From positions 1 through 64,000 of the forward strand of contig NZ_JAKZMM010000003.1 of assembly GCF_022809355.1 (NCBI RefSeq): a stretch of DNA of 64,000 nt, read 5' to 3'. The notes beneath the pieces are model-generated. The model ran no database searches, was not told the DNA's origin, and worked only from the letters and a program-made list of their open reading frames with translations. The position numbers and the translations under genes are program-made. Source of the DNA: Parabacteroides faecalis (GTDB lineage Bacteria; Bacteroidota; Bacteroidia; Bacteroidales; Tannerellaceae). This document shows positions 1-64,000 of this stretch, in pieces; position 1 is the stretch's first letter, and each line of letters opens with the position of its first letter.

Positions 1-771
1 TGCAAGTCTGGTTAAGGCCGTATCCTTATGCCTGCACTGGTGATATATCAGCCCAAGTCTCATTGAAAGATAATAGGCTTTCTTTATATCCGGATATTCT
101 CTGAAGAGGATGGCAGCACGCGTACGCTGCGATTCGGTCCATAAGGATTCTTTCTTATAGAGAAGATAGATGCTTCTAGCCAGTAATTGCTTCCTTGAGT
201 CCCCGTTTTCGAAAACCGGAGCATGATAGATTTTCCCGCAAGCCCTGGCATGTGCTATCTGTATGGATTCCTCATCCAGGGCTTCCCATCGAGCCTTGAC
301 TCTCATTTCCTGAACAGCTTCATAAGCCAGTTTCTGGACATGGAAACGGTCCGTTACACGCCGTGCGACGGGAAAACAGACGCGTGCAATCTGTTCCATG
401 TTGGGGGCCATATCAAGGGTTATCTCCCTGACTTGGAATCGCCTGCGTCTGGAGAGCCTTAGCAAGACGGAAGTAACGATCTTTACATCGGTACCTTTTA
501 TGATAGCGATGATACTCCCCGAACGTCCTATTCTTTCCTTATTTATCAGGATCGTATAGAGTTCGCCCTGTGAAAGGCAGACTTCATCAATCCCCACATA
601 TGCACCGATATTCTTCTCGAAAAGAATCCACTCTTCTGCATGTGAAAGTTGTTCCCAGCTCAAGTAACCGCTCAGATGGTTTCGGTATTGACGCTCAAGC
701 AGCTCTCCGTTTACACCGAAGAGAAAGCCTAAAAGCTTGCAGCTTACCGGAAGTGTATCAATATAGTTCTT
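1..771 (-). CDS. ISAon1-type transposase, ORF2 (partial, read by frameshift)
   Basis: This frame stays open from 771 to the window edge (257 codons) and has no start codon at its beginning, so it is probably translated as an extension of the upstream frame. The translation shows YVGIDEVCLS (first catalytic Asp), LDMAPNM (second Asp) and DRFHVQKLAYEAVQEMR, the pattern of DDE transposases of the ISL3 type. The C-terminal part with the catalytic Glu is outside the window. The frame overlaps the end of the N-region frame at a T6A4 run (770-779), offset +1 (or -2). No interruption is seen, so the element may be active. Confidence 0.75.
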
Positions 772-1099
772 TTAAAAAAGACGCGAAATCATGCGTCATA
801 CGGCAGCCCTCAGCGACCAGTTTCCAGTTACAGCTTACATAGCGTCCATCATCCTTAACAATCCATCGGCGACGGCGGATGTTCAGGAAAAGTTTCTTGC
901 CACGGATCGGGAAGTCCTGAACCACTACCGGATCATAAAACCCCTTGCTTTCCACTTTTATATTCGAGTATTCACTGGGAACCTCATTTTTCTCTTCCAG
1001 GAAAATGACAATGTCAGTACTACTTTCCTTTACATCTGAGATGCTGAAATAATCCAATGTCCCTTCCGGAAGAAGGAGACGATAACCGTTGGTTTCCAT
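758..1099 (-). CDS. ISAon1 family transposase N-region protein (ORF1)
   Basis: A 113-residue protein with the look of the small N-terminal frame of ISAon1-type elements: LLPEGTLDYF near the start, a basic strand-rich middle (KKLFLNIRRRRW) that may bind the IS ends, and a C-terminal end in a T/A-rich run where the transposase frame takes over. Its start at 1099 is the only plausible ATG. The two frames together should give one transposase by programmed frameshift. The family call rests on overall resemblance, without a database search. Confidence 0.7.
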   Translation of the reverse strand: METNGYRLLLPEGTLDYFSISDVKESSTDIVIFLEEKNEVPSEYSNIKVESKGFYDPVVVQDFPIRGKKLFLNIRRRRWIVKDDGRYVSCNWKLVAEGCRMTHDFASFLKELY

Positions 1100-1335
1100 A
1101 ACTGATAATGATTTGTTGTTCTCAAAGATACGATTTTATCGAATTTACCCCTCATATTTTTACGTTGATCCTTGATATTCTATGTGAAATATTTTTATCT
1201 GTCTTATCCGTTTCATCTACATTTCTTGCAGAATAAGGTTTGCCTATAAAAAATATGAGTATAAATCCGTAATAAAGGTAATTCTGCCCCGGGAAAAACC
1301 GTAATTTATCTACATTTTAAGCCGATGAAGCCAGC

Positions 1336-1343
1336 TAATTTTG
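1336..1343 (+). promoter_or_regulatory. Bacteroidales -7 promoter box
   Basis: TAATTTTG matches the TAnnTTTG -7 consensus of Bacteroidales sigma-ABfr promoters and lies 43 bases before the ATG of the hydrolase-cupin gene. No good TTTG -33 box is seen at the usual 19-base spacing. Confidence 0.45.
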
Positions 1344-1386
1344 TATCGTAAAACAATAAGATTGTTGAACCCTAATTGTTTATGGT

Positions 1387-2937
1387 ATGTGCAAACGATT
1401 CTTTTATTTATGTTTGGTATGGTTCGGATTTGCTTCAGCGGGTTCCCTCCATGCTGAAAACAGGAATTTGGAAACAACAGAAATTAATAACTCAAAAAAC
1501 AGCCTTATGGAAACAACATTAAATCTGACACAAGAATGGGATAAAGTATTCCCGCAAAGCGACAAGGTACAACATACGAAAGTGACTTTCCGCAATCGTT
1601 ATGGTATTACCCTGGCTGCTGATTTATATGTTCCGAAGAATGCAGTAGGAAAATTCTCCGCTATCGCAGTGAGTGGTCCGTTCGGAGCTGTTAAAGAACA
1701 AGCATCTGGACTTTATGCCCAAACGCTGGCAGAACGAGGATTTCTGGCACTGGCTTTCGATCCCTCATTTACCGGAGAAAGTGGTGGTGAGCCTCGTTAT
1801 GTGGCTTCGCCAGACATCAACACAGAGGATTTTTGTGCCGCTGTCGATTATCTTTGTACTCGTCCGGATGTAGATGCCGATCGTATTGGAATTATCGGAA
1901 TTTGTGGTTGGGGAGGTTTCGCTCTTAATGCCGCTGCCATCGATACTCGTATCAAAGCAACAGTTACCAGTACAATGTATGATATGAGTCGGGTGACAGC
2001 CAATGGTTATTTTGATGCCATGGATGCAGAACAGCGATATGAACTGCGCAAGCAACTCAATGCACAGCGTACGGAAGATTATCGGAATGGAACGTATGCG
2101 CTGGCCGGTGGGGTGGTAGATCCGTTACCCGAAGATGCTCCACAGTTTGTAAAAGATTACTATGCTTATTATAAAACATCTCGTGGATATCATCCGAGAT
2201 CACTTAACTCGAACCGGGGATGGAATGTCACTTCATCGCTTTCATTTCTGAATACACCTCTTTTGGCATACAGTCAGGAAATACGGAGTGCGGTACTCAT
2301 GCTACATGGAGAGAAAGCTCATTCGCGTTATTTCAGTGAAGATGCTTTTAAGAAGCTGAAGGGAAAGAACAAGGAGTTACTTATCATTCCAGGAGCTAGT
2401 CATGTAGATTTATATGATAATCTTCAGGTCATTCCTTTTGATAAGATTGTACAATTCTTGCAAGAATATCTTCCCAAAGAAGCAGAGGCGATAGAAACAG
2501 ATGCCAAAACAGCTTTTCAGCAGGAGATGGTTTTCCCTATTGGCGAACCCAATACGGCGTATGCCCAATATTTTACCGGCAACAGTTATCTCGCTTTTGT
2601 TTCTAAAGATCAGGTTCCGGTAGCGAATGTGACATTTGAGCCGGGATGCCGGAATAACTGGCATATCCATTGGGCAACGAAAGGCGGTGGACAAATGCTG
2701 ATTGGTGTAGCGGGTCGTGGTTGGTATCAGGAAGAAGGTAAACCGGCGGTAGAAATTCTTCCGGGTACGGTTATTAATATTCCTGCGGGTGTTAAGCATT
2801 GGCATGGAGCGGCTTCCGACAGTTGGTTTGCTCATCTTACTATTGAAGTCCCGGGTGAGAATACTTCTAATGAATGGCTGGAACCTGTTTCTGATGAGGT
2901 TTATAAGCAAGCGCAAACTTCTAATCATCCTCAATGA
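1387..2937 (+). CDS. Secreted alpha/beta hydrolase with C-terminal cupin domain
   Basis: A 516-residue exported protein: signal peptide (about residues 1-24), an alpha/beta-hydrolase domain of the dienelactone-hydrolase type (about 60-365), then a cupin domain (about 415-495). The nucleophile elbow reads GICGWGG, so the nucleophile is Cys173, as in dienelactone hydrolases, instead of Ser; the catalytic His is probably in GASHVDLYDN. The cupin shows the metal-ligand pattern WHIH ... HWHG. The next two genes start inside its stop codon region (ATGA overlaps), so the three form one operon with a carboxymuconolactone decarboxylase. This suggests turnover of small oxidised or aromatic lactones, but the substrate is unknown. 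A later ATG at 1507 is possible, but it would lose the signal peptide. Confidence 0.8.
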   Translation: MCKRFFYLCLVWFGFASAGSLHAENRNLETTEINNSKNSLMETTLNLTQEWDKVFPQSDKVQHTKVTFRNRYGITLAADLYVPKNAVGKFSAIAVSGPFGAVKEQASGLYAQTLAERGFLALAFDPSFTGESGGEPRYVASPDINTEDFCAAVDYLCTRPDVDADRIGIIGICGWGGFALNAAAIDTRIKATVTSTMYDMSRVTANGYFDAMDAEQRYELRKQLNAQRTEDYRNGTYALAGGVVDPLPEDAPQFVKDYYAYYKTSRGYHPRSLNSNRGWNVTSSLSFLNTPLLAYSQEIRSAVLMLHGEKAHSRYFSEDAFKKLKGKNKELLIIPGASHVDLYDNLQVIPFDKIVQFLQEYLPKEAEAIETDAKTAFQQEMVFPIGEPNTAYAQYFTGNSYLAFVSKDQVPVANVTFEPGCRNNWHIHWATKGGGQMLIGVAGRGWYQEEGKPAVEILPGTVINIPAGVKHWHGAASDSWFAHLTIEVPGENTSNEWLEPVSDEVYKQAQTSNHPQ

Positions 2938-3476
2938 TGGATCTGAAGGAGAGATTTAGACACTTCTGGATAGTTCCGGTCTTATTGCTGACATGTGCCA
3001 CCTTATCAGCTTGTACTCCTATGGATGAAGACGTATTTGTGGAAGAAGTACCTGAAAAGCCGGAAGATTCGGAAGAGGATACAAACAATGACAATAGTAA
3101 CGAGAATATGGAAAGTAAGACGATTCGGTTGACTGTAGATGACCGTACATTTATAGCAACATTAGAAAAGAATTCATCAGCGGAAGCTCTGATAACTCGT
3201 CTGTCAGAAGGTAACATTCAAATCCGTATGGACGATTATGGAAATATGGAGAAGGTGGGTTCTCTTGGTTTTTCTCTACCTCGGAATGACAGACAAACAA
3301 CTACCGCTCCGGGTGATTTGATATTATATCAAGGCAATTCGTTCGTTATATATTACGATACGAATTCATGGAACTTCACTCGTCTGGGGCATGTCGACGG
3401 AGTTACCACTCGGAAACAAATGCTGGAATTATTGGGCGGAGAAGGTGAAATAACCATTACATTATCTTTAGAATGA
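2934..3476 (+). CDS. Cyclophilin-like fold lipoprotein
   Basis: A 180-residue protein with a lipoprotein signal (LLLTCATLSAC, lipidation Cys about residue 27), an acidic linker rich in Glu and Asp (about 30-57), then a compact beta-rich domain of the cyclophilin-like type (Cyclophil_like2): it starts with SKTIRLTVDDRTF and includes APGDLILYQGNSFVIYY and a C-terminal GEGEITITLSLE. Such domains usually lack prolyl isomerase residues and have no clear reaction. It overlaps the genes on both sides by a few bases, which argues for translational coupling in the hydrolase/decarboxylase operon. Outer-membrane or periplasmic location is inferred from the lipobox. Confidence 0.75.
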   Translation: MMDLKERFRHFWIVPVLLLTCATLSACTPMDEDVFVEEVPEKPEDSEEDTNNDNSNENMESKTIRLTVDDRTFIATLEKNSSAEALITRLSEGNIQIRMDDYGNMEKVGSLGFSLPRNDRQTTTAPGDLILYQGNSFVIYYDTNSWNFTRLGHVDGVTTRKQMLELLGGEGEITITLSLE

Positions 3477-4321
3477 TGAAACAAGCTATTATCTTCCTCT
3501 TGCTTGGATGCCTGATGCTTCCGGCAAGAGCTCAAAATAAATCAGAAAATATGGACAGAATAGATCTTTGTAAACAGAATTATACCGCCTTGTTTGGCGG
3601 AGAAGCTTTAACAGGGGAAGGAACGGATCCTGAGTTTATGGCAATCCTACAGAAATTTATCTTCGGAGAGATTTTTGCCGTGGGAGATCTTGATCGGCCT
3701 ACTCGTGAATTGATTACTTGTACTGTACTTTCGGTGATGCAGACTTTACCCCAGTTGAAAGCTCATGCTGCAGCAGCTTTACAGGTAGGAGTCAAGCCTG
3801 TTGAATTACGTGAGGCGGTTTATCAGTGTGCTCCGTTTATTGGTTTCCCAAAGACTTTAAATGCGATTGGAGTCATCAATGAGGTTTTCCGAGAAAAAGG
3901 TATTTCTTTACCTTTGGAAAACCAGGCTACTACCACCGAGGAGGATCGTTATGAGAAAGGTCATGCCATCCAACATCCGCTTTATGGCGATGAAATTGCT
4001 GAGAAAATGGCCGATGTTCCGGGAGGTATGGGCGATGATGTAGCTCGCTTCCTGACGGCTTACTGTTTCGGGGATATATATACTCGGGGTGGATTGGATG
4101 TAAAGACACGCGAACTGCTTATTTATTGTGTTCTGACAACTCAAGGGGCCGATGCCCAACTATTACCTCATGCCCTGAGTAATCTGAAATTGGGTACAAG
4201 TCGGGAAACACTTGTAGCTGCTGTTATCCAATGTCTTCCTTATGTGGGATTCCCGCCTGCATTGAAAGCTTTGAATGTGATCAAAGGTATTGATCCGAAG
4301 GTAATCGAGGCTTCTAAATAA
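3473..4321 (+). CDS. Periplasmic carboxymuconolactone decarboxylase family protein, two CMD repeats
   Basis: A 282-residue protein with a cleavable signal peptide (about 1-20) and two tandem carboxymuconolactone-decarboxylase (CMD/AhpD-like) domains. Each carries the DRPTRELIT / DVKTRELLI helix and a QCxPxxGFPxxLxAxxVI end (about residues 62-137 and 200-275). CMD-fold proteins are decarboxylases or peroxidases; the AhpD-type CxxC is not present, so a peroxidase role is less likely. It is the last gene of the operon starting at 1387 and is followed by a strong terminator. The joint presence of a CMD protein, a cupin and a dienelactone-hydrolase-like enzyme suggests one pathway. The substrate is not known. 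Confidence 0.8.
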   Translation: MMKQAIIFLLLGCLMLPARAQNKSENMDRIDLCKQNYTALFGGEALTGEGTDPEFMAILQKFIFGEIFAVGDLDRPTRELITCTVLSVMQTLPQLKAHAAAALQVGVKPVELREAVYQCAPFIGFPKTLNAIGVINEVFREKGISLPLENQATTTEEDRYEKGHAIQHPLYGDEIAEKMADVPGGMGDDVARFLTAYCFGDIYTRGGLDVKTRELLIYCVLTTQGADAQLLPHALSNLKLGTSRETLVAAVIQCLPYVGFPPALKALNVIKGIDPKVIEASK

Positions 4322-4387
4322 AATTATTATCTGTGGAAAATGATGTTTAATCTGCTGCCTGGTAATAGCGGTATATTCATGCAAGAA

Positions 4388-4454
4388 GGGCGCGGCCTTC
4401 AACGATAAATGAGGATAATTTCTCGGTATTGTCGTTGAGGCCGCGCCTCTTTTA
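4388..4454 (+). terminator. Rho-independent terminator between convergent genes
   Basis: A long stem pairs GGCGCGGCCTTCAACGAT with GTCGTTGAGGCCGCGCC (one bulge) and is followed by TCTTTTATT on the + strand. It lies between the + strand decarboxylase and the - strand GH31 gene and may serve both. Confidence 0.8.
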
Positions 4455-4483
4455 TTAAGCCGAAGCCTGAATCCTAAAAGGAA

Positions 4484-7400
4484 TCAGAATTTCAGCGTAT
4501 TCAGATTCTTATCGATTAACAAGCCGTCGGTCGGATTGAGGGCAAACTTCACCTTCCGTTTTGCCCGGAAAGTAAGAATAAAGAGATCTTCCGAACCTGA
4601 AAGGACCGGTTTGTCTCCTAAATTGACGAAGGTTGGATAGAGGACTTTCTGACCGTTGGTATGCAAGCGGTCGTATATCAAATTCTCCATTTGAGCCATA
4701 CCTTGGGTTTCCACTCCTACAAACTCAAAGTTTTGCTGGTCATACGGCAGAGCAAAACTCAAGGCATTGACCGCACAAAGATCCATTCCTTTAACCAATA
4801 CCCGAACAGTATCGCCTGCTTGTATAGCCTGTGTCTTGTCGAGGCTGATTGTTAATTGACCGGAAACTTTCTCTTGACCCGGATCTTCGATACCGTCTTC
4901 CAGTTGGGTAGCCACCACCGAGATGTCATAGGCGTCGATCAACTCGTTCCGGTTAATATCCCCGGCACTGACGTAATCGAAGTCGGCGTCGCCTTTCCGC
5001 AAACCGGTGTAATTCATGTATGAGGTTAGGTCGTTGCTATCGATCTTACCATCGTTATTGATATCGCCCGGCAGATAACTTTCTGTACCCGGAACCTTAA
5101 AGACATACAGCTCACGACCCGATCCGTAATTGCCAGCAGCCTCGGTCACGTGTAGTTTGATATAACGAGCCTGCGGATGATCTTTGAATTCAAATACCTT
5201 CACATCGCTATTACGTTTCCAGGCAAAGGAATCCACTGCTGTCCAGTGTTCTTTATCGAGACTGTAGGATACTTCTCCTCGGAGGATTGTGCCATTACCG
5301 CTATCTAGTCGGGGCAGATAGTGGAACTTATCCAATTGATTGAAGCTACGTAGGTCGATGATCAGATCGAACGGCACGGCCTTTTTCCCATATTCCGAAT
5401 GCCAAACATCACCCGTTTCAGCCCAATCGAAGAGACGATCTACCTCAAATCCTTCCTGTGAAGGAGCCGACGATTCTCCGCGTATTCCCTTGATCGCAAA
5501 TTCCAACGGATTCGTCTTGGTTTCTACACCGAAGGAAGCCCAGTTGGATACACCATCGCGATTGACCGAACGTATCTTGAAATCGTAGTGTGTTTCTGGT
5601 TCCAAGTCCTCAAACGAGAGTGACGTCTGTTGGATGGTCGTATAAAGCATGTTGTTGAACTCGATTTCGTAGTAATCGGCATTCTCCACTTTGTTCCAAG
5701 TTGGAGTAACGGCATAAGCTTCCCGGTTCTCTTCCGTTACTTGTGCTATAGGAGCTGTCAGATTTCCTGTCGAACGGAGATACGAATTACCCATGTCGAA
5801 ACGATAGCCTTCGATTACCAATTCTGTGTTCACAGCGGTAATATCGGCAGATTCCAGTTTTACCCGTAATTGCGGATTCCGGCGGATGGAAACCTTGGCA
5901 AAGTCGCTACCTGGTGTCGCAAACCGGTTCCATTCAGGACTTGCTTCGTAAAAGACGACATTTTCGCCCTTCTCGAAAGCTTTCAGCGAGGTTACTTGGG
6001 ACAGTTTTACTTTCCGTGATCCCAACCGTGCTGTCACTTTCTTTGGTTCTTCCGATACCTGTATACGGAATTCGGTCTGTTTTTCCTTCTCAAAGCCGGC
6101 GAAGTTTCCAGTTGTTGGTGCAATGCGGACAGTCACTTTCCCGTTGTTTTCCTCCATGGTAATCTCTGTACTTGTACTCTGTCCTAGCCGGTAGGCTTCT
6201 GTACGGCCATCATCGTCATATTCTGTAAAAGAAGTCTGACCTGCCGGATAAAGTTCATAGATACGGATATGTTTGTTGATCTCCGAGACATTGTTATTAG
6301 GATTCGTCATCGGAATGATTGCTCCGGCTTTTACAAAGACCGGTAGTTTCCAGATCGGAGCCTTCCAATTATTCACTACTTGGTTTCCGGTATATTTCTC
6401 ACCAGTAAAGTAATCAATCCAAGTTCCTTCGGGCAGATAGATGCCATCACGGATATCATTCCCTTCTTCATCTGCCGCCGTATTCTTATAAATCGGGGCT
6501 ACCAGGAAGTACGGACCGTATAAATACTGGTATTGTGTTGCCTTACCCAGCGTATAGGAATTTGGGTATTCGAGGAAGATAGCCCGAATCATTGGCAGAC
6601 CGTCTACGGCTTCCCGCGCGATGCTATATGTATAAGGCATCAGTTCTGACTTTAGCTTCAGGTACCACCTGTTGATGGAAGTGGCCGGTTCTCCCAAAGC
6701 ATGCGGATACTTCTCGTTGGCGCCCCAACCATCCATATTCAATTGCATCGGACTCCACGTCTTCCATTGGAAGTCACGCATGTTGACGACCGGATTCTTT
6801 CCACCGAAAATACCATCCATATCCGAAGTGATATTGGGTTGGCCGGACAATCCCGAACCAATGTAAGTCGGAATATGGAAACGGATGTATTCCCATTCGC
6901 CTCCGGTCTGGTCGCCCGACCAAACACCCGCATAACGTTGTGTGCCTGCCCAACCGTCCAAAGAAATGATAAACGGACGTGCGTCATTTCCATAATACGG
7001 CATGATATGAGCTACATCAGCCACGCCATTTAGCCCGAACGAATAGCCGGCACCAACCCAAGCCACATCTGTCTTGAGTACACGCACACCAGCATCCCGG
7101 ACTTCCTTTACAATATCACGTTGGAGCAATGCACTAACTTCTGATTTCGGATGTAAGTCGGATTGGGTCCAAAGACCAATCTCCACACCTTGCTGGTGGG
7201 CATAGTCTGTCAGACTCTTCAAGTTTTGGATATTGCCGTCAAGCGTCTCCGTCTGACCGTATCCGGCTCCATAACCATCATTCGGAAGTAGCCAACCTAA
7301 AGGCATATCGTGCGCCTTATATCGGTCGATTACTGCTCGGGCAGAGAACTGGTAATTTCCTTTCTCTCCGTTGAGTGATTCTTTGATACCGCCGTTGTCC

Positions 7401-8332
7401 TTCTGACTTTCCTTATAGCGTTTGCCGTCTTCGAAAAGGATTCCTTTCTCGTCTTCTTTCCAGTAATCGCGGTTGTAAGCGTTCAGATGACCTTGATAGA
7501 AACCAAACTTCGGTAATAGAATTGGATTACCCGTCAGTTGATAGAAATCATTTAATAACGGAACTGCTCCATCATTGATCATAAAGAATACATCGAGGTA
7601 ATCCGTCTCATGTGAAAGGGAAACAAGCCCTTTCTGAGAAGCACCAAAGTTATATTTACCAGGCTTGAAGGTGTACCACATGAAGCCATATCCGGCTGTT
7701 GACCAATAAAAAGGAGTAGGAGAAGCTACACCTCCATCTGTCCAACTGTTCTGGTTTACGATCGAAATACTTTTTCCCTTATGTGAAAAGCGTCCGTTTT
7801 GTACGCCGCCACCATAGAAGTATTCATCTGGTTGTTCCTGAAGGCTTAATCGAGTTTCGCCTTTTCCATAAGAAACGGGTTTCGCTTCTTCAAGTACAGT
7901 ACGCTGAGTTGTCCGGTTAATGATTTTCATCCGGCCATCTTCTTTGGCGAATTGCAATTCGATTAGGTCTGTATAAATGCGGATCTGACCGTTCTCATCC
8001 TTTATTTGTAATTCCGAAATCGGCTTTCTGGGTTGATCTACCAGAATTTGTGCTTCCGGTTGTGCTTCCGGATCGCGGATAATACCTCCTTGGTTATCTT
8101 GAAACATCCGGAAGATATTCGGACCATAAAAGTCGAATGTCATTCGCTGGCCATTCCTGAATACGAGGTCAACGGTTGTTGGGTTGATCCGTTGGGCACT
8201 GACAATGGGCGTTATTTCTGTTGTTATGACGGGAACCGGTTCAGAAGGCTGGATTGCCAGCACCGGACCGCTCATCAATAACATCGGAAAAGCCCATATA
8301 AGCAGTTTGGGTTGTTTGTACACTTGTTTCAT
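4484..8332 (-). CDS. GH31 glycoside hydrolase with discoidin, dockerin-like and cohesin-like tail
   Basis: A 1,282-residue secreted enzyme: signal peptide (about 1-26), GH31 N-terminal beta-sandwich, catalytic barrel (nucleophile Asp about 422 in VLKTDVAW; acid/base Asp about 474 in WSGDQTGGEW), a beta domain of the DUF5110 type, a fibronectin-III-like region (about 875-960), an F5/8 type C (discoidin) domain (about 965-1090), two dockerin-like calcium loops (GDINNDGKIDSNDL and GDINRNELIDAYDI) and a C-terminal cohesin-like beta domain. GH31 members cleave alpha-glucosidic or alpha-xylosidic bonds; the exact substrate is not readable. It lies 78 bases after the beta-mannosidase gene on the same strand, so both may act on plant or host glycans in the periplasm or at the surface. 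Confidence 0.88.
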   Translation of the reverse strand: MKQVYKQPKLLIWAFPMLLMSGPVLAIQPSEPVPVITTEITPIVSAQRINPTTVDLVFRNGQRMTFDFYGPNIFRMFQDNQGGIIRDPEAQPEAQILVDQPRKPISELQIKDENGQIRIYTDLIELQFAKEDGRMKIINRTTQRTVLEEAKPVSYGKGETRLSLQEQPDEYFYGGGVQNGRFSHKGKSISIVNQNSWTDGGVASPTPFYWSTAGYGFMWYTFKPGKYNFGASQKGLVSLSHETDYLDVFFMINDGAVPLLNDFYQLTGNPILLPKFGFYQGHLNAYNRDYWKEDEKGILFEDGKRYKESQKDNGGIKESLNGEKGNYQFSARAVIDRYKAHDMPLGWLLPNDGYGAGYGQTETLDGNIQNLKSLTDYAHQQGVEIGLWTQSDLHPKSEVSALLQRDIVKEVRDAGVRVLKTDVAWVGAGYSFGLNGVADVAHIMPYYGNDARPFIISLDGWAGTQRYAGVWSGDQTGGEWEYIRFHIPTYIGSGLSGQPNITSDMDGIFGGKNPVVNMRDFQWKTWSPMQLNMDGWGANEKYPHALGEPATSINRWYLKLKSELMPYTYSIAREAVDGLPMIRAIFLEYPNSYTLGKATQYQYLYGPYFLVAPIYKNTAADEEGNDIRDGIYLPEGTWIDYFTGEKYTGNQVVNNWKAPIWKLPVFVKAGAIIPMTNPNNNVSEINKHIRIYELYPAGQTSFTEYDDDGRTEAYRLGQSTSTEITMEENNGKVTVRIAPTTGNFAGFEKEKQTEFRIQVSEEPKKVTARLGSRKVKLSQVTSLKAFEKGENVVFYEASPEWNRFATPGSDFAKVSIRRNPQLRVKLESADITAVNTELVIEGYRFDMGNSYLRSTGNLTAPIAQVTEENREAYAVTPTWNKVENADYYEIEFNNMLYTTIQQTSLSFEDLEPETHYDFKIRSVNRDGVSNWASFGVETKTNPLEFAIKGIRGESSAPSQEGFEVDRLFDWAETGDVWHSEYGKKAVPFDLIIDLRSFNQLDKFHYLPRLDSGNGTILRGEVSYSLDKEHWTAVDSFAWKRNSDVKVFEFKDHPQARYIKLHVTEAAGNYGSGRELYVFKVPGTESYLPGDINNDGKIDSNDLTSYMNYTGLRKGDADFDYVSAGDINRNELIDAYDISVVATQLEDGIEDPGQEKVSGQLTISLDKTQAIQAGDTVRVLVKGMDLCAVNALSFALPYDQQNFEFVGVETQGMAQMENLIYDRLHTNGQKVLYPTFVNLGDKPVLSGSEDLFILTFRAKRKVKFALNPTDGLLIDKNLNTLKF

Positions 8333-8410
8333 ACCTGTTATTTTATAGAATAAGCCCAGGCGGATTCCAAAAGAAGCCAGCCTGAGCCAAATGAATAAAT
8401 CTTTTTCTCA

Positions 8411-11008
8411 TTAAAAAGCATCGCAGATGCTGATGCATTGCAGTTGCCGATCGAATGTCGCCTTATCCAAAGAGGTAGTTACATGGATAGTAACTGCTTC
8501 ACTCGGTATCAGATCGAAATAATTATCTGAAAAGAAGTTGTCGATACCTTCTAAACTCAAGAACACAGCTCGGGCAAATACGTCGCAACGTAGGGTTACA
8601 TCAAATCCGTCACCTGTAGCAACTGATTCTGTCTGTATAACGGCTTTCGGGAACTGAATGTCTTTGTAGCGGGTCAGGAAGTAATTGTTGGTGATGACTT
8701 TTTCCTGACCTTTCTCTTGGAAACGGGCGTGGATGAATACTTCATTTCTATCTTTTCCGCTCAGTAACTCTTCCGTAGATGCGGTATATTGAATCTTACT
8801 GGTATTTGCCGGAACAGTTACCTGCTTAGTTTTCTCTGAAATGATATTTCCTTTCAGGTCGAGAACCCGTACCGTTAATTCTCCTTTGGTTGCCTTGAGG
8901 CGGTCGGATACCATATAAATATTCACAGCATCTTCTTCTTCAATGGGTGATACCAGAATATCCTGGAAAGATTTCTTGGTGAAGTAATGCTGTGCCTTCC
9001 AGCGTCCGTAGTAATCACGGCTGGCCCATGAAGCGACCGGCCAACAGTCATTGTGTTGCCAAACCAGTGATCCCATATTATAAGGCATCATCCGTCGGTG
9101 TGCTTCCATTGCTGTCTTGATGGCATCTCCTTGCAGTAAGATACTCAGGTAAAGCGTACTGGCAAAGTCTTTCGGTTGCCCATACTCCTGTTTGGTAATG
9201 GATTCAATACGTTCGTTCGCGATTGCTCCTCCACGCTGATGGGCCATCATGACATCCGAATAGATGTTATGATCCCGTTTTTCGGGAGCATACTTCAGTA
9301 CGGACTGGTATTCGGGGAATGACTGGAATCCGTATTCCGAGAAAAAACGGGCTTTTATCTTATTGAACTGTGTGATAGGATCACGTCCTTGCCATACGTT
9401 CCAGTAGTGAGCATCTCCATCTGGATTCCAATCTTCTTTGCCTGATTCGCAGCGGGCTTCGGGATTTCCTCCATAGGGTGAAGAAGGCCAGTAAAAGGTT
9501 GTTGCATCGTATTCCTGAACGACTTCAGGCAGAAGATGCTGAAACAGGTCGTTATGATCTTTCCACATTTGGTCATATACACCCATCTTCTTGTATTTTC
9601 GCATCCAGCCCCAGTTAAACCAGGCCGTATGATTTTCGTTGTTACCGCACCAAATGGCCAAACAGGGGTGATTCCTTAGGCGGATAACATTATCGATGGC
9701 TTCGTGACGGATATTATCCAGCATTTCCGGATTCATCGGATAGGTACTGCAGGCAAACATGAAGTCTTGCCAGACCTGGATTCCATGTTGATCACATAAA
9801 TCATAGAATATGTCATTCTCGTAGATACCGCCACCCCAGACACGCAGCATGTTCATGTTGACATTCTTGGCATCCAGGATTGTCTTCTCGTAACGCTCGG
9901 GCGTTACACGAGGCAAGAAGTTGTCTTGTGGAATATAGTTAGCTCCTTTGGCAAAGACTTTGACTCCGTTCAATTCAAAATAGAAGCTGTGTCCATACTC
10001 ATCCTTCTCATTTACTACACGCAGACTGCGGATACCCAGATTGGTCGTTTCTGTATCGCAAGTCGTTCCGTTCATGTTAATAGCGGCCGTAAACGGATAC
10101 AAGTGCGGTTCACCCAGGCCATTGCTCCACCATAGTTTCGGTTGCTTGATGGTCAGATCGGTTTCAATGACATTGATTCCTTTTTTTACCGGCATGGTTT
10201 TATGCCAGGTGTTTTTGATACCTTCTGCTGTGATGGTTAAAGTAACATCTCCTTCTTTATCCGCGATGACCGTGGCACGGGCTTTGATATCGGCTTTCTT
10301 GGCGGACACATTCGACTGGATATAATGGATGTTATCAATCTTGGCATCGTTCCAACCAACAAGGTAAACCGGTTTCCAGATTCCACTTGTTACAATACGT
10401 GGTCCCCAATCCCAACCATAATGATAACCGGCTTTTCGGACCAGCACACTTAGTTTGTTGTCGAAGATTCCACCGTTTTCTGACTGGTCATTTCCGGCTT
10501 CAATCGGGTAGGGAATGTCCTTGTATTTGGGTAAGTCTACTTTGATCGGAGAATGAAGATAGACTCGCAATTCATTTTCTTCCTTCTTCAATAATCCTTT
10601 GATATCAACTTTCCATTCCCGGAACATATTGTTTGCTTTCAGGATGCATGAATCATTCAGATAGACGTCGGCATACGTATCCAGTCCTTTGAAATCGAGT
10701 TCGATGTTATCCTTATTATAAAGTTCATCATCAACCTTTAATGTTGTCTTATATTCCCAGTCTTCTTTGTCAACCCACTGAATGGCGCGTTCGTTCAGTC
10801 GGAAGAACGGATCTTCAATGATCTGATTGTCCATCAGGTCTGTTTGTACAACACCTGGAACAGTTGCCGAATACCAGTTATTACCCCGGACTTGTTTGAA
10901 GCTCCATCCTTGGTTGATCTCTTGTTGAATTAATCCTTCTGCACCAATGGGAGTTGCCAATAGGGCTGTTCCCAACAGGAATGCAGAAAATCTTGTTTTG
11001 TGTTTCAT
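8411..11008 (-). CDS. Beta-mannosidase, GH2
   Basis: An 865-residue exported enzyme (signal peptide about 1-23) that removes terminal beta-D-mannose from oligosaccharides. It has the GH2 order: sugar-binding beta domain (INQGWSF, PGVVQTDLM), immunoglobulin-like domain and TIM barrel, with the acid/base Glu458 in WCGNNENH and the probable nucleophile Glu558 in FFSEYGFQSFPEY. The ARCESGKEDWNPDGDAHYWNVW stretch (too long to be chance) is typical of beta-mannosidases and separates it from beta-galactosidases. It sits between mfd (48 bases upstream) and the GH31 gene (78 bases downstream), all on the - strand. Co-transcription with GH31 is likely and with mfd possible. Confidence 0.9.
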   Translation of the reverse strand: MKHKTRFSAFLLGTALLATPIGAEGLIQQEINQGWSFKQVRGNNWYSATVPGVVQTDLMDNQIIEDPFFRLNERAIQWVDKEDWEYKTTLKVDDELYNKDNIELDFKGLDTYADVYLNDSCILKANNMFREWKVDIKGLLKKEENELRVYLHSPIKVDLPKYKDIPYPIEAGNDQSENGGIFDNKLSVLVRKAGYHYGWDWGPRIVTSGIWKPVYLVGWNDAKIDNIHYIQSNVSAKKADIKARATVIADKEGDVTLTITAEGIKNTWHKTMPVKKGINVIETDLTIKQPKLWWSNGLGEPHLYPFTAAINMNGTTCDTETTNLGIRSLRVVNEKDEYGHSFYFELNGVKVFAKGANYIPQDNFLPRVTPERYEKTILDAKNVNMNMLRVWGGGIYENDIFYDLCDQHGIQVWQDFMFACSTYPMNPEMLDNIRHEAIDNVIRLRNHPCLAIWCGNNENHTAWFNWGWMRKYKKMGVYDQMWKDHNDLFQHLLPEVVQEYDATTFYWPSSPYGGNPEARCESGKEDWNPDGDAHYWNVWQGRDPITQFNKIKARFFSEYGFQSFPEYQSVLKYAPEKRDHNIYSDVMMAHQRGGAIANERIESITKQEYGQPKDFASTLYLSILLQGDAIKTAMEAHRRMMPYNMGSLVWQHNDCWPVASWASRDYYGRWKAQHYFTKKSFQDILVSPIEEEDAVNIYMVSDRLKATKGELTVRVLDLKGNIISEKTKQVTVPANTSKIQYTASTEELLSGKDRNEVFIHARFQEKGQEKVITNNYFLTRYKDIQFPKAVIQTESVATGDGFDVTLRCDVFARAVFLSLEGIDNFFSDNYFDLIPSEAVTIHVTTSLDKATFDRQLQCISICDAF

Positions 11009-11056
11009 GCTTTATTCGTTTTTATAGATGTGTTATACTGCAATGAAGAGGTATGT

Positions 11057-14000
11057 TTATAATGATTCCATTTCTTCTAAGATACTGCATGCCATGGCAA
11101 CAGTCGGTACATCCTTGATGACGATGCTTCTTTTCCCGTTCACTTCTTTCAGGTTACATATCCGGGGATGCTTTTGGATGTATGCCAATAACTGACCAAA
11201 GGCATGGCTTTGATAATAAGGACTGTCATCGGCTGATACCAGGTACATATTCATCTGACCTTTCTTCAAGACTACTTTCTCGATACCCAACGACCGTGCC
11301 ATACGACGAAGACGGACGATACGAATCAATTCTTTTCCTTCTTTCGGAATCTTTCCGAATCGGTCTTCCAGGCGAGCACTAAAGGCTTTTATGTCTTCTT
11401 CCCGTTCCATATTGTCCAACTCACGATACAGTGAGATACGTTCGGAGTCGTTTGGAATATACGTAGGAGGGAAGAGCATTTCCAGATCGCTTTCTATATA
11501 GGTTTCCTTGACAAAGTCTTTGCCTTCTTTTTCTTTTCCGTCCGATAGTTCGTTATACAGATCAGAGAACTCGTCGTTCTTCAGTTCATCAACGGCCTCT
11601 TCCAATATCTTTTGATAAGCTTCATATCCCAAGTCGGCAATGAAGCCGCTTTGCTCGGCGCCCAGCATATTACCGGCACCGCGGATATCAAGATCTTGCA
11701 TGGCGATATGAATACCACTGCCCAACTCGGAGAAACTTTCTATAGCCTGCAGGCGACGACGAGCTTCTTGTGTAAGTGAACTTAGTGGCGGCGACAAAAG
11801 GTAGCAGAATGCCTTTCGGTTACTTCTGCCCACGCGTCCGCGGAGCTGATGCAAATCCGACAAGCCGAATTGCTGGGCGTTATTGATGATAATGGTATTG
11901 GCATTCGGAACGTCGATACCGCTTTCGATGATACTTGTCGCTACCAGTACGTCGTATTCGTAGTTCACGAAGTCGAGAATCTTCTTTTCCAGTTCTTCCG
12001 GTTCCATCTGTCCGTGTGCTACACAGACACGGGCATCGGGAACTTCCCGTTTCACCAAGGCTTCTATCTCGTAGATATTCTGAATACGGTTGTTGATGAA
12101 GAAAACTTGTCCGTTACGACTCATCTCGAAGTTGATGGCTTCGCGGATGATGTCCGGATTGAAGCGTTCTACTTCCGTCTGTACCGGATAACGGTTGGGC
12201 GGAGGTGTCGTAATGCTACTCAGATCTCGAGCTCCCATCAACGAGAATTGAAGGGTTCGCGGAATCGGAGTGGCTGTCATTGTCAGAGTATCTACATTTG
12301 TCTTGAGCTGTCGTAGTTTTTCTTTGACGGATACACCGAATTTCTGTTCTTCGTCAATGATCAGAAGTCCCAGATCCTTGAATACAACGTCTTTACTTAC
12401 GATACGGTGTGTACCGATCAGGATATTCACGCTTCCTTCCTTGACATCTTTCAGCACATGTTTGATCTGGGTCGTCGTACGTGCTCGGCTGATATATTCA
12501 ATCCGGCAAGGGAAATCCTTGAGCCTTTCTTTGAATGTTTGGAAATGTTGGAAGGCCAGTACGGTTGTAGGGACCAATACAGCTACTTGTTTATTGTCTG
12601 ATACGGCTTTGAAAGCAGCCCGAATGGCTACTTCTGTTTTTCCAAAGCCTACATCTCCACAGATCAGGCGGTCCATTGGGCGCTGACTTTCCATATCGGC
12701 CTTTACTTCGGCTGTCGCTTTCATCTGGTCGGGTGTATCTTCGTAGATGAAGCTAGCTTCCAGCTCTTGTTGCATGAAGCTGTCGGGACTGTAGGCAAAA
12801 CCTTTTTCCTGTTTGCGTTTGGCATATAGCAGGATAAGATCGCGGGCGATGTCTTTCACCTTCTTCTTGGTGCGTTCCTTCATCTTTTCCCACGCACCGG
12901 TACCCAGCTTACTTAGTTTCGGAGGTTCGCCATTATCCTTTCCTTTGTATTTGGACAGTTTATGAAGTGAATGGATACTGACAAAGATCGCATCGTGATT
13001 CTGATAAATCAACTTGATGACTTCTTGTATCTTTCCGTTTACTTCCATGCGTACCAAGCCGCCAAACTGACCGATACCGTGATCAATGTGTACGATGTAA
13101 TCACCTGGTGTAAACTGATTCAGCTCTTTTAGCGACAAGGTAATCTTTCCGCTTCGGGCTTTGTCGCTTTTCAGGCTGTATTTGTGGAAACGGTCAAACA
13201 ACTGATGGTCGGTAAAGCAACATATCTTCAACTGGTCGTCGGCAAAACCACTATGGATGGTTTTGTTGACAGCCGTGAACGGGATATCTTCTTTCCGGTC
13301 TTCAAAGATGGCACGGATACGCGCCGCTTGCTTTTCGACATCACTAAGTATGTATAAGGAATACCCGTCTTTCAGATATTGCTGAAAAGTAGTACTGACC
13401 AAGTCAAAATTCTTATGGAAGATGGGTTGTACCTGAGTCTGGAAGTTGATGGTCGCATCGGGTGTTCCTACGGCGTGTGTCCCGAATTGGATAAGTCGCA
13501 AATCGAGAGCTGCGTGCATAAACAAATCCCATTGAACCAACTTAGAGTGCATCAACTCAGCACTGGTAAATGATTCTTCGTCGGCTACAACCGGTTCTTC
13601 GTTCCAGATAGCTCCGATCCGTTCGCGACACCAGGCAAGATCATGAACAACCAGGTTTGTTTGCTGAGGAAGAGTTTCCAGCAGACATTTGCCTGTCGCA
13701 TTTTTCTTGCTGACTTCCGATACTATATAGATGCTATCCAGTTTTTCTTTGGAAAGCTGACTTTCTACATCAAAGCTACGGATCGTTTCTACCTCATTGC
13801 CGAAAAAGTCGATACGATAGGGAAACTCGAAAGAATAGGAAAATACGTCGAGGATACTACCACGGATGGCATATTGTCCCGGTTCGTAAACATAATCAAC
13901 CTGCTCGAATCCATAACTGTCGAGTACATCTGCCACGAACATATTGTCGAGCTTCTCACCCGTATGAATCTGCAACGTATTTTGTTGCAAGGTATCCTGC

Positions 14001-14404
14001 GAAACCACTTTCTCGGCAATGGCTTCCGGATAGGAAACGATCATAAACCGTGCTTCCGGATTCTGTAAAACACTCAATACTTCGGTTCGCAAGATTTCAT
14101 TGGCCGCATCAATGTGTCCGTATTTGATATCACGCCGATAAGCAGATGGGAAGAAATAGATAGATTCATCGCCCATCAGTTGTTTCAAATCATTATAAAA
14201 GTAACCGGCTTCTTCCAAATCGTTCAGCAGACAGATGAAACGATTGTTCCCTTTTTTGAAAAGGGCTGCCACCATCATCGCTGGAGCAGAACCATTCAAT
14301 CCCTTCAAACTGATATTTTGATCTTTGTCTGCCTGTATCAGTTGATGAAGAGCTGTTATCCCGCTATGCGAAGTATATAAGTTGAGTAATTCCTGTATAT
14401 CCAT
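11057..14404 (-). CDS. mfd: Transcription-repair coupling factor Mfd
   Basis: An 1,115-residue superfamily-2 translocase that pushes RNA polymerase off lesions and recruits UvrA. It contains the UvrB-like N-terminal part, the RNA polymerase interaction domain (about 465-530, with GDYIVHIDHGIGQFGGL), helicase motifs Walker A GDVGFGKTE and DEEQ box LLIIDEEQKFG, motif VI QLRGRVGRSNRKAFCY, and the C-terminal UvrA-inhibiting domain (from about 980). Length and motif order are normal for the family and no disruption is visible. The start at 14404 (MDIQELLNLY) is supported by a TAnnTTTG box about 46 bases upstream. Confidence 0.97.
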   Translation of the reverse strand: MDIQELLNLYTSHSGITALHQLIQADKDQNISLKGLNGSAPAMMVAALFKKGNNRFICLLNDLEEAGYFYNDLKQLMGDESIYFFPSAYRRDIKYGHIDAANEILRTEVLSVLQNPEARFMIVSYPEAIAEKVVSQDTLQQNTLQIHTGEKLDNMFVADVLDSYGFEQVDYVYEPGQYAIRGSILDVFSYSFEFPYRIDFFGNEVETIRSFDVESQLSKEKLDSIYIVSEVSKKNATGKCLLETLPQQTNLVVHDLAWCRERIGAIWNEEPVVADEESFTSAELMHSKLVQWDLFMHAALDLRLIQFGTHAVGTPDATINFQTQVQPIFHKNFDLVSTTFQQYLKDGYSLYILSDVEKQAARIRAIFEDRKEDIPFTAVNKTIHSGFADDQLKICCFTDHQLFDRFHKYSLKSDKARSGKITLSLKELNQFTPGDYIVHIDHGIGQFGGLVRMEVNGKIQEVIKLIYQNHDAIFVSIHSLHKLSKYKGKDNGEPPKLSKLGTGAWEKMKERTKKKVKDIARDLILLYAKRKQEKGFAYSPDSFMQQELEASFIYEDTPDQMKATAEVKADMESQRPMDRLICGDVGFGKTEVAIRAAFKAVSDNKQVAVLVPTTVLAFQHFQTFKERLKDFPCRIEYISRARTTTQIKHVLKDVKEGSVNILIGTHRIVSKDVVFKDLGLLIIDEEQKFGVSVKEKLRQLKTNVDTLTMTATPIPRTLQFSLMGARDLSSITTPPPNRYPVQTEVERFNPDIIREAINFEMSRNGQVFFINNRIQNIYEIEALVKREVPDARVCVAHGQMEPEELEKKILDFVNYEYDVLVATSIIESGIDVPNANTIIINNAQQFGLSDLHQLRGRVGRSNRKAFCYLLSPPLSSLTQEARRRLQAIESFSELGSGIHIAMQDLDIRGAGNMLGAEQSGFIADLGYEAYQKILEEAVDELKNDEFSDLYNELSDGKEKEGKDFVKETYIESDLEMLFPPTYIPNDSERISLYRELDNMEREEDIKAFSARLEDRFGKIPKEGKELIRIVRLRRMARSLGIEKVVLKKGQMNMYLVSADDSPYYQSHAFGQLLAYIQKHPRICNLKEVNGKRSIVIKDVPTVAMACSILEEMESL

Positions 14405-14449
14405 AAAAATCTCCAGACGGACCTGATGCGTCCGTTTTTGTTTCTATTG

Positions 14450-14457
14450 CAAATGTA
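14450..14457 (-). promoter_or_regulatory. -7 promoter box of mfd
   Basis: On the - strand the sequence reads TACATTTGC, matching TAnnTTTG, 46 bases before the mfd ATG. No TTTG at -33 is seen. Confidence 0.5.
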
Positions 14458-14578
14458 GGAATTATCCATTAATCTCTGGTTGTATAGGAGCGGATTTGTC
14501 AATGCGTCGGTGGCTTAGTTGAAAACACAAGATGAAAAACTTTACATGTCGGGAGATAAAAGTCATGATCCCGTTTCT

Positions 14579-14674
14579 AATTCTTTAGTTCACGCCGCGG
14601 ATTACTTAGTTCACGTCGTGGTTTAAGTAGTTCACGCCGTGGATTACTTAGTTCACGCCGTGAACTAAAGAATT
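14579..14674. repeat. 21-bp tandem array closed by a perfect 16-bp inverted repeat
   Basis: Four units of exactly 21 bp (14586, 14607, 14628, 14649) each begin TAGTTCACGYCG. The array is bounded by AATTCTTTAGTTCACG (14579-14594) and its exact reverse complement (14659-14674), and the last unit is itself a palindrome (TAGTTCACGCCGTGAACTA). It lies in the 446-base gap between ppdK and mfd, which otherwise holds only the ppdK terminator and the mfd promoter box. It could be a protein-binding array, an extragenic repeat or a structured RNA element. Its function is unknown. Confidence 0.85.
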
Positions 14675-14788
14675 GCCTATAAGATGAAGAAGTTTATCTA
14701 ACGTCTTTGATCGATTTCTGTCGGTCGTAAATGAAAAGAGAAGGAGTGTAGAAGATGGAGAAAAAGGAAGAGTTCAGGTAGAAGAAGA

Positions 14789-14823
14789 CAAAAAGAGAGA
14801 TTTGCCCAACGGACAAATCCCTC
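14789..14823 (-). terminator. Rho-independent terminator of ppdK
   Basis: On the - strand GAGGGATTTGTCC pairs with GGCAAATCTCTC across a 4-base loop and is followed by TTTTT, 28 bases after the ppdK stop codon. Confidence 0.85.
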
Positions 14824-14850
14824 TTCTTCTGTATTATTTCAAAAAACTTT

Positions 14851-17571
14851 TTATCCTTCAATAGCAGCTTGAGCCGCAGCCAAACGAGCGATAGGTACGC
14901 GGAACGGAGAACAAGAAACGTAGTCTAATCCTACTTTATGGCAGAACTTCACAGATGAAGGTTCACCACCATGTTCACCACAAATACCGCATTTCAGTTC
15001 CGGACGTACTGAACGACCTTTTTCTACTGCCATCTGAACCAACTGACCTACACCATTCTGGTCTAATACCTGGAACGGATCGACTTTCAGGATCTTCTTT
15101 TCCAAGTAAACAGGTAAGAAGGAAGCGATGTCGTCGCGAGAATAACCGAATGTCATCTGAGTCAAGTCGTTTGTTCCGAATGAGAAGTATTCAGCACGAG
15201 AAGCGATACGGTTGGCAGTCAGAGCTGCACGCGGAATCTCAATCATTGTACCTACTTTGAATGGGATTTCAATACCTTCTTTTTCGAACAATGCAGCTGC
15301 TGTTGCGCGGATTACTTTTTCCTGTGCCTCGAATTCATACAAGATACCAGTCAATGGAACCATGATTTCCGGATGAGGATCGTAACCTTCTTTCTTCAAT
15401 TCAATAGCTGCTCCCAGAATTGCCTCAGTCTGCATTTCCGTAATTTCCGGATAAGTATTACCCAGACGGCAACCACGGTGACCTAACATCGGGTTGTGTT
15501 CGCATAAGTTTTCTACACGCTGACGAATGTATTCTACGGTTACACCCATTGCCTTTGCCATTTCTTCCTGACCTTTCTGATCGTGAGGAACGAATTCATG
15601 CAAAGGAGGATCGAGCAGACGTACATTCACCGGACAACCATCCATGGCTTTGAAGATACCTTTGAAATCAGCTTTCTGGTAAGGTAATAATTTAGCCAAA
15701 GCTTTACGACGTCCTTCTACATCCGGAGCCAAGATCATTTCACGCATGGCAACGATCTTCTGATTGTCGAAGAACATGTGCTCTGTACGACACAAACCGA
15801 TACCAACGGCACCAAAGCTGCGAGCTACTTCTGCATCATGCGGCGTATCAGCGTTGGTACGTACTTTCAGACGAGTATATTTATCACACAAGTTCATTAA
15901 CTTAGCGAAATCTCCTGAAACTTCAGCTGCTTTTGTAGGAACTTCACCTTGATAAACTTCTCCGGTACTACCATTCAAAGAGATGAAATCACCTTCTTTC
16001 AGCAATACACCATCAATTTCTACGGTACGTGCTTTATAATCTACATTGATGGCACCAGCACCAGATACACAACATTTACCCATACCGCGGGCAACAACAG
16101 CAGCGTGAGAAGTCATACCTCCGCGAGCTGTCAAAATACCTTCTGCAACGGTCATACCAGCCAAGTCTTCCGGAGAAGTTTCGATACGGACTAATACGAC
16201 ACGGTGACCATCGGCACGCCATTTTGCTGCATCTTCTGCAAAGAATACAATCTGACCGCAAGCTGCACCCGGAGATGCCGGTAAACCGCGAGTCAATACT
16301 TTAGCCTGACGCAAAGCTTCTTTATCAAATACCGGATGAAGCAATTCGTCCAGTTTGTTTGGTTCGCAACGCAGAACAGCCGTCTTTTCGTCGATCAAAC
16401 CTTGTTCCAGCATTTCCATTGCAATCCGAACCATGGCTGCACCAGTACGTTTACCATTACGAGTCTGCAAGAACCACAACTTACCTTCCTGAACTGTAAA
16501 TTCCATATCTTGCATATCATGGTAATGGTTTTCAAGCTTCGTCTGGAGTTCATCCAATTCTTTATAGATAGCCGGCATCGCTTCTTCCATAGACGGATAT
16601 TTGCTGGCACGTACTTCTTCTGAAATACCTTGTAATTTTGCCCAACGCTGAGAACCGATCTTAGTAATCTGTTGCGGAGTACGAATACCTGCTACAACAT
16701 CTTCTCCTTGTGCATTGATCAAATATTCACCATTGAACAAGTCTTCGCCGGTAGCAGCATCACGAGAGAAGCAAACACCTGTAGCCGAAGTATCGCCCAT
16801 GTTTCCAAATACCATGGCCTGAACGTTAACAGCTGTTCCCCATTCAGCAGGAATACCTTCCATTTTACGGTAAAGAATAGCACGTTCGTTCATCCAAGAG
16901 TCAAATACGGCACAGATAGCACCCCACAACTGTTCGTAAGCGTTGTTTGGGAAATCTTTACCTGTCTGCGCTTTTACAGCCTCTTTAAAGCGAACAACCA
17001 ATTCTTTCAGGTCGGCAACTTCCAGTTCATTGTCTAAGCGAACACCTTTATTCTTCTTAACATCTTCGATGATTGCTTCAAACGGATCAATATCTTCTTT
17101 GTTGGTCGGTTTCATACCCAATACAACGTCACCGTACATTTGTACGAAACGGCGATATGAATCCCACGCAAAACGTTCGTTTCCTGTTTTACGGGCTAAT
17201 CCGGCAACAACTTCGTCGTTCAAACCTAAGTTAAGGATAGTATCCATCATTCCCGGCATAGAAGCACGAGCTCCTGAACGGACAGAAACCAATAAAGGAT
17301 TCTCTACGTCGCCGAATTTTGATTTCATCAATTCTTCTACGCCTTTAATAGATTTTTCTACGTCGTCTTTCAATAACTCAACAACAGCGTCTTTCCCTTT
17401 TTCGAAGTATTCATTACAAACTTCAGTTGTAATTGTAAAACCGGGAGGAACAGGAACGCCGATCAAGTTCATTTCGGCAAGGTTTGCACCTTTACCACCT
17501 AATAGGTTTCTCATGTCTGCTTTTCCTTCAGCGTGACCATTACCGAAGGTATAGACTCTTTTTTTCTCCAT
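14851..17571 (-). CDS. ppdK: Pyruvate, phosphate dikinase
   Basis: A 906-residue cytoplasmic enzyme that interconverts pyruvate, ATP and phosphate with PEP, AMP and diphosphate, used in Bacteroidales in glycolysis/gluconeogenesis. It shows the ATP-grasp N-terminal domain (KGANLAEMNLIGVPVPPGFT), the swivelling phosphohistidine domain with GGMTSHAAVVARGMGKCCV (catalytic His), and the C-terminal PEP/pyruvate barrel ending in KCGICGEHGGEPSSV with the active-site Cys. Length and motifs are complete. It has its own terminator and a -7 box about 55 bases upstream, so it is probably a single-gene unit. Confidence 0.97.
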   Translation of the reverse strand: MEKKRVYTFGNGHAEGKADMRNLLGGKGANLAEMNLIGVPVPPGFTITTEVCNEYFEKGKDAVVELLKDDVEKSIKGVEELMKSKFGDVENPLLVSVRSGARASMPGMMDTILNLGLNDEVVAGLARKTGNERFAWDSYRRFVQMYGDVVLGMKPTNKEDIDPFEAIIEDVKKNKGVRLDNELEVADLKELVVRFKEAVKAQTGKDFPNNAYEQLWGAICAVFDSWMNERAILYRKMEGIPAEWGTAVNVQAMVFGNMGDTSATGVCFSRDAATGEDLFNGEYLINAQGEDVVAGIRTPQQITKIGSQRWAKLQGISEEVRASKYPSMEEAMPAIYKELDELQTKLENHYHDMQDMEFTVQEGKLWFLQTRNGKRTGAAMVRIAMEMLEQGLIDEKTAVLRCEPNKLDELLHPVFDKEALRQAKVLTRGLPASPGAACGQIVFFAEDAAKWRADGHRVVLVRIETSPEDLAGMTVAEGILTARGGMTSHAAVVARGMGKCCVSGAGAINVDYKARTVEIDGVLLKEGDFISLNGSTGEVYQGEVPTKAAEVSGDFAKLMNLCDKYTRLKVRTNADTPHDAEVARSFGAVGIGLCRTEHMFFDNQKIVAMREMILAPDVEGRRKALAKLLPYQKADFKGIFKAMDGCPVNVRLLDPPLHEFVPHDQKGQEEMAKAMGVTVEYIRQRVENLCEHNPMLGHRGCRLGNTYPEITEMQTEAILGAAIELKKEGYDPHPEIMVPLTGILYEFEAQEKVIRATAAALFEKEGIEIPFKVGTMIEIPRAALTANRIASRAEYFSFGTNDLTQMTFGYSRDDIASFLPVYLEKKILKVDPFQVLDQNGVGQLVQMAVEKGRSVRPELKCGICGEHGGEPSSVKFCHKVGLDYVSCSPFRVPIARLAAAQAAIEG

Positions 17572-17625
17572 AATATAATTAGTTTTAACTTAGATGTTAG
17601 TTTTGTTTCTCATCTTAAACTCCTG

Positions 17626-17633
17626 CAAATATA
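17626..17633 (-). promoter_or_regulatory. -7 promoter box of ppdK
   Basis: The - strand reads TATATTTGC, a TAnnTTTG match 55 bases before the ppdK start codon. No clear -33 TTTG is present. Confidence 0.5.
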
Positions 17634-17750
17634 TGGTTTTATATATTTTTCGACCTGTTTTGGGTTATAGTTTTTTATATGTTTTTAAACCATAGTATAG
17701 TTTGATTCGTTTTTATTCCTTATATTTGTGTGCGGAAATTTGATGACTGC

Positions 17751-18614
17751 CTATTTCTTCCTTGTGCAAACTTCTTTTAATTGCTTTCCTAATTGTTGTG
17801 CGCAAGCATATCCTTCTTCATATAATGCATGTAATTTGGAGATATTTCTTTCTGTTCGGGTAACTTGTAAAGGCTTTTGTGGCCGGATAACAAGGGCTTT
17901 TCCTTCAGCTTCCAGAGAATCAATATAATCCAGTACATGGTTGTAGTTTTTATAACGCATACGCAGTCGTTCCTGTATGGCTGGATATTGATGATAAATA
18001 AAAGAAGGTAGATAAAACTCTTTATCAGCTTTCCGGTATCCTTTGTTGCGGGTCAGGATTATGACATTCTGTTTAAAGCCTTCGTCTATGGCTCGTTGGA
18101 TAGGAATGGCATCGCAGACACCTCCGTCTACCATTGGTATATGGTCAACATACGAGATTGGGCACATCACCGGCAAAGAACAGGATGCTTTACAGGCATC
18201 AATAGTCCGTTTGAAATCTTGTCTTTCTTCGATATACTCGGCTTTACCAGTGAGGCAGTTACTGGTAACCATCACGAAACGACCCGGATATGCTTTGTAT
18301 GCCTCAAAATCGAATGGATAATATTTGTCTGGATATTCATAGAACAGGAAATTCAGGTCAATGTATCCGTTCCCTTTCAGCAAGTGTTTTATACCGATGT
18401 AATTATGTTTTTGGAGTAGTTCTATATTGCTGAAATAGGACCGTCCACGTTGTCGGGAAATATAAGAAATACCATTGCTGGCGCCTGCTGATACACCAAT
18501 CACATATGGAAACCAAAGTTGATTGTCCATGAGGTAATCTAATACACCGACGGTGAAGATTCCACGCATTCCTCCACCTTCCAAGACTAATCCTGTTGCT
18601 ATGTCTGTTCTCAT
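17751..18614 (-). CDS. Patatin-like phospholipase family protein
   Basis: A 287-residue patatin-fold lipase. The oxyanion motif is LEGGGMRG (about 12-19), the nucleophile elbow is GVSAG (Ser about 42), and the Asp of the catalytic dyad is in MVDGGVCDAIP, so all three patatin signatures are intact. No signal peptide is visible, so a cytoplasmic acyl hydrolase acting on membrane lipids is the simplest reading; the substrate cannot be told. It is followed 26 bases before its ATG by the stop of no gene on that side, and the RlpA-type gene (18641-19102) lies just upstream in the same direction, so the two may share a transcript. Confidence 0.88.
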   Translation of the reverse strand: MRTDIATGLVLEGGGMRGIFTVGVLDYLMDNQLWFPYVIGVSAGASNGISYISRQRGRSYFSNIELLQKHNYIGIKHLLKGNGYIDLNFLFYEYPDKYYPFDFEAYKAYPGRFVMVTSNCLTGKAEYIEERQDFKRTIDACKASCSLPVMCPISYVDHIPMVDGGVCDAIPIQRAIDEGFKQNVIILTRNKGYRKADKEFYLPSFIYHQYPAIQERLRMRYKNYNHVLDYIDSLEAEGKALVIRPQKPLQVTRTERNISKLHALYEEGYACAQQLGKQLKEVCTRKK

Positions 18615-18640
18615 ATATATACCTTATATTATATATCTAT

Positions 18641-19102
18641 TTATTCTTTTGGATAGATAAACGGAGGTGTTTCTTCTCGCTGCTCTACCGGTAAAAAGGG
18701 AATAGTTGGGCGCATCAGATCCAGATATCGAAGGTCAATCGGACCGGGAACAACTTCGATCCGTACGCGTGTAACACCCGCTTTGATAAAGTCGAGGACT
18801 TCAGCTGCTGATTTCGAAACATCGATGATACGGCTTTTCCGTCGAGGGCCACGATCCATAATGGAGACGATGACGCTTTTCATGTTTTTCAGATTTGTTA
18901 CACGGACAAAAGTGCCGAAAGGTAATGTACGATGCGCCGCTACAAAATCATCGTTGTCGTGAACGTATCCGCTCGCTGCTTTTCGGCCATGAAATCGGTT
19001 GTGATAATAAGAAGCAAGACCTTCTTCCTGTCCATAAGAAAAATCTATATTTCCTATTATGAACAAGCCGAAAAGTAATGAGCGGATCACGAACTGAATC
19101 AT
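18641..19102 (-). CDS. RlpA-like septal ring/peptidoglycan-associated protein
   Basis: A 153-residue exported protein with a signal peptide (about 1-24) and one double-psi beta-barrel of the RlpA type: GLASYYHNRFHGRKAASG, AHRTLPFGTFVRVTNLKN and IMDRGPRRKSRIIDVSKSAAE. In other bacteria RlpA is a lytic transglycosylase acting on naked glycan strands at the septum. Here the SPOR domain is missing and the protein is short, so septal targeting is doubtful. It lies 15 bases after the TlpA-like gene and 26 bases before the patatin gene, all in one direction. Confidence 0.85.
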   Translation of the reverse strand: MIQFVIRSLLFGLFIIGNIDFSYGQEEGLASYYHNRFHGRKAASGYVHDNDDFVAAHRTLPFGTFVRVTNLKNMKSVIVSIMDRGPRRKSRIIDVSKSAAEVLDFIKAGVTRVRIEVVPGPIDLRYLDLMRPTIPFLPVEQREETPPFIYPKE

Positions 19103-19117
19103 TTGTCAGAGTTTCTA

Positions 19118-20107
19118 TTATTTCAGTATTTCTTCTAGCTTCTCTTGTAAAGCATCCTCTCGCAAGTCTTTAGCTATGATAATACCGTTCGGATCGATCA
19201 GGAAGTTGGCAGGAATACCACGTACAGCATATAAAGCAGGAACTTCCGAATCCCAGTATTTTAAGTCGGATACATGAGTCCATGTCAGCTGATCGTCTTG
19301 AATGCCTTTCATCCAACGTGCTTTATCTTTATCTAGTGAAACTCCCAGGATTGTAAAATTCTTATCTTTATACTTCTGATAAGCAGCAACTACATTGGGA
19401 TTTTCTTTCCGGCAAGGCGGACACCAGGATGCCCAAAAGTCGAGTAAAACATATTTCCCTTTGAAGTCAGCTAATGAGACATTGACTCCTGCTGTATCTG
19501 GAAGTGTAAAGTTGGGTGCCGGTTTTCCGATCTGTACGCTTTCAAGAGTCAGAATGATTTGATCCAAATCTTTAACGTAAGGACAAGAGGACAGAGTAGG
19601 GGATAATTTGGCACGAGTCGCTTTTAACTGTTCAAGTGGTAACTGATAAGTGAAGTATCGATACAGGAAAAAGGCTGCTACCGGAGAAGCTGGATTTTCA
19701 CTGACCAGCTTATCAATGTCATAACCTTCTTCTGTTACATCCTCTTGATTGTCGAGAAATAGCTGGTTAAGAGGAGAGTTCTCTATCTTTTCTATTTCAC
19801 CGTCTTCCGTATCCAGTGTAAGTTTTATGTTTTGGTTGTCTAAAAAGAATTGGGATGGATAACTCATATCTTCTGTCGCCAATCCATACAGTAAAGGCTG
19901 TTCAACTTTCCCTTGGAATGTAAATTTCCCGTTTACAATCTCAGCTGTATCAACATCAAAGAACATTTTGTTTCGAAATGACTTTAAATAGATTTTTCCT
20001 TCTTGTACACCTTCTACTTCACCTTCAATTTTGTATCCTTCCGGAGTAGATTGACAACTTACAAATAAAGCAGAAGCTAATAATGCTGCTAAACTGAATT
20101 TTTTCAT
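19118..20107 (-). CDS. TlpA-family thiol-disulfide reductase lipoprotein with DUF4369 domain
   Basis: A 329-residue lipoprotein (lipobox ALFVSC, Cys about 18) with an N-terminal beta-sandwich of the DUF4369 type (GEVEGVQEGKIYLKSFRNK) and a C-terminal AhpC/TSA thioredoxin domain (about 190-329) holding the redox motif WASWCPPCRKENP. Proteins of this design are common in Bacteroidales and reduce periplasmic disulfides or cytochrome c-type substrates; the partner is unknown. It is 22 bases after the EFR1 gene and 15 bases before the RlpA gene on the same strand. Confidence 0.9.
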   Translation of the reverse strand: MKKFSLAALLASALFVSCQSTPEGYKIEGEVEGVQEGKIYLKSFRNKMFFDVDTAEIVNGKFTFQGKVEQPLLYGLATEDMSYPSQFFLDNQNIKLTLDTEDGEIEKIENSPLNQLFLDNQEDVTEEGYDIDKLVSENPASPVAAFFLYRYFTYQLPLEQLKATRAKLSPTLSSCPYVKDLDQIILTLESVQIGKPAPNFTLPDTAGVNVSLADFKGKYVLLDFWASWCPPCRKENPNVVAAYQKYKDKNFTILGVSLDKDKARWMKGIQDDQLTWTHVSDLKYWDSEVPALYAVRGIPANFLIDPNGIIIAKDLREDALQEKLEEILK

Positions 20108-20129
20108 GCGATGTTATTTTCTTATATGA

Positions 20130-20915
20130 TTATACTTGTGTTGGATATACGTTTGGATTTTTATATCTTCCTTTGTGTTGGGTTATTTTTCCATATTCAA
20201 TGGAATGTTCCGGACAACGATGAATACATGCCAGGCATTGTACACATTGATCACTCCATTCAGGCTGCTTCATATTATTTAGGTGAATGTTGTTTTCCGG
20301 GCAGACTTTTACACAAAGTCCGCAAGAAATACATGTGTTTGTCACCCGAAAATGCGTTTTCCCCTTAATGAATTTACTGAAACCAGCATAGATTAATTTA
20401 GTTTTTAGCCAGGCGGCACTTCCCGGATGATACAACAAGGAAGTTTTCTTTCCGCTTTCAATCGCCTTTATGATCTCTTGTATTTGGTGAGGGGCTTTTT
20501 CTAATTTCTGTTTTTCTATTGCTGGTGAGTCAACATCAAAGCCTGGAAGAAGAATGTAACTGTTTGGCATGATTATAGAAAAACAATCATTCAGTATCCA
20601 TCCTTTTTGTCGCAATTCGTTTTGAATGACTTTGTCTGTTTGCCCACAATCATCACCGCATGTACAGATTGCATAAATAGGTTGATGATTATAACCGGCA
20701 AATTCCAGTTGTCGAATAAAAGACAACATGGATAAGGCTGGTCCCCATGAATGAACAGGGAAGACAAACAAGATCAAGGATGCGTTGGATATATCAAATT
20801 GATAAGACGCTTTCTTGACTGCTTCCGTAACAGAAATAAGCGGCAAATTGAAGTGATTGCTTAATAACTGAGCTGTCCAATAAGAATTACCTGTTGCTGA
20901 AAAATAGAATATCAT
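20130..20915 (-). CDS. EFR1-family flavodoxin-ferredoxin protein
   Basis: A 261-residue soluble electron carrier. The N-terminal flavodoxin domain begins MIFYFSATGNSYWTA (FMN phosphate loop), and the C-terminal part holds two 4Fe-4S clusters: CISCGLCVKVCP and CVQCLACIHRCP. This order defines EFR1-type ferredoxins. The electron partner is not known. It starts a run of - strand genes (EFR1, TlpA-like, RlpA, patatin) with short spacers and has a TATCTTTG promoter box 23 bases upstream. Confidence 0.88.
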   Translation of the reverse strand: MIFYFSATGNSYWTAQLLSNHFNLPLISVTEAVKKASYQFDISNASLILFVFPVHSWGPALSMLSFIRQLEFAGYNHQPIYAICTCGDDCGQTDKVIQNELRQKGWILNDCFSIIMPNSYILLPGFDVDSPAIEKQKLEKAPHQIQEIIKAIESGKKTSLLYHPGSAAWLKTKLIYAGFSKFIKGKTHFRVTNTCISCGLCVKVCPENNIHLNNMKQPEWSDQCVQCLACIHRCPEHSIEYGKITQHKGRYKNPNVYPTQV

Positions 20916-20937
20916 ATACGTGTAACCTTGTGTCCAA

Positions 20938-20945
20938 CAAAGATA
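20938..20945 (-). promoter_or_regulatory. -7 promoter box of the EFR1 gene
   Basis: The - strand reads TATCTTTG (TAnnTTTG) 23 bases before the start codon at 20915. Confidence 0.5.
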
Positions 20946-21010
20946 AATATAAAAATCGGTATCACAATAGATGTTGGGTTACAGCCTTGATTATTGAAAG
21001 ATATTCCTGA

Positions 21011-21060
21011 AAAATAAAAACCGGCAACTACTTTTTGTGAATGAAAAAATAGTCGCCGGC
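21011..21060 (-). terminator. Rho-independent terminator of the nucleotidyltransferase gene
   Basis: On the - strand GCCGGCGACTATTTTTT pairs with AAAAAGTAGTTGCCGG and is followed by TTTTTATTTTT, 33 bases after the stop codon at 21093. Confidence 0.85.
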
Positions 21061-21092
21061 AAGTAAATGTATTTAAATAAATGAATCTGTCA

Positions 21093-21995
21093 TTAGAATA
21101 GTTTTTCAGGATATTCTCCTGCATTGACTAATGCCTGGATTTTATCAACAACACCTTGGCGATCGGCAGCATAAGTTACACCAAACCATTTAGAAGTTGT
21201 ATCCAATACTTTGACTGTTGCCTTTCCTTTGGTAATTAACTCGTTTACCATAAGCGGAATGAAGTATTCACATTTCAGATTACTGATGTTTGCCTTCAGG
21301 AATTCAGCAAAATAATCTTCAGAGTATTTGAAATAATCAGGAGTGAAACCCCACATGTTCATAGAAACAGGAGTATTTTCTTCTAATACCACTTTTTCTC
21401 CGTTTTCGTCTTTGAATTGAATTTCTCCATCAATGCGTTCGATAGCTGTACGTTCAACAACGCCCGTTAAATAACCTTCGGCATTGGTTTCGCATACACC
21501 ACGAGCTACAGAACCACTTTCACTTAATGTGTTACCAACACGGTAACCCACCATGCAGTATTGGTTTTGTTTACCATCCATTTCTGAAAGCCACTTACCT
21601 AAAACAGCGAAGCTGTCACGTCCATAGAAGTCGTCTGCATTAATTACAGCAAATGGTTCTTTGATTACATCTTTACCCATCAAAACAGCATGATTGGTTC
21701 CCCAAGGTTTCTGTCTTCCTTCTGGGCAAGTAAATCCTGCAGGCAGGTCGTTCAAATCTTGAAATACCACTTCTACTGGAATATGATTTTCATATTTGGC
21801 TACAATCTTTTCACGGAAGTCTTGTTCGAATGATTTGCGGATGACAAAAACCAATTTGCCGAAACCACCACGGATGGCGTCGAAGATAGAATAGTCCATG
21901 ATTGTTTCTCCGTTAGGACCTAGTCCGTCCAACTGTTTCAAACCACCGTAACGGCTACCCATTCCGGCTGCTAATACAAATAATGTAGGTTTCAT
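21093..21995 (-). CDS. Sugar-phosphate nucleotidyltransferase
   Basis: A 300-residue GT-A fold nucleotidyltransferase. The signature LAAGMGSRYGGLKQLDGLGPNGE (residues 8-30) binds the nucleotide, and VINADDFYGRDS contains the metal-binding Asp pair. The end of the protein (TTSKWFGVTYAADR) resembles NDP-sugar pyrophosphorylases that act on hexosamine 1-phosphates. The sugar and nucleotide cannot be told from sequence alone. It is a single-gene unit with its own promoter box (22035-22042) and terminator. Confidence 0.85.
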   Translation of the reverse strand: MKPTLFVLAAGMGSRYGGLKQLDGLGPNGETIMDYSIFDAIRGGFGKLVFVIRKSFEQDFREKIVAKYENHIPVEVVFQDLNDLPAGFTCPEGRQKPWGTNHAVLMGKDVIKEPFAVINADDFYGRDSFAVLGKWLSEMDGKQNQYCMVGYRVGNTLSESGSVARGVCETNAEGYLTGVVERTAIERIDGEIQFKDENGEKVVLEENTPVSMNMWGFTPDYFKYSEDYFAEFLKANISNLKCEYFIPLMVNELITKGKATVKVLDTTSKWFGVTYAADRQGVVDKIQALVNAGEYPEKLF

Positions 21996-22034
21996 GTGTA
22001 CTTAATTTAAAATTGTGTTATTTATATTATAGGA

Positions 22035-22042
22035 CAAAGGTA
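22035..22042 (-). promoter_or_regulatory. -7 promoter box of the nucleotidyltransferase gene
   Basis: The - strand reads TACCTTTG (TAnnTTTG) about 40 bases before the start codon at 21995. Confidence 0.5.
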
Positions 22043-22191
22043 ATTGAATTTTAAAGACGGATATAGGAAAAATGAAGAAATTTTGTGCTTGACTACTTGG
22101 TTTGTTTTTAAGAGCTTGCTTCTGCTCTGTAACTTATTCCACGTATAATCTGCTGTCAATGATTTATTCTTTCTTCCGATTTATATTCGCC

Positions 22192-22845
22192 TTATTCTTT
22201 AATTCCGAATGCAAGGTCGCCTGCGTCGCCTAAACCTGGTACGATGTAGGAATGCTCATCTAACTGATCGTCGATGGCTGCGACCCAAACAGTTGTTTTT
22301 TCGGCAGGCATCTTTTCCTTTATATAATGGATCGCTTGTTTGCTGGCAATAATAGAGGCTACATGAATATGTTCTGGTTCGCCTTTTGTGAGAAGAGCCT
22401 GAAAGGCCAGTTCCATGGAGCTTCCAGTGGCTAACATGGGATCTGTAATGATCAATGTTTTCCCATTAAGTCGGGGAGATGCTATATATTCAATGTGAAT
22501 GTCAAAATTCAAGCGATCTTTGTATTTTCGATAAGCCGATACAAAAGCATTTTCGGCATGATCGAAATAATTCAGAAATCCTTGGTGAAAAGGAAGGCCA
22601 GCTCGCAGAATAGTACTGATCACAACTTGTGAGCAAGGTACCATTAAAGAAGCTCGTCCTAATGGTGTCTGGACATTTTTGTTCTCATAAGAGATTTGCT
22701 TGCTGATTTCGTATGAAAGAATTTCTCCGATCCGTTCAATGTTTCTACGGAATCGTAAACTGTCAGTCTGAATAGTGACGTCCCGAAGTTCGGCAACGAA
22801 CTGATTTAAGATAGAATTGGTTGCTCCCAAGTTGATTATTTCCAT
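22192..22845 (-). CDS. upp: Uracil phosphoribosyltransferase
   Basis: A 217-residue salvage enzyme that makes UMP from uracil and PRPP. It has the PRPP loop LIITDPMLATGSSM and the uracil-binding end YIVPGLGDAGDLAFG. I place the start at 22845 (MEIINLG); the frame stays open 42 codons further upstream, but that part lies across the presumed promoter and ICE junction and has no family similarity. The -7 box (TATCTTTG on the - strand, 22864-22871) overlaps the presumed attachment core, so insertion has replaced everything upstream of the upp -7 box with ICE DNA. Confidence 0.93.
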   Translation of the reverse strand: MEIINLGATNSILNQFVAELRDVTIQTDSLRFRRNIERIGEILSYEISKQISYENKNVQTPLGRASLMVPCSQVVISTILRAGLPFHQGFLNYFDHAENAFVSAYRKYKDRLNFDIHIEYIASPRLNGKTLIITDPMLATGSSMELAFQALLTKGEPEHIHVASIIASKQAIHYIKEKMPAEKTTVWVAAIDDQLDEHSYIVPGLGDAGDLAFGIKE

Positions 22846-22862
22846 GCTGTTCTGTTTTTTCT

Positions 22863-22872
22863 GCAAAGATAC
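22863..22872 (-). other. Presumed attachment core (IntDOT type) overlapping the upp promoter
   Basis: The - strand reads GTATCTTTGC, a perfect match to the GTANNTTTGC core reported for CTnDOT integration. It lies 18 bases upstream of the upp ATG and 365 bases from the integrase start, and contains the upp -7 box. The other junction is outside the window, so this remains a candidate. Confidence 0.45.
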
Positions 22873-23236
22873 AACAAAAAACTGAGAATGAGGGCAGAAT
22901 GATGAAAAATCTGTGAGAATGAGCGGATTAATTGATTTAGTTGGATTCTCTGTGCAGACAACAGATGCCACAGAAAAGTCAGTTGAAGCAAGAGTTTCGT
23001 TACTATCCCGTTACTCTTTTCGCTGGCGAGGAGGTCTGAAAAGCCCGTGAGGAAATGGCTGTAAACTATCGAAATACAGCGTTTCGGGAGGCAAAATTAG
23101 GGTAATATCTGATGTTGCCTGCGGGAAAAGGACAAAAAAGACGTGAAGCGGATGTGATTGCGCCGATGTGCTGCGGTTTGCTTACAGCCTTTCAGCTCTA
23201 CATGGAATAATTTTGCAAACAAAAACAATGTAGAGT
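22873..23236. other. ICE end region between attachment core and int
   Basis: No gene is seen in these 364 bases. The stretch contains two close copies of GTTACT (22999-23004 and 23010-23015, 11 bases apart), which are candidates for integrase arm-type binding sites, and the int -7 box TAATTTTG (23208-23215) 22 bases before the int ATG. Confidence 0.5.
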
Positions 23237-24472
23237 ATGAGCAGAAGCACTTTCAGGGTGTTGTTCTACCTCAAGCGCAACGCGCCGAAAAAGAACGGAA
23301 TGATTCCCGTGATGTGCCGCATCACGGTGAACGGGAAGGTATCACAGTTCAGCAGCAAGCTGGACGTGGAGGAGAAAATGTGGAACGTGGAACTGGGCAA
23401 ACTGACGGGTCGTAGCCTCGTGGCACAGGAGGGCAACCGTATGCTGGACAAGATACGGCTTGGCATCAACAAGGCGTATCAGGAAGTGTGCGACACCGAC
23501 GGATATGTCACGGCTGAGAAGGTGCGCAACGCCTACCTGGGTCTGGGACAGAACCACAAGACCCTGCTTGCCGTGTTCAAGCAGCACAACGAGGACTATG
23601 CCAAACAGGTCGGCAAGATGAAGAGCGAGCGCAGCTACTGGAAATACTGCGTGGTGTACAACCACTTGTCGGAGTTCATCAAGCAACGCTACAAGATGAG
23701 TGACATCGCCCTACGTGAGCTGACACCCGCCTTCATCACCGACTTCGAGCTGTTCCTCCGCACGGAGAAGAACCACTGCACCAACACCGTATGGTCGTAC
23801 ATGATGCCCTTCCGCAGCATCATCTTCACCGCCATCAACAACGGCTGGCTGGCGCGTGACCCCTTTTATGCCTACCACATCACGAAGGAAGAGACCAAGC
23901 GCGGCTTCCTGACCAAGGAAGAGATTACGGCACTCATCAACGGCACGTTCAAGAAGAAAAGCTTTGAGCTTATCAGAGACCTCTTCATCTTCTGCTGCTT
24001 CACGGGACTGAGCTGGCGGGACATGTACAACCTGACGGAGGAGAACCTACAGACCTCCTTCGACGGGCATCTGTGGATAAAGACCAACCGCCAGAAGACA
24101 GGCGTGGAATCGAACATCCGCCTGCTTGACGTTCCCAAGCATATCATTGAGAAGTACAGCGGCATGGCTGAGGGCGGACGGCTGTTGCCCGTCCCCTGCT
24201 ATCCCCATTGCCGATACGGCATTAAGGCCGTCGCCAAGCAATGCGGTATCAACAAGAACGTGACCTGGCACCAGAGCCGTCACTCGTATGCCACCACCAT
24301 CTGCCTCTCCAACGGCGTGCCGATTGAGACCCTGTCGAAGATGATGGGACACACCAGCATCCGCAGCACGCAGATCTATGCGAAGATTACCGCTGAGAAG
24401 GTAAGCAACGACATGGAGCGTCTGTCCAAGCAGATAGAATCCATGGAACAGTTCATTTGTCAGACCATCTAA
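23237..24472 (+). CDS. int: Tyrosine recombinase IntDOT-type integrase
   Basis: A 411-residue tyrosine recombinase that integrates and excises the element. The catalytic set matches IntDOT numbering exactly: Ser259 in FTGLSWRD in place of the usual first Arg, Arg285 and Lys287 in KTNRQKT, His345 and Arg348 in WHQSRHS, His372 in MGHTS and nucleophile Tyr381 in TQIYAKI. The N-terminal arm-binding domain (about 1-100) and SAM-like core-binding domain (about 105-210) are present. The Ser259 replacement is known from IntDOT, which tolerates non-identical crossover regions. orf2 starts 11 bases after its stop. Confidence 0.95.
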   Translation: MSRSTFRVLFYLKRNAPKKNGMIPVMCRITVNGKVSQFSSKLDVEEKMWNVELGKLTGRSLVAQEGNRMLDKIRLGINKAYQEVCDTDGYVTAEKVRNAYLGLGQNHKTLLAVFKQHNEDYAKQVGKMKSERSYWKYCVVYNHLSEFIKQRYKMSDIALRELTPAFITDFELFLRTEKNHCTNTVWSYMMPFRSIIFTAINNGWLARDPFYAYHITKEETKRGFLTKEEITALINGTFKKKSFELIRDLFIFCCFTGLSWRDMYNLTEENLQTSFDGHLWIKTNRQKTGVESNIRLLDVPKHIIEKYSGMAEGGRLLPVPCYPHCRYGIKAVAKQCGINKNVTWHQSRHSYATTICLSNGVPIETLSKMMGHTSIRSTQIYAKITAEKVSNDMERLSKQIESMEQFICQTI

Positions 24473-24483
24473 CACGGAACGCC

Positions 24484-24858
24484 ATGAGAAGAATCATCAG
24501 AATAGACGAGCACGGAAGCGTACGCATGGAAGGCAACCCGCAGGAAGAGGTGTGGATGACCCTTATGGAGATAGCCGACCTGTTCAACCTCCCTGCCGCC
24601 ACCATAGGCAGGGAGATAAGGCGCATCCGCAAGACAGGCGTGTTGGTGGACTATGAGGTATGCAAGTATATCCGCATGGCGGGCGGCTGTTCCGTGGACA
24701 TCTACCATTGGGACATCATCGTCGCCTTGTCCTATCGGATAAACACCTTCTATGCACATGCCTTCCGGAAATGGCTGAAAGAGACAGCTACAAGAAAAAA
24801 GGAAAGAGAGGCACAACAAGCCATCATCATTCCCCTTTGGACTTTCGGCAATAACTGA
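24484..24858 (+). CDS. CTnDOT orf2-like protein, RhuM-type DNA-binding fold
   Basis: A 124-residue protein directly behind int. The stretch EVWMTLMEIADLFNLPAATIGREIRRI resembles the N-terminal helix-turn-helix of RhuM-like proteins (pattern: W-L-T-x3-IA-x-LF), followed by VDIYHWDIIVALSYRI, also typical of that fold. It occupies the orf2 position of CTnDOT, whose function is not known. I use the ATG at 24484 because the frame's earlier ATG at 24457 would overlap the end of int. A strong terminator follows. Confidence 0.7.
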   Translation: MRRIIRIDEHGSVRMEGNPQEEVWMTLMEIADLFNLPAATIGREIRRIRKTGVLVDYEVCKYIRMAGGCSVDIYHWDIIVALSYRINTFYAHAFRKWLKETATRKKEREAQQAIIIPLWTFGNN

Positions 24859-24883
24859 AAGACCGGACAGACATAACAAAACG

Positions 24884-24935
24884 AAAAGACGGACGGACCA
24901 TCCCATTCAACAGGGTTGCCCGTCCGTCTTTTTTT
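24884..24935 (+). terminator. Terminator of int-orf2, convergent region
   Basis: AAAGACGGACGG pairs with CCGTCCGTCTTT and is followed by a T run. It separates int-orf2 from the convergent - strand HTH genes and may act in both directions. Confidence 0.85.
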
Positions 24936-24950
24936 CGTCCCTATACATGA

Positions 24951-25247
24951 CTATACATCCGCCTTGCGGTAGTTCGTTTCCAGCAGTCGCTGTATGTCAT
25001 ACTCCCGGTAGAGTGCCTTGCCGCCCAGCAGGATGAACGGCAGCACACGGCTGTTGCGCAGGTTCTGCAAGGTGCGGCGGCTCACCTTCAAGACCTCCGA
25101 CACCTCCCTGTCCGTCAGGTAACGGTCACCGTTGAGCGGAGGCGTGTACTCCTGCATGAAACGGTTAATCCTGCGATGGCTGTTTTTCAGCGAGAGAAGC
25201 ATGTCCGCCACCTGTTCCTGCTCCAGCGTGAGGATTTCCTGCTTCAT
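24951..25247 (-). CDS. Helix-turn-helix protein, MerR/excisionase-like
   Basis: A 98-residue basic protein with a winged HTH of the excisionase (HTH_17) type: YLTDREVSEVLKVSRRTLQNLRNSRVLPF (about 43-71) followed by ALYREYDIQRLLE as the wing and last helix. The N-terminal 40 residues are helical. Its ATG overlaps the stop of the next gene (25244), so both are made from one transcript. Such small proteins bend att or operator DNA. Whether this one works in excision or as a regulator of the divergent xis2c operon is open. Confidence 0.75.
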   Translation of the reverse strand: MKQEILTLEQEQVADMLLSLKNSHRRINRFMQEYTPPLNGDRYLTDREVSEVLKVSRRTLQNLRNSRVLPFILLGGKALYREYDIQRLLETNYRKADV

Positions 25248-25528
25248 AGGCAGCCCTCCTTTCCGCCTACAACGAGACTTGCCACGTCCTCCCTGCGGTA
25301 ATAGAACTTCTTACCTATCTGCGAGCAGGCAATCAAGCCCTTGTCGCGCATCATCTGCAAGGTCCTCGGACTGAGGCGCAGCAGTCGGCACACCTCCTCG
25401 TTGTCCATCCACTTCGCCATACGGCGGTCTCTTTCACGACCGCACAGGCGGTTCACTTTCTCCGTCAGCGACGAGACATCCGCCATCAGTGCCTCGAACG
25501 CCTTTTTTTCAATGATTACTACTTCCAT
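25244..25528 (-). CDS. Helix-turn-helix protein, MerR/excisionase-like
   Basis: A 94-residue protein with the same fold as its neighbour and as Xis2c: an N-terminal helix (MEVVIIEKKAFEALMADVSSL) that closely parallels the start of Xis2c, then KWMDNEEVCRLLRLSPRTLQMM and the wing KFYYRREDVASLV. The start at 25528 is preferred, because the longer frame would run across its own promoter box (25558-25565). It is divergent from xis2c across about 213 bases that hold both promoters, so regulation in common is likely. Confidence 0.75.
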   Translation of the reverse strand: MEVVIIEKKAFEALMADVSSLTEKVNRLCGRERDRRMAKWMDNEEVCRLLRLSPRTLQMMRDKGLIACSQIGKKFYYRREDVASLVVGGKEGCL

Positions 25529-25557
25529 GATTCTGAGTGTTGCTGTGATTGTCGGTG

Positions 25558-25565
25558 CAAAGTTA
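25558..25565 (-). promoter_or_regulatory. -7 box of the divergent HTH gene pair
   Basis: The - strand reads TAACTTTG (TAnnTTTG) 30 bases upstream of the ATG at 25528. No -33 TTTG is visible. Confidence 0.55.
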
Positions 25566-25660
25566 CGCCGCAACGCCTCAAAGCCGTTCATTTCCAGCGC
25601 AGGTGGCAGCATCTGGAACAGACAAATGCGCCATCCGAAGCCAATCGCAAGAAAATCTTC

Positions 25661-25712
25661 TATGAGTCATATATGAGTCATAAGCCCGCCTTTTCCATAC
25701 CCTGTAATTTTG
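25661..25712 (+). promoter_or_regulatory. xis2c promoter with candidate RteC operator
   Basis: The -7 box TAATTTTG lies at 25705-25712 and there is no TTTG at -33, as expected for an activator-dependent promoter. Two copies of TATGAGTCAT start at 25661 and 25672, exactly 11 bp apart (one helix turn), about 40-60 bases upstream of the expected transcription start. In CTnDOT, RteC activates this promoter from a site in that region. The assignment of this repeat to RteC is inference. Confidence 0.5.
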
Positions 25713-25741
25713 CAGCAGAAACAAGAAAAACAGTATTGATT

Positions 25742-26101
25742 ATGAACGTAATAATGATAGAAAGTGCCGCCTTTCAGGAACTGGTCGGGCACATTGAGAA
25801 GATAGCGGAGCACATCCGCAAGTATGAGGACAGACAGCCTGTACAGCCGCAGGAACGGTGGCTGACCAGCAAGGAAGTGACCACCCTGCTCGGCATCAGC
25901 CTGCGCACCCTGCAACGCTACCGAGACGAGGGGCGCATACCCTTCTCGCTGATGGGACACACCTGCCGCTACCGCCTCACGGACGTGGAGCGCATGATGA
26001 ACGGCTGTTCCATGAGCGGCAATACGGAACGCATCGGGGAACTGCACAGGCAATATATGGTAAGGATAGGAAAAGGAAGAAGCATAGACAAACAGACATA
26101 A
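25742..26101 (+). CDS. xis2c: Excision protein Xis2c
   Basis: A 119-residue small basic DNA-binding protein with a MerR/excisionase HTH (WLTSKEVTTLLGISLRTLQRYRDEGRIPF, about 42-70). In CTnDOT Xis2c and Xis2d are recombination directionality factors needed with IntDOT and Exc for excision, and they also activate the tra promoter. The start at 25742 (MNVIMIE) lies 30 bases after the -7 box; the frame's earlier ATG would begin inside the promoter. xis2d follows 13 bases later. Confidence 0.88.
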   Translation: MNVIMIESAAFQELVGHIEKIAEHIRKYEDRQPVQPQERWLTSKEVTTLLGISLRTLQRYRDEGRIPFSLMGHTCRYRLTDVERMMNGCSMSGNTERIGELHRQYMVRIGKGRSIDKQT

Positions 26102-26114
26102 AACGACACAGGAT

Positions 26115-26471
26115 ATGGATACATACAAGATAGAACGGCTGCTCCACCTCCTCATGGAGCGACTCGACAGACAAGAGAAAATGATTGGCGACTTGATTTT
26201 CCGCAGCCAGCGGCAGATGGCGTGTCAGGAGGAGGACACGGAACGCAAGATATACAACGGCGAGCGGCTTTACGACAATCAGGACCTCTGCCTGATGTTG
26301 CAGGTGAGTAAGAGGTCACTGCAACGCTACCGCACACTGGGCATCCTGCCCTACCTCATGCTCCGTCAGAAGACCTACTACAAGGAGTCGGACGTGGAGA
26401 GGTTCCTTGCGGAGCATATCGACTGTTTCCAGAAAGAGAAGATGGCGGACTACAAGGCCCGCATCCGATAA
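26115..26471 (+). CDS. xis2d: Excision protein Xis2d
   Basis: A 118-residue protein with an N-terminal helical stretch (IERLLHLLMERLDRQEKMIG) and an excisionase-type HTH (LYDNQDLCLMLQVSKRSLQRYRTLG, about 53-77, then KTYYKESDVERFL). It is the second gene of the excision operon xis2c-xis2d-orf3-exc and corresponds in place and fold to CTnDOT Xis2d, which binds attR and the tra promoter region. orf3 starts 32 bases after its stop. Confidence 0.88.
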   Translation: MDTYKIERLLHLLMERLDRQEKMIGDLIFRSQRQMACQEEDTERKIYNGERLYDNQDLCLMLQVSKRSLQRYRTLGILPYLMLRQKTYYKESDVERFLAEHIDCFQKEKMADYKARIR

Positions 26472-26503
26472 CAATCAATGTTTCACAATTAAAGTCAATC
26501 AAG

Positions 26504-28093
26504 ATGGCAAAGAAAAAAGACGAAAAAGACGTGCTGATAGTCCGTGACGAGAAGACGGGCGAAATCAGCGTGGTGGCCGGACTACAGGCGGACGGCACTC
26601 CCAAGCGCACGCCGGCAAAGATGGAGAACTCCAAGGACTTCCTCCAGTTCGACAAGAACGGTGACGTGCTCGACAACTTCTTCCGCAACTTCTTCCGCCA
26701 GTGCAAGGAACCCAGCCGCTTCGGCTTCTACCGTATAGCGGCAGACCAGGCGGAAAACCTGCTCGGCGTGATGAAGGAGTTGCTGAAAGACCCTGCAGCC
26801 AATGCAGACCTACTCGCACCCCACAAAGTGGACACATCGGCTTACGAAAAGCAGGTGGCGCAGGAACAGAAAGTGCAGGAAGACAAGAAGCAAGAAATGA
26901 ATCAAAATCAAACAAACAATGTAGAACCCCAAAAACAAGAAAACATGCAACAAAAACAGGAAAACGTGCAGCAGAGCGCACAGGAGAACAAGCAGGAAAG
27001 TAAACAACGGCAAGGCTACCAGCCCATTGACGAAAGCCGTATCGACTGGCAGGCACTGGAAAAGAACTGGGGCGTGAAGCGGGATGAACTGGAACAGTCC
27101 GGCGACCTACAGAAGATGCTCAACTACGGCAAGTCCGACCTTGTTCGTGTCACTCCCAACTTCGGCGGCGAGTCGTTCAGCCTCGATGCCCGACTTTCCT
27201 TCCGCAAGGACGATGACGGCAACGTGCGGCTCGTTCCCCATTTCATCCGCAAGGAGCAGAAACTCGACGAGTACAAGGGACACAAGTTCACCCCCGAAGA
27301 GAAGAAGGCACTGAGGGAGACAGGCAATCTCGGCAGAATCGTGGACTTGGTGGACAAGACCACGGGAGAGATAACTCCCTCTTTCATCAGTATCGACCGC
27401 AAGACCAATGAGATTACCGACATGCCTGCCGCACGCATCCGCATTCCCGAACGTATAGGCAAAACGGAGATTACCCCGCAGGAGCGTGAGATGCTCCGTG
27501 CCGGTCTGCCCGTCAAGGACAAGCTCATCGAGCGTAACGATGGCCGCAAGTTTGTCACCACCCTGCAGGTGAACGTGGAACAGCGAGGCGTGGAGTTCGT
27601 ACCCGGCACGGGCAAGTCGCCCCGTACCGTGGAGGAGCAGACCAACAAGGAGAATCCCTCATTCGCACAGGAGGCACCTCAGCAGAAACCCGGCAAGCAA
27701 CGTCGCAACTCGTGGACCAACGAGGACGGCAGCATCCGTCCCATCAGCAAGTGGAAAAACGTACCCTTCACCGAGGAGCAGAAAGCCGACTATGTGGCTG
27801 GCAAGACCATCAAGTTAGAGAACGTACCCGACGACAAGGGTGTGCTCTCCACCATGTACCTCCGTTTCAATCCCGAAAAGGGTCGTCCTTACCGTTACGA
27901 CACCAATCCCGACAACGCCCAGAAGGTGGCTCCGGCAAACGAGAGCCGCACGCAGGTGGCCGTCAACAGTCAGGGCAAGACCAACGAGGCGACTAAGAAT
28001 GTCAACGAGCCGCTGCAGAAGGGACAGACCGCTCCGAAGGACGATACCCAGCAGAAGCAGGAGAAACGCAAGAGCAAAGGCATGAAGGTATGA
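26504..28093 (+). CDS. CTnDOT orf3-like protein, DUF4099/DUF3945 domains
   Basis: A 529-residue hydrophilic protein without signal peptide or membrane segment. It has an N-terminal conserved part (about 1-115), a Gln/Asn-rich low-complexity linker (about 125-170, repeated KQENMQQ units), a middle region of DUF4099 type (WQALEKNWGVKRDELEQ) and repeated DUF3945-type units that share the phrase FTPEEKKALRETG / ITPQEREMLRAG / FTEEQKADYVAG. The unit spacing points to three related repeats. It is the third gene of the excision operon. In CTnDOT orf3 is not needed for excision, and its role is unknown. Confidence 0.8.
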   Translation: MAKKKDEKDVLIVRDEKTGEISVVAGLQADGTPKRTPAKMENSKDFLQFDKNGDVLDNFFRNFFRQCKEPSRFGFYRIAADQAENLLGVMKELLKDPAANADLLAPHKVDTSAYEKQVAQEQKVQEDKKQEMNQNQTNNVEPQKQENMQQKQENVQQSAQENKQESKQRQGYQPIDESRIDWQALEKNWGVKRDELEQSGDLQKMLNYGKSDLVRVTPNFGGESFSLDARLSFRKDDDGNVRLVPHFIRKEQKLDEYKGHKFTPEEKKALRETGNLGRIVDLVDKTTGEITPSFISIDRKTNEITDMPAARIRIPERIGKTEITPQEREMLRAGLPVKDKLIERNDGRKFVTTLQVNVEQRGVEFVPGTGKSPRTVEEQTNKENPSFAQEAPQQKPGKQRRNSWTNEDGSIRPISKWKNVPFTEEQKADYVAGKTIKLENVPDDKGVLSTMYLRFNPEKGRPYRYDTNPDNAQKVAPANESRTQVAVNSQGKTNEATKNVNEPLQKGQTAPKDDTQQKQEKRKSKGMKV

Positions 28094-28099
28094 GCCGGA

Positions 28100-28116
28100 G
28101 TGCCACCACTGAATCC
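28100..28116 (+). promoter_or_regulatory. RteR-complementary motif upstream of exc
   Basis: GTGCCACCACTGAATCC in the orf3-exc spacer is complementary over 17 bases, with one G-U pair, to 30413-30429 of the presumed RteR RNA. It lies about 60 bases before the exc ATG. Confidence 0.4.
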
Positions 28117-28177
28117 ACCATTATCCCAAATATGAGAACATAAACAATAAGTAAGAACAGAAAAAAAGTAAATCAGT

Positions 28178-30265
28178 ATGAAGACCATTATCGCAGAGAA
28201 GCCCTCCGTGGCACGTGAGATAGCCCGCATCGTGGGCGCGACAAAGAGAGAAGATGGTTATTTCTTAGGCAGCGGTTATGCCGTCACATGGGCCTACGGG
28301 CACCTTGTGCAGCTCACCATGCCCGAAGGCTACGGCATCCACGGCTTCGTCCGTGAGCATCTGCCCATCCTGCCCGACACCTTCACCCTGCAACCACGAC
28401 ACACCAAGACAGAGAAGGGCTACAAGCCCGAACCCAGCGTAGTCACGCAGATACGCATCGTGGGCAGGCTCTTCAACGAGAGCGAGCAGATAATCGTGGC
28501 CACCGATGCCGGACGCGAGGGCGAACTCATCTTCCGCTATCTCTACAGCTACCTGGACTGCCGCACGCCTTTCGTGCGCCTGTGGATCAGCTCCCTCACC
28601 GACAAGGCTATCCGAGAGGGACTGCGCCACCTCGAAGCGGGCAACCGTTACGACCGCCTTTACCATGCCGCCAAGGCACGCAGCGAAGCCGACTGGCTGG
28701 TAGGCATCAACGCTACGCAGGCCATGAGCATCGCCGCAGGCAGAGGCACCTACTCCCTTGGGCGTGTTCAGACACCCACGCTGGCGATGGTGTGCGCCCG
28801 CTACTGGGAGAACAGACGCTTCACCCCCGAAGCCTTCTGGCAGGTGCATCTGTCCACAGACGGCACAGGAGAACAGACGGTGAAGTTCTCTTCCGTGGAG
28901 AAATGGAAGGAGAAATCCCCGGCGGAGCACATATATAATAAGGTAAAGGCGCAGCCCTCCCTGCTCGTTACAAAGGTGGAGTGCAAGGAGAAGGTGGAAG
29001 ACACGCCGCTGCTCTACGACCTCACCACCCTGCAGAATGAAGCCAACGCCAAGCACGGCTTCACAGCGGAGAAGACGCTGGAGATAGCGCAGAAGCTCTA
29101 CGAAAAGAAGCTCATCACCTATCCCCGTACCGGCAGCCGCTACATCCCCGAAGATGTCTTTGATGAGATCCCCAAGTTGCTCGCCTTCTTGGGTGGCTAT
29201 CCCGAATGGATAGGCAAGGTGCCCCGCAAGGACAGACTGACCCGCCGCAGCGTGGACGGCAGCAAGGTGACCGACCATCACGCCCTGCTCGTCACGGGCG
29301 AGAAGCCCCTCTTCCTATCCAAGGAGGACAACACCGTGTATCAGATGATTGCCGGGCGCATGGTGGAGGCCTTCTCCGACAAATGCGTCAAGGAACTCAC
29401 CACCGTTACCGCCCTCAGCGGTGAGGCGGAGTTTGCCGCCAAGGGCTGCGTGATACGTCAAACGGGGTGGCGTGCCGTACTGGGCGAGGACAGCGAGGAG
29501 CAGATACTGCCCGGATGGAAAAGCGGAGAAACCCTTTCCGTATGCGGCGTAAGCCTCACAGAGGGCAAGACCAAACCCAAGCCCCTGCATACTGAGGCTA
29601 CCCTGCTGTCGGCTATGGAGACAGCAGGTAAGGACGTGGAGGATGAGGAGGTCCGTCAAGCCATGAAGGAGTGCGGCATCGGTACTCCCGCCACCCGTGC
29701 CGCCATCATCGAGACTCTCTTTGCCCGCGGCTACGTGCAACGCTGCAAGAAGTCGCTTGTGCCTACCGAGAAAGGGCTGGCCCTCTATTCCGTGGTAAAG
29801 GAAATGCGCATCGCTGATGCCGCCCTCACGGGAGAATGGGAACGGGAGCTGGCACGCATCGAACGTGGGGAGAAGGAAGTCTCCGCCTTCCATGGTGAGA
29901 TAGAGCGTTACACCACGGAAATCACCGCGGAGCTGCTCTCTTGCGACAAAATTTTCGGCCACAAGCCCTCCGGCTGCACCTGTCCCAAGTGTGGCAAGGG
30001 ACAGATGCAGTTCTACGGCAAGGTTGTGCGTTGCGACAACCCCGAATGCGGTCTGCCCGTGTTCCGTCAGAAAGCCAACCGCGACCTGAAGGACGAGGAG
30101 ATCAGGGAACTGCTCACCACCGGGAAGACTTCCCTGTTGAAAGGCTTCAAGAGCAAGCAGGGCAAGAGTTTCGATGCCGTCATTGCCTTTGATGCCGACT
30201 ATAATACGGTATTTGTCTTCCCCGAAGTGAAAAACAAGGGAAAATATTCCCAGAAGAGGAAATAA
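28178..30265 (+). CDS. exc: Exc, type IA DNA topoisomerase (TopB/topoisomerase III)
   Basis: A 695-residue topoisomerase III. It has the Toprim domain (MKTIIAEKPSVAREIA at the start; ATDAGREGELIFR), the GRVQTPTLAMV motif, the active-site Tyr about 315 in LITYPRTGSRYIPE, and a C-terminal Cys4 zinc finger (CTCPKCGKGQMQFYGK ... CDNPECG). Exc of CTnDOT is required for excision in vivo, although its topoisomerase activity is reported as not essential for that role, and it also activates tra. It is the last gene of the xis2c operon and is followed by the rteR region. Confidence 0.93.
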   Translation: MKTIIAEKPSVAREIARIVGATKREDGYFLGSGYAVTWAYGHLVQLTMPEGYGIHGFVREHLPILPDTFTLQPRHTKTEKGYKPEPSVVTQIRIVGRLFNESEQIIVATDAGREGELIFRYLYSYLDCRTPFVRLWISSLTDKAIREGLRHLEAGNRYDRLYHAAKARSEADWLVGINATQAMSIAAGRGTYSLGRVQTPTLAMVCARYWENRRFTPEAFWQVHLSTDGTGEQTVKFSSVEKWKEKSPAEHIYNKVKAQPSLLVTKVECKEKVEDTPLLYDLTTLQNEANAKHGFTAEKTLEIAQKLYEKKLITYPRTGSRYIPEDVFDEIPKLLAFLGGYPEWIGKVPRKDRLTRRSVDGSKVTDHHALLVTGEKPLFLSKEDNTVYQMIAGRMVEAFSDKCVKELTTVTALSGEAEFAAKGCVIRQTGWRAVLGEDSEEQILPGWKSGETLSVCGVSLTEGKTKPKPLHTEATLLSAMETAGKDVEDEEVRQAMKECGIGTPATRAAIIETLFARGYVQRCKKSLVPTEKGLALYSVVKEMRIADAALTGEWERELARIERGEKEVSAFHGEIERYTTEITAELLSCDKIFGHKPSGCTCPKCGKGQMQFYGKVVRCDNPECGLPVFRQKANRDLKDEEIRELLTTGKTSLLKGFKSKQGKSFDAVIAFDADYNTVFVFPEVKNKGKYSQKRK

Positions 30266-30315
30266 ATGAGTACCTTCGCCACTGAATCAAAGTCTAATCG
30301 TTGGTTTTAAACCTT

Positions 30316-30378
30316 CGTTTTCTCGCCATGGCAATGATTAAGCGAGCTTATCATTGCTCATCTGGCTTAACGAAAACG
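30316..30378 (+). repeat. Nested inverted repeat downstream of exc
   Basis: Outer arms CGTTTTC (30316-30322) and GAAAACG (30372-30378) enclose inner arms GCAATGAT (30331-30338) and ATCATTGC (30350-30357). An even wider pairing joins CCACTGAATCAAAGT (30279-30293) with 30408-30423. Together they can fold the exc 3' region into a large hairpin. Confidence 0.6.
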
Positions 30379-30425
30379 TTCTTGTTCTTCTAAGACTTGA
30401 CTGATTTACTTTGGATTTAGTGGTG

Positions 30426-30458
30426 GCACTTCGGGAGGGATACCCGGAGTGCTTTTTT
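30426..30458 (+). terminator. Rho-independent terminator at the end of the rteR region
   Basis: GCACTTCGGG pairs with CCCGGAGTGC (one G-U pair) across AGGGATA and is followed by six T. Confidence 0.9.
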
Positions 30459-30481
30459 CTTCTATCCCGACATTTAGTATT

Positions 30482-30500
30482 CACCACTATAATCCCAAAA
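30482..30500 (+). promoter_or_regulatory. RteR-complementary motif before the DUF1896 gene
   Basis: CACCACTATAATCCCAAAA lies 5 bases before the ATG at 30506. It is a weaker relative of the motif seen before traN and mobA (two differences and one extra base). Confidence 0.3.
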
Positions 30501-30505
30501 TAGAC

Positions 30506-30952
30506 ATGAACAAGAACGAAAAGAAACAGAAAGAACTGTCGTACTACCACCTCTATCTGCAAAAGCATCTTCAAGAGAACCGTTTTGAACAGGCGGATGA
30601 CACCGCCTTCATCGAGACCCGTGCCGAACTTGCCGCGTCTGCCTACGAGCAGGCACGCCGTGGGGGCTATCCCATAGAGGGAGCACAGGAACTGGTGATG
30701 CAGACCCTGCTGAAGGGACTGCACCATTCCAGATACGCCATCCTGCGTGAGGTTATCGCCAACGAGTTTGCCTACGAGATTCCCAAAGCGCAGCAGGAAG
30801 CCTTTACTAGAAAGCTGCTGCCATTAGTGGATAATGTATTCTCCATCTATGATCTATCCGACGACCTCTTCGCCCAGTCGTTGGACTATGACCTGCTGTA
30901 CAGCGAACTGACGGGAGCTGTCGTACTCTATCTGGCCGAGTATGGCGTTTAA
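30506..30952 (+). CDS. DUF1896 family protein
   Basis: A 148-residue hydrophilic, mostly helical protein of a family found in Bacteroidales mobile elements ([42 protein letters not shown]). No catalytic motif is seen and the function is unknown. The ATG at 30506 is preferred to one 57 bases earlier, which would start inside the terminator. Its last 11 bases overlap the start of the methylase-helicase gene, so the two are probably translated together. Confidence 0.8.
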
Positions 30953-33900
30953 CCGAAAGCAGAGACTGAGGGACAACATCGAGGCGATACGGACGGCATT
31001 CCTCCTTGACCGGGAAGGACGTACTCCCACCGAGACCGAGCGCAACATACTGCGCAGATACTGCGGCTTCGGAGGATTGAAGTGCATCCTGAATCCTGCA
31101 AAGGAACTGACGGATGCCGTCCACTGGGCGAAATCCGACCTCGAACTTTTTGCTCCCACGGCGGAACTCCACCGCCTTATCCGTGAGAACAGCCGTGACG
31201 AGACGGAGTACAAACGATATGTCGATTCGCTGAAAGGCTCCGTACTGACGGCTTTCTATACCCCGAAGGAGATTACCGACACCCTCGCAGGCGTGCTTGC
31301 GGGGCAAGGTGTCGTGCTTGCACGTATGCTGGAGCCATCGGCAGGCATGGGTGCATTCGTGGACTCCATGTTGCATTTCTCACCCCAAGCCGATGTGATG
31401 GCTTTCGAGAAAGACCTGCTGACGGGCAGGATGCTCCGCCATCTGCATCCCGACCAAAAGGTGCATGTGGAGGGCTTTGAGAAGATAGAAAAGCCTTTCA
31501 ACGGTCATTTTGACCTTGCCATCTCCAATATACCTTTCGGTGACATCGCCGTGTTCGATGCGGAGTACGAGAAGCGTTCCATCATGTACCGTGTGGCGGC
31601 AAAGAAGATACACAACTATTTCTTCCTGAAAGGGCTTGATGCCGTGCGTGACGGTGGCATCGTCGCCTTCATCACCTCACAGGGTGTATTGGACAGCGAG
31701 AGCAACAACGGCACCCGTTTCCTGATGATGAAGAATGCCGACTTGCTGTCGGTGGTACGTATGCCCAACAACCTCTTCACGGAGAATGCCAACACCGAGG
31801 TGGGCTGCGACCTGATTGTCCTTCAGAAGAACAGCCAAAAGGAAAACCTGACGGAAGACGACCAGCTGTTTACCCAAACGGTGAAGGACAACCATACCCG
31901 TGTGACGACCAACCGCTATCTTCTGGCACATCCGGAACTGGTCATACACTCCACAGCCAAACTGGACACCGACCCTTACGGGAAACCTGCGATGGTCTAT
32001 CTGCATGAGGGCGGTGTATCGGGAATCGCCGAGGACCTCCGTAAACGGCTGGATGCTGATTTGACCGCACGGCTGGACATGGCACGCTATAAGGGCGTGA
32101 CTTTTGGTGACGGGCCAAAAGTAGAGAAAACACCTGCACATGCCATTTCATCAGCGAACAAGGAAGTCAAGACAGCGGAAGTAGTTCCGCAAATCAAGGA
32201 AGAGCCGAAAGAACAACCTGCCATTGATTTTCCCATGGACGGGAAGGCTGTGCAGCTTACCTTGTTCGACCTGTGGGAATATACCCTGCCACAAGAGAAA
32301 CCAGTCTCGAAGGGTAAAAAGAAGTCCGCTTCCGCAAAACAGGTGCAGAATGGCAATAGTCCCACATCTGCTCACGCTGAGAAACCGAAGAAGCAAGACA
32401 ATACGTTATTGCAGTCTTCGCAGAAAAAAGCAGACGAAACCCCGAAAGAGGAGAAGAAAACACTGCCAGGTGACATCTATGCAGACATCAACTGGGAGGA
32501 CAATCCGCCCATCAACGGATTCTATGAAACGATGATGACGCTGACACCCGAAAGGCGTGTGGCATTGCGGCAGGAAGCGGAGCACCACCGTCAGGAACAG
32601 TTGAGGAGGCAGGGCGTAAAAGACACGCTCAATCCCATCTTCATACCCCCGATGGGAGAAATTAAGCCACCTTCCGAAAACGAGTTGCCCGGCCAAGGCG
32701 AAATAAAGCCGACGTCTGATGTAACTGAGCAATCAGCAAAACCGACAGTGCAGCCAACGAGAAATGGTTTGTTCCAAGATACGGGAAATGCTCCTGCCAA
32801 ACCCGAGCGGAAACCGTTTGACCTTACTTCGCATCCCTACGACTGCACGTTGGAACCACACCACCGTGAAGGATCCATCGTACTTGATGCGGCTAGGAAC
32901 GTGGGCTATCTGAAAGACCTCACGCCCTATGGTGCGATGTTCCACCCCACTGACGTAAGCGGATTCCAGAAAGAGAAGCTGACGCTCTACATCTCCCTGC
33001 GCGATGCCTACGAGCATCTGTACAGCTACGAGGCGGAGAACCATGAGGAGAACAAGCAGCAGCGAGGCTATCTCAATACCTACTACGATGAGTTTGTCCT
33101 GCGCTACGGTCCTCTCAATGCCAAGCAGAATGTGAAGCTGTTGCTGATGGATGCCGCAGGACGCGACATCCTCTCATTGGAACGTGAGGAGAACGGTCAG
33201 TTCGTCAAGGCCGACATCTTCGAGCGTCCCGTGTCCTTCTCTATCGAGGAGACAGCACAGGCCGACTCTCCCGAAGAAGCCCTGTCCGCATCGCTCAACA
33301 GGTACGGCACGGTAAACTTCGACTATATGCGCTCACTCACCGACACCACTGAGGAGGAACTGCTCACTGCCCTGCGCGGCAGGGTCTTCTTCAATCCTTT
33401 GGCGGACGGTTACGAGATTAGCGACCGTTTCATCGCCGGCAATGTCATCGATAAGGCGGAGCGCATCGAGGCATGGATTGCCGATAACGAAGAACATGAG
33501 CATCTGGCGGAGGCAAAGGTTGCGCTGGAGGCATTGCAGGATGCCGCTCCGCAGCGTATCACCTTTGAGGAGCTTGACTTCAATTTCGGCGAACGTTGGA
33601 TTCCCACGGGCATTTACTCCGCCTACATGAGCCATCTCTACGAGACCGATGTCCGCATCGCCTATGCTCCCGGCATGGATGAGTTCTCCGCCGTGTGTGA
33701 CCGCAAGAACATCAAGATCTGGGACGAGTTCTGCGTGAAGGGCTACTACCGCCACTACGACGGCATGAGCCTGCTGAAGCACGCCCTGCACAACACCTGT
33801 CCCGACATGATGAAGTGCATCGGTGAGGACGAGAACGGCAACGACATCAAGGTGCGCGATGCCGAGGGCATACAGCTCGCCAACGCCAAGATTGACGAGA

Positions 33901-36782
33901 TACGTAACGGCTTCTCCGAATGGCTCGAAGAGCAGTCGCCGGAGTTCAAGGAACGGCTCGTGACGATGTACAACCGCAAGTTCAACTGTTTCGTGCGTCC
34001 GAAGTACGACGGCTCGCACCAAACCTTCCCCGACCTTGATCTCAAGGGGCTGGCAAGCCGAGGCGTGAAGGACATCTATCCCTCGCAGAAGGACTGCGTG
34101 TGGATGCTCAAGCAGAACGGCGGCGGGATATGCGACCACGAGGTGGGAACGGGCAAGACGCTGATAATGTGCATGGCGGCGCACGAGATGAAACGGCTGG
34201 GCCTCGCCCACAAGCCGATGATTATTGGGCTGAAAGCCAATGTGGCGGAGATAGCCGCCACCTATCAGGCGGCCTATCCCAACGCCCGCATCCTCTATGC
34301 CTCCGAGAAGGACTTCTCCACTGCCAACCGCGTGCGTTTCTTCAACAACATCAAGAACAACGACTACGACTGCGTCATCATGTCGCACGACCAGTTCGGC
34401 AAGATACCCCAGTCGCCCGAGTTGCAGCAACGCATCCTGCAGGCGGAGCTTGACTCTGTGGAGGAGAGCCTCGAAGTGCTCCGGGCGCAGGGCAAGGACA
34501 TCTCGCGGGCCATGCTCAAAGGACTGGAGAAGCGCAAGTTCAACCTGGAAGCGAAGCTGCAGAAGGTGGAGCACGCCATCAGCTCACGCACCGATGACGT
34601 GGTGGATTTCCGCCAGATGGGCATCGACCACCTGTTTGTCGATGAGAGCCACCAGTTCAAGAACCTCACCTTCAACACCCGTCACGACCGGGTGGCGGGC
34701 TTGGGCAACTCGGAAGGCAGTCAGAAAGCCCTGAACATGCTCTTCGCCATCCGCACCATACAGGAGCGCACAGGCAAGGACTTGGGGGCTACGTTCCTTT
34801 CCGGAACGACCATCAGCAACTCACTGACGGAGCTGTACCTGCTCTTCAAGTACCTGCGCCCGAAGGAGCTGGAGCGGCAGGACATCCGCTGTTTCGATGC
34901 CTGGGCGGCGATTTTCGCCAAAAAGACCACCGACTTCGAGTTCAACGTGACGAACAACGTGGTGCAGAAGGAACGTTTCCGCTACTTCATCAAGGTGCCA
35001 GAACTTGCCGCCTTCTACAACGAGATTACCGACTACCGCACGGCGGAGGACGTGGGTGTGGACCGTCCGCACAAGAACGAGATACTGCACCACATACCGC
35101 CCACGCCCGAGCAGGAGGACTTCATACAGAAGCTGATGCAGTTCGCCAAGACGGGCGATGCCACGCTGCTGGGCAGAGCGGCACTTTCTGAAACGGAGGA
35201 AAAGGCGAAGATGCTCATCGCCACCGACTATGCCCGCAAGATGGCTCTTGACATGCGCATGATAGACCCGCATTATGAGGACCACCCCGACAACAAGGCG
35301 AGCCACTGCGCCAAGACGATTGCGGAGTATTACCGCAGGTACGACTCGCAGAAGGGTACGCAGTTTGTATTTTCCGACCTTGGCACCTATCAGCCGGGCG
35401 ACGGCTGGAACGTCTATTCCGAAATCAAGCGCAAACTGATGGAGGACTACGGCATCCCCGGCCATGAGGTTCGTTTCATACAGGAGTGCAAGGCCGACAA
35501 GGCGCGCAAGGCGGTGATAGACGCCATGAATGCCGGGACGGTACGTGTGCTGTTCGGTTCCACGAGTATGCTCGGAACGGGTGTGAACGCACAGCAACGG
35601 TGTGTTGCCATCCATCATCTTGATACACCGTGGCGACCGTCAGACCTGCAACAGCGTGACGGTCGTGGCGTGCGTGCCGGCAACGAGATTGCCAAGCACT
35701 TTGCGGGAAACAATGTAGATGTCGTCATCTACGCCGTGGAGAAGTCGCTGGACAGTTACAAGTTCAACCTGCTTCATTGCAAGCAGACCTTCATCTCACA
35801 GCTGAAAAGCGGAGCGATGGGGGCGCGTACCATTGACGAGGGTGCGATGGACGAGAAATCGGGTATGAACTTCTCGGAATACATGGCCATTCTTTCGGGC
35901 AATACAGACCTGCTTGAAAAAGCGAAACTGGAGAAACGTATCGCCTCCCTCGAAGGGGAACGCAAGTCGTTCAACAAGGGCAGGCGTGAGTCAGAGTTCA
36001 AGTTGGAGTCCAAGACAGGCGAGCTACAGAACAACAACGCAGTCATCACCGCCATGACGGAGGATTGGGAGAAGTTCACAGCCGCAGCCAAGACAGACAA
36101 GGAGGGCAACCGCCTTAATATAATAAAGGTGGACGGAGTGGATTCCGCCGATGAGAAGGTCATCGGAAAGCGTTTGCAGGAGATAGCCAAGAATGCCACG
36201 ACCGGAGGGTTGTACACGCAGGTCGGTGAACTTTACGGTTTTCCGATAAAGGTGGTGAGCGAAAGGATACTCAAAGAGGGATTGGAGTTCACCGACAACC
36301 GCTTCGTGGTCGAGGGGAACTACAAGTACACCTACAACAACGGGCATCTGGCGATGGCTGACCCGTTGGCCGCCGCCCGCAACTTCCTCAACGCGATGGA
36401 GAGGATACCCTCCATCATCGACCAGTACAAGGCGAAGAACGAGGTGCTGGAGATGGAGATACCGCAGTTACAGGAGATAGCGGGTAAGGTGTGGAAGAAG
36501 GAGGACGAGCTGAAGCAGTTGAAGTCCGAACTTGCCGCCCTTGACCGAAAAATTCAGCTGGAGCTTGCGCCACCCACGCCCGAAGTCGCAGAAAAGGAGA
36601 ATGAAGGGCAACAGCTCAAGCCGGAAGCGGAAGATGTGAGGAACAGGCAGGCGCAATATCCCGAAAATGCACCGCCGCAGATACGCAGTCCGGCGGATAG
36701 TATCGTTGCCAACCATGTCATAATCGGGCGTCCGGGACTGTATGCCAAGGAGGAAACCCGGTCCAAAGGATTGAAAATATAA
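30942..36782 (+). CDS. Giant N6-methyltransferase-SNF2/DEAD helicase fusion
   Basis: A 1,946-residue protein. The N-terminal third holds an adenine methyltransferase: SAM motif [15 protein letters not shown] and catalytic motif SNIPFGDI (in place of NPPY/F). After a poorly conserved, Pro/Lys/Gln-rich linker (about 390-640) comes a region of unknown fold, then a superfamily-2 helicase: Walker [14 protein letters not shown], motif [14 protein letters not shown], motif [13 protein letters not shown], motif [13 protein letters not shown] and motif [15 protein letters not shown]. The C-terminal part is coiled-coil (about 1660-1730 and 1825-1900). The protein is a standard cargo of CTnDOT-type ICEs. 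Protection of incoming DNA or anti-restriction is a possible role, not shown. Confidence 0.88.
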
Positions 36783-36805
36783 CCTAAGGAATTTTATCTG
36801 AAGTA

Positions 36806-36909
36806 TTAATAAGGGCTATCCCAAAAGGTCTAAAAGTAAATTTTATCCTTTCTGCAAGTATCTATAGGATGGCAACTGCATTTTTTTCTTTTTGGGCAGC
36901 CCTTATTAA
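36806..36909. repeat. 104-bp MITE-like inverted-repeat element upstream of tetQ
   Basis: The ends TTAATAAGGGCTATCCCAAA and its near-complement at 36889-36909 pair over about 20 bases with few mismatches, and the outermost TTAA could be a target duplication. GGGCT(A/G)TCCCAAAA-type ends resemble terminal repeats of IS1182-like elements. It holds no gene. It begins 24 bases after the methylase-helicase stop, so it may also work as a terminator. Confidence 0.55.
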
Positions 36910-37274
36910 AATTTATTCTTATTTTAGGTTATATACATTCATGTCCATTTATGTAAAAAATTCCTGCTGACCTTGTTTATGTCTTGTCAGTCACCATTTG
37001 CAAAACCATATTTGACCCTCAAAGAGGCTGAATTTGATAAGTAACTTGCTACATACTCATAATAAGGAGCTAAATAGAACACGAATGGGAAATACACAAA
37101 TGCTAAACTAAAGAAGATATTGGCCAAAATAAACGCTATACCGAGAGAGAAACTTGATTTTTCAACTTCCTAAAACGGTGTTGTTCAAACATTTCTACTT
37201 ATTTGTACTTGCCAGTTGAACCTACGCTTCCCTAATAAAATGTCTATGGTAAAAAGTTAAAAAATCCTCCCACT

Positions 37275-37391
37275 TTTGTTAGATATATTTTTTTGTGTAA
37301 TTTTGTAATCGTTATGCGGCAGTAATAATATACATATTAATACGAGTTAGTAATCCTGTAGTTCTCATATGCTACGAGGAGGTATTAAAAG
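37275..37391 (+). promoter_or_regulatory. tetQ promoter and translational attenuation leader
   Basis: A full promoter is visible: TTTG at -33 (37275-37278), 19 bases, then TAATTTTG at -7 (37298-37305). The transcript then has a leader of about 80 bases with a three-codon leader peptide, an inverted repeat GTAG ... CTAC that could hide the GAGGAGG ribosome site (37376-37382), and the tetQ start. This matches the published tetracycline-responsive translational attenuation of tetQ-rteA-rteB. The rest of the 609-base gap (36910-37274) shows no gene I can support. Confidence 0.85.
37314..37325 (+). CDS. tetQ leader peptide (Met-Arg-Gln)
   Basis: ATG CGG CAG TAA begins about 9 bases after the -7 box. 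A three-residue leader peptide is reported for tetQ attenuation in CTnDOT: ribosomes slowed by tetracycline on it change the folding of the leader and free the tetQ ribosome site. It is too short for family evidence, so the call rests on place and length. Confidence 0.65.
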   Translation: MRQ

Positions 37392-39365
37392 GTGCGTTTC
37401 GACAATGCATCTACTGTAGTATATTATTGCTTAATCCAAATGAATATTATAAATTTAGGAATTCTTGCTCACATTGATGCAGGAAAAACTTCCGTAACCG
37501 AGAATCTGCTGTTTGCCAGTGGAGCAACGGAAAAGTGCGGCCGTGTGGATAATGGTGACACCATAACGGACTCTATGGATATAGAGAAACGTAGAGGAAT
37601 TACTGTCCGGGCTTCTACGACATCTATTATCTGGAATGGAGTGAAATGCAATATCATTGACACTCCGGGACACATGGATTTTATTGCGGAAGTGGAGCGG
37701 ACATTCAAAATGCTTGATGGAGCAGTCCTCATCTTATCCGCAAAGGAAGGCATACAAGCGCAGACAAAGTTGCTGTTCAGTACTTTACAAAAGCTGCAAA
37801 TCCCGACAATTATATTTATCAATAAGATTGACCGTGCCGGTGTGAATTTGGAGCGTTTGTATATGGATATAAAAACAAATCTGTCGCAAGATGTCCTGTT
37901 TATGCAAACTGTTGTCGATGGATCGGTTTATCCGGTTTGCTCCCAAACATATATAAAGGAAGAATACAAAGAATTTGTATGCAACCATGACGACGATATA
38001 TTAGAACGATATTTGGCGGATAGCGAAATTTCACCGGCTGATTATTGGAATACGATAATCGCTCTTGTGGCAAAAGCCAAAGTCTATCCGGTGCTACATG
38101 GATCAGCAATGTTCAATATCGGTATCAATGAGTTGTTGGACGCCATTTCTTCTTTTATACTTCCTCCGGCATCAGTCTCAAACAGACTTTCAGCTTATCT
38201 CTATAAGATAGAGCATGACCCCAAAGGGCATAAAAGAAGTTTTCTTAAAATAATTGACGGAAGTCTGAGACTTCGAGACGTTGTAAGAATCAACGATTCG
38301 GAAAAATTCATCAAGATTAAAAATCTAAAGACTATTTATCAGGGCAGAGAGATAAATGTTGATGAAGTGGGTGCCAATGATATCGCGATTGTAGAAGATA
38401 TAGAAGATTTTCGAATCGGAGATTATTTAGGTGCTAAACCTTGTTTGATTCAAGGATTATCTCATCAGCATCCCGCTCTCAAATCCTCCGTCCGGCCAAA
38501 TAAGCCCGAAGAGAGAAGCAAGGTGATATCCGCTCTGAATACATTGTGGATTGAAGACCCGTCTTTGTCCTTTTCCATAAACTCATATAGTGATGAATTG
38601 GAAATCTCGTTATATGGTTTGACCCAAAAGGAAATCATACAGACATTGCTGGAAGAACGATTTTCCGTAAAGGTCCATTTTGATGAGATCAAGACTATCT
38701 ACAAAGAACGACCTATAAAAAAGGTCAATAAGATTATTCAGATCGAAGTACCACCCAACCCTTACTGGGCCACAATAGGGCTGACGCTTGAACCCTTGCC
38801 GTTAGGGACAGGGTTGCAAATCGAAAGTGACATCTCCTATGGTTATCTGAACCATTCTTTTCAAAATGCCGTTTTTGAAGGGATTCGTATGTCTTGCCAA
38901 TCTGGTTTACATGGATGGGAAGTGACAGATCTGAAAGTAACTTTTACTCAAGCCGAGTATTATAGCCCGGTAAGTACACCTGCTGATTTCAGACAGCTGA
39001 CCCCTTATGTCTTCAGGCTGGCTTTGCAACAGTCAGGTGTGGACATTCTCGAACCGATGCTCTGTTTTGAGTTGCAGATACCCCAAGTAGCGAGTTCCAA
39101 AGCTATTACAGATTTGCAAAAACTGATGTCTGAGATTGAAGACATCAGTTGTAATAATGAGTGGTGTCATATTAAAGGGAAAGTTCCATTAAATACAAGT
39201 AAAGACTATGCCTCAGAAGTAAGTTCGTACACTAAGGGCTTAGGCATTTTTATGGTTAAGCCATGTGGGTATCAAATAACAAAAGACGGTTATTCTGATA
39301 ATATCCGCATGAACGAAAAAGATAAACTTTTATTCATGTTCCAAAAATCAATGTCATTAAAATAA
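37392..39365 (+). CDS. tetQ: Tetracycline resistance ribosomal protection protein TetQ
   Basis: A 657-residue EF-G-like GTPase that removes tetracycline from the ribosome. The GTPase motifs are intact: G1 [10 protein letters not shown]3 DTPGH, G4 NKID. The sequence closely matches the known TetQ of Bacteroides over its whole length. The GTG start at 37392 is preceded by GAGGAGG at good distance; an internal ATG at 37440 (MNIINLG) would give a 641-residue form and fits the start of other ribosomal protection proteins. rteA starts within the stop codon (ATG at 39365), so the genes are coupled. The gene is much poorer in G+C than the surrounding ICE. Confidence 0.97.
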
Positions 39366-41692
39366 TGGAGCGGTCAGGAAATTTCTATAAGGCAATACGG
39401 TTGGGATATATACTTATCTCCATTCTTATCGGATGTATGGCATATAATAGCCTCTATGAATGGCAGGAGATAGAAGCATTAGAACTTGGCAATAAAAAAA
39501 TAGACGAGCTCCGAAAAGAAATAAACAATATCAATATTCAAATGATAGAGTTTTCTCTGCTTGGGGAAACCATATTGGAATGGGATGCCAATGATTTGGA
39601 GAACTACCACTCCCAACGTATGGTGATGGACAGCATATTGTGCGGTTTTAAGAAGACCTACCCGTCTGAACGGATAGACAGTCTGCGCTTTCTACTGGAA
39701 GATAAAGAAGTGCAGATGCGGAAAATCGTGCAAGTTCTTGAAAAGCAAGATTCCATTAACAAGAAGATTGCCGGACAGGTTCCGGTCATTGCAAAAAAGA
39801 GTGCGCAGGAGCAGCCTGTCAAGCCAAAACGCAAGGGATTTCTTGGCATTTTCGGCAAAAAAGAAAAGCCGAAGCAGACAACAGCCACGACTATGCTCTA
39901 TACGCTCCACCGCGATGCAATAGCACAACAGCGTACACAAAGCCGCCGCCTGTCGGAACACGCCGACAGCCTTGCCGCCCGCAACGGAGAATTGAATTAC
40001 CGGTTACAAGAACTTATCTCCCATATGGACACAAAAGTATATCAAGACCTGCAAAATCGTGAGGCCGAGATAATGACCATGCGGGAGAACTCGTATATGC
40101 TTGTCGGGAGCATGACCGCCATTGCCTTGGTATTGCTGCTCATATCCTACATCATAATACACCGCAATAACAGAAGAATCAACCGTTATGAAAAGGAAAC
40201 GGAAGAACTGATAGGGCGATTGCAACAGTCTGTCCGTGCAAATGAGGAACTGATAGCTTCCCGTAAGAAAGCCGTGCATACCATTACCCATGAGCTGCGC
40301 ACACCATTGACAGCGATAAACGGCTACGCAGAGCTTATACATGAAAACGATGCAGAATGTGCCGGTCGTTATTCAGTGAATATGTTACAGGCATCCCGGC
40401 ATATGACAACCATGCTGAACTCGTTGCTTGAATTTTTCAGGCTGGAAAACGGGAAGGAGCAACCAAAAGTATCTCCGTTTCGCCTGCAAAGCGTGTCCGA
40501 GATGCTTAATGCGGAATTCCTTCCACAAGCAGAGAAGAAAGACCTTAAACTGACAATCGAATGTGATTCGGACGTTATTTTGGCAGGTGATAAAGAACGT
40601 GTCATTCATATCGGCAACAACCTGTTGTCCAATGCTGTCAAGTTTACACAATCCGGAAGCGTATCATTCCGTCTTTGCCATACAGAAGGCTACCTTGTGT
40701 TAAGCGTGGAAGACACCGGCAGCGGGATGAACAAAGAAGAGCAACAACGGATATTCGATCCATTTGAACGCCTGTCCAATGCAGCCACACAAGACGGATT
40801 CGGTCTGGGTTTAAGTATCGTGAAACGGATTGTTGATATGCTTGGCGGAACAATACGGGTTGAAAGCGAGAAAGGGAAAGGTAGCCGTTTTACAGTACGA
40901 ATACCTATGTTGGTTGCGGATGCCATTGCCGAAAAGCCGGAATTACGGTCAGAACAACGCCTTGAAAAGACGTATTCGGTTGTCGCACTTGATGACAACG
41001 AGATAGTGCTGGGCATGGTAAAAGAGATGTATGCCAGTGTCGGAGTGCATTGCGACACCTTCAGCAATGTCGGTGATATGATGGAGGCGTTGCGCACACG
41101 GCATTATGATTTAGCAATCGTGGATTTGAAGATGCCGGAGATGAACGGCTTTGAGGTATTGGAACTGATGCGTTCATCAAGCGTCGGCAACTCAAAAGAG
41201 ATACCCGTCATTGTGGCAACTGCATCCGGCAGTTGCGAAGCTGAGGAACTGACAGCGCAAGGTTTTACAGCCTGCCTGTTCAAACCATTCTCACTGTCAG
41301 AACTGATTGAGGCATCGGAAAAATGCCTTTCAGCCAACACCAGCAAAGAGGAAATACCTGATCTGGCCTCCCTTCTTGCTTACGGTGACAAGGCGGCAAT
41401 GCTTGACCGCCTGATAACCGAAACTGAGAAGGACGTGCAGGACGTAAGGAATGCCGGAGCAAGAGGCGACCGCATGGCTTTGGGCGAATGGATACACCGC
41501 CTGCGCAGCTCTTGGGCTGTAATTCATGCTGATAAACCGCTGTGGGAACTATACGAATTGTTGCATCGGGAAAATGAATGTTCGGAAGCGGAGTTGCAAC
41601 GTGCGGTATCATCCATATTGGAGAAAGGTAATATGATCATCAATGTCGCCAAAAACGAAAGGAGGAAGCTCAATGAAAATCTATGTGATTGA
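39365..41692 (+). CDS. rteA: RteA hybrid sensor histidine kinase
   Basis: A 775-residue hybrid sensor kinase of the CTnDOT transfer cascade. Order: membrane segment (about 14-30), periplasmic coiled-coil sensor part with a Lys-rich stretch (about 150-172), second membrane segment (about 245-265), HisKA with phospho-acceptor His309 (THELRTP), HATPase (NNLLSNAVKF; DTGSGMNKEE; GFGLGLSIVK), receiver domain (VVALDDNE; phospho-Asp in IVDLKMPE), and a C-terminal HPt-like helix with His about 711 (IHRLRSSW). The reading frame is intact. It overlaps tetQ at the start and rteB by 20 bases at the end. Its partner RteB is broken in this copy. Confidence 0.95.
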   Translation: MERSGNFYKAIRLGYILISILIGCMAYNSLYEWQEIEALELGNKKIDELRKEINNINIQMIEFSLLGETILEWDANDLENYHSQRMVMDSILCGFKKTYPSERIDSLRFLLEDKEVQMRKIVQVLEKQDSINKKIAGQVPVIAKKSAQEQPVKPKRKGFLGIFGKKEKPKQTTATTMLYTLHRDAIAQQRTQSRRLSEHADSLAARNGELNYRLQELISHMDTKVYQDLQNREAEIMTMRENSYMLVGSMTAIALVLLLISYIIIHRNNRRINRYEKETEELIGRLQQSVRANEELIASRKKAVHTITHELRTPLTAINGYAELIHENDAECAGRYSVNMLQASRHMTTMLNSLLEFFRLENGKEQPKVSPFRLQSVSEMLNAEFLPQAEKKDLKLTIECDSDVILAGDKERVIHIGNNLLSNAVKFTQSGSVSFRLCHTEGYLVLSVEDTGSGMNKEEQQRIFDPFERLSNAATQDGFGLGLSIVKRIVDMLGGTIRVESEKGKGSRFTVRIPMLVADAIAEKPELRSEQRLEKTYSVVALDDNEIVLGMVKEMYASVGVHCDTFSNVGDMMEALRTRHYDLAIVDLKMPEMNGFEVLELMRSSSVGNSKEIPVIVATASGSCEAEELTAQGFTACLFKPFSLSELIEASEKCLSANTSKEEIPDLASLLAYGDKAAMLDRLITETEKDVQDVRNAGARGDRMALGEWIHRLRSSWAVIHADKPLWELYELLHRENECSEAELQRAVSSILEKGNMIINVAKNERRKLNENLCD

Positions 41693-42685
41693 GGACAATA
41701 CCGTCTATAACGAATATGTCTGCAACCTTCTGAAAAAAGGCGGCTTCAAGACCGAGCAGGCATACCATCTCAATACAGCCAAGAAGTTGTTGACCAAGAT
41801 TGGGGATGATGACATCGTGCTTGCCGACCTGCGTTTACCCGAGGGTGACAGTATAGAACTGTTAAGATGGATGCGCAAAAATGAAATGCGTCATCCGTTC
41901 ATCGTAATGACAAACTACGGTGAAGTCGGTTCGGCAGTAGAGAGTATGAAACTCGGGTCAAAAGATTATATACAGAAACCTCTGCTGGAAGACAAACTGC
42001 TACCGCTAATACCAATAAAACCGGGTATTTCCAAGAAGCCGAAGGCGGAACGTTATTCCTTGACGAAGTCGGTAACCTGACGCCGGAGATGCAGCAGATG
42101 TTGCTCCGTGCCATACAGGAACGACGTTACCGACCGATAGGGGCCAAAGAGGACAAGGCAGCCAACGTGCGTATAGTTGCTGCAACCAACGAGGACTTGC
42201 ATAAAGCCGTTGCCGAGAAACGCTTCAGACCGGATTTGCTATATCGTTTGCAGGAATATGTGATAACAGTACCTCCTCTGCGCGATTGTCCGGAGGACAT
42301 AATCCCGTTGGCTGAGTTTTTCCGCGAAATAGCCAATCAGGAACTGGAACGGAACATACAAGGCTTCAGCACATCCGCCTGTAAAACCTTGCTCGCCTAT
42401 CCGTGGCCGGGCAATGTACGTGAGCTGAAACAGAAGATTCTGTCAGCCGTACTGCACACAGAAGGCGATATCATAACGGAGAATAGTCTGGAACTTGACA
42501 ATGAACAAACAGCTTCATCCATCGGTTTTACGCTAAAGAGTGATGAAGAAGAGAAAGACCGCATACTGCGGGCTCTGAAACAAACTGACGGGAACAAAAA
42601 GCTGGCGGCGATACTATTGGGCATTGGCAGGACAACGCTGTACAACAAAATCGAAGAATACGGAATTGACGACGCAAAAGAATGA
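41673..42685 (+). pseudogene. rteB: rteB, internally deleted and frameshifted response regulator
   Basis: RteB is an NtrC-type response regulator: receiver, AAA+ sigma-54 activator and Fis-type HTH. Here the receiver is complete (MKIYVIEDN, phospho-Asp in LADLRLPEGDS, KDYIQKP), but right after it, at about 41997-42004, the sequence jumps to the end of the GAFTGA loop region and changes frame. Translation ends at 42080 after 135 codons. The other frame continues GYFQEAEGGTLFLDEVGNL (Walker B) through AAA+ motifs to the HTH (NKKLAAILLGIGRTTLYNKI). Walker A and the GAFTGA loop are missing, about 100-110 codons. A second ATG (42089) could give a 198-residue fragment with the HTH. An assembly or culture artefact cannot be excluded. 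Confidence 0.88.
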
Positions 42686-42698
42686 ACAAGCCTTATGT

Positions 42699-42760
42699 GT
42701 GTACATTTTCTGAACAATAACCGTGTTCAGAAAATGTACACGTGTTCAGATTGTGAACAC
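42699..42760 (+). promoter_or_regulatory. Perfect inverted repeats between rteB and rteC, candidate RteB sites
   Basis: GTGTACATTTTCTGAACA (42699-42716) and its exact reverse complement (42724-42741) are separated by 7 bases. Directly behind lies GTGTTCA-5-TGAACAC (42742-42760), again perfect. All arms share the TGTTCA half-site, as expected for tandem dimer sites of an NtrC-type regulator. RteB is known to activate rteC. The 18-bp hairpin could also end the rteB transcript, although no T run follows. Confidence 0.6.
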
Positions 42761-42933
42761 ATTTTGTCCTTCAGAAAAATCAGTCTAAAAATATTTTCGC
42801 TGTTTATGTCGCTATAAATCAGTGTAAAACATATCTAGCTTCACGATTTCCTATTTGAGGGAGCGCATTTTGCATTGTATATCAGTGTGCGCACAACGAC
42901 AAGCAACTATAAACCCTCAAATGGAAAAAGAAC

Positions 42934-43557
42934 ATGAACTACCTCATATTGGCGGAAACAGAATTTTTCGCCATGATTAACGAAGCCGACAGCGGCTGTC
43001 TGAAGACCGCATACGGTGGTTTCATAAGCTCAGTCATATCGTTATGCCATGAATGTGCTGACCGCAACCAAGCTGCCATTACACTGGCATATACCGAGAA
43101 CGAATTGCAGTATCATAACACGCTGTATACAGCTGCCGGAAAAAGCATGACCGACTTATATGTACGCAAAGCCCTTGCCTTTGTGCGCAAGATGCAGAAG
43201 TTCCTTGCAGCTCCCCAAGTGCCACCACTCACATCCAACATCCATCCCACCGTTATCCCCACAGCAAAAAGCAAAACACAGAAGTCCCTGCAATGGACGG
43301 GCAACACCCTCGACCTTGTGGAGCTGGTTTACGGGCTGAGCGAGATGGGCTGTATAGACAACGGCGAGACTCCCTTGAAGGTGCTCGCCCCTGCCCTCTA
43401 CGAGTTCTTCGGACTCGACACCAAGGAGTGTTACCGCTACTACTCCGCCATCAAACTGCGCAAGAATCCCAGCCGCACCTATTTCATCGACAAGATGCAG
43501 AAGAAACTCAATGAGAAGATTCGACGGGATGAGGAATTGGAGCGGATGAGGCGGTAA
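42934..43557 (+). CDS. rteC: RteC, activator of the excision operon
   Basis: A 207-residue cytoplasmic protein that in CTnDOT binds upstream of xis2c and turns on excision. The N-terminal part (about 1-95) is helical (ILAETEFFAMINEADSG; FVRKMQKFL) and the C-terminal part (about 120-207) holds the DNA-binding winged-helix-like region (WTGNTLDLVELVYGLSEMGCIDNG ... NPSRTYFIDKMQKKLNEKI). The frame is intact, and the reading start is 248 bases after rteB behind the inverted repeats. With rteB broken, its expression must depend on basal or other activation. Confidence 0.9.
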   Translation: MNYLILAETEFFAMINEADSGCLKTAYGGFISSVISLCHECADRNQAAITLAYTENELQYHNTLYTAAGKSMTDLYVRKALAFVRKMQKFLAAPQVPPLTSNIHPTVIPTAKSKTQKSLQWTGNTLDLVELVYGLSEMGCIDNGETPLKVLAPALYEFFGLDTKECYRYYSAIKLRKNPSRTYFIDKMQKKLNEKIRRDEELERMRR

Positions 43558-43636
43558 AAGGATGTGATTTAGCCAAAAAAGCATAAATTATCACCTATTT
43601 TTGAATAACACTATCTGTTATTTGAAAATAAAGTTG

Positions 43637-43644
43637 TAACTTTG
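43637..43644 (+). promoter_or_regulatory. -7 promoter box of the toxin-antitoxin pair
   Basis: TAACTTTG (TAnnTTTG) lies 47 bases before the HigB-like ATG, in an AT-rich gap after rteC. No -33 TTTG is seen at normal spacing. GTAACTTTGC here also matches the attachment consensus by chance. Confidence 0.5.
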
Positions 43645-43690
43645 CAGCAGAAAAGTATAATAGAATATGTAAGTCAAATATAGACAGCCA

Positions 43691-44029
43691 ATGGATATAT
43701 TCTTTCAGAGCAAGAAACTGGAGAAGATAGCATCTGACCCACGAAAATGCTTAAAGGAACTTGGTCAGACAAGAGCTGAATTGTTCCAGAAGCGTCTTCG
43801 AGATCTCTATCGAGCCGACACCTTGGAAGATGTGCGTTACCTGCCAGGACGCTATCATGAACTGAGCGAAAACAGGAAAGGACAATGGGCTTGTGACCTC
43901 GACCAGCCGTATCGGCTGATATTTGAGCCTCATGAAGACCCTATTCCGACCGACGAAAACGGCAAGTATGTCTGGATAGAGATAAAAGGAGTAGAAATTG
44001 TAGAAATAGTGAATTATCACGGTAAATAG
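43691..44029 (+). CDS. higB: HigB/RelE-superfamily toxin
   Basis: A 112-residue protein of the RelE/HigB mRNA interferase type: MDIFFQSKKLEKIASDPRKCLKELG at the start, LRDLYRADTLEDVRYLPGRYHEL in the middle, and RKGQWACDLDQPYRLIFEP, where Arg and Tyr of the last strand are the usual catalytic candidates. These toxins cut mRNA on the ribosome. It precedes the antitoxin by 9 bases, toxin first, as in higBA systems. The pair sits between rteC and mob and is not part of the core CTnDOT plan as I know it, so it looks like an inserted stability module. Confidence 0.82.
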   Translation: MDIFFQSKKLEKIASDPRKCLKELGQTRAELFQKRLRDLYRADTLEDVRYLPGRYHELSENRKGQWACDLDQPYRLIFEPHEDPIPTDENGKYVWIEIKGVEIVEIVNYHGK

Positions 44030-44038
44030 TATAGTATT

Positions 44039-45130
44039 ATGGCAACTTTAAAGAAATTCGTTCCGCCGGTGGAGTTTCATCCCGGTATCACCCTTTCAGA
44101 CAAACTGAAAGAGATGGGGATGAGCGTAAAGGAGTTTGCTGTGCGCACTTCAAAACCGGAGAAGACCATCTTTGCCGTCATTGGCGGCAAGAGTAGTGTG
44201 ACCTCTGATATGGCTGTGGCGTTCGAGAGTGTCACAAAGATTCCCGCACATTTCTGGCTGAACATACAGCGCGGGTATGATGAGTATGTTGCTCGACAGA
44301 AAAGAGAAGAGCAACTGGCCCTGGCATACGAATGGGCATGTTCGTTCCCCTTGGCAAAAATGATGGAACTGGGCTGGATTCCCATGGTAAAGACGGTTGA
44401 GGAGAAAGTCAAGGCATTGCTCTCGTTCTTTCAGGTCAGCACGGAAAGGGCATGGGAAGACTACTACCTGAACCAACAGTTGAAAGTGGCATTCCGTATA
44501 TCCCTCAATAACACCAAAGAGCCGCACGCCATATCCGCATGGCTGCGTCAGGGAGAAGTGCAGGCAGCAGAAACGGAAGTCTGCGAGTTTTCCGAGAAGG
44601 CACTGCGTGAAGCTATCCCTGCCATGAAAAGCCTCTGTGCTGAGCATCCTGCTGATTTTGCCGTGGCATTGCAGGAACTGTGTGCCAAGGTGGGCGTCAA
44701 GCTGGTTTATACACCTTGTCTGCCCAAGGCTCCCATCAACGGCTCCACAAGATGGATCAATGATGCGCCCTGCATTCAGATGACGGGAAGACATAAGAGA
44801 AACGACATATTCTGGTTCACATTCTTCCACGAATTGGGACACATCCTGCTACATGGCAAGAAAGACATATTCTTGGAAGACATTGAATATGCGGACAAAC
44901 AGAAGGAAAAGGAGGAAGAGGCCGATGCTTTCTCTTCACGCACCTTACTGTCTCAGGCAGAGGAAAACGAGATAATCAGGCAGGGAGATTTTTCTGCTGA
45001 TACGATTCGATATTATGCAGAAAAGTTCAATGTACATCCCGCAATCATTGTCGGAAGATTGCAGCACAAGAAGGTAATTCCATTTACCGCACATTCAACT
45101 CTGATAGAAAAGATAGAGCTTTTCAATTAG
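44039..45130 (+). CDS. higA: HigA-like antitoxin fused to an ImmA/IrrE metallopeptidase domain
   Basis: A 363-residue protein. The N-terminal part (about 10-80) is an XRE-type HTH of the HigA family (LSDKLKEMGMSVKEFAVRTSKPEKTIFAVIGGKS; AFESVTKIPAHFWLNIQRGYDEY). The C-terminal part (about 225-345) is an ImmA/IrrE-like zinc peptidase domain with FFHELGHILLHG (HExxH) and a downstream EEEADAFSSR that supplies the third ligand. Such long antitoxins bind the operator and toxin and may be self-processing, which is not shown here. Its stop is followed by a double terminator. Confidence 0.85.
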   Translation: MATLKKFVPPVEFHPGITLSDKLKEMGMSVKEFAVRTSKPEKTIFAVIGGKSSVTSDMAVAFESVTKIPAHFWLNIQRGYDEYVARQKREEQLALAYEWACSFPLAKMMELGWIPMVKTVEEKVKALLSFFQVSTERAWEDYYLNQQLKVAFRISLNNTKEPHAISAWLRQGEVQAAETEVCEFSEKALREAIPAMKSLCAEHPADFAVALQELCAKVGVKLVYTPCLPKAPINGSTRWINDAPCIQMTGRHKRNDIFWFTFFHELGHILLHGKKDIFLEDIEYADKQKEKEEEADAFSSRTLLSQAEENEIIRQGDFSADTIRYYAEKFNVHPAIIVGRLQHKKVIPFTAHSTLIEKIELFN

Positions 45131-45143
45131 CACGATATAATAA

Positions 45144-45231
45144 GCCCTCCAGGCGAGCCGCAAGGCAGCATACTTGGAGGGCGTTCTTCATTTTAGGCGG
45201 TAGCGGAATCATTGTCCACTACCGCCTTTTT
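45144..45231 (+). terminator. Two terminator hairpins between higA and mobC
   Basis: GCCCTCCA (45144-45151) pairs with TGGAGGGC (45175-45182), and GGCGGTAG (45196-45203) pairs with CTACCGCC (45219-45226) followed by TTTTT. They separate the convergent higA and mobC genes. Confidence 0.8.
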
Positions 45232-45232
45232 C

Positions 45233-47239
45233 TTACTTGTTCTGCAGCAGATGCTTCAGGCTTTCATCGCTGGCAATGCGCTCCAGTTCGTCCTTCACAA
45301 TCTGCTTCACCTCGTCCTTGATGCGGTTGTAGTTTTCCTGCACCTTCTCCTTCATGCAGTCGTTGCCGTGCTCGTCCGTGAAGTCCGTGATGACGGGAAT
45401 GGGCTTGTAGGCTTTCGTCTCGGCGGCGACCTTCGCATTGTCCACCACAATCTCCGCATGGAAAATCTTCTGCTCGATGCGCTCGTCGAAGTTGTCGGAG
45501 ACAGCACCCACGAACATGCCCTGCGTGAGGCCGGAAATCTTGCTGGGCGGGATGAGTGAATCCATCTGCGTGTTGATGGAGGTGGAAACGTCCTGACGGT
45601 TGATGGAGATGGACTGCCGCTTCTGCAACACCTTACCGAAACGCTCCGAAAGCGTCTTGGCCGTCTCGCCCACCACCTGCCCGGAGAAGATGTTGCCTAC
45701 GGTGTTCATCACCACCTTCGCCTCCTTGTCGCCATAGTCGCGCACCAGCTGCGAGAAGTCCTGAAATCCCAGACACACCGCCACCTTGTTGCTTCGTGCC
45801 GTGGCGATGAGGTTGTCCAGTCCCTTGAAATAGATGGTGGGCAGCTCGTCGATGATGACCGACGATTTCAGCATCCCCTTCTTGTTGATGAGTTTCACGA
45901 TGCGGGAGTTGTAGAGGCCGAGGGCCGCCCCGTAGATGTTCTGGCGGTCGGGGTTGTTGCCCACGCAGAGAATCTTCGGCTCTTCGGGGTTGTTGATGTC
46001 GAGCGTAAACTCGCTGTCCGACATCACCCAGTAGAGCTGTGGCGAAATCATGCGAGAGAGCGGAATCTTCGCACTGGCAATCTGTCCCTGCAACTGTTCC
46101 ATCGCTCCTCCCTGCCAAGCGTCCATGAAGGGGGAAAGGTAGTTCTCCAGTTCGGGATAGCTCGTCAGAATGGGAAACACATCCTCGTAGCGGCGGTTGA
46201 GCAGTTCGATGGCATGGGGAAAAGTGCAATACCTGCCGCCCTCGTAGATGCGCAGGAACCAGATGATGGCAGCGAAGAGGATGATGGGCGATTCCACGAA
46301 GAAGTCGCCCTGCTTCTGCACCCACGTGCGGTTGAGGTTGAGCATGATGGTGTAGGCACTCTCGTAGGCATCCGAAATATCGGTCATGAAGTCCGGATGG
46401 ATGGGGTTGCAGCGGTGGCTGCGGCGAGGGTCGTCGAAGTTGATGACGTAGAACTGCGGTTTTACTTTGTAACCCTCCGGGTGGTTCAAAAGATGGTTGT
46501 AGGCAATCATGGAGAGGTCGGGAAACTTGAAGTCGTACACATACATCGAATACCCCTTCTCTATCTGCTGCTTGATGAAGTTGTTCACCACGGCATACGA
46601 CTTGCCGCTGCCCGGCGTGCCCAGTACGATGGAGGCACGGAAGGGATTGACCACGTTGATCCAGCCTCTGTTCCACCGCTTGCGGTAGTAGAAGCGTGTG
46701 GGCAGGTTCACGGAATAGTCGTTCTCCAGCAGCCTTGTCTCCTGCATGAAACTCTCGTTCTCGGTGTTGAACACATCCTCCATCAGATTGTGTTTCAGCA
46801 GACGGCTCATCCACAGCCCGCTCATCAGCAGGCAGACGTAGCCCGTGCCGATGGTGGCGATATACAGTCCAGCCACCGCCTCCGTGGGCAGTGTCAGTGC
46901 CAATATCCACCAGTTGAGGAAGAACAGCACACTGCCTATGGCCAGTGCCGTCCAAATCCTGCTCCAAGTGATTTTCTCGCCCTTCACGCCCTTTGTGCCG
47001 AGGCAGGAAAGGGCAAGCAGGAGTACGGCGAACAGCTTTGTGTAGAGGATGGAATGGAACAGCCCCGCCGTGCGGTTGAAGTTCATCAGAATCCTGTCCA
47101 CCACACCGATGTCCACTCCCCACAGCCGTATGGCACTGTAGCAGTACCAATACACGTTCATCACTACCAGTATAATACTCACGGCACGCAGAAAATCCAT
47201 GATTTTCGCCAGTGCCCTCAAATCGTCTTCTTGTGACAT
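45233..47239 (-). CDS. mobC: MobC, VirD4/TraG-type coupling protein
   Basis: A 668-residue coupling ATPase that links the relaxosome to the mating pore. The N-terminal part has about four membrane segments (residues 15-145). The motor domain has Walker A VLGTPGSGKSYAVV (about 215) and Walker B SSVIIDELPTIYFKG, plus the conserved CLGFQDFSQLVRDYG. The C-terminal end is acidic and helical. It is the last gene of the - strand mobA-mobB-mobC set and starts 37 bases after the mobB stop. Confidence 0.93.
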   Translation of the reverse strand: MSQEDDLRALAKIMDFLRAVSIILVVMNVYWYCYSAIRLWGVDIGVVDRILMNFNRTAGLFHSILYTKLFAVLLLALSCLGTKGVKGEKITWSRIWTALAIGSVLFFLNWWILALTLPTEAVAGLYIATIGTGYVCLLMSGLWMSRLLKHNLMEDVFNTENESFMQETRLLENDYSVNLPTRFYYRKRWNRGWINVVNPFRASIVLGTPGSGKSYAVVNNFIKQQIEKGYSMYVYDFKFPDLSMIAYNHLLNHPEGYKVKPQFYVINFDDPRRSHRCNPIHPDFMTDISDAYESAYTIMLNLNRTWVQKQGDFFVESPIILFAAIIWFLRIYEGGRYCTFPHAIELLNRRYEDVFPILTSYPELENYLSPFMDAWQGGAMEQLQGQIASAKIPLSRMISPQLYWVMSDSEFTLDINNPEEPKILCVGNNPDRQNIYGAALGLYNSRIVKLINKKGMLKSSVIIDELPTIYFKGLDNLIATARSNKVAVCLGFQDFSQLVRDYGDKEAKVVMNTVGNIFSGQVVGETAKTLSERFGKVLQKRQSISINRQDVSTSINTQMDSLIPPSKISGLTQGMFVGAVSDNFDERIEQKIFHAEIVVDNAKVAAETKAYKPIPVITDFTDEHGNDCMKEKVQENYNRIKDEVKQIVKDELERIASDESLKHLLQNK

Positions 47240-47275
47240 TGTTCCTTTGTTTTGAAGTGAATAAAAAATACGATG

Positions 47276-48547
47276 TTACATTCCCAGTCCCTTACGCTTC
47301 TTCTTTTTCTTCTTCCGCTGCATGGCACGGATAAACGCCTCTTCTTCGGGATCGATGGTCGAGCCGTCGGGCGAGAAAAGCCCTGCACCTGAGATGTGGA
47401 AGTCGTCGGTGTATTCTTCTGCCTTTGGCCTGACTGCATTTCTATCTTCAGTAGGCACACTCTCTTCCGCAGGTACAGTCATCGTTATTGGCTCCTCGTT
47501 GGCGTATGGCAGCGTGAAGTGTTCCTGCAAGGCATTGGCTGAAAGTTCCCTGCCCATGCGTGAGCCGTTGAGCACACAGCCCGTGCGGTGGTCGATGAAG
47601 GTGGCACCGTAGATGCGCCCGTCCTCCGTATGGCGCAGCACCGTGTCGATGCCTCTTTCCCTGAGCAGGGCTATGAAGCGGTCTTGGTGGTGCGTTGCCT
47701 CCAAAGCCGCCAATACGGTGCGCTTTGTCATTTCAGCGAGTTTCCTGTCCTTTATCTCTTTCTTGGAGCGTGCAAACTTGTTTTGCAGCGCATCATATCC
47801 GGCGGACTTGCCGAAGAGCGAGGACTTGAACGGATTGCCCGTCTTGTTGCCCGCATCATCCGTTGCGGAGAACACCAGCCCGTGGTATTCCCGTCCACGC
47901 ACGATGCCCCGCGCTTCCTCCACCGTCACATTGTACAGCGACAGCAGCGCACGGTATTCGCCCAGCGACTGGAAGCGGTACTGCCTGTTCACCGCCTTCA
48001 CGATGTTCCCCACCTGCTTCTTAATGTCGCCTGCCGCAACGTCCACCTTGCACAGCGGACGCTCTATGCGCTCGCCTCGCCGTTCTGCTGAATGAAGCCC
48101 ATACTTCCGTTCCAAATCCTTGCGTATGCGCTCGCTCCTGCGGAAAAGGAAGTCCTGGTTGAGCCGCCTTCCGCTCTCGTCCACGTTGATGGTGACGATG
48201 TGCAGGTGGTGGCGGTCGATGTCCTCATGCTTATAGACCATATAAGGCTGGTTGCCGTAGCCCAGACGGTCGAGGTATTCCCGTGCTATCTCCTGCAGTT
48301 CCGTGTCCGTCAGCACATCGTCGGGATGCGGATTGATGGAGATGTGCAGCACAGGCTTCTCCGTGCGCACCGTGGCGGGCATGAAGGCGAGAAAGCCCTC
48401 CATCGCCTTGGCAATATCCACCGTGCCGCTCCCGTCGTTGAAGATGCGGTTGGTGGCCAACAGCCGTCCCTGCTCCTTGTTGATCTTCTCACCGTTGTAG
48501 GCGAGCGCACCGTAGAGCGACTTTCCTAAACTGATTTTGGTGACCAT
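47276..48547 (-). CDS. mobB: MobB relaxase
   Basis: A 423-residue relaxase that nicks oriT and leads the strand into the recipient. Family features: LHISINPHPDD, and the metal-binding histidine triad in YKHEDIDRHHLHIVTINVDESG; the catalytic Tyr is probably among the first residues (LYGALAYNGEKIN). The C-terminal end is highly basic (RKKKKKKRKG). I place the start at 48547 (MVTKISLG) because the long upstream frame extension only mirrors mobA in another frame. The mobA stop overlaps the mobB start by 22 bases. Confidence 0.9.
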   Translation of the reverse strand: MVTKISLGKSLYGALAYNGEKINKEQGRLLATNRIFNDGSGTVDIAKAMEGFLAFMPATVRTEKPVLHISINPHPDDVLTDTELQEIAREYLDRLGYGNQPYMVYKHEDIDRHHLHIVTINVDESGRRLNQDFLFRRSERIRKDLERKYGLHSAERRGERIERPLCKVDVAAGDIKKQVGNIVKAVNRQYRFQSLGEYRALLSLYNVTVEEARGIVRGREYHGLVFSATDDAGNKTGNPFKSSLFGKSAGYDALQNKFARSKKEIKDRKLAEMTKRTVLAALEATHHQDRFIALLRERGIDTVLRHTEDGRIYGATFIDHRTGCVLNGSRMGRELSANALQEHFTLPYANEEPITMTVPAEESVPTEDRNAVRPKAEEYTDDFHISGAGLFSPDGSTIDPEEEAFIRAMQRKKKKKKRKGLGM

Positions 48548-48954
48548 TTCGCCTCCATTTCTTTTGAGAGTTCCACAATCCTGTGGCTCAACGCCGCCAG
48601 TTCCTCCGTGCATTTCTCCAATTTGTAGAGCAACGCCATAGCCTTCTTCTCGGAGAAATGCGACCGCAGTTCCTTCACGACTTGGTTGTAGTTCGTGCCG
48701 ATGGCACGGAACTGCGCATGGAAATCCGACAGCTTGGTGTAGTAGTCCACCAAGCCCTTGTCCACCGTAACGACCCTGAATGTCCTGCCGAAGAACTGCT
48801 CCTTCAGGAACACCGCCTTGGCATAGACACCCGATCTCTCGTACATGGCGAGGAACCTGTTCCACTCGCCGTCGTCGAAACGCACCATCACGCAGTGCGT
48901 CTTCGTGTCCAACTTGGGGCATCGCCCCGTCCTTCTTTTCTCTTTCTGCATCAT
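48526..48954 (-). CDS. mobA: MobA, relaxosome accessory protein
   Basis: A 142-residue protein with an N-terminal ribbon-helix-helix-like part (THCVMVRFDDGEWNRFLAMYERSG) and a long helical C-terminal part (FHAQFRAIGTNYNQVVKELR, LLYKLEKCTEELAALSHRIVEL), as in MobC/MobA-type relaxosome proteins that bind oriT and help the relaxase. It is the first gene of the mob set. Its start codon is preceded at 4 bases by ACCACTAAATCCAA, which is perfectly complementary to 14 bases of the presumed RteR RNA. Confidence 0.85.
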   Translation of the reverse strand: MMQKEKRRTGRCPKLDTKTHCVMVRFDDGEWNRFLAMYERSGVYAKAVFLKEQFFGRTFRVVTVDKGLVDYYTKLSDFHAQFRAIGTNYNQVVKELRSHFSEKKAMALLYKLEKCTEELAALSHRIVELSKEMEAKWSPKSV

Positions 48955-48957
48955 TGA

Positions 48958-48971
48958 TTGGATTTAGTGGT
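48958..48971 (-). promoter_or_regulatory. RteR-complementary motif in the mobA leader
   Basis: The mobA mRNA reads ACCACTAAATCCAA 3-4 bases before its ATG. This is perfectly complementary to 30411-30424 in the presumed RteR RNA. Pairing would cover the ribosome-binding region. Confidence 0.45.
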
Positions 48972-49075
48972 TTCACGTCAAGACCCCTTTCCCAACTCCA
49001 AGCATCGGTTTTCATCAGGCTTCCCGACTTCGGAGGAAGAGCCCGTCCCCCGCCAGTGGGGCAAGAGCTTTTCGG

Positions 49076-49210
49076 GTAACTCAAATCCTTTTGAGTAACT
49101 GAAAAGACATCTTGCTATTGGCTAATGCCAATAAAAATCCGCCTTCGGACGGATTGGTGTGTTGCCTGATAACCCTGGTGGCAGTGTTCCAAGGGCAAGC
49201 CCTGTCGCTT
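49076..49210. other. Candidate oriT: cluster of inverted repeats between mobA and traA
   Basis: The 699-base gap between the divergent mobA and traA genes holds no gene. It has four inverted repeats in a row: GTAACTCAAA/TTTGAGTAAC (49076-49099, one mismatch), TATTGGC-TAAT-GCCAATA (49116-49133), AATCCG/CGGATT (49136-49155) and AGGGC-AA-GCCCT inside CCAAG ... CTTGG (about 49168-49210). A place just upstream of the relaxosome genes is usual for oriT, and CTnDOT oriT is reported next to mob. The nick site cannot be named from sequence. Confidence 0.55.
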
Positions 49211-49215
49211 GGGTG

Positions 49216-49223
49216 CAAAATTA
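49216..49223 (-). promoter_or_regulatory. Candidate mobABC promoter -7 box
   Basis: The - strand reads TAATTTTG within GTAATTTTGC. It would give a leader of about 255 bases that contains the inverted repeats and the motif before mobA. No -33 box is seen. Confidence 0.4.
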
Positions 49224-49331
49224 CTGCTATTTCCGCCTCTGAATCAGCGTTTTTGCGGTGCCAACCGCTACCATCCTGTGCCACTCGCTGCCACTCATTC
49301 TGAAAGTGATACGGATATGAAAAAATGCCTA

Positions 49332-49339
49332 TACTTTTG
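49332..49339 (+). promoter_or_regulatory. Candidate tra operon promoter -7 box
   Basis: TACTTTTG matches TAnnTTTG and lies about 315 bases before the traA ATG, giving a long leader. There is no -33 TTTG, in keeping with the need for Xis2c, Xis2d and Exc at the tra promoter in CTnDOT. Confidence 0.45.
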
Positions 49340-49653
49340 CATCGTGATTCAGTTCACGGATGATTTGCGGACTCAGAAAACCGACTGTTCAAATCCATGC
49401 GTAACCGGTTTGACGGATAAGTAGAAAAGCGGATTTTCAAAGGTCCGGCAATCCACAGATACGATGAAGCGCATACGTAATGATGCAATGACTTCATGCC
49501 GTCATTCAGTGGGGATTCAAACAGGCGAAGAACCGGATAAGGGGAAAGCCGTTGAAGCGACAAGCCAATCATCCGCATAAATGAAGACACCGGGATGCAA
49601 TCCCATAGAGAGACAATAAAACGAGTAAGTAATCATTCAAAAAACGAGAAGAC

Positions 49654-50415
49654 ATGAGTAAAGAAATCTTCGTCGCCTTTGCGACACAGAAGGGAGGCAT
49701 CGGCAAATCCACCGTCACTGCCCTTGCCGCAAGTTACCTTCACAATGTGATGGGGCTGAATGTGGCGGTGGTGGACTGCGATGCCCCGCAGCACAGCATT
49801 CACGGTTTGCGTGAGCGCGAGTTGAAACTGATAGAGGAAAGCCTCTACTTCAAGGCACTGGCCTGCGACCATTTCCGCAAAATCAAGAAGCATGCCTATC
49901 CGATAGTGGAGAGCGATGCGGTGAACGCCTTGGACGATGCGGAGAAACTGCTGGCAAACGAGGAGGTGAAGCCCGATGTGGTGTTCTTCGACATGCCCGG
50001 CACGCTGAAGGCGAATGGCGTGGTCAAGACGCTCTCGCAGATGGACTACATCTTCGCCCCAGTCAGTGCAGACCGTTTCGTGGTGGAGAGCACGCTCCAG
50101 TTCGCCACCATGTTCAAGGACAACCTGATGACGACAGGCAGGGCGAAGACAAAAGCCTTCCACCTGTTCTGGACGATGGTTGACGGCAGGGAGAAGAACG
50201 GGCTGTATGAGGTCTATGAGGACGTGATGGCGGAGATGGGGCTTTCAGTCTTATCCACACGACTGCCCGACAGCAAGAAATACCGCCGTGACCTTTCGGA
50301 AGAACGGAAGGGCGTGTTCCGTTCCACCATCTTCCCGATGGACTCCGCCCTGCTGAAGGGGAGCGGCATCAAGGAATTTGCAGAGGAAATCAGTAACATC
50401 ATAAACAACCCGTAA
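49654..50415 (+). CDS. traA: TraA, ParA-family ATPase
   Basis: A 253-residue ParA/MinD-type ATPase, first gene of the tra operon. The deviant Walker A is FATQKGGIGKSTVTALA and the Walker B VVFFDMPGTL; the switch Asp is in VVDCDAPQHS. Its precise job in conjugation is not known. ParA relatives position DNA or protein complexes in the cell. The stop is 2 bases before traB, so the genes are tightly coupled. Confidence 0.92.
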   Translation: MSKEIFVAFATQKGGIGKSTVTALAASYLHNVMGLNVAVVDCDAPQHSIHGLRERELKLIEESLYFKALACDHFRKIKKHAYPIVESDAVNALDDAEKLLANEEVKPDVVFFDMPGTLKANGVVKTLSQMDYIFAPVSADRFVVESTLQFATMFKDNLMTTGRAKTKAFHLFWTMVDGREKNGLYEVYEDVMAEMGLSVLSTRLPDSKKYRRDLSEERKGVFRSTIFPMDSALLKGSGIKEFAEEISNIINNP

Positions 50416-50417
50416 TT

Positions 50418-50825
50418 ATGGCAAGCAGAAAAGTGAATACGGAAGGCATTGACGAGGAACTGTTGATTGCCTCCATCGGAAAGAAAAGAAGCGAGGAACA
50501 GATGCCTCTTCCCGTACAAGAACAGTCCGTGCAAGGACAGAAAGAAAAGTCCTACGCTCCAACGAGGCGCGATGCGGGCGGCAAAAAGAAACAGCAGGAC
50601 GATGACTATATCGGGCTATATCTCGGTCGCAACGAAATCAAGACCCGGCAGTGCGTGTATATCAGCAGGGATGTCCACAGCGTCATCCTGAAGATAGTCA
50701 ACAGCATCGCCCCGGAGGACACGACAGTGGGCGGATACATCGACACCGTCCTGCGGTTCCACCTGCAACAGCACAAGGACCGCATCAACGAACTGTACAA
50801 GAAACAAAGAGACAATTTGATTTAA
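50418..50825 (+). CDS. traB: TraB, DUF3408 family protein
   Basis: A 135-residue protein with a disordered basic N-terminal half (about 1-60) and a C-terminal DUF3408 domain of ribbon-helix-helix type (about 72-125): RQCVYISRDVHSVILKIVNSI and TTVGGYIDTVLRFHLQQHKDRI. Together with TraA it forms a ParA plus RHH pair, like ParA/ParB-type partners, which suggests DNA binding. The function is not shown. The start lies 2 bases after traA. Confidence 0.85.
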   Translation: MASRKVNTEGIDEELLIASIGKKRSEEQMPLPVQEQSVQGQKEKSYAPTRRDAGGKKKQQDDDYIGLYLGRNEIKTRQCVYISRDVHSVILKIVNSIAPEDTTVGGYIDTVLRFHLQQHKDRINELYKKQRDNLI

Positions 50826-50856
50826 CAACAGTATTAACATCAAAAATTTCAAGACA

Positions 50857-51351
50857 ATGAAGAAGAATCAAGTGAGCAATTACCGTAGCGTGTTTTTGAA
50901 GAGCAATGGCATCAACAAGAAGAATGCCATGCCAGTGGCCATCAGTCCGAAGACTTATGCCAAGATAGAGCAAATCATCCAAGTCATGGGAGACGGCAGC
51001 TGTACCGTGGACGATTTTGTGGAGAACGTGCTGAAGCATGGTCTCAGTGGTAAGGAATCCCGGTCTATATCTATCAGCGCAGCGACCTATGACATGATAG
51101 AGGGTCTGATTCATGGTATGGAGACAGACGGCTGCACTGTGGACGCCTTTGTGGAAAGCATATTGAAGTACCAGCTCCGCGAGGCGAATACCCGTCCTAT
51201 TCCTATCAGTCCGACAACTTATGCCGTGATAGAGAATATCATCCAAGTCATGGGAGACGGCAAATGTACCGTGGACGATTACGTGAAAAACGTATTGCAG
51301 AGCAAACTCTGCGAGATCAATGAAGTGCAGTGTATCGCATCTAAAGCATAA
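50857..51351 (+). CDS. Protein with three tandem DUF3408-like RHH repeats
   Basis: A 164-residue protein made almost wholly of three copies of a module of about 46 residues, starting near 26, 71 and 116: PVAISPKTYAKIEQIIQVM...CTVDDFVENVLKHGL, SISISAATYDMIEGLIHGM...CTVDAFVESILKYQL and PIPISPTTYAVIENIIQVM...CTVDDYVKNVLQSKL. Each copy matches the C-terminal RHH-like part of DUF3408 proteins such as TraB and the next gene. The ICE plan normally has single-copy proteins here. Three copies in one chain could make an intramolecular array of RHH halves. The function is unknown. Confidence 0.75.
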   Translation: MKKNQVSNYRSVFLKSNGINKKNAMPVAISPKTYAKIEQIIQVMGDGSCTVDDFVENVLKHGLSGKESRSISISAATYDMIEGLIHGMETDGCTVDAFVESILKYQLREANTRPIPISPTTYAVIENIIQVMGDGKCTVDDYVKNVLQSKLCEINEVQCIASKA

Positions 51352-51393
51352 AATCGGGGCAATCAAATTATTCACATCTAAATTTACAAGACA

Positions 51394-51639
51394 ATGAAGA
51401 AGAATCTCAGAAGCATTTTCAACAAGTTCATTAAGAAGGCTGGCATCAAAGCAAGAGACGGCAAGCAAGTTTACATCTGCGAGGAATTTCATCAGAAAAT
51501 AAGTCTGATGGCTAATCTCGGCTGTCGAGGTGAGATTACCATAGCGGATTATCTCCACAATGTGCTGGAAGACCACTTCCGCATGCACGGGACAACCTTC
51601 AACGAAGTATTGAACGAAGCATTGAAGGCAAGATTATGA
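51394..51639 (+). CDS. Small DUF3408-like protein (TraC position)
   Basis: An 81-residue basic protein with one DUF3408/RHH-like unit: QVYICEEFHQKISLMANLGCRGEITIADYLHNVLEDHF (about 25-62). Its start (MKKNLRSIFNKFIKKAGIKARDGK) is similar to the start of the previous gene (MKKNQVSNYRSVFLKSNGINKKN), and their leaders are also alike, so the two come from duplication. Its stop overlaps the start of the DUF4122 gene by 4 bases (ATGA). Confidence 0.75.
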   Translation: MKKNLRSIFNKFIKKAGIKARDGKQVYICEEFHQKISLMANLGCRGEITIADYLHNVLEDHFRMHGTTFNEVLNEALKARL

Positions 51640-52352
51640 GCATCACCTATATCCTGCTTTCCGTGTCCATTGTCTGCAATGTCTGGTTTATCCTGCTGCT
51701 TCTTGCAGACCGCATAGCCGACACCAAGGCGGCAAGACTCCTGAGAGGCATTGCCGATGTATGGAAGTCGCTTCATGAAACGGCGGAGGAAAGGCCAACG
51801 ATGTCCCAATCTCCAGTTTCCGACAATGAGATTATCGGGAAAAGCAAGTTCAGAATGCAGTCTCCGAGGCCAACCGCTGCCACCCCTGTGCCAAAGGATT
51901 CCACTTCCGAAAAAGGTGTGGAGATGTCGGAAAACGACATTACTTTTGAAAGCGAAAACAAAGACAGCGAGCAAGAAACGGACTCCGCTCGCATCCCGGA
52001 CGAGAAACTCGACAAGGCTTTCAAGAGCCTTTCACCGGACGAGCTGGGTTATTCGGATGATGAGCCGGAAGAAGAAAGCGAACGTCCGCGAGCCTCTGGT
52101 TTCAGCTTTGACGAGATTCGTGAGGCTGTCCACATAGCCACCAAGAAGAACCCGTCGGGCAAGGAACAGCAGAAAGCGAGGGAGGTCTTCGCAGAACTGG
52201 AGGACACGGAACTCTATGAGAAACTAATGGCCGGAAGTACGGAAGTAAGTATCCGCATCAAGGGACTGATGGAAATTCGCCTGAAGAAGCCGAAGAAAGA
52301 TTTCGTCATCCCCGACAAACTGGAGGACTTCAACATCCGGGACTATGTATAA
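51636..52352 (+). CDS. traD: TraD-position membrane-anchored protein, DUF4122 type
   Basis: A 238-residue protein with an N-terminal membrane anchor (ITYILLSVSIVCNVWFILLLL, about 3-23), a long acidic disordered stretch rich in Ser, Glu and Asp (about 45-135), and a conserved C-terminal domain (about 145-238: FSFDEIREAVHIATKKNPSGKEQQKAREVFAELEDTELYEKL). This arrangement is that of DUF4122 proteins, which occupy the traD place in CTnDOT-like ICEs. The role is unknown. It overlaps the previous gene by 4 bases and is followed by 211 bases without a gene. Confidence 0.7.
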   Translation: MSITYILLSVSIVCNVWFILLLLADRIADTKAARLLRGIADVWKSLHETAEERPTMSQSPVSDNEIIGKSKFRMQSPRPTAATPVPKDSTSEKGVEMSENDITFESENKDSEQETDSARIPDEKLDKAFKSLSPDELGYSDDEPEEESERPRASGFSFDEIREAVHIATKKNPSGKEQQKAREVFAELEDTELYEKLMAGSTEVSIRIKGLMEIRLKKPKKDFVIPDKLEDFNIRDYV

Positions 52353-52476
52353 CGTATAACCATTGCAACGAAAAAAAGAATGAATAGAAAGTAATGCAAC
52401 AACAAAGCGGCAGAGCGGTACAAGGTACATCCAGACCGCAAACGGACAGCCTAAGTCCGTGGAAACAAAAGGGCGA

Positions 52477-52489
52477 CACCACTATATCC
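52477..52489 (+). promoter_or_regulatory. RteR-complementary motif upstream of traE
   Basis: CACCACTATATCC differs by one base from CACCACTAAATCC. It lies in the 211-base spacer before traE, 75 bases before the ATG. The rest of the spacer shows nothing I can name. Confidence 0.25.
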
Positions 52490-52563
52490 GAATAAAGTAA
52501 ATCATTATCAACCCGCCCGACAAGGACTATCCACCCTTTGAGGGCACAAAATAGAACATCAAT

Positions 52564-52875
52564 ATGAACAAGAACAACAGTATCAGAACAATCCTCTCGG
52601 CAGCACTCCTCATCGCTGCAAGCGCAACAGCATTCGCACAGGGCAACGGACTGGCAGGCATCAACGAAGCCACCTCCATGGTCACCTCGTATTTCGACCC
52701 AGGCACGAAACTCATCTACGCCATCGGCGCAGTGGTCGGACTCATCGGCGGCGTGAAGGTCTATGGCAAGTTCTCGTCGGGCGACCCCGACACCTCCAAG
52801 ACCGCCGCAAGCTGGTTTGGAGCGTGCATCTTCCTCATCGTGGCAGCCACCATTCTGCGCTCGTTCTTCCTATAA
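52564..52875 (+). CDS. traE: TraE, DUF4134 conjugal transfer protein
   Basis: A 103-residue membrane protein with a signal peptide (about 1-25, cleavage near ATAFAQG) and two hydrophobic segments (LIYAIGAVVGLIGGVKVYG; FGACIFLIVAATILRSFFL). This is the size and layout of VirB2-like pilin subunits, the usual reading of DUF4134. traF follows 11 bases later, and traF-traG follow the VirB3-VirB4 order, which supports it. Confidence 0.88.
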   Translation: MNKNNSIRTILSAALLIAASATAFAQGNGLAGINEATSMVTSYFDPGTKLIYAIGAVVGLIGGVKVYGKFSSGDPDTSKTAASWFGACIFLIVAATILRSFFL

Positions 52876-52886
52876 TATAATAATGT

Positions 52887-53219
52887 ATGGCTGAATACCC
52901 CATCAACAAGGGCATCGGCCGTCCGGTTGAGTTCAAAGGTCTGAAGGCTCAATACCTGTTCATCTTCGCAGGTGGGTTGCTGGCTCTCTTCATCCTCTTC
53001 GTCATCCTCTACATGGTCGGCATCGGCCAGTGGATATGTATCGGCTTCGGTGCGGTGTCGTCGTCCATCCTCGTATGGCAGACCTTCGCACTGAACGCCC
53101 GGTACGGCGAGCACGGACTGATGAAGCTGGGAGCGGCACGCAGCCACCCCCGATACCTTATCAACCGACGGCGGATAACCCGATTATTCAAGAACAAACA
53201 GAAAACGGAACAAGAATGA
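52887..53219 (+). CDS. traF: TraF, DUF4133 (VirB3-like) protein
   Basis: A 110-residue inner-membrane protein with two adjacent membrane segments (YLFIFAGGLLALFILFVILYMVGI and ICIGFGAVSSSILVWQTF, about 28-75) and a basic C-terminal tail (RRRITRLFKNKQK). Place directly before the VirB4-type ATPase and this topology fit VirB3. Its stop overlaps the traG start (ATGA). Confidence 0.87.
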   Translation: MAEYPINKGIGRPVEFKGLKAQYLFIFAGGLLALFILFVILYMVGIGQWICIGFGAVSSSILVWQTFALNARYGEHGLMKLGAARSHPRYLINRRRITRLFKNKQKTEQE

Positions 53220-55723
53220 GGAACATATCCAAAATGACAACACTGGAAAACAAGTTTCCCCTGCTGGCGGTGGAGCACGGCTGTATCGTCTCAAAGGATG
53301 CCGACCTCACGGTCGCCTACGAGGTGGAGCTGCCGGAACTCTACACTGTGACGGGTGCGGAATACGAGGCCATACACGGCTGCTGGTGCAAGGCCATCAA
53401 GGTGCTGCCCGACTATTCCATCGTCCACAAGCAGGACTGGTTCATCAAGGAACGCTATCAGCCGGAACTTCACAAGGACGACATGAGTTTCCTGAGCCGC
53501 TCGTTTGAGCGTCACTTCAACGAGCGTCCCTACCTGAAGCACACCTGCTACCTCTTCCTTACGAAGACCACGAAGGAGCGCAACCGTATACAGAGCAACT
53601 TCAGCACGCTGTGCCGTGGGCATATCATCCCCAAGGAACTGGACAGGGAGACAGCGGAGAAATTCATGGAGGCTACGGAACAGTTCGCCCGCATCATGAA
53701 CGACAGCGGCTTCATCAGGCTGCGCCGTCTCACAACCGATGAGATTGTCGGTACGGAGGACAAGGCCGGACTCATAGAGCGTTATTTCTCCCTCATGCCC
53801 GAAGGCGACCGCACCTTGCAGGACATCGACCTCTCGGCAAGGGAGATGCGCATCGGCGACAACCGCCTGTGCCTGCACACCCTCTCCGATGCGGAAGACC
53901 TGCCCGGCAAGGTATCCACCGATGTCAGGTACGAGAAACTCTCCACCGACCGCTCTGACTGCCGTCTCTCCTTTGCCAGTCCCGTGGGACTGCTGCTGCC
54001 CTGCAACCACATCTACAACCAGTATGTGATTCTCGACAATAGCGAGGAGAACCTGCAGAAGTTCGAGAAGTCCGCCCGTAACATGCAGTCGCTCTCCCGA
54101 TACAGTAGAAGCAACAGCATCAACCGTGAGTGGATAGAGCAATACCTGAACGAGGCGCACTCCTACGGACTGACCTCGGTGAGGGCGCATTTCAACGTCA
54201 TGGCATGGAGCGACGATGCGGAAGAGCTGCGCCACATCAAGAACGACGTGGGCAGTCAGCTGGCAAGCATGGAGTGCATGCCGCGTCACAACACCATCGA
54301 CTGCCCCACGCTCTACTGGGCGGCGATGCCCGGCAATGCGGCGGACTTCCCTGCGGAGGAGTCGTTCTACACCTTCACCGAACAGGCCGTGTGCCTCTTC
54401 ACGGAGGAGACCAACTACCGCAGCTCGCTCTCGCCCTTCGGCATCAAGATGGTGGACAGGCTCACGGGCAAGCCCCTGCACCTCGACATCAGCGACCTGC
54501 CCATGAAGCGGGGCGTCACCACCAACCGCAACAAGTTCGTGCTGGGTCCGTCGGGCAGCGGCAAGTCGTTCTTCATGAACCACCTCGTGCGCCAGTACTA
54601 CGAGCAGGGCACGCACGTGGTGCTGGTGGATACGGGAAATTCCTATCAGGGGCTGTGCGAGATGATCCGGCGCAAGACCCATGGTGAGGATGGCGTATAT
54701 TTCACCTACACGGAGGAGAAGCCTATCTCGTTCAACCCGTTCTATACAGATGATTATGTGTTCGACGTGGAGAAGAAGGACAGCATCAAGACGCTGCTGC
54801 TGACGCTCTGGAAGTCGGAGGACGACAAGGTGACGAAGACGGAGAGCGGCGAGCTGGGCAGTGCGGTGAACGCCTACATCGAGCGCATCAGGGCAGACCG
54901 GAGCATCACTCCCTCGTTCAACACCTTCTACGAGTACATGCGCGACGACTACCGCCGCGAGCTGGCGGAGCGGGAGATAAAGGTGGAGAAGTCCGACTTC
55001 AACATCGACAACATGCTCACCACCATGCGGCAGTATTACCGGGGCGGTCGCTACGACTTCCTGCTCAACTCCACGGAGAACATCGACCTGCTCGGCAAGC
55101 GGTTCATCGTCTTCGAGATTGACAGCATCAAGGAGAACCGTGAGTTGTTCCCCGTGGTGACCATCATCATCATGGAAGCCTTCATCAACAAGATGCGCCG
55201 ATTGAAGGGCGTGCGCAAGCAACTGATTGTGGAGGAGGCATGGAAGGCTCTCTCTTCGGCGAACATGGCGGAATACCTGAGATACATGTACAAGACCGTG
55301 CGCAAGTATTACGGCGAGGCTATCGTGGTGACACAGGAGGTGGACGACATCATCTCCTCACCCGTGGTGAAGGAGAGCATCATCAACAACTCCGACTGCA
55401 AGATACTGCTCGACCAACGGAAGTACATGAACAAGTTCGACCAGATACAGGCATTGCTCGGACTGACTGAGAAGGAGAAGTCGCAGATTCTCTCCATCAA
55501 CATGGCCAACCACCCGTCACGGCTCTACAAGGAGGTGTGGATCGGGCTGGGCGGCACGCAGTCGGCGGTCTATGCCACCGAGGTGAGCGCGGAGGAATAC
55601 CTTGCCTACACCACCGAGGAAACGGAGAAGGTGGAGGTCTATCGGCTGACAGAGCAACTGGCCGGCGACATCGAAGCCGCCATCCGGCAACTGGCAGAGA
55701 AAAGAAGGACAAGCAAGACATAA
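53216..55723 (+). CDS. traG: TraG, VirB4-type conjugation ATPase
   Basis: An 835-residue ATPase that powers assembly of the mating pore. Walker A is VLGPSGSGKSFFMNHLV (about residue 443) and Walker B RKQLIVEEAWKAL; the TraG-family N-terminal domain (KFPLLAVEHGCIVSKDADLT) is complete. I use 53216 (MRNISK), which overlaps the traF stop by 4 bases; the frame is open further upstream inside traF, but that part has no family similarity. A later ATG at 53234 is also possible. Confidence 0.94.
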   Translation: MRNISKMTTLENKFPLLAVEHGCIVSKDADLTVAYEVELPELYTVTGAEYEAIHGCWCKAIKVLPDYSIVHKQDWFIKERYQPELHKDDMSFLSRSFERHFNERPYLKHTCYLFLTKTTKERNRIQSNFSTLCRGHIIPKELDRETAEKFMEATEQFARIMNDSGFIRLRRLTTDEIVGTEDKAGLIERYFSLMPEGDRTLQDIDLSAREMRIGDNRLCLHTLSDAEDLPGKVSTDVRYEKLSTDRSDCRLSFASPVGLLLPCNHIYNQYVILDNSEENLQKFEKSARNMQSLSRYSRSNSINREWIEQYLNEAHSYGLTSVRAHFNVMAWSDDAEELRHIKNDVGSQLASMECMPRHNTIDCPTLYWAAMPGNAADFPAEESFYTFTEQAVCLFTEETNYRSSLSPFGIKMVDRLTGKPLHLDISDLPMKRGVTTNRNKFVLGPSGSGKSFFMNHLVRQYYEQGTHVVLVDTGNSYQGLCEMIRRKTHGEDGVYFTYTEEKPISFNPFYTDDYVFDVEKKDSIKTLLLTLWKSEDDKVTKTESGELGSAVNAYIERIRADRSITPSFNTFYEYMRDDYRRELAEREIKVEKSDFNIDNMLTTMRQYYRGGRYDFLLNSTENIDLLGKRFIVFEIDSIKENRELFPVVTIIIMEAFINKMRRLKGVRKQLIVEEAWKALSSANMAEYLRYMYKTVRKYYGEAIVVTQEVDDIISSPVVKESIINNSDCKILLDQRKYMNKFDQIQALLGLTEKEKSQILSINMANHPSRLYKEVWIGLGGTQSAVYATEVSAEEYLAYTTEETEKVEVYRLTEQLAGDIEAAIRQLAEKRRTSKT

Positions 55724-55756
55724 CGTTTATCACAACCAATTTTATCACATTCAACA

Positions 55757-56155
55757 ATGATTCAGAACATGGGAAGAAGATTGAAGACAACAAGTAGGCA
55801 GATGCTGCTCCTTTGCGGCATCGTGCTGGGAATGGCGGGTATGGCCATGCAGTCATGCAGTGAGGCGGCGAGGGACGACCGTCCCGCCCTCTGCGGCAAC
55901 TGGGAGAGCGTGGAGGGTAAGCCCGACGTGCTCATCTATAAAGAAGGAAAGGCATACAAGGTGACGGTGTTCAAGCGCAAGGGGCTGGGTCGCGAGTTGA
56001 AACCGCAGACCTATCTCCTGCAGATTGAGAACGGCAACCTCTTCATGAATACGGGATTCCGCATCGACGTGGCCTACAACGAGGAGACGGACGTGCTGAC
56101 TTTCTCGCCCAATGGGGACTATGTAAGAGTAAGACAGGAACCGACCAAACAATAG
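55757..56155 (+). CDS. traH: TraH-position lipoprotein, DUF3876 type
   Basis: A 132-residue protein with a lipoprotein signal (LLLCGIVLGMAGMAMQSC, Cys about 34) and a small beta-rich domain (ALCGNWESVEGKPDVLIYKEGKAYKVTVF ... FSPNGDYVRV) of the DUF3876 type. In CTnDOT-like operons a protein of this type sits between TraG and TraI. The role is not known; periplasmic location is inferred. The start could be 55757 or 55769. Confidence 0.72.
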   Translation: MIQNMGRRLKTTSRQMLLLCGIVLGMAGMAMQSCSEAARDDRPALCGNWESVEGKPDVLIYKEGKAYKVTVFKRKGLGRELKPQTYLLQIENGNLFMNTGFRIDVAYNEETDVLTFSPNGDYVRVRQEPTKQ

Positions 56156-56161
56156 CGAGCA

Positions 56162-56791
56162 ATGAAAGCAAGAATGACAATCCTTATCTGCCTGTGCCTG
56201 CTGACGGCGGGCAAGGCAAGCGCACAGTGGACGGTCATCGACCCGTCCAACATCGCGCAAAGCATCGTGAACACCTCCAAGAATGTGGCGCACACATCCA
56301 CAACGGCGACCCACATGGTCAAAAATTTTCAGGAGACGGTGAAAATCTACGAGCAGGGCAAGAAGTATTACGATGCCCTGAAGTCGGTGAACAACCTCGT
56401 CAAGGATGCCCGCAAGGTGCAGCAGACCATCCTGATGGTGGGCGACATCACGGACATCTACGTAAACAGTTTCCAAAAGATGATGCACGACGAGAACTTC
56501 ACGGTGGAGGAACTCTCAGCCATCGCCTTCGGCTACACCAAACTGCTGGAAGAGAGCAACGACGTGCTGACGGAGCTGAAGAACGTGGTGAACATCACCA
56601 CGCTCTCCATGACGGACAAGGACCGCATGGACGTGGTGGAGGGCTGCTACCAGAAGATGAAGCGGTACCGCAACCTCGTGAGCTACTACACCAACAAGAA
56701 CATCAGCGTGAGCTACCTGCGGGCGAAGAAGAAAAACGACCTCGACCGTGTGATGGGGCTCTACGGCAGTGCCAACGAAAGATACTGGTAG
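56162..56791 (+). CDS. traI: TraI, DUF4141 protein
   Basis: A 209-residue exported protein (signal peptide about 1-22, ending KASAQW) that is almost wholly helical, with a coiled-coil-like middle (VKNFQETVKIYEQGKKYYDALKSVNNLV) and a Lys-rich end. It resembles VirB5-type pilus-tip proteins in size and place between the VirB4-type ATPase and the VirB6-type TraJ. traJ starts 3 bases after its stop. Confidence 0.87.
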   Translation: MKARMTILICLCLLTAGKASAQWTVIDPSNIAQSIVNTSKNVAHTSTTATHMVKNFQETVKIYEQGKKYYDALKSVNNLVKDARKVQQTILMVGDITDIYVNSFQKMMHDENFTVEELSAIAFGYTKLLEESNDVLTELKNVVNITTLSMTDKDRMDVVEGCYQKMKRYRNLVSYYTNKNISVSYLRAKKKNDLDRVMGLYGSANERYW

Positions 56792-56794
56792 CCT

Positions 56795-57799
56795 ATGGAC
56801 TTCGAGAACCTTCACCAGATACTGCGGTCGCTCTACGACGAGATGATGCCGCTGTGCGAGGACATGGCGGGCGTGGCGAAAGGCATCGCCGGACTGGGCG
56901 CACTCTTCTACGTGGCCTACCGGGTATGGCAGTCGCTGGCGCGTGCCGAACCGATAGATGTGTTCCCGATGCTCCGTCCGTTTGCCATAGGGCTGTGCAT
57001 CATGTTCTTCCCCACGGTGGTGCTGGGCACGCTCAGCGGAGTGCTCTCGCCGATTGTGCAGGGCACGGCCCAGATGCTGGAGGCGGAGACACTGGACATG
57101 AACGAGTACCGGGAGCAGAAGGACAAGCTGGAATACGAGGCGATGAAGCGCAACCCCGAGACGGCCTACTTAGTGTCGAACGAGGAGTTCGACAAGCAGC
57201 TGGAGGAACTGGGTTGGTCGCCCGAAGACCTTGTCACCATGACGGGGATGTACATCGAGCGGAGCATGTACCAAATGAAAAAGGGCGTGCGCGATTTCTT
57301 CCGCGAGTTGCTGGAACTGCTGTTTCAGGCCGCTGCCCTCGTGATAGACACGCTGAGGACGTTCTTCCTCGTGGTGCTGTCGATACTGGGGCCGATAGCC
57401 TTCGCCATCTCGGTGTGGGACGGTTTCCAGAGCACGCTGACGCAGTGGATATGCCGCTATGTGCAGGTGTATCTGTGGCTGCCCGTGTCGGACATGTTCA
57501 GCACCATACTGGCCAAGATACAGGTGCTGATGCTACTGAGCGACATCGAGCGGATGCAGGCCGACCCGAACTTCTCGCTGGATTCAAGCGACGGGGTGTA
57601 TATCGTGTTCATGATCATCGGCATCATCGGCTACTTCACCATCCCCACCGTGTCGGGCTGGATTATCCAGGCCGGAGGCATGGGCAACTACGGGCGCAAC
57701 GTGAACCAGACGGCTGGCAAGGCTGGCGGATTCGCAGGTAGCGTGGCGGGTGCTACTGCTGGCAATGTGGCCGGACGTGTCGGGAAACTGCTGAGATAA
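56795..57799 (+). CDS. traJ: TraJ, VirB6-like membrane protein
   Basis: A 334-residue polytopic inner-membrane protein with at least five hydrophobic segments (GVAKGIAGLGALFYVAYRV; FAIGLCIMFFPTVVLGTLSGVLS; LLFQAAALVIDTLRTFFLVVL; PIAFAISVWDGF; GVYIVFMIIGIIGYFTIPTV) and a Gly-rich C-terminal tail. This fits the VirB6-type channel component. It overlaps no gene. traK follows 41 bases later. Confidence 0.9.
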   Translation: MDFENLHQILRSLYDEMMPLCEDMAGVAKGIAGLGALFYVAYRVWQSLARAEPIDVFPMLRPFAIGLCIMFFPTVVLGTLSGVLSPIVQGTAQMLEAETLDMNEYREQKDKLEYEAMKRNPETAYLVSNEEFDKQLEELGWSPEDLVTMTGMYIERSMYQMKKGVRDFFRELLELLFQAAALVIDTLRTFFLVVLSILGPIAFAISVWDGFQSTLTQWICRYVQVYLWLPVSDMFSTILAKIQVLMLLSDIERMQADPNFSLDSSDGVYIVFMIIGIIGYFTIPTVSGWIIQAGGMGNYGRNVNQTAGKAGGFAGSVAGATAGNVAGRVGKLLR

Positions 57800-57840
57800 A
57801 GAAAGTATGTGTAACATCAAAACATGGAGAAAACAAGAAA

Positions 57841-58464
57841 ATGGAATTCAAGTCATTAAAGAACATCGAGACATCGTTCAGGCAGATTCGCCTGTTCAGC
57901 ATGGTGTTCCTCGCCTTGTGTGCCGTGGTGACGGTGTGGAGCGTGTGGAGTTCCTACCGCTTTGCGGAGAAACAGCGGGAGAAGATTTATGTGCTGGACA
58001 ACGGGAAGTCGCTGATGCTGGCCCTCTCGCAGGACCTGTCGCAGAACCGTCCGGCGGAGGCAAGGGAGCATGTGCGCCGCTTCCATGAGCTGTTCTTCAC
58101 GCTCTCGCCTGAGAAGAGCGCGATTGAGCACAACGTGAAGCGGGCACTGCTGTTGGCCGACCGCAGCGTGTACAACTACTACTCGGACTTTGCGGAGAAG
58201 GGTTACTACAACCGCATCATCGCAGGCAACATCAACCAGGTGCTGAAGGTGGACAGTGTGGTGTGCGACTTCAACGGCTATCCGTACCGTGCCACCACCT
58301 ACGCACGGCAGCAGATTATCCGGCAGAGCAACATTACGGAGCGTAGCCTCGTGACGACGTGCCGCCTGCTGAACGCATCACGTTCGGACGACAATCCCAA
58401 CGGATTCACCATCGAGGGATTCACCATCATTGAGAACAAGGATTTACAGACAATCAAACGATGA
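57841..58464 (+). CDS. traK: TraK, VirB8-like protein
   Basis: A 207-residue bitopic protein: short cytoplasmic start, one membrane segment (MVFLALCAVVTVWSVWSSY, about 21-39) and a periplasmic domain (about 45-207). This topology and the place after TraJ fit VirB8, which forms part of the inner-membrane complex. The end of the gene overlaps traL by 4 bases (ATGA). Confidence 0.9.
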   Translation: MEFKSLKNIETSFRQIRLFSMVFLALCAVVTVWSVWSSYRFAEKQREKIYVLDNGKSLMLALSQDLSQNRPAEAREHVRRFHELFFTLSPEKSAIEHNVKRALLLADRSVYNYYSDFAEKGYYNRIIAGNINQVLKVDSVVCDFNGYPYRATTYARQQIIRQSNITERSLVTTCRLLNASRSDDNPNGFTIEGFTIIENKDLQTIKR

Positions 58465-58748
58465 CGGGTATGAAAGAAAACAGAATCAGAAAAACGGCGT
58501 GGAGGCTCTTCTGGAGTCTCCGCGACAAAAGAAAGCAGATGACGAAGTCGGCGAAAGACCGGCTGGAGAGTCTGCCACATCGGACGAAGAGACGCATCGT
58601 ATTGGGAATGCTCGCCGTCTTTGCGGTGCTTGCCCTCTACACTTTCGGCAAAGCCGTCTATGACATCGGAAGGGACGAAAGTCCCACAATAGAAACAGGA
58701 CATATCAAACCATTAAACGTAAATGCGTATGGAACAGACGAAGATTGA
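58461..58748 (+). CDS. traL: TraL, DUF3989 protein
   Basis: A 95-residue protein with a very basic N-terminal half (RIRKTAWRLFWSLRDKRKQM), one membrane segment (IVLGMLAVFAVLALYTFG, about 47-64) and a short periplasmic tail. It corresponds to the DUF3989 protein at the traL place in CTnDOT-like operons; the function is unknown. It overlaps traK by 4 bases at the start and traM by 20 bases at the end. Confidence 0.82.
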   Translation: MTGMKENRIRKTAWRLFWSLRDKRKQMTKSAKDRLESLPHRTKRRIVLGMLAVFAVLALYTFGKAVYDIGRDESPTIETGHIKPLNVNAYGTDED

Positions 58749-60081
58749 AGTACAAGACAAGGACAAGACTCCCGACAAGGAGAAAGGCAAGGAAAAGCCC
58801 AAGCAGGAGCGCACACCGCTGACGGAGGCGGAACGACTGAGACGGCAGAAGATGATTGTGCTGCCTGTCATGGTGCTGGTGTTCCTCGGTGCGATGTGGC
58901 TGATTTTTGGCCCATCGTCTGAGGGGACGAAAGAGCCGGGCATGGACGGCTACAACATGGAGATGCCGGATGCCGACAAGGCCGACAGGCAGATTATCGG
59001 CGACAAGGCGAAGGCCTATGAGCAGGGAGCGATGGAGGAACGTAAGGAGAACCGCAACCGCTCGATGATGGAGCTGGGGGATATGTTCGACCGTGAAGTG
59101 GCTGGAAACGAATCCTCTGCGGATTTCAGTCTGACCGATAATGACAGCACGGAAAAGAGCAAGCCCCTGGCGCCGCAAAGCATCCGTTCGTCTGCCACTG
59201 CCTACCGTGACTTGAACACCACGCTTGGCAGTTTCTATGAGCAGCCAAAGGAGGAAAATGCGGAGATGGAGGAGCTGCTGGAGCGCATTGCCTCGCTGGA
59301 ATCGGAACTTGAAAGCGGAAAAGGCAAGGCTTCCGATATGGACGACCAAGTGGCACTCATGGAAAAGTCCTATGAACTGGCGGCAAAGTACATGGGCGGT
59401 CAGAATGGCGGACAGCCCAAGCAGGAGGCAATGCCTGCCACTGTGAGCAAAGCCGGGAAGAACACCGTCACTCCTGTGAAACAGGTAACGAAGCAGGTAG
59501 TGTCCTCTCTCGGACAGCCAATGAGCAACGAGGAGTTCATCGCCGCCCATGCGCAGGAACGGAACTATGGTTTCAACACTGCTGTGGGCAAGGTCGGGGT
59601 GACGGACAAGAACACCATATCGGCGTGCGTCAATGGAGCGCAGAGCGTGACGGACGGGCAGGCAGTGAAGCTGCGCCTGCTGGAGCCGATGGCCGTGGCG
59701 GAACGGATTATTCCCCGAAATGCCGTGGTGGTAGGTGCGGCACGTGTACAGAGCGAACGCCTCGACATCGAAATCACCTCGATAGAGCATGAGGGAACCA
59801 TCGTGCCTGTGGAGCTTTCGGTCTATGACACGGACGGGCAGCAGGGCATCTTCATCCCCGGCTCGATGGAGATGGATGCGGTGCGGGAGGTTGCCGCCAA
59901 CATGGGTGGTTCGCTTGGCAGCAGCATCAACATCTCTACCAATGCGGGGGCACAGTTGGCCTCCGACCTCGGCAAGGGGCTGATACAGGGCACAAGTCAG
60001 TATATCGCCAAGAAGATGCGTACCGTGAAGGTGCATCTGAAGGCGGGCTACAAGGTGATGCTGTATCAGGACAGAGACTGA
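58729..60081 (+). CDS. traM: TraM, VirB10-like protein
   Basis: A 450-residue protein with a charged cytoplasmic start (EVQDKDKTPDKEKGKEKPK), one membrane segment (MIVLPVMVLVFLGAMWLIFG, about 43-62), a coiled-coil spacer (about 175-225) and a C-terminal beta domain (about 270-450) that corresponds to the conserved TraM/VirB10 region. VirB10 proteins span the periplasm and transmit energy to the outer-membrane pore. The ATG at 58729 is preferred over 58723, 6 bases earlier. traN follows 62 bases later behind the motif at 60122. Confidence 0.88.
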   Translation: MEQTKIEVQDKDKTPDKEKGKEKPKQERTPLTEAERLRRQKMIVLPVMVLVFLGAMWLIFGPSSEGTKEPGMDGYNMEMPDADKADRQIIGDKAKAYEQGAMEERKENRNRSMMELGDMFDREVAGNESSADFSLTDNDSTEKSKPLAPQSIRSSATAYRDLNTTLGSFYEQPKEENAEMEELLERIASLESELESGKGKASDMDDQVALMEKSYELAAKYMGGQNGGQPKQEAMPATVSKAGKNTVTPVKQVTKQVVSSLGQPMSNEEFIAAHAQERNYGFNTAVGKVGVTDKNTISACVNGAQSVTDGQAVKLRLLEPMAVAERIIPRNAVVVGAARVQSERLDIEITSIEHEGTIVPVELSVYDTDGQQGIFIPGSMEMDAVREVAANMGGSLGSSINISTNAGAQLASDLGKGLIQGTSQYIAKKMRTVKVHLKAGYKVMLYQDRD

Positions 60082-60121
60082 GAAATATAAAAGATAAAGT
60101 AACAACAATCCAATTTTTATT

Positions 60122-60140
60122 CACCACTAAAATCCAAAGT
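60122..60140 (+). promoter_or_regulatory. RteR-complementary motif in the traN leader
   Basis: CACCACTAAAATCCAAAGT ends 3 bases before the traN ATG. It pairs with 30408-30425 of the presumed RteR RNA with a single bulged base, and pairing can be carried on over the first bases of the start codon with one more bulge. No Shine-Dalgarno sequence is seen here. Confidence 0.5.
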
Positions 60141-60143
60141 GAA

Positions 60144-61133
60144 ATGAGAAAAGCAATCATGATTTTTGCCCTCGCGATGGGCATCGTAACTGCCAATGCG
60201 CAGGAGAACAAGACCGTGAAGGAAAGTAACGTGAGTGACGGACAGCCGACCCTGACCAAGGAGGTCTATCCGCAGAAGGAGGCGGACGGCGACCTGTATC
60301 ACGGGCTGACGAAGAAGCTGACCTTCGACCGCATGATTCCGCCCCACGGGTTGGAGGTGACGTACGACAAGACCGTACACATCATCTTCCCGGCAGAGGT
60401 GCGCTATGTGGATTTGGGCTCGCCCAACCTGATAGCGGGCAAGGCGGACGGTGCGGAGAACGTGATCCGTGTGAAGGCAACCGTGAAGAACTTCAAGAAC
60501 GAGACGAACATGAGCGTCATCACGGAGGACGGCAGCTTCTACACCTTCAATGTGAAGTATGCCAAGGAGCCGCTGCTGCTCAACGTGGAGATGTGCGACT
60601 TCATCCACGACGGCGAGGCGGTGAACCGTCCGAACAATGCTCAGGAGATTTACCTGAAGGAACTGGGCAGCGAGAGTCCGATGCTGGTGCGACTTATCAT
60701 GAAGTCCATCCACAAGCAGAACAAGCGTGAGGTGAAGCACATCGGCTGCAAGCGTTTCGGCATACAGTACCTGCTGAAAGGAATCTATACGCACAACGGA
60801 CTGCTGTATTTCCACACGGAAATCAAGAACCAGAGCAACGTGCCGTTTGATGTGGACTATGTGACATGGAAGATTGTGGACAAAAAGGTGGTGAAGCGCA
60901 CCGCCGTGCAGGAGCAGGTTATCCTGCCGCTCCGTGCGCAGAACTACGCCACTTGCGTGCCGGGCAAGAAGAGCGAGCGCACCGTGTTCACAATGGCGAA
61001 GTTCACCATACCTGACGACAAGTGCCTCGTGGTGGAACTGAATGAGAAGAACGGTGGCCGTCACCAGTCGTTCGTGATTGAGAACGAGGATTTGGTGCGT
61101 GCCAATACTATCAACGAACTTCAAGTGCGCTGA
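60144..61133 (+). CDS. traN: TraN, DUF4138 (VirB9-like) protein
   Basis: A 329-residue exported protein: signal peptide (about 1-19, ending TANAQEN), then two beta-rich domains (KLTFDRMIPPHGLEVTYDKTVHIIFPAEVRYVDLGS; RFGIQYLLKGIYTHNGLLYFHTEIKNQSNVPFD). This is the layout of VirB9-type outer-membrane complex proteins. The start codon lies right behind a motif complementary to RteR RNA. traO begins 4 bases after its stop. Confidence 0.9.
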   Translation: MRKAIMIFALAMGIVTANAQENKTVKESNVSDGQPTLTKEVYPQKEADGDLYHGLTKKLTFDRMIPPHGLEVTYDKTVHIIFPAEVRYVDLGSPNLIAGKADGAENVIRVKATVKNFKNETNMSVITEDGSFYTFNVKYAKEPLLLNVEMCDFIHDGEAVNRPNNAQEIYLKELGSESPMLVRLIMKSIHKQNKREVKHIGCKRFGIQYLLKGIYTHNGLLYFHTEIKNQSNVPFDVDYVTWKIVDKKVVKRTAVQEQVILPLRAQNYATCVPGKKSERTVFTMAKFTIPDDKCLVVELNEKNGGRHQSFVIENEDLVRANTINELQVR

Positions 61134-61137
61134 CTCT

Positions 61138-61713
61138 ATGAAGAAATGTCTTTTTATGATTATCGCGTCGCTTGCCCTGTTCACGGGGCAGGCGCACGCC
61201 CAGCGATGCCTCCCGAAAATGCAGGGCATCGAGGTGAAGGCGAACATGGCGGACGGCTTCAAACTTGGTGGTAACGATGGCGGGTACAGTCTTGGTGCAA
61301 TTCTTTCCACCTATACCAAAGGGGGCAACAAGTGGGTGTTCGGTGGCGAATACCTGCTGAAGAACCAGCCCTACAAGGAGAAGAAGATACCCGTGGCGCA
61401 GTTTACGGCGGAGGGTGGTTATTATTTCAAGATACTTTCCGATGCCCGTAAAACAGTGTTTGTCTATACCGGAGCTTCGGCTCTCGCAGGCTATGAGACG
61501 GTGAACTGGGGCGACAAGGTGCTGCATGACGGGGCGATGCTCCACGATAAAGATTCCTTCATCTATGGCGGTGCGCTGACACTCGATGTGGAGTTTTATG
61601 TGGCCGACCGTGTTGCCCTGCTCGCCAATCTCCGTGAACGGTGTCTATGGGGCAACTCCACGAGACATTTCCATACGCAGTTCGGCTTGGGCGTGAAGTT
61701 CATCATTAACTGA
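61138..61713 (+). CDS. traO: TraO, outer-membrane beta-barrel-like protein
   Basis: A 191-residue exported protein (signal peptide about 1-21, ending QAHAQR) with short amphipathic strands and a C-terminal GLGVKFIIN, as in small outer-membrane beta-barrels. It fits TraO of CTnDOT-like elements. I use 61138 (MKKCLF) since the longer frame would overlap traN and lack a signal peptide. traP follows 8 bases later. Confidence 0.87.
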   Translation: MKKCLFMIIASLALFTGQAHAQRCLPKMQGIEVKANMADGFKLGGNDGGYSLGAILSTYTKGGNKWVFGGEYLLKNQPYKEKKIPVAQFTAEGGYYFKILSDARKTVFVYTGASALAGYETVNWGDKVLHDGAMLHDKDSFIYGGALTLDVEFYVADRVALLANLRERCLWGNSTRHFHTQFGLGVKFIIN

Positions 61714-61721
61714 TATTGTGT

Positions 61722-62594
61722 ATGGAGATTGACGCATTGAGGCAGATACCGCTGGCGGACTTCCTCACACGTTTAGGGCATGAACCTATCCGAAGAAGGG
61801 GAAATGAATGGTGGTATGCCGCACCTTACCGCACGGAACGCACTCCCTCGTTTCGTGTGAACGTGGACAAGCAACTCTGGTATGACTTCGGTTTGGGTAA
61901 GGGTGGTGACATCTTCACGCTGGCAGGCGAGTTTGTCCACAGCAACGACTTCATGGAGCAGGCAAGATTCATCACGGAAGCGGGCATCGTTCCGCTTCCG
62001 CAGATAGAACCTCGTCCTCATAAGACCGTGGAAAAGAAGCCTGTATTTGAGGAGATGGAGATAAGGCCGTTAAGTCATCGGGCATTACTCTCGTATTTGG
62101 AGGAGCGTGGAATTGCTCCGGCGATTGCCCAACGGCATTGCAAGGAAGTCCATTTCCGGCTCTACGGAAAGCGGTACTTTGCCATCGGTTACGGAAATCG
62201 TTGCGGAGGATTTGAGCTACGCAACCGCTTCTTCAAGGGCTGCATACCGCCAAAGGACTTTTCTTCATTTAGACAGGGAAGCAGTCGCTGCCACCTCTAC
62301 GAGGGCTTTATGGATTGGCTTTCTGCGCTGACTCTGGGCATCGGGAATGAGGAGGACAGCCTTGTGCTGAACTCCGTAGCCAATGTGGACAAGGCAATCC
62401 CTGCCTTGGAGAACTACCAAGAGATAGTCTGTCACCTCGACCATGACGATGCCGGACGCAGGGCGGTGGAAGTCTTGTGGAAGCATTTTGGGGAGCGTAT
62501 GACAGATCATTCCGGACTCTATTCGGGCTACAAGGACTTGAACGAGTACCTTGTGGCCAAACAGAAAATCAGTAACCATCAAAACAAAGAATGA
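61722..62594 (+). CDS. traP: TraP, primase-like Toprim protein
   Basis: A 290-residue cytoplasmic protein with a DnaG-type N-terminal part (RRRGNEWWYAAPYRTERTPSFRVN, GKGGDIFTLAGEF; the zinc-binding Cys residues are absent) and a Toprim domain (YEGFMDWLSAL; IVCHLDHDDAGRRAV with the acidic metal site). It may prime the complementary strand in the recipient, or only protect or process DNA; this is inference. The ATG at 61722 is preferred to a TTG at 61716. Its stop overlaps the traQ start. Confidence 0.85.
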   Translation: MEIDALRQIPLADFLTRLGHEPIRRRGNEWWYAAPYRTERTPSFRVNVDKQLWYDFGLGKGGDIFTLAGEFVHSNDFMEQARFITEAGIVPLPQIEPRPHKTVEKKPVFEEMEIRPLSHRALLSYLEERGIAPAIAQRHCKEVHFRLYGKRYFAIGYGNRCGGFELRNRFFKGCIPPKDFSSFRQGSSRCHLYEGFMDWLSALTLGIGNEEDSLVLNSVANVDKAIPALENYQEIVCHLDHDDAGRRAVEVLWKHFGERMTDHSGLYSGYKDLNEYLVAKQKISNHQNKE

Positions 62595-63097
62595 CAATGA
62601 ATATCAAGAACAACAAGAATCTGAGAGTAAGATTTATGAGTATGGCAACCGTCCTGTTCATGGGGCTGATGGGGTGTTTCCTCGCCTCCTGCGACGACGA
62701 GCTGGACATACAGCAGTCCTATCCGTTCACGGTGGAGACGATGCCCGTGCCCAACAAGGTGACGAAGGGGCAGACAGTAGAAATCCGCTGCGAGATGAAG
62801 AAGGAGGGCAACTATGCCAATGCGCTCTACACCATCCGCTATTTCCAGTTTGAAGGTGAGGGCACGCTGAAAATGGACAATGGCATTACGTTCCTGCCCA
62901 ACGACCGCTATCTGCTCGAAAATGAGAAGTTCCGCCTGTATTACACATCGGGATGCAGCGAGGCACAGAACTTCATCGTGGTGGTGGAGGATAATTTCGG
63001 GAATGCCTACGAGTTGGAGTTTGACTTCAACAACCAGAACGCGAAGGACGATACGCTGTCTGTTGTCCCCATCAGTAACTTCAAGCCTTTATCGTGA
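62591..63097 (+). CDS. traQ: TraQ, DUF3872 lipoprotein
   Basis: A 168-residue lipoprotein (signal LFMGLMGCFLASC, lipidation Cys about 34) with a beta-sandwich domain (YPFTVETMPVPNKVTKGQTVEIRCEMKKEG ... GIT-FLPNDRYLL). It corresponds to the DUF3872/TraQ protein that ends the CTnDOT tra set. The ATG at 62591 overlaps the traP stop, and its own stop overlaps the lysozyme gene by 4 bases. Confidence 0.87.
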   Translation: MTMNIKNNKNLRVRFMSMATVLFMGLMGCFLASCDDELDIQQSYPFTVETMPVPNKVTKGQTVEIRCEMKKEGNYANALYTIRYFQFEGEGTLKMDNGITFLPNDRYLLENEKFRLYYTSGCSEAQNFIVVVEDNFGNAYELEFDFNNQNAKDDTLSVVPISNFKPLS

Positions 63098-63612
63098 TGA
63101 TGCGGATATTCATGGCTATCTTTTGTTCGTTCCTGACGGTCTGCCCTCTGTCTGCACAGGGCGACCGCACAGAAACGGCAAGGATATATCGCCTGCCCCG
63201 TTTTGAGAGGGCAGTGCGCTGCATCAAGTTCTTCGAGGGATGGCATACAGAAAGGCACTATCCGTACGTCGGGTATGGTCACCAACTCCAACCGGGCGAA
63301 AGGTATTCCGCAAGAACTATGACACGCAAGCAGGGCGAGGCGTTGCTGCGGAAGGATTTGCGGAAGTTCTGTGCCATGTTCCGCAAGTTTGGGAAAGATT
63401 CTCTTTTGCTTGCCACACTTGCCTACAATGTCGGACCATATCGGCTCTTGGGAAGCAACAAGATACCCAAAAGCACGCTGATAAGGAAGTTAGAGGCTGG
63501 CGACCGCAACATCTATCAGGAGTACATCGCTTTCTGCAACTACAAGGGGAAACGGCACAAGATGCTGCTCAAACGCAGGAAGGCGGAGTTTGCGCTACTG
63601 TACGAGCCTTAA
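63094..63612 (+). CDS. Secreted lysozyme-like hydrolase of the tra operon
   Basis: A 172-residue exported protein (signal peptide about 1-22, ending PLSAQG) with a phage-lysozyme (GH24-like) fold: FERAVRCIKFFEGWHTERHYPYVGYGHQL (catalytic Glu in FFEGWH, then GYGH) and LLATLAYNVGPYRLLGS. Such enzymes open the peptidoglycan for the mating pore. The ATGA overlap with traQ shows it is the last gene of the tra operon. A strong terminator follows at once. Confidence 0.88.
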   Translation: MMMRIFMAIFCSFLTVCPLSAQGDRTETARIYRLPRFERAVRCIKFFEGWHTERHYPYVGYGHQLQPGERYSARTMTRKQGEALLRKDLRKFCAMFRKFGKDSLLLATLAYNVGPYRLLGSNKIPKSTLIRKLEAGDRNIYQEYIAFCNYKGKRHKMLLKRRKAEFALLYEP

Positions 63613-63635
63613 AAGAACTGATAAATAATAGTTAG

Positions 63636-63666
63636 GCGTGCCATTTTGTCATTTGGCACGCTTTTT
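63636..63666 (+). terminator. Rho-independent terminator of the tra operon
   Basis: GCGTGCCA pairs with TGGCACGC across TTTTGTCATT and is followed by TTTTT, 24 bases after the lysozyme stop. Confidence 0.9.
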
Positions 63667-63694
63667 GCACTTTTTGTAATAAAAGCGTAAAAAT

Positions 63695-64000
63695 ATGGAT
63701 TATTCCCAAAAACTGAGACAAATAAATAATCGATACAATCCAGATTCTTCAGTGCTCGTAGAGCAAAGGATGTTCAGTGGAGAGTCTGCATATGATAAAG
63801 ATGTGGCAAGGTATGTAATGCGTGCAATGAAGGCGGTTGATGATGAATACACAAAACGTACCAAAGCCGCAGGGGAGGTCGTTAAACAGCATCTGAGAGA
63901 ATCTCTAACGAATGTATCGTATGAATACCAAGGCTCTGTTATGACAGATACACACATAAGGGGAGCTAGTGATATAGACTTGCTTGTACTATGTGAGAAA
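63695..64000 (+). CDS. CD-NTase-like nucleotidyltransferase, N-terminal part (runs off the window)
   Basis: The first 102 residues are visible. A helical start (VARYVMRAMKAVDDEYTKRT; GEVVKQHLRES) precedes the nucleotidyltransferase signature YQGSVMTDTHIRGASDIDLLV, that is GS-x10-DxD of the DNA polymerase beta superfamily. THIRG before the DID motif is often seen in CD-NTases and related defence-island nucleotidyltransferases. The gene lies after the tra terminator, in an AT-rich stretch unlike tra, so it looks like cargo. Function depends on the missing part and on the next gene, so CBASS, another defence system or an unrelated nucleotidyltransferase are all open. Confidence 0.65.
   Translation, partial: MDYSQKLRQINNRYNPDSSVLVEQRMFSGESAYDKDVARYVMRAMKAVDDEYTKRTKAAGEVVKQHLRESLTNVSYEYQGSVMTDTHIRGASDIDLLVLCEK

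What the first reader, a model, noticed from the sequence alone, without database searches (positions are those of the whole stretch)
30404..30429. Presumed RteR small RNA carries a segment complementary to motifs right before mobA, traN and other ICE genes
Seen in sequence: bases 30408-30429, just before the terminator downstream of exc, are the reverse complement of a motif (consensus CACCACTRAATCC, often followed by AAAGT) that recurs in + sense of transcription at 28100 (before exc, 17 pairs with one G-U), 30482 (before the DUF1896 gene), 48958-48971 (mobA leader, 14 perfect pairs, 3-4 bases from the ATG), 52477 (before traE) and 60122-60140 (traN leader, one bulge, 3 bases from the ATG). 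Known: CTnDOT RteR is an RNA of about 90 nt encoded right after exc that lowers transfer through the tra operon. Inference: RteR acts by pairing at the ribosome sites of traN and mobA, so it can shut both pore and relaxosome synthesis and feed back on exc.
Basis: partly seen in the sequence, partly recalled or inferred. Interest (0 to 1): 0.86.

Follow-up and report, generated by a model that had tools for sequence, protein, structure and literature searches.

The report
Co-evolving antisense RNA of Bacteroides ICEs
A small RNA carried by a transferable gut-bacterial DNA element appears to base-pair just in front of several of that element's own transfer genes, and in related elements the RNA and its target sites have changed together.

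Summary
In the window, the stretch before the terminator downstream of exc pairs best with the leaders of exc, traE, traN, mobA and the DUF1896 gene: top five of 34 ICE-gene leaders, matched by 0 of 300 shuffled seeds and 3 of 300 random window 29-mers. The strongest evidence is comparative. A homologous RNA lies within 0.8 kb after exc in 29 of 67 exc loci, with very different seeds, and leaders match their own ICE's seed better than other ICEs' seeds (14 seed types, 45 leaders, 0 of 20000 permutations). Leaders follow the seed's complement, not the RNA's look-alike 5' arm (61 against 2, 1 tie). I accept antisense pairing; mobA is a target only in some lineages.

Corrections: the RNA probably starts at 30279-30285, and an 85-base palindromic repeat fills its loop, so about 173-180 nt rather than 90. 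Another copy, at 30279, is its own 5' arm. Rfam's rteR model recognises several relatives but gives this one 26 bits against a cut-off of 72. RNA ends, pairing in the cell and repression were not tested.

The parts
30271..30278 (+). Promoter-like -7 box TACCTTCG (consensus TAnnTTTG) of the small RNA, just after the exc stop codon
   Evidence: sequence; same place in relatives; consensus as stated in PMC7366714 (passage); start site not mapped
30279..30297 (+).
30279..30458 (+). RteR-type small RNA gene, found by covariance model R1 built from 18 relatives without the window; if it starts at 30284-30285, as Rfam's model would put it, about 173 nt
   Evidence: E 1.9e-9; Rfam RF04181 only 26.2 bits, cut-off 72
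30296..30381 (.). Palindromic repeat in the apical loop of the RNA, absent from the relatives' RNAs that were read
30406..30425 (+). Antisense seed (3' arm of hairpin 1 plus GTGG linker)
30426..30458 (+). Intrinsic terminator hairpin with T run
28098..28118 (+). Target site in the exc leader
30482..30498 (+). Target site (imperfect) before the DUF1896 gene
48958..48973 (-). Target site before the mobA ATG
52476..52494 (+). Target site 70-87 bases before the traE ATG
60121..60140 (+). Target site before the traN ATG, one bulge
43217..43229 (+). Possible extra target inside the rteC coding sequence
   Evidence: a similar stretch among the top hits of G166:C1, G292:C1 and G289:C16; coding constraint not excluded

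Best explanation
The region after exc encodes an RteR-type small RNA: promoter at the exc stop, a long hairpin, then a terminator hairpin. The 3' arm of the first hairpin and the short GUGG linker behind it form an antisense seed. The seed pairs over about 12-20 bases with a matching stretch in the leaders of the element's own genes for excision, mating pore and relaxosome: the exc operon, traE, traN, DUF1896, and in some lineages mobA. The RNA's own 5' arm holds the seed closed with partly G-U pairs; target leaders carry the nearly exact Watson-Crick complement and can displace it. Pairing most likely blocks translation initiation and lowers the mRNA from that point on, which would give uneven repression inside the tra operon. 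Shown by comparison: specific complementarity, joint change of seed and sites, two-hairpin RNA. Inferred: promoter and RNA ends, strand displacement, repression.
For: Five ICE leaders are the best partners of the seed in the window. In 7 of 8 other ICEs scanned whole, the best non-self partner of the own seed is a gene leader (traE, traN, exc or mobA). Own-versus-swapped seeds: 0 of 20000 over all 45 leaders; exc 0, DUF1896 1, traN 0 of 20000. Leaders resemble the seed's complement rather than the 5' arm: 61, 2, 1 tie. The 5' arm differs from the exact complement by 35 changes that keep pairing (25 A->G, 10 C->T), by no T->C (of 61) or G->A (of 13), and by 16 that do not pair. Two hairpins in 10 of 10 RNAs folded, z -5.3 to -8.0. 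Seeds with CCACA instead of CCACT go with CCACA in leaders: G059:C3 exc and traN, G372:C4 traN, L126 exc and DUF1896. In 4 of 4 type C ICEs with enough upstream sequence the exc site is replaced by a site at the gene just upstream of exc. The motif in the exc leader goes with the RNA: 22 of 29 loci with it, 2 of 38 without.
Against: In seed-leader duplexes, changes that keep G-U pairing are not clearly in excess (9 against 12 that break it). The own seed ranks first for only 19 of 45 leaders, many seeds being near-identical type A variants, and for 17 of 28 among the 8 most different. mobA is weak. traE leaders were picked through scan hits of the own seed, so their swap test (25 of 20000) is biased. 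G352 shows weak sites and its best hits are not leaders. G166:C16 keeps a traN site with a degenerate RNA. In the fold from the first C the seed is fully paired. traE and some exc and traN sites lie 20-70 bases from the start. Counts are of ICEs, not independent events.
Confidence: 0.8

Rival explanations
1. The motif is a DNA site of an ICE regulator that sits before regulated genes and at the small-RNA promoter; the match to the RNA is a by-product.
For: All sites of one ICE change together, as sites of one protein would. A copy follows the -7 box of the small-RNA gene.
Against: Only G-U-compatible transitions in the 5' arm (35 against 0); an RNA hairpin with compensated pairs (though there the double changes lie mostly in the terminator helix: 6 of 6 pairs, against 1 of 7 in helix 1); sites within operons and touching start codons, always on the mRNA strand in the leaders examined; the seed copy lies reversed, directly before a terminator.
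Confidence: 0.07
2. Sponge: the leader motif is bound by an RNA-binding protein, and the RNA's 5' arm is a decoy copy of it.
For: The 5' arm resembles the leader motif and changes with it.
Against: Where 5' arm and seed complement differ, leaders match the seed complement: 61 of 64.
Confidence: 0.05
3. The pairing system is real in relatives, but the copy in this window is decaying: the inserted repeat and an altered -7 box make its RNA weak or silent.
For: 85-base insert in the loop; TTCG for TTTG in the box; the lowest DUF1896 match of the type A ICEs (11).
Against: Seed, 5' arm and terminator are intact and the insert is itself a hairpin that extends the stem. TACCTTCG also occurs in G059:C16, which has no insert.
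Confidence: 0.15

Closest known systems
RteR of CTnDOT (Rfam RF04181 rteR; Waters and Salyers 2012 not held, known here from citing passages)
   Same: Encoded after exc in an ICE; two hairpins; said to repress the tra operon and make its expression discoordinate (PMC7366714 and PMC9299015, passages). Rfam's model hits relatives of this RNA above its cut-off: L098, L100, L164, L300 and G000:C7.
   Different: The window's RNA scores 26.2 bits of 72 and is about twice as long by prediction; its seed is of another type. The passages I saw name no mRNA target.
GibS of Bacteroides thetaiotaomicron
   Same: Trans-acting RNA that pairs with translation initiation regions, with long seeds and no obvious Hfq or ProQ homologue (PMC7366714, passages).
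   Different: GibS is intergenic, with an unstructured 5' seed and metabolic targets; here the seed is a 3' arm next to the terminator and the targets lie in the same mobile element.
FinP of F-like plasmids (recalled; mentioned in PMC9299015, passage)
   Same: Two-hairpin antisense RNA that controls conjugation, with element-specific alleles (recalled).
   Different: FinP is cis-antisense to one mRNA (traJ) and works with FinO; this RNA would act in trans on four or five leaders.

Membership tests
RteR sRNA (Rfam RF04181) | Score above Rfam's gathering cut-off (72 bits) | tested here: not met
   Window 26.2 bits; the same search gave sub-cut-off hits in 8 of 14 control genomes, so this score is no support. 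Relatives L098, L100, L164, L300 and G000:C7 do pass; L303 57.5, L087 40.5, L119 39.2, L103 34.9 do not.
RteR sRNA (Rfam RF04181) | Homology by a bridging model and same place after exc | tested here: met
   Model R1, built from 18 RNAs, among them 4 of types C and D (L098, L100, L122, L164), finds the window RNA at E 1.9e-9; of those four, L098, L100 and L164 were scanned and pass Rfam's cut-off.
RteR sRNA (Rfam RF04181) | Length of about 90 nt | tested here: inconclusive
   Relatives 81-108 bases from CCAC; window 179. Ends not mapped.
RteR sRNA (Rfam RF04181) | Lowers tra expression and transfer | not testable with these tools
   Needs the bench.
Trans-acting base-pairing sRNA | Complementarity to several separate mRNAs at or near translation starts, beyond chance | tested here: met
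Trans-acting base-pairing sRNA | Joint change of seed and target sites | tested here: met
   weak for mobA
Trans-acting base-pairing sRNA | Accessible seed | tested here: inconclusive
   Seed paired if the RNA starts at the first C; a 9-base unpaired linker with GUGG in Rfam's model, which starts at the 6th-7th base.
Trans-acting base-pairing sRNA | Rescue by paired changes in the cell | not testable with these tools
   Needs the bench.

The most novel reading that the evidence does not exclude
RteR-type RNAs form a diversifying specificity system. Each Bacteroidales ICE carries its own seed and a matched set of leaders, so that ICEs living in one cell are controlled independently, while ICEs with the same seed type silence each other's excision and transfer genes: an RNA-based counterpart of plasmid incompatibility or fertility inhibition, with selection for this driving seed turnover.
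Probability: 0.25. Interest if true: 0.88.

Novelty: new variant of a known kind. Interest (0 to 1): 0.74.

Why it matters
RteR is described as a brake on the tra operon of CTnDOT, but the passages that I could read name no mRNA target. This gives a base-level target set that ties excision, mating pore and, in some lineages, relaxosome to one RNA, with 14 natural seed types as ready-made compensatory variants, in a phylum without an obvious Hfq or ProQ. In 5 genomes with several such ICEs the own seed fits the own leaders better than the neighbours' seeds do (50 of 55 comparisons), which makes it testable how ICEs share a cell.

Tried and rejected
Plain motif counting gave no excess, so I moved to placement and comparison. 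The first swap test had misplaced starts for several traN and mobA leaders and a non-DUF1896 gene; one search had wrong anchors for L118 and L120. Both were replaced after the starts were found again. Dropped: the G059:C3 'DUF1896' row (another gene). Not entered: leaders known to have no site (G059:C3 mobA; G258:C1a exc and mobA; G000:C7 mobA), the G258:C1b DUF1896 leader, and G388 (two RNAs, no leaders). Of 110 loci brought by the exc searches I gave 67; left out were near-identical copies, L097, L100, L106-L112, L115 and L165-L192. In G266 and G289 exc and traN lie on different contigs and were taken as one ICE. traE leaders were chosen through hits, not by gene position, and traE of the other ICEs was not examined. 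Excess of G-U changes in seed-leader duplexes: inconclusive. A dinucleotide-shuffle script timed out; mononucleotide shuffles and random window 29-mers replaced it. Rfam at gathering score on the window gave nothing. Different seeds in one cell: 6 of 6 genomes with two or more RNA matches, but the pool is so diverse that this is not shown to exceed chance. Papers: the RteR primary papers and the CTnDOT review are not held; searches listed none that I could see to name a target, which does not show that none is in print. Seen as passages only: PMC7366714, PMC10994844, PMC9299015, PMC5418344, PMC12632263, PMC5729914.

Full report
SETTING. The window holds a CTnDOT-like ICE: integrase (23237-24472), a DUF4099/DUF3945 gene (26504-28093), an exc-type topoisomerase (28178-30265), a DUF1896 gene (30506-30952), an EF-G-like gene of the tetQ kind (37392-39365), kinase, regulator and RteC-like genes, mobC-mobB-mobA on the minus strand, and tra genes from 49654 on. 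Names of the exc, tetQ, rteA/B, mobA and traE kind that no call prints are recalled from gene order.

OBSERVATION. The listed complementary stretches are there. Their plain count is not in excess (27 found, 28.3 expected at up to 3 mismatches), but their placement is. Of 34 leaders, exc, traE, traN, mobA and DUF1896 are the five best partners of the seed; 0 of 300 shuffled seeds and 3 of 300 random window 29-mers do as well. In the unbiased scan of 80 kb the top eight non-self hits hold four of these leaders and the RNA's own 5' arm, besides a site inside rteC and two places without a visible link; the DUF1896 site is not in the top 30. In eight other ICEs scanned with their own seeds, the best non-self hit is a gene leader in 7; G352 is the exception. 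Non-leader hits of similar strength also occur, in G292 for example.

THE RNA. A promoter-like TACCTTCG and a further + sense copy follow the exc stop (30271-30297). In 23 relatives the same arrangement (box, CCAC, variable loop, seed, terminator) spans 81-108 bases from CCAC; the window has 179. The difference is the palindromic stretch 30296-30381, whose like (75-90% over parts) lies elsewhere in G388, G111 and G211. Covariance model R1, made from 18 relatives without the window, finds 30279-30458 at E 1.9e-9. In 393 genomes of the window's order it has matches in 24 at E 0.01, 17 of them below 1e-4; several of these supplied the model, and the seven weak ones may be chance. In 67 exc loci it is found in 29 at E below 1e-4, on the exc strand and within 0.8 kb of exc. 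The named positives are Bacteroidales, except L124, which is named only to the class Bacteroidia. The Flavobacteriia and Sphingobacteriia loci of the set have none at that threshold, and some Bacteroidales loci (for example L127, L129, L143, L144, L147) have none either. Ten of ten RNAs folded form two hairpins, z -5.3 to -8.0 (folded from the first C). On 35 distinct sequences 97.8% of cells pair and 51 cells change on both sides against 8.5 in shuffles, but most of that is in the terminator; in the 7-pair start of helix 1 one pair changes on both sides, and the alignment was fitted to the model. Rfam holds an rteR family, RF04181: L098, L100, L164, L300 and G000:C7 pass its cut-off, the window does not (26.2 of 72 bits). 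Its model starts at the 6th-7th base of the CCAC box. I do not know whether that is a mapped start; it would leave a GUGG linker unpaired.

JOINT CHANGE. I took 73 leaders from 21 ICEs; 64 have a site by the threshold: exc 16 of 21, DUF1896 14 of 14, mobA 12 of 16, traN 15 of 15, traE 7 of 7. The traE leaders were chosen through hits, so the last figure is not an unbiased count. Seed complements differ strongly, for example CCACTAAATCCAAAGT (A), CCACTAAAAAATTCAATA (B), CCACTAAAATTTCAATTA (C), CCACAAAAATCCTCAATT (D) and CCACAGATTAACTCAAAG (Dysgonomonas). With one ICE per seed type, own seeds fit better than swapped ones: 0 of 20000 overall, exc 0, DUF1896 1, traN 0, traE 25, mobA 354; among the 8 most different types exc 1, DUF1896 159, traN 0, traE 41, mobA 4757. 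The own seed ranks first in 19 of 45 and 17 of 28. Shared descent alone does not make two unrelated places change complementarily, but these counts are ICEs, not events. In 5 genomes with several such ICEs (33 leaders, 55 comparisons) the own seed fits better 50 times, worse 3, tie 2. In type C, where exc has no site, the gene just upstream of exc has one at score 16-18 of 18 in 4 of 4 ICEs (L121, L122, L162, G258:C1a); the operon stays a target while the gene changes. L119 has a site 144 bases before exc, L124 none and L164 a weak one far upstream. The exc-leader motif occurs in 22 of 29 loci with the RNA and in 2 of 38 without, near-copies included.

RNA OR DNA, ANTISENSE OR SPONGE. The 5' arm differs from the seed's exact complement by 25 A->G and 10 C->T, which still pair, by no T->C (of 61) or G->A (of 13), and by 16 changes that do not pair (16 types). 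That speaks for RNA pairing rather than a repeated DNA site. Leaders agree better with the exact complement than with the 5' arm in 61 of 64; the window's exc leader is the tie. So leaders look like partners of the seed, not copies of a protein site. In the leader duplexes themselves the G-U test is inconclusive (9 against 12).

MECHANISM. Most likely the GUGG linker nucleates on CCAC of the leader and the leader strand displaces the G-U-weakened 5' arm. Predicted net gains in the window are -29.9 (exc), -17.8 (traN), -16.7 (mobA), -11.4 (DUF1896) and -8.6 (traE) kcal/mol with a start at +6, and -18.2, -6.1, -6.1, -0.5 and 0.0 with a start at the first C. Sites of mobA, DUF1896 and the A-type traN end next to the start codon; traE sites and some others lie 20-70 bases upstream. 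GibS pairs at such places (PMC7366714, passages). Repression is inferred from what is said of RteR. Sites at traE and traN inside the tra operon would account for discoordinate expression.

UNEXPLAINED. If the RNA starts at +6, the CCAC(T/A) box is not transcribed, yet its fifth base changes with the seed (28 U-A, 5 A-U, 2 unpaired). G166:C16 keeps a traN site although its RNA is degenerate. The rteC site may be a target or a matter of codons.

VERDICT. Real, more than chance, and best read as an RteR-type antisense RNA with a co-evolving set of targets in its own ICE. The RNA family and the kind of regulation are known. The target set, its joint change and the several mutually distinct versions in one cell are new as far as my limited searches show.

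Noticed in passing
window 30296-30381; L003, L010, L012, L019, L020, L021: A palindromic repeat of about 85 bases has relatives (75-90% over 30-84 bases) in three other genomes of the order, in more than one place in two of them; in the window's own genome only this copy passes E 0.001.
   Followed up: partly
window 41643-42685: The rteB-like gene is interrupted: a response-regulator frame (41643-42080), then a second frame (42089-42685) that begins at position 109 of the sigma-54 activation domain profile. Described only.
   Followed up: no
window 43217-43229: AAGTGCCACCACT inside rteC is the second-best non-self partner of the RNA in the 80-kb scan; similar stretches rank high in G166:C1, G292:C1 and G289:C16.
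   Followed up: partly
L257/L256, G292:C1 near 2868694 (minus strand): Another leader-like match, CCACTAAAATCCAAAGTAACATGAG, before an open frame that I take to be a tra gene; the window's gene at 56162 lacks it.
   Followed up: no
G000:C3 and G000:C7; G059, G258, G308, G372, G388: Six genomes carry two or three RteR-type RNAs, each with a different seed. The window's own genome holds a second one (C7) that passes Rfam's rteR cut-off.
   Followed up: partly
L119 17556-19959: Group II intron RNA domains about 5 kb downstream of exc in the Bacteroides mediterraneensis ICE.
   Followed up: no
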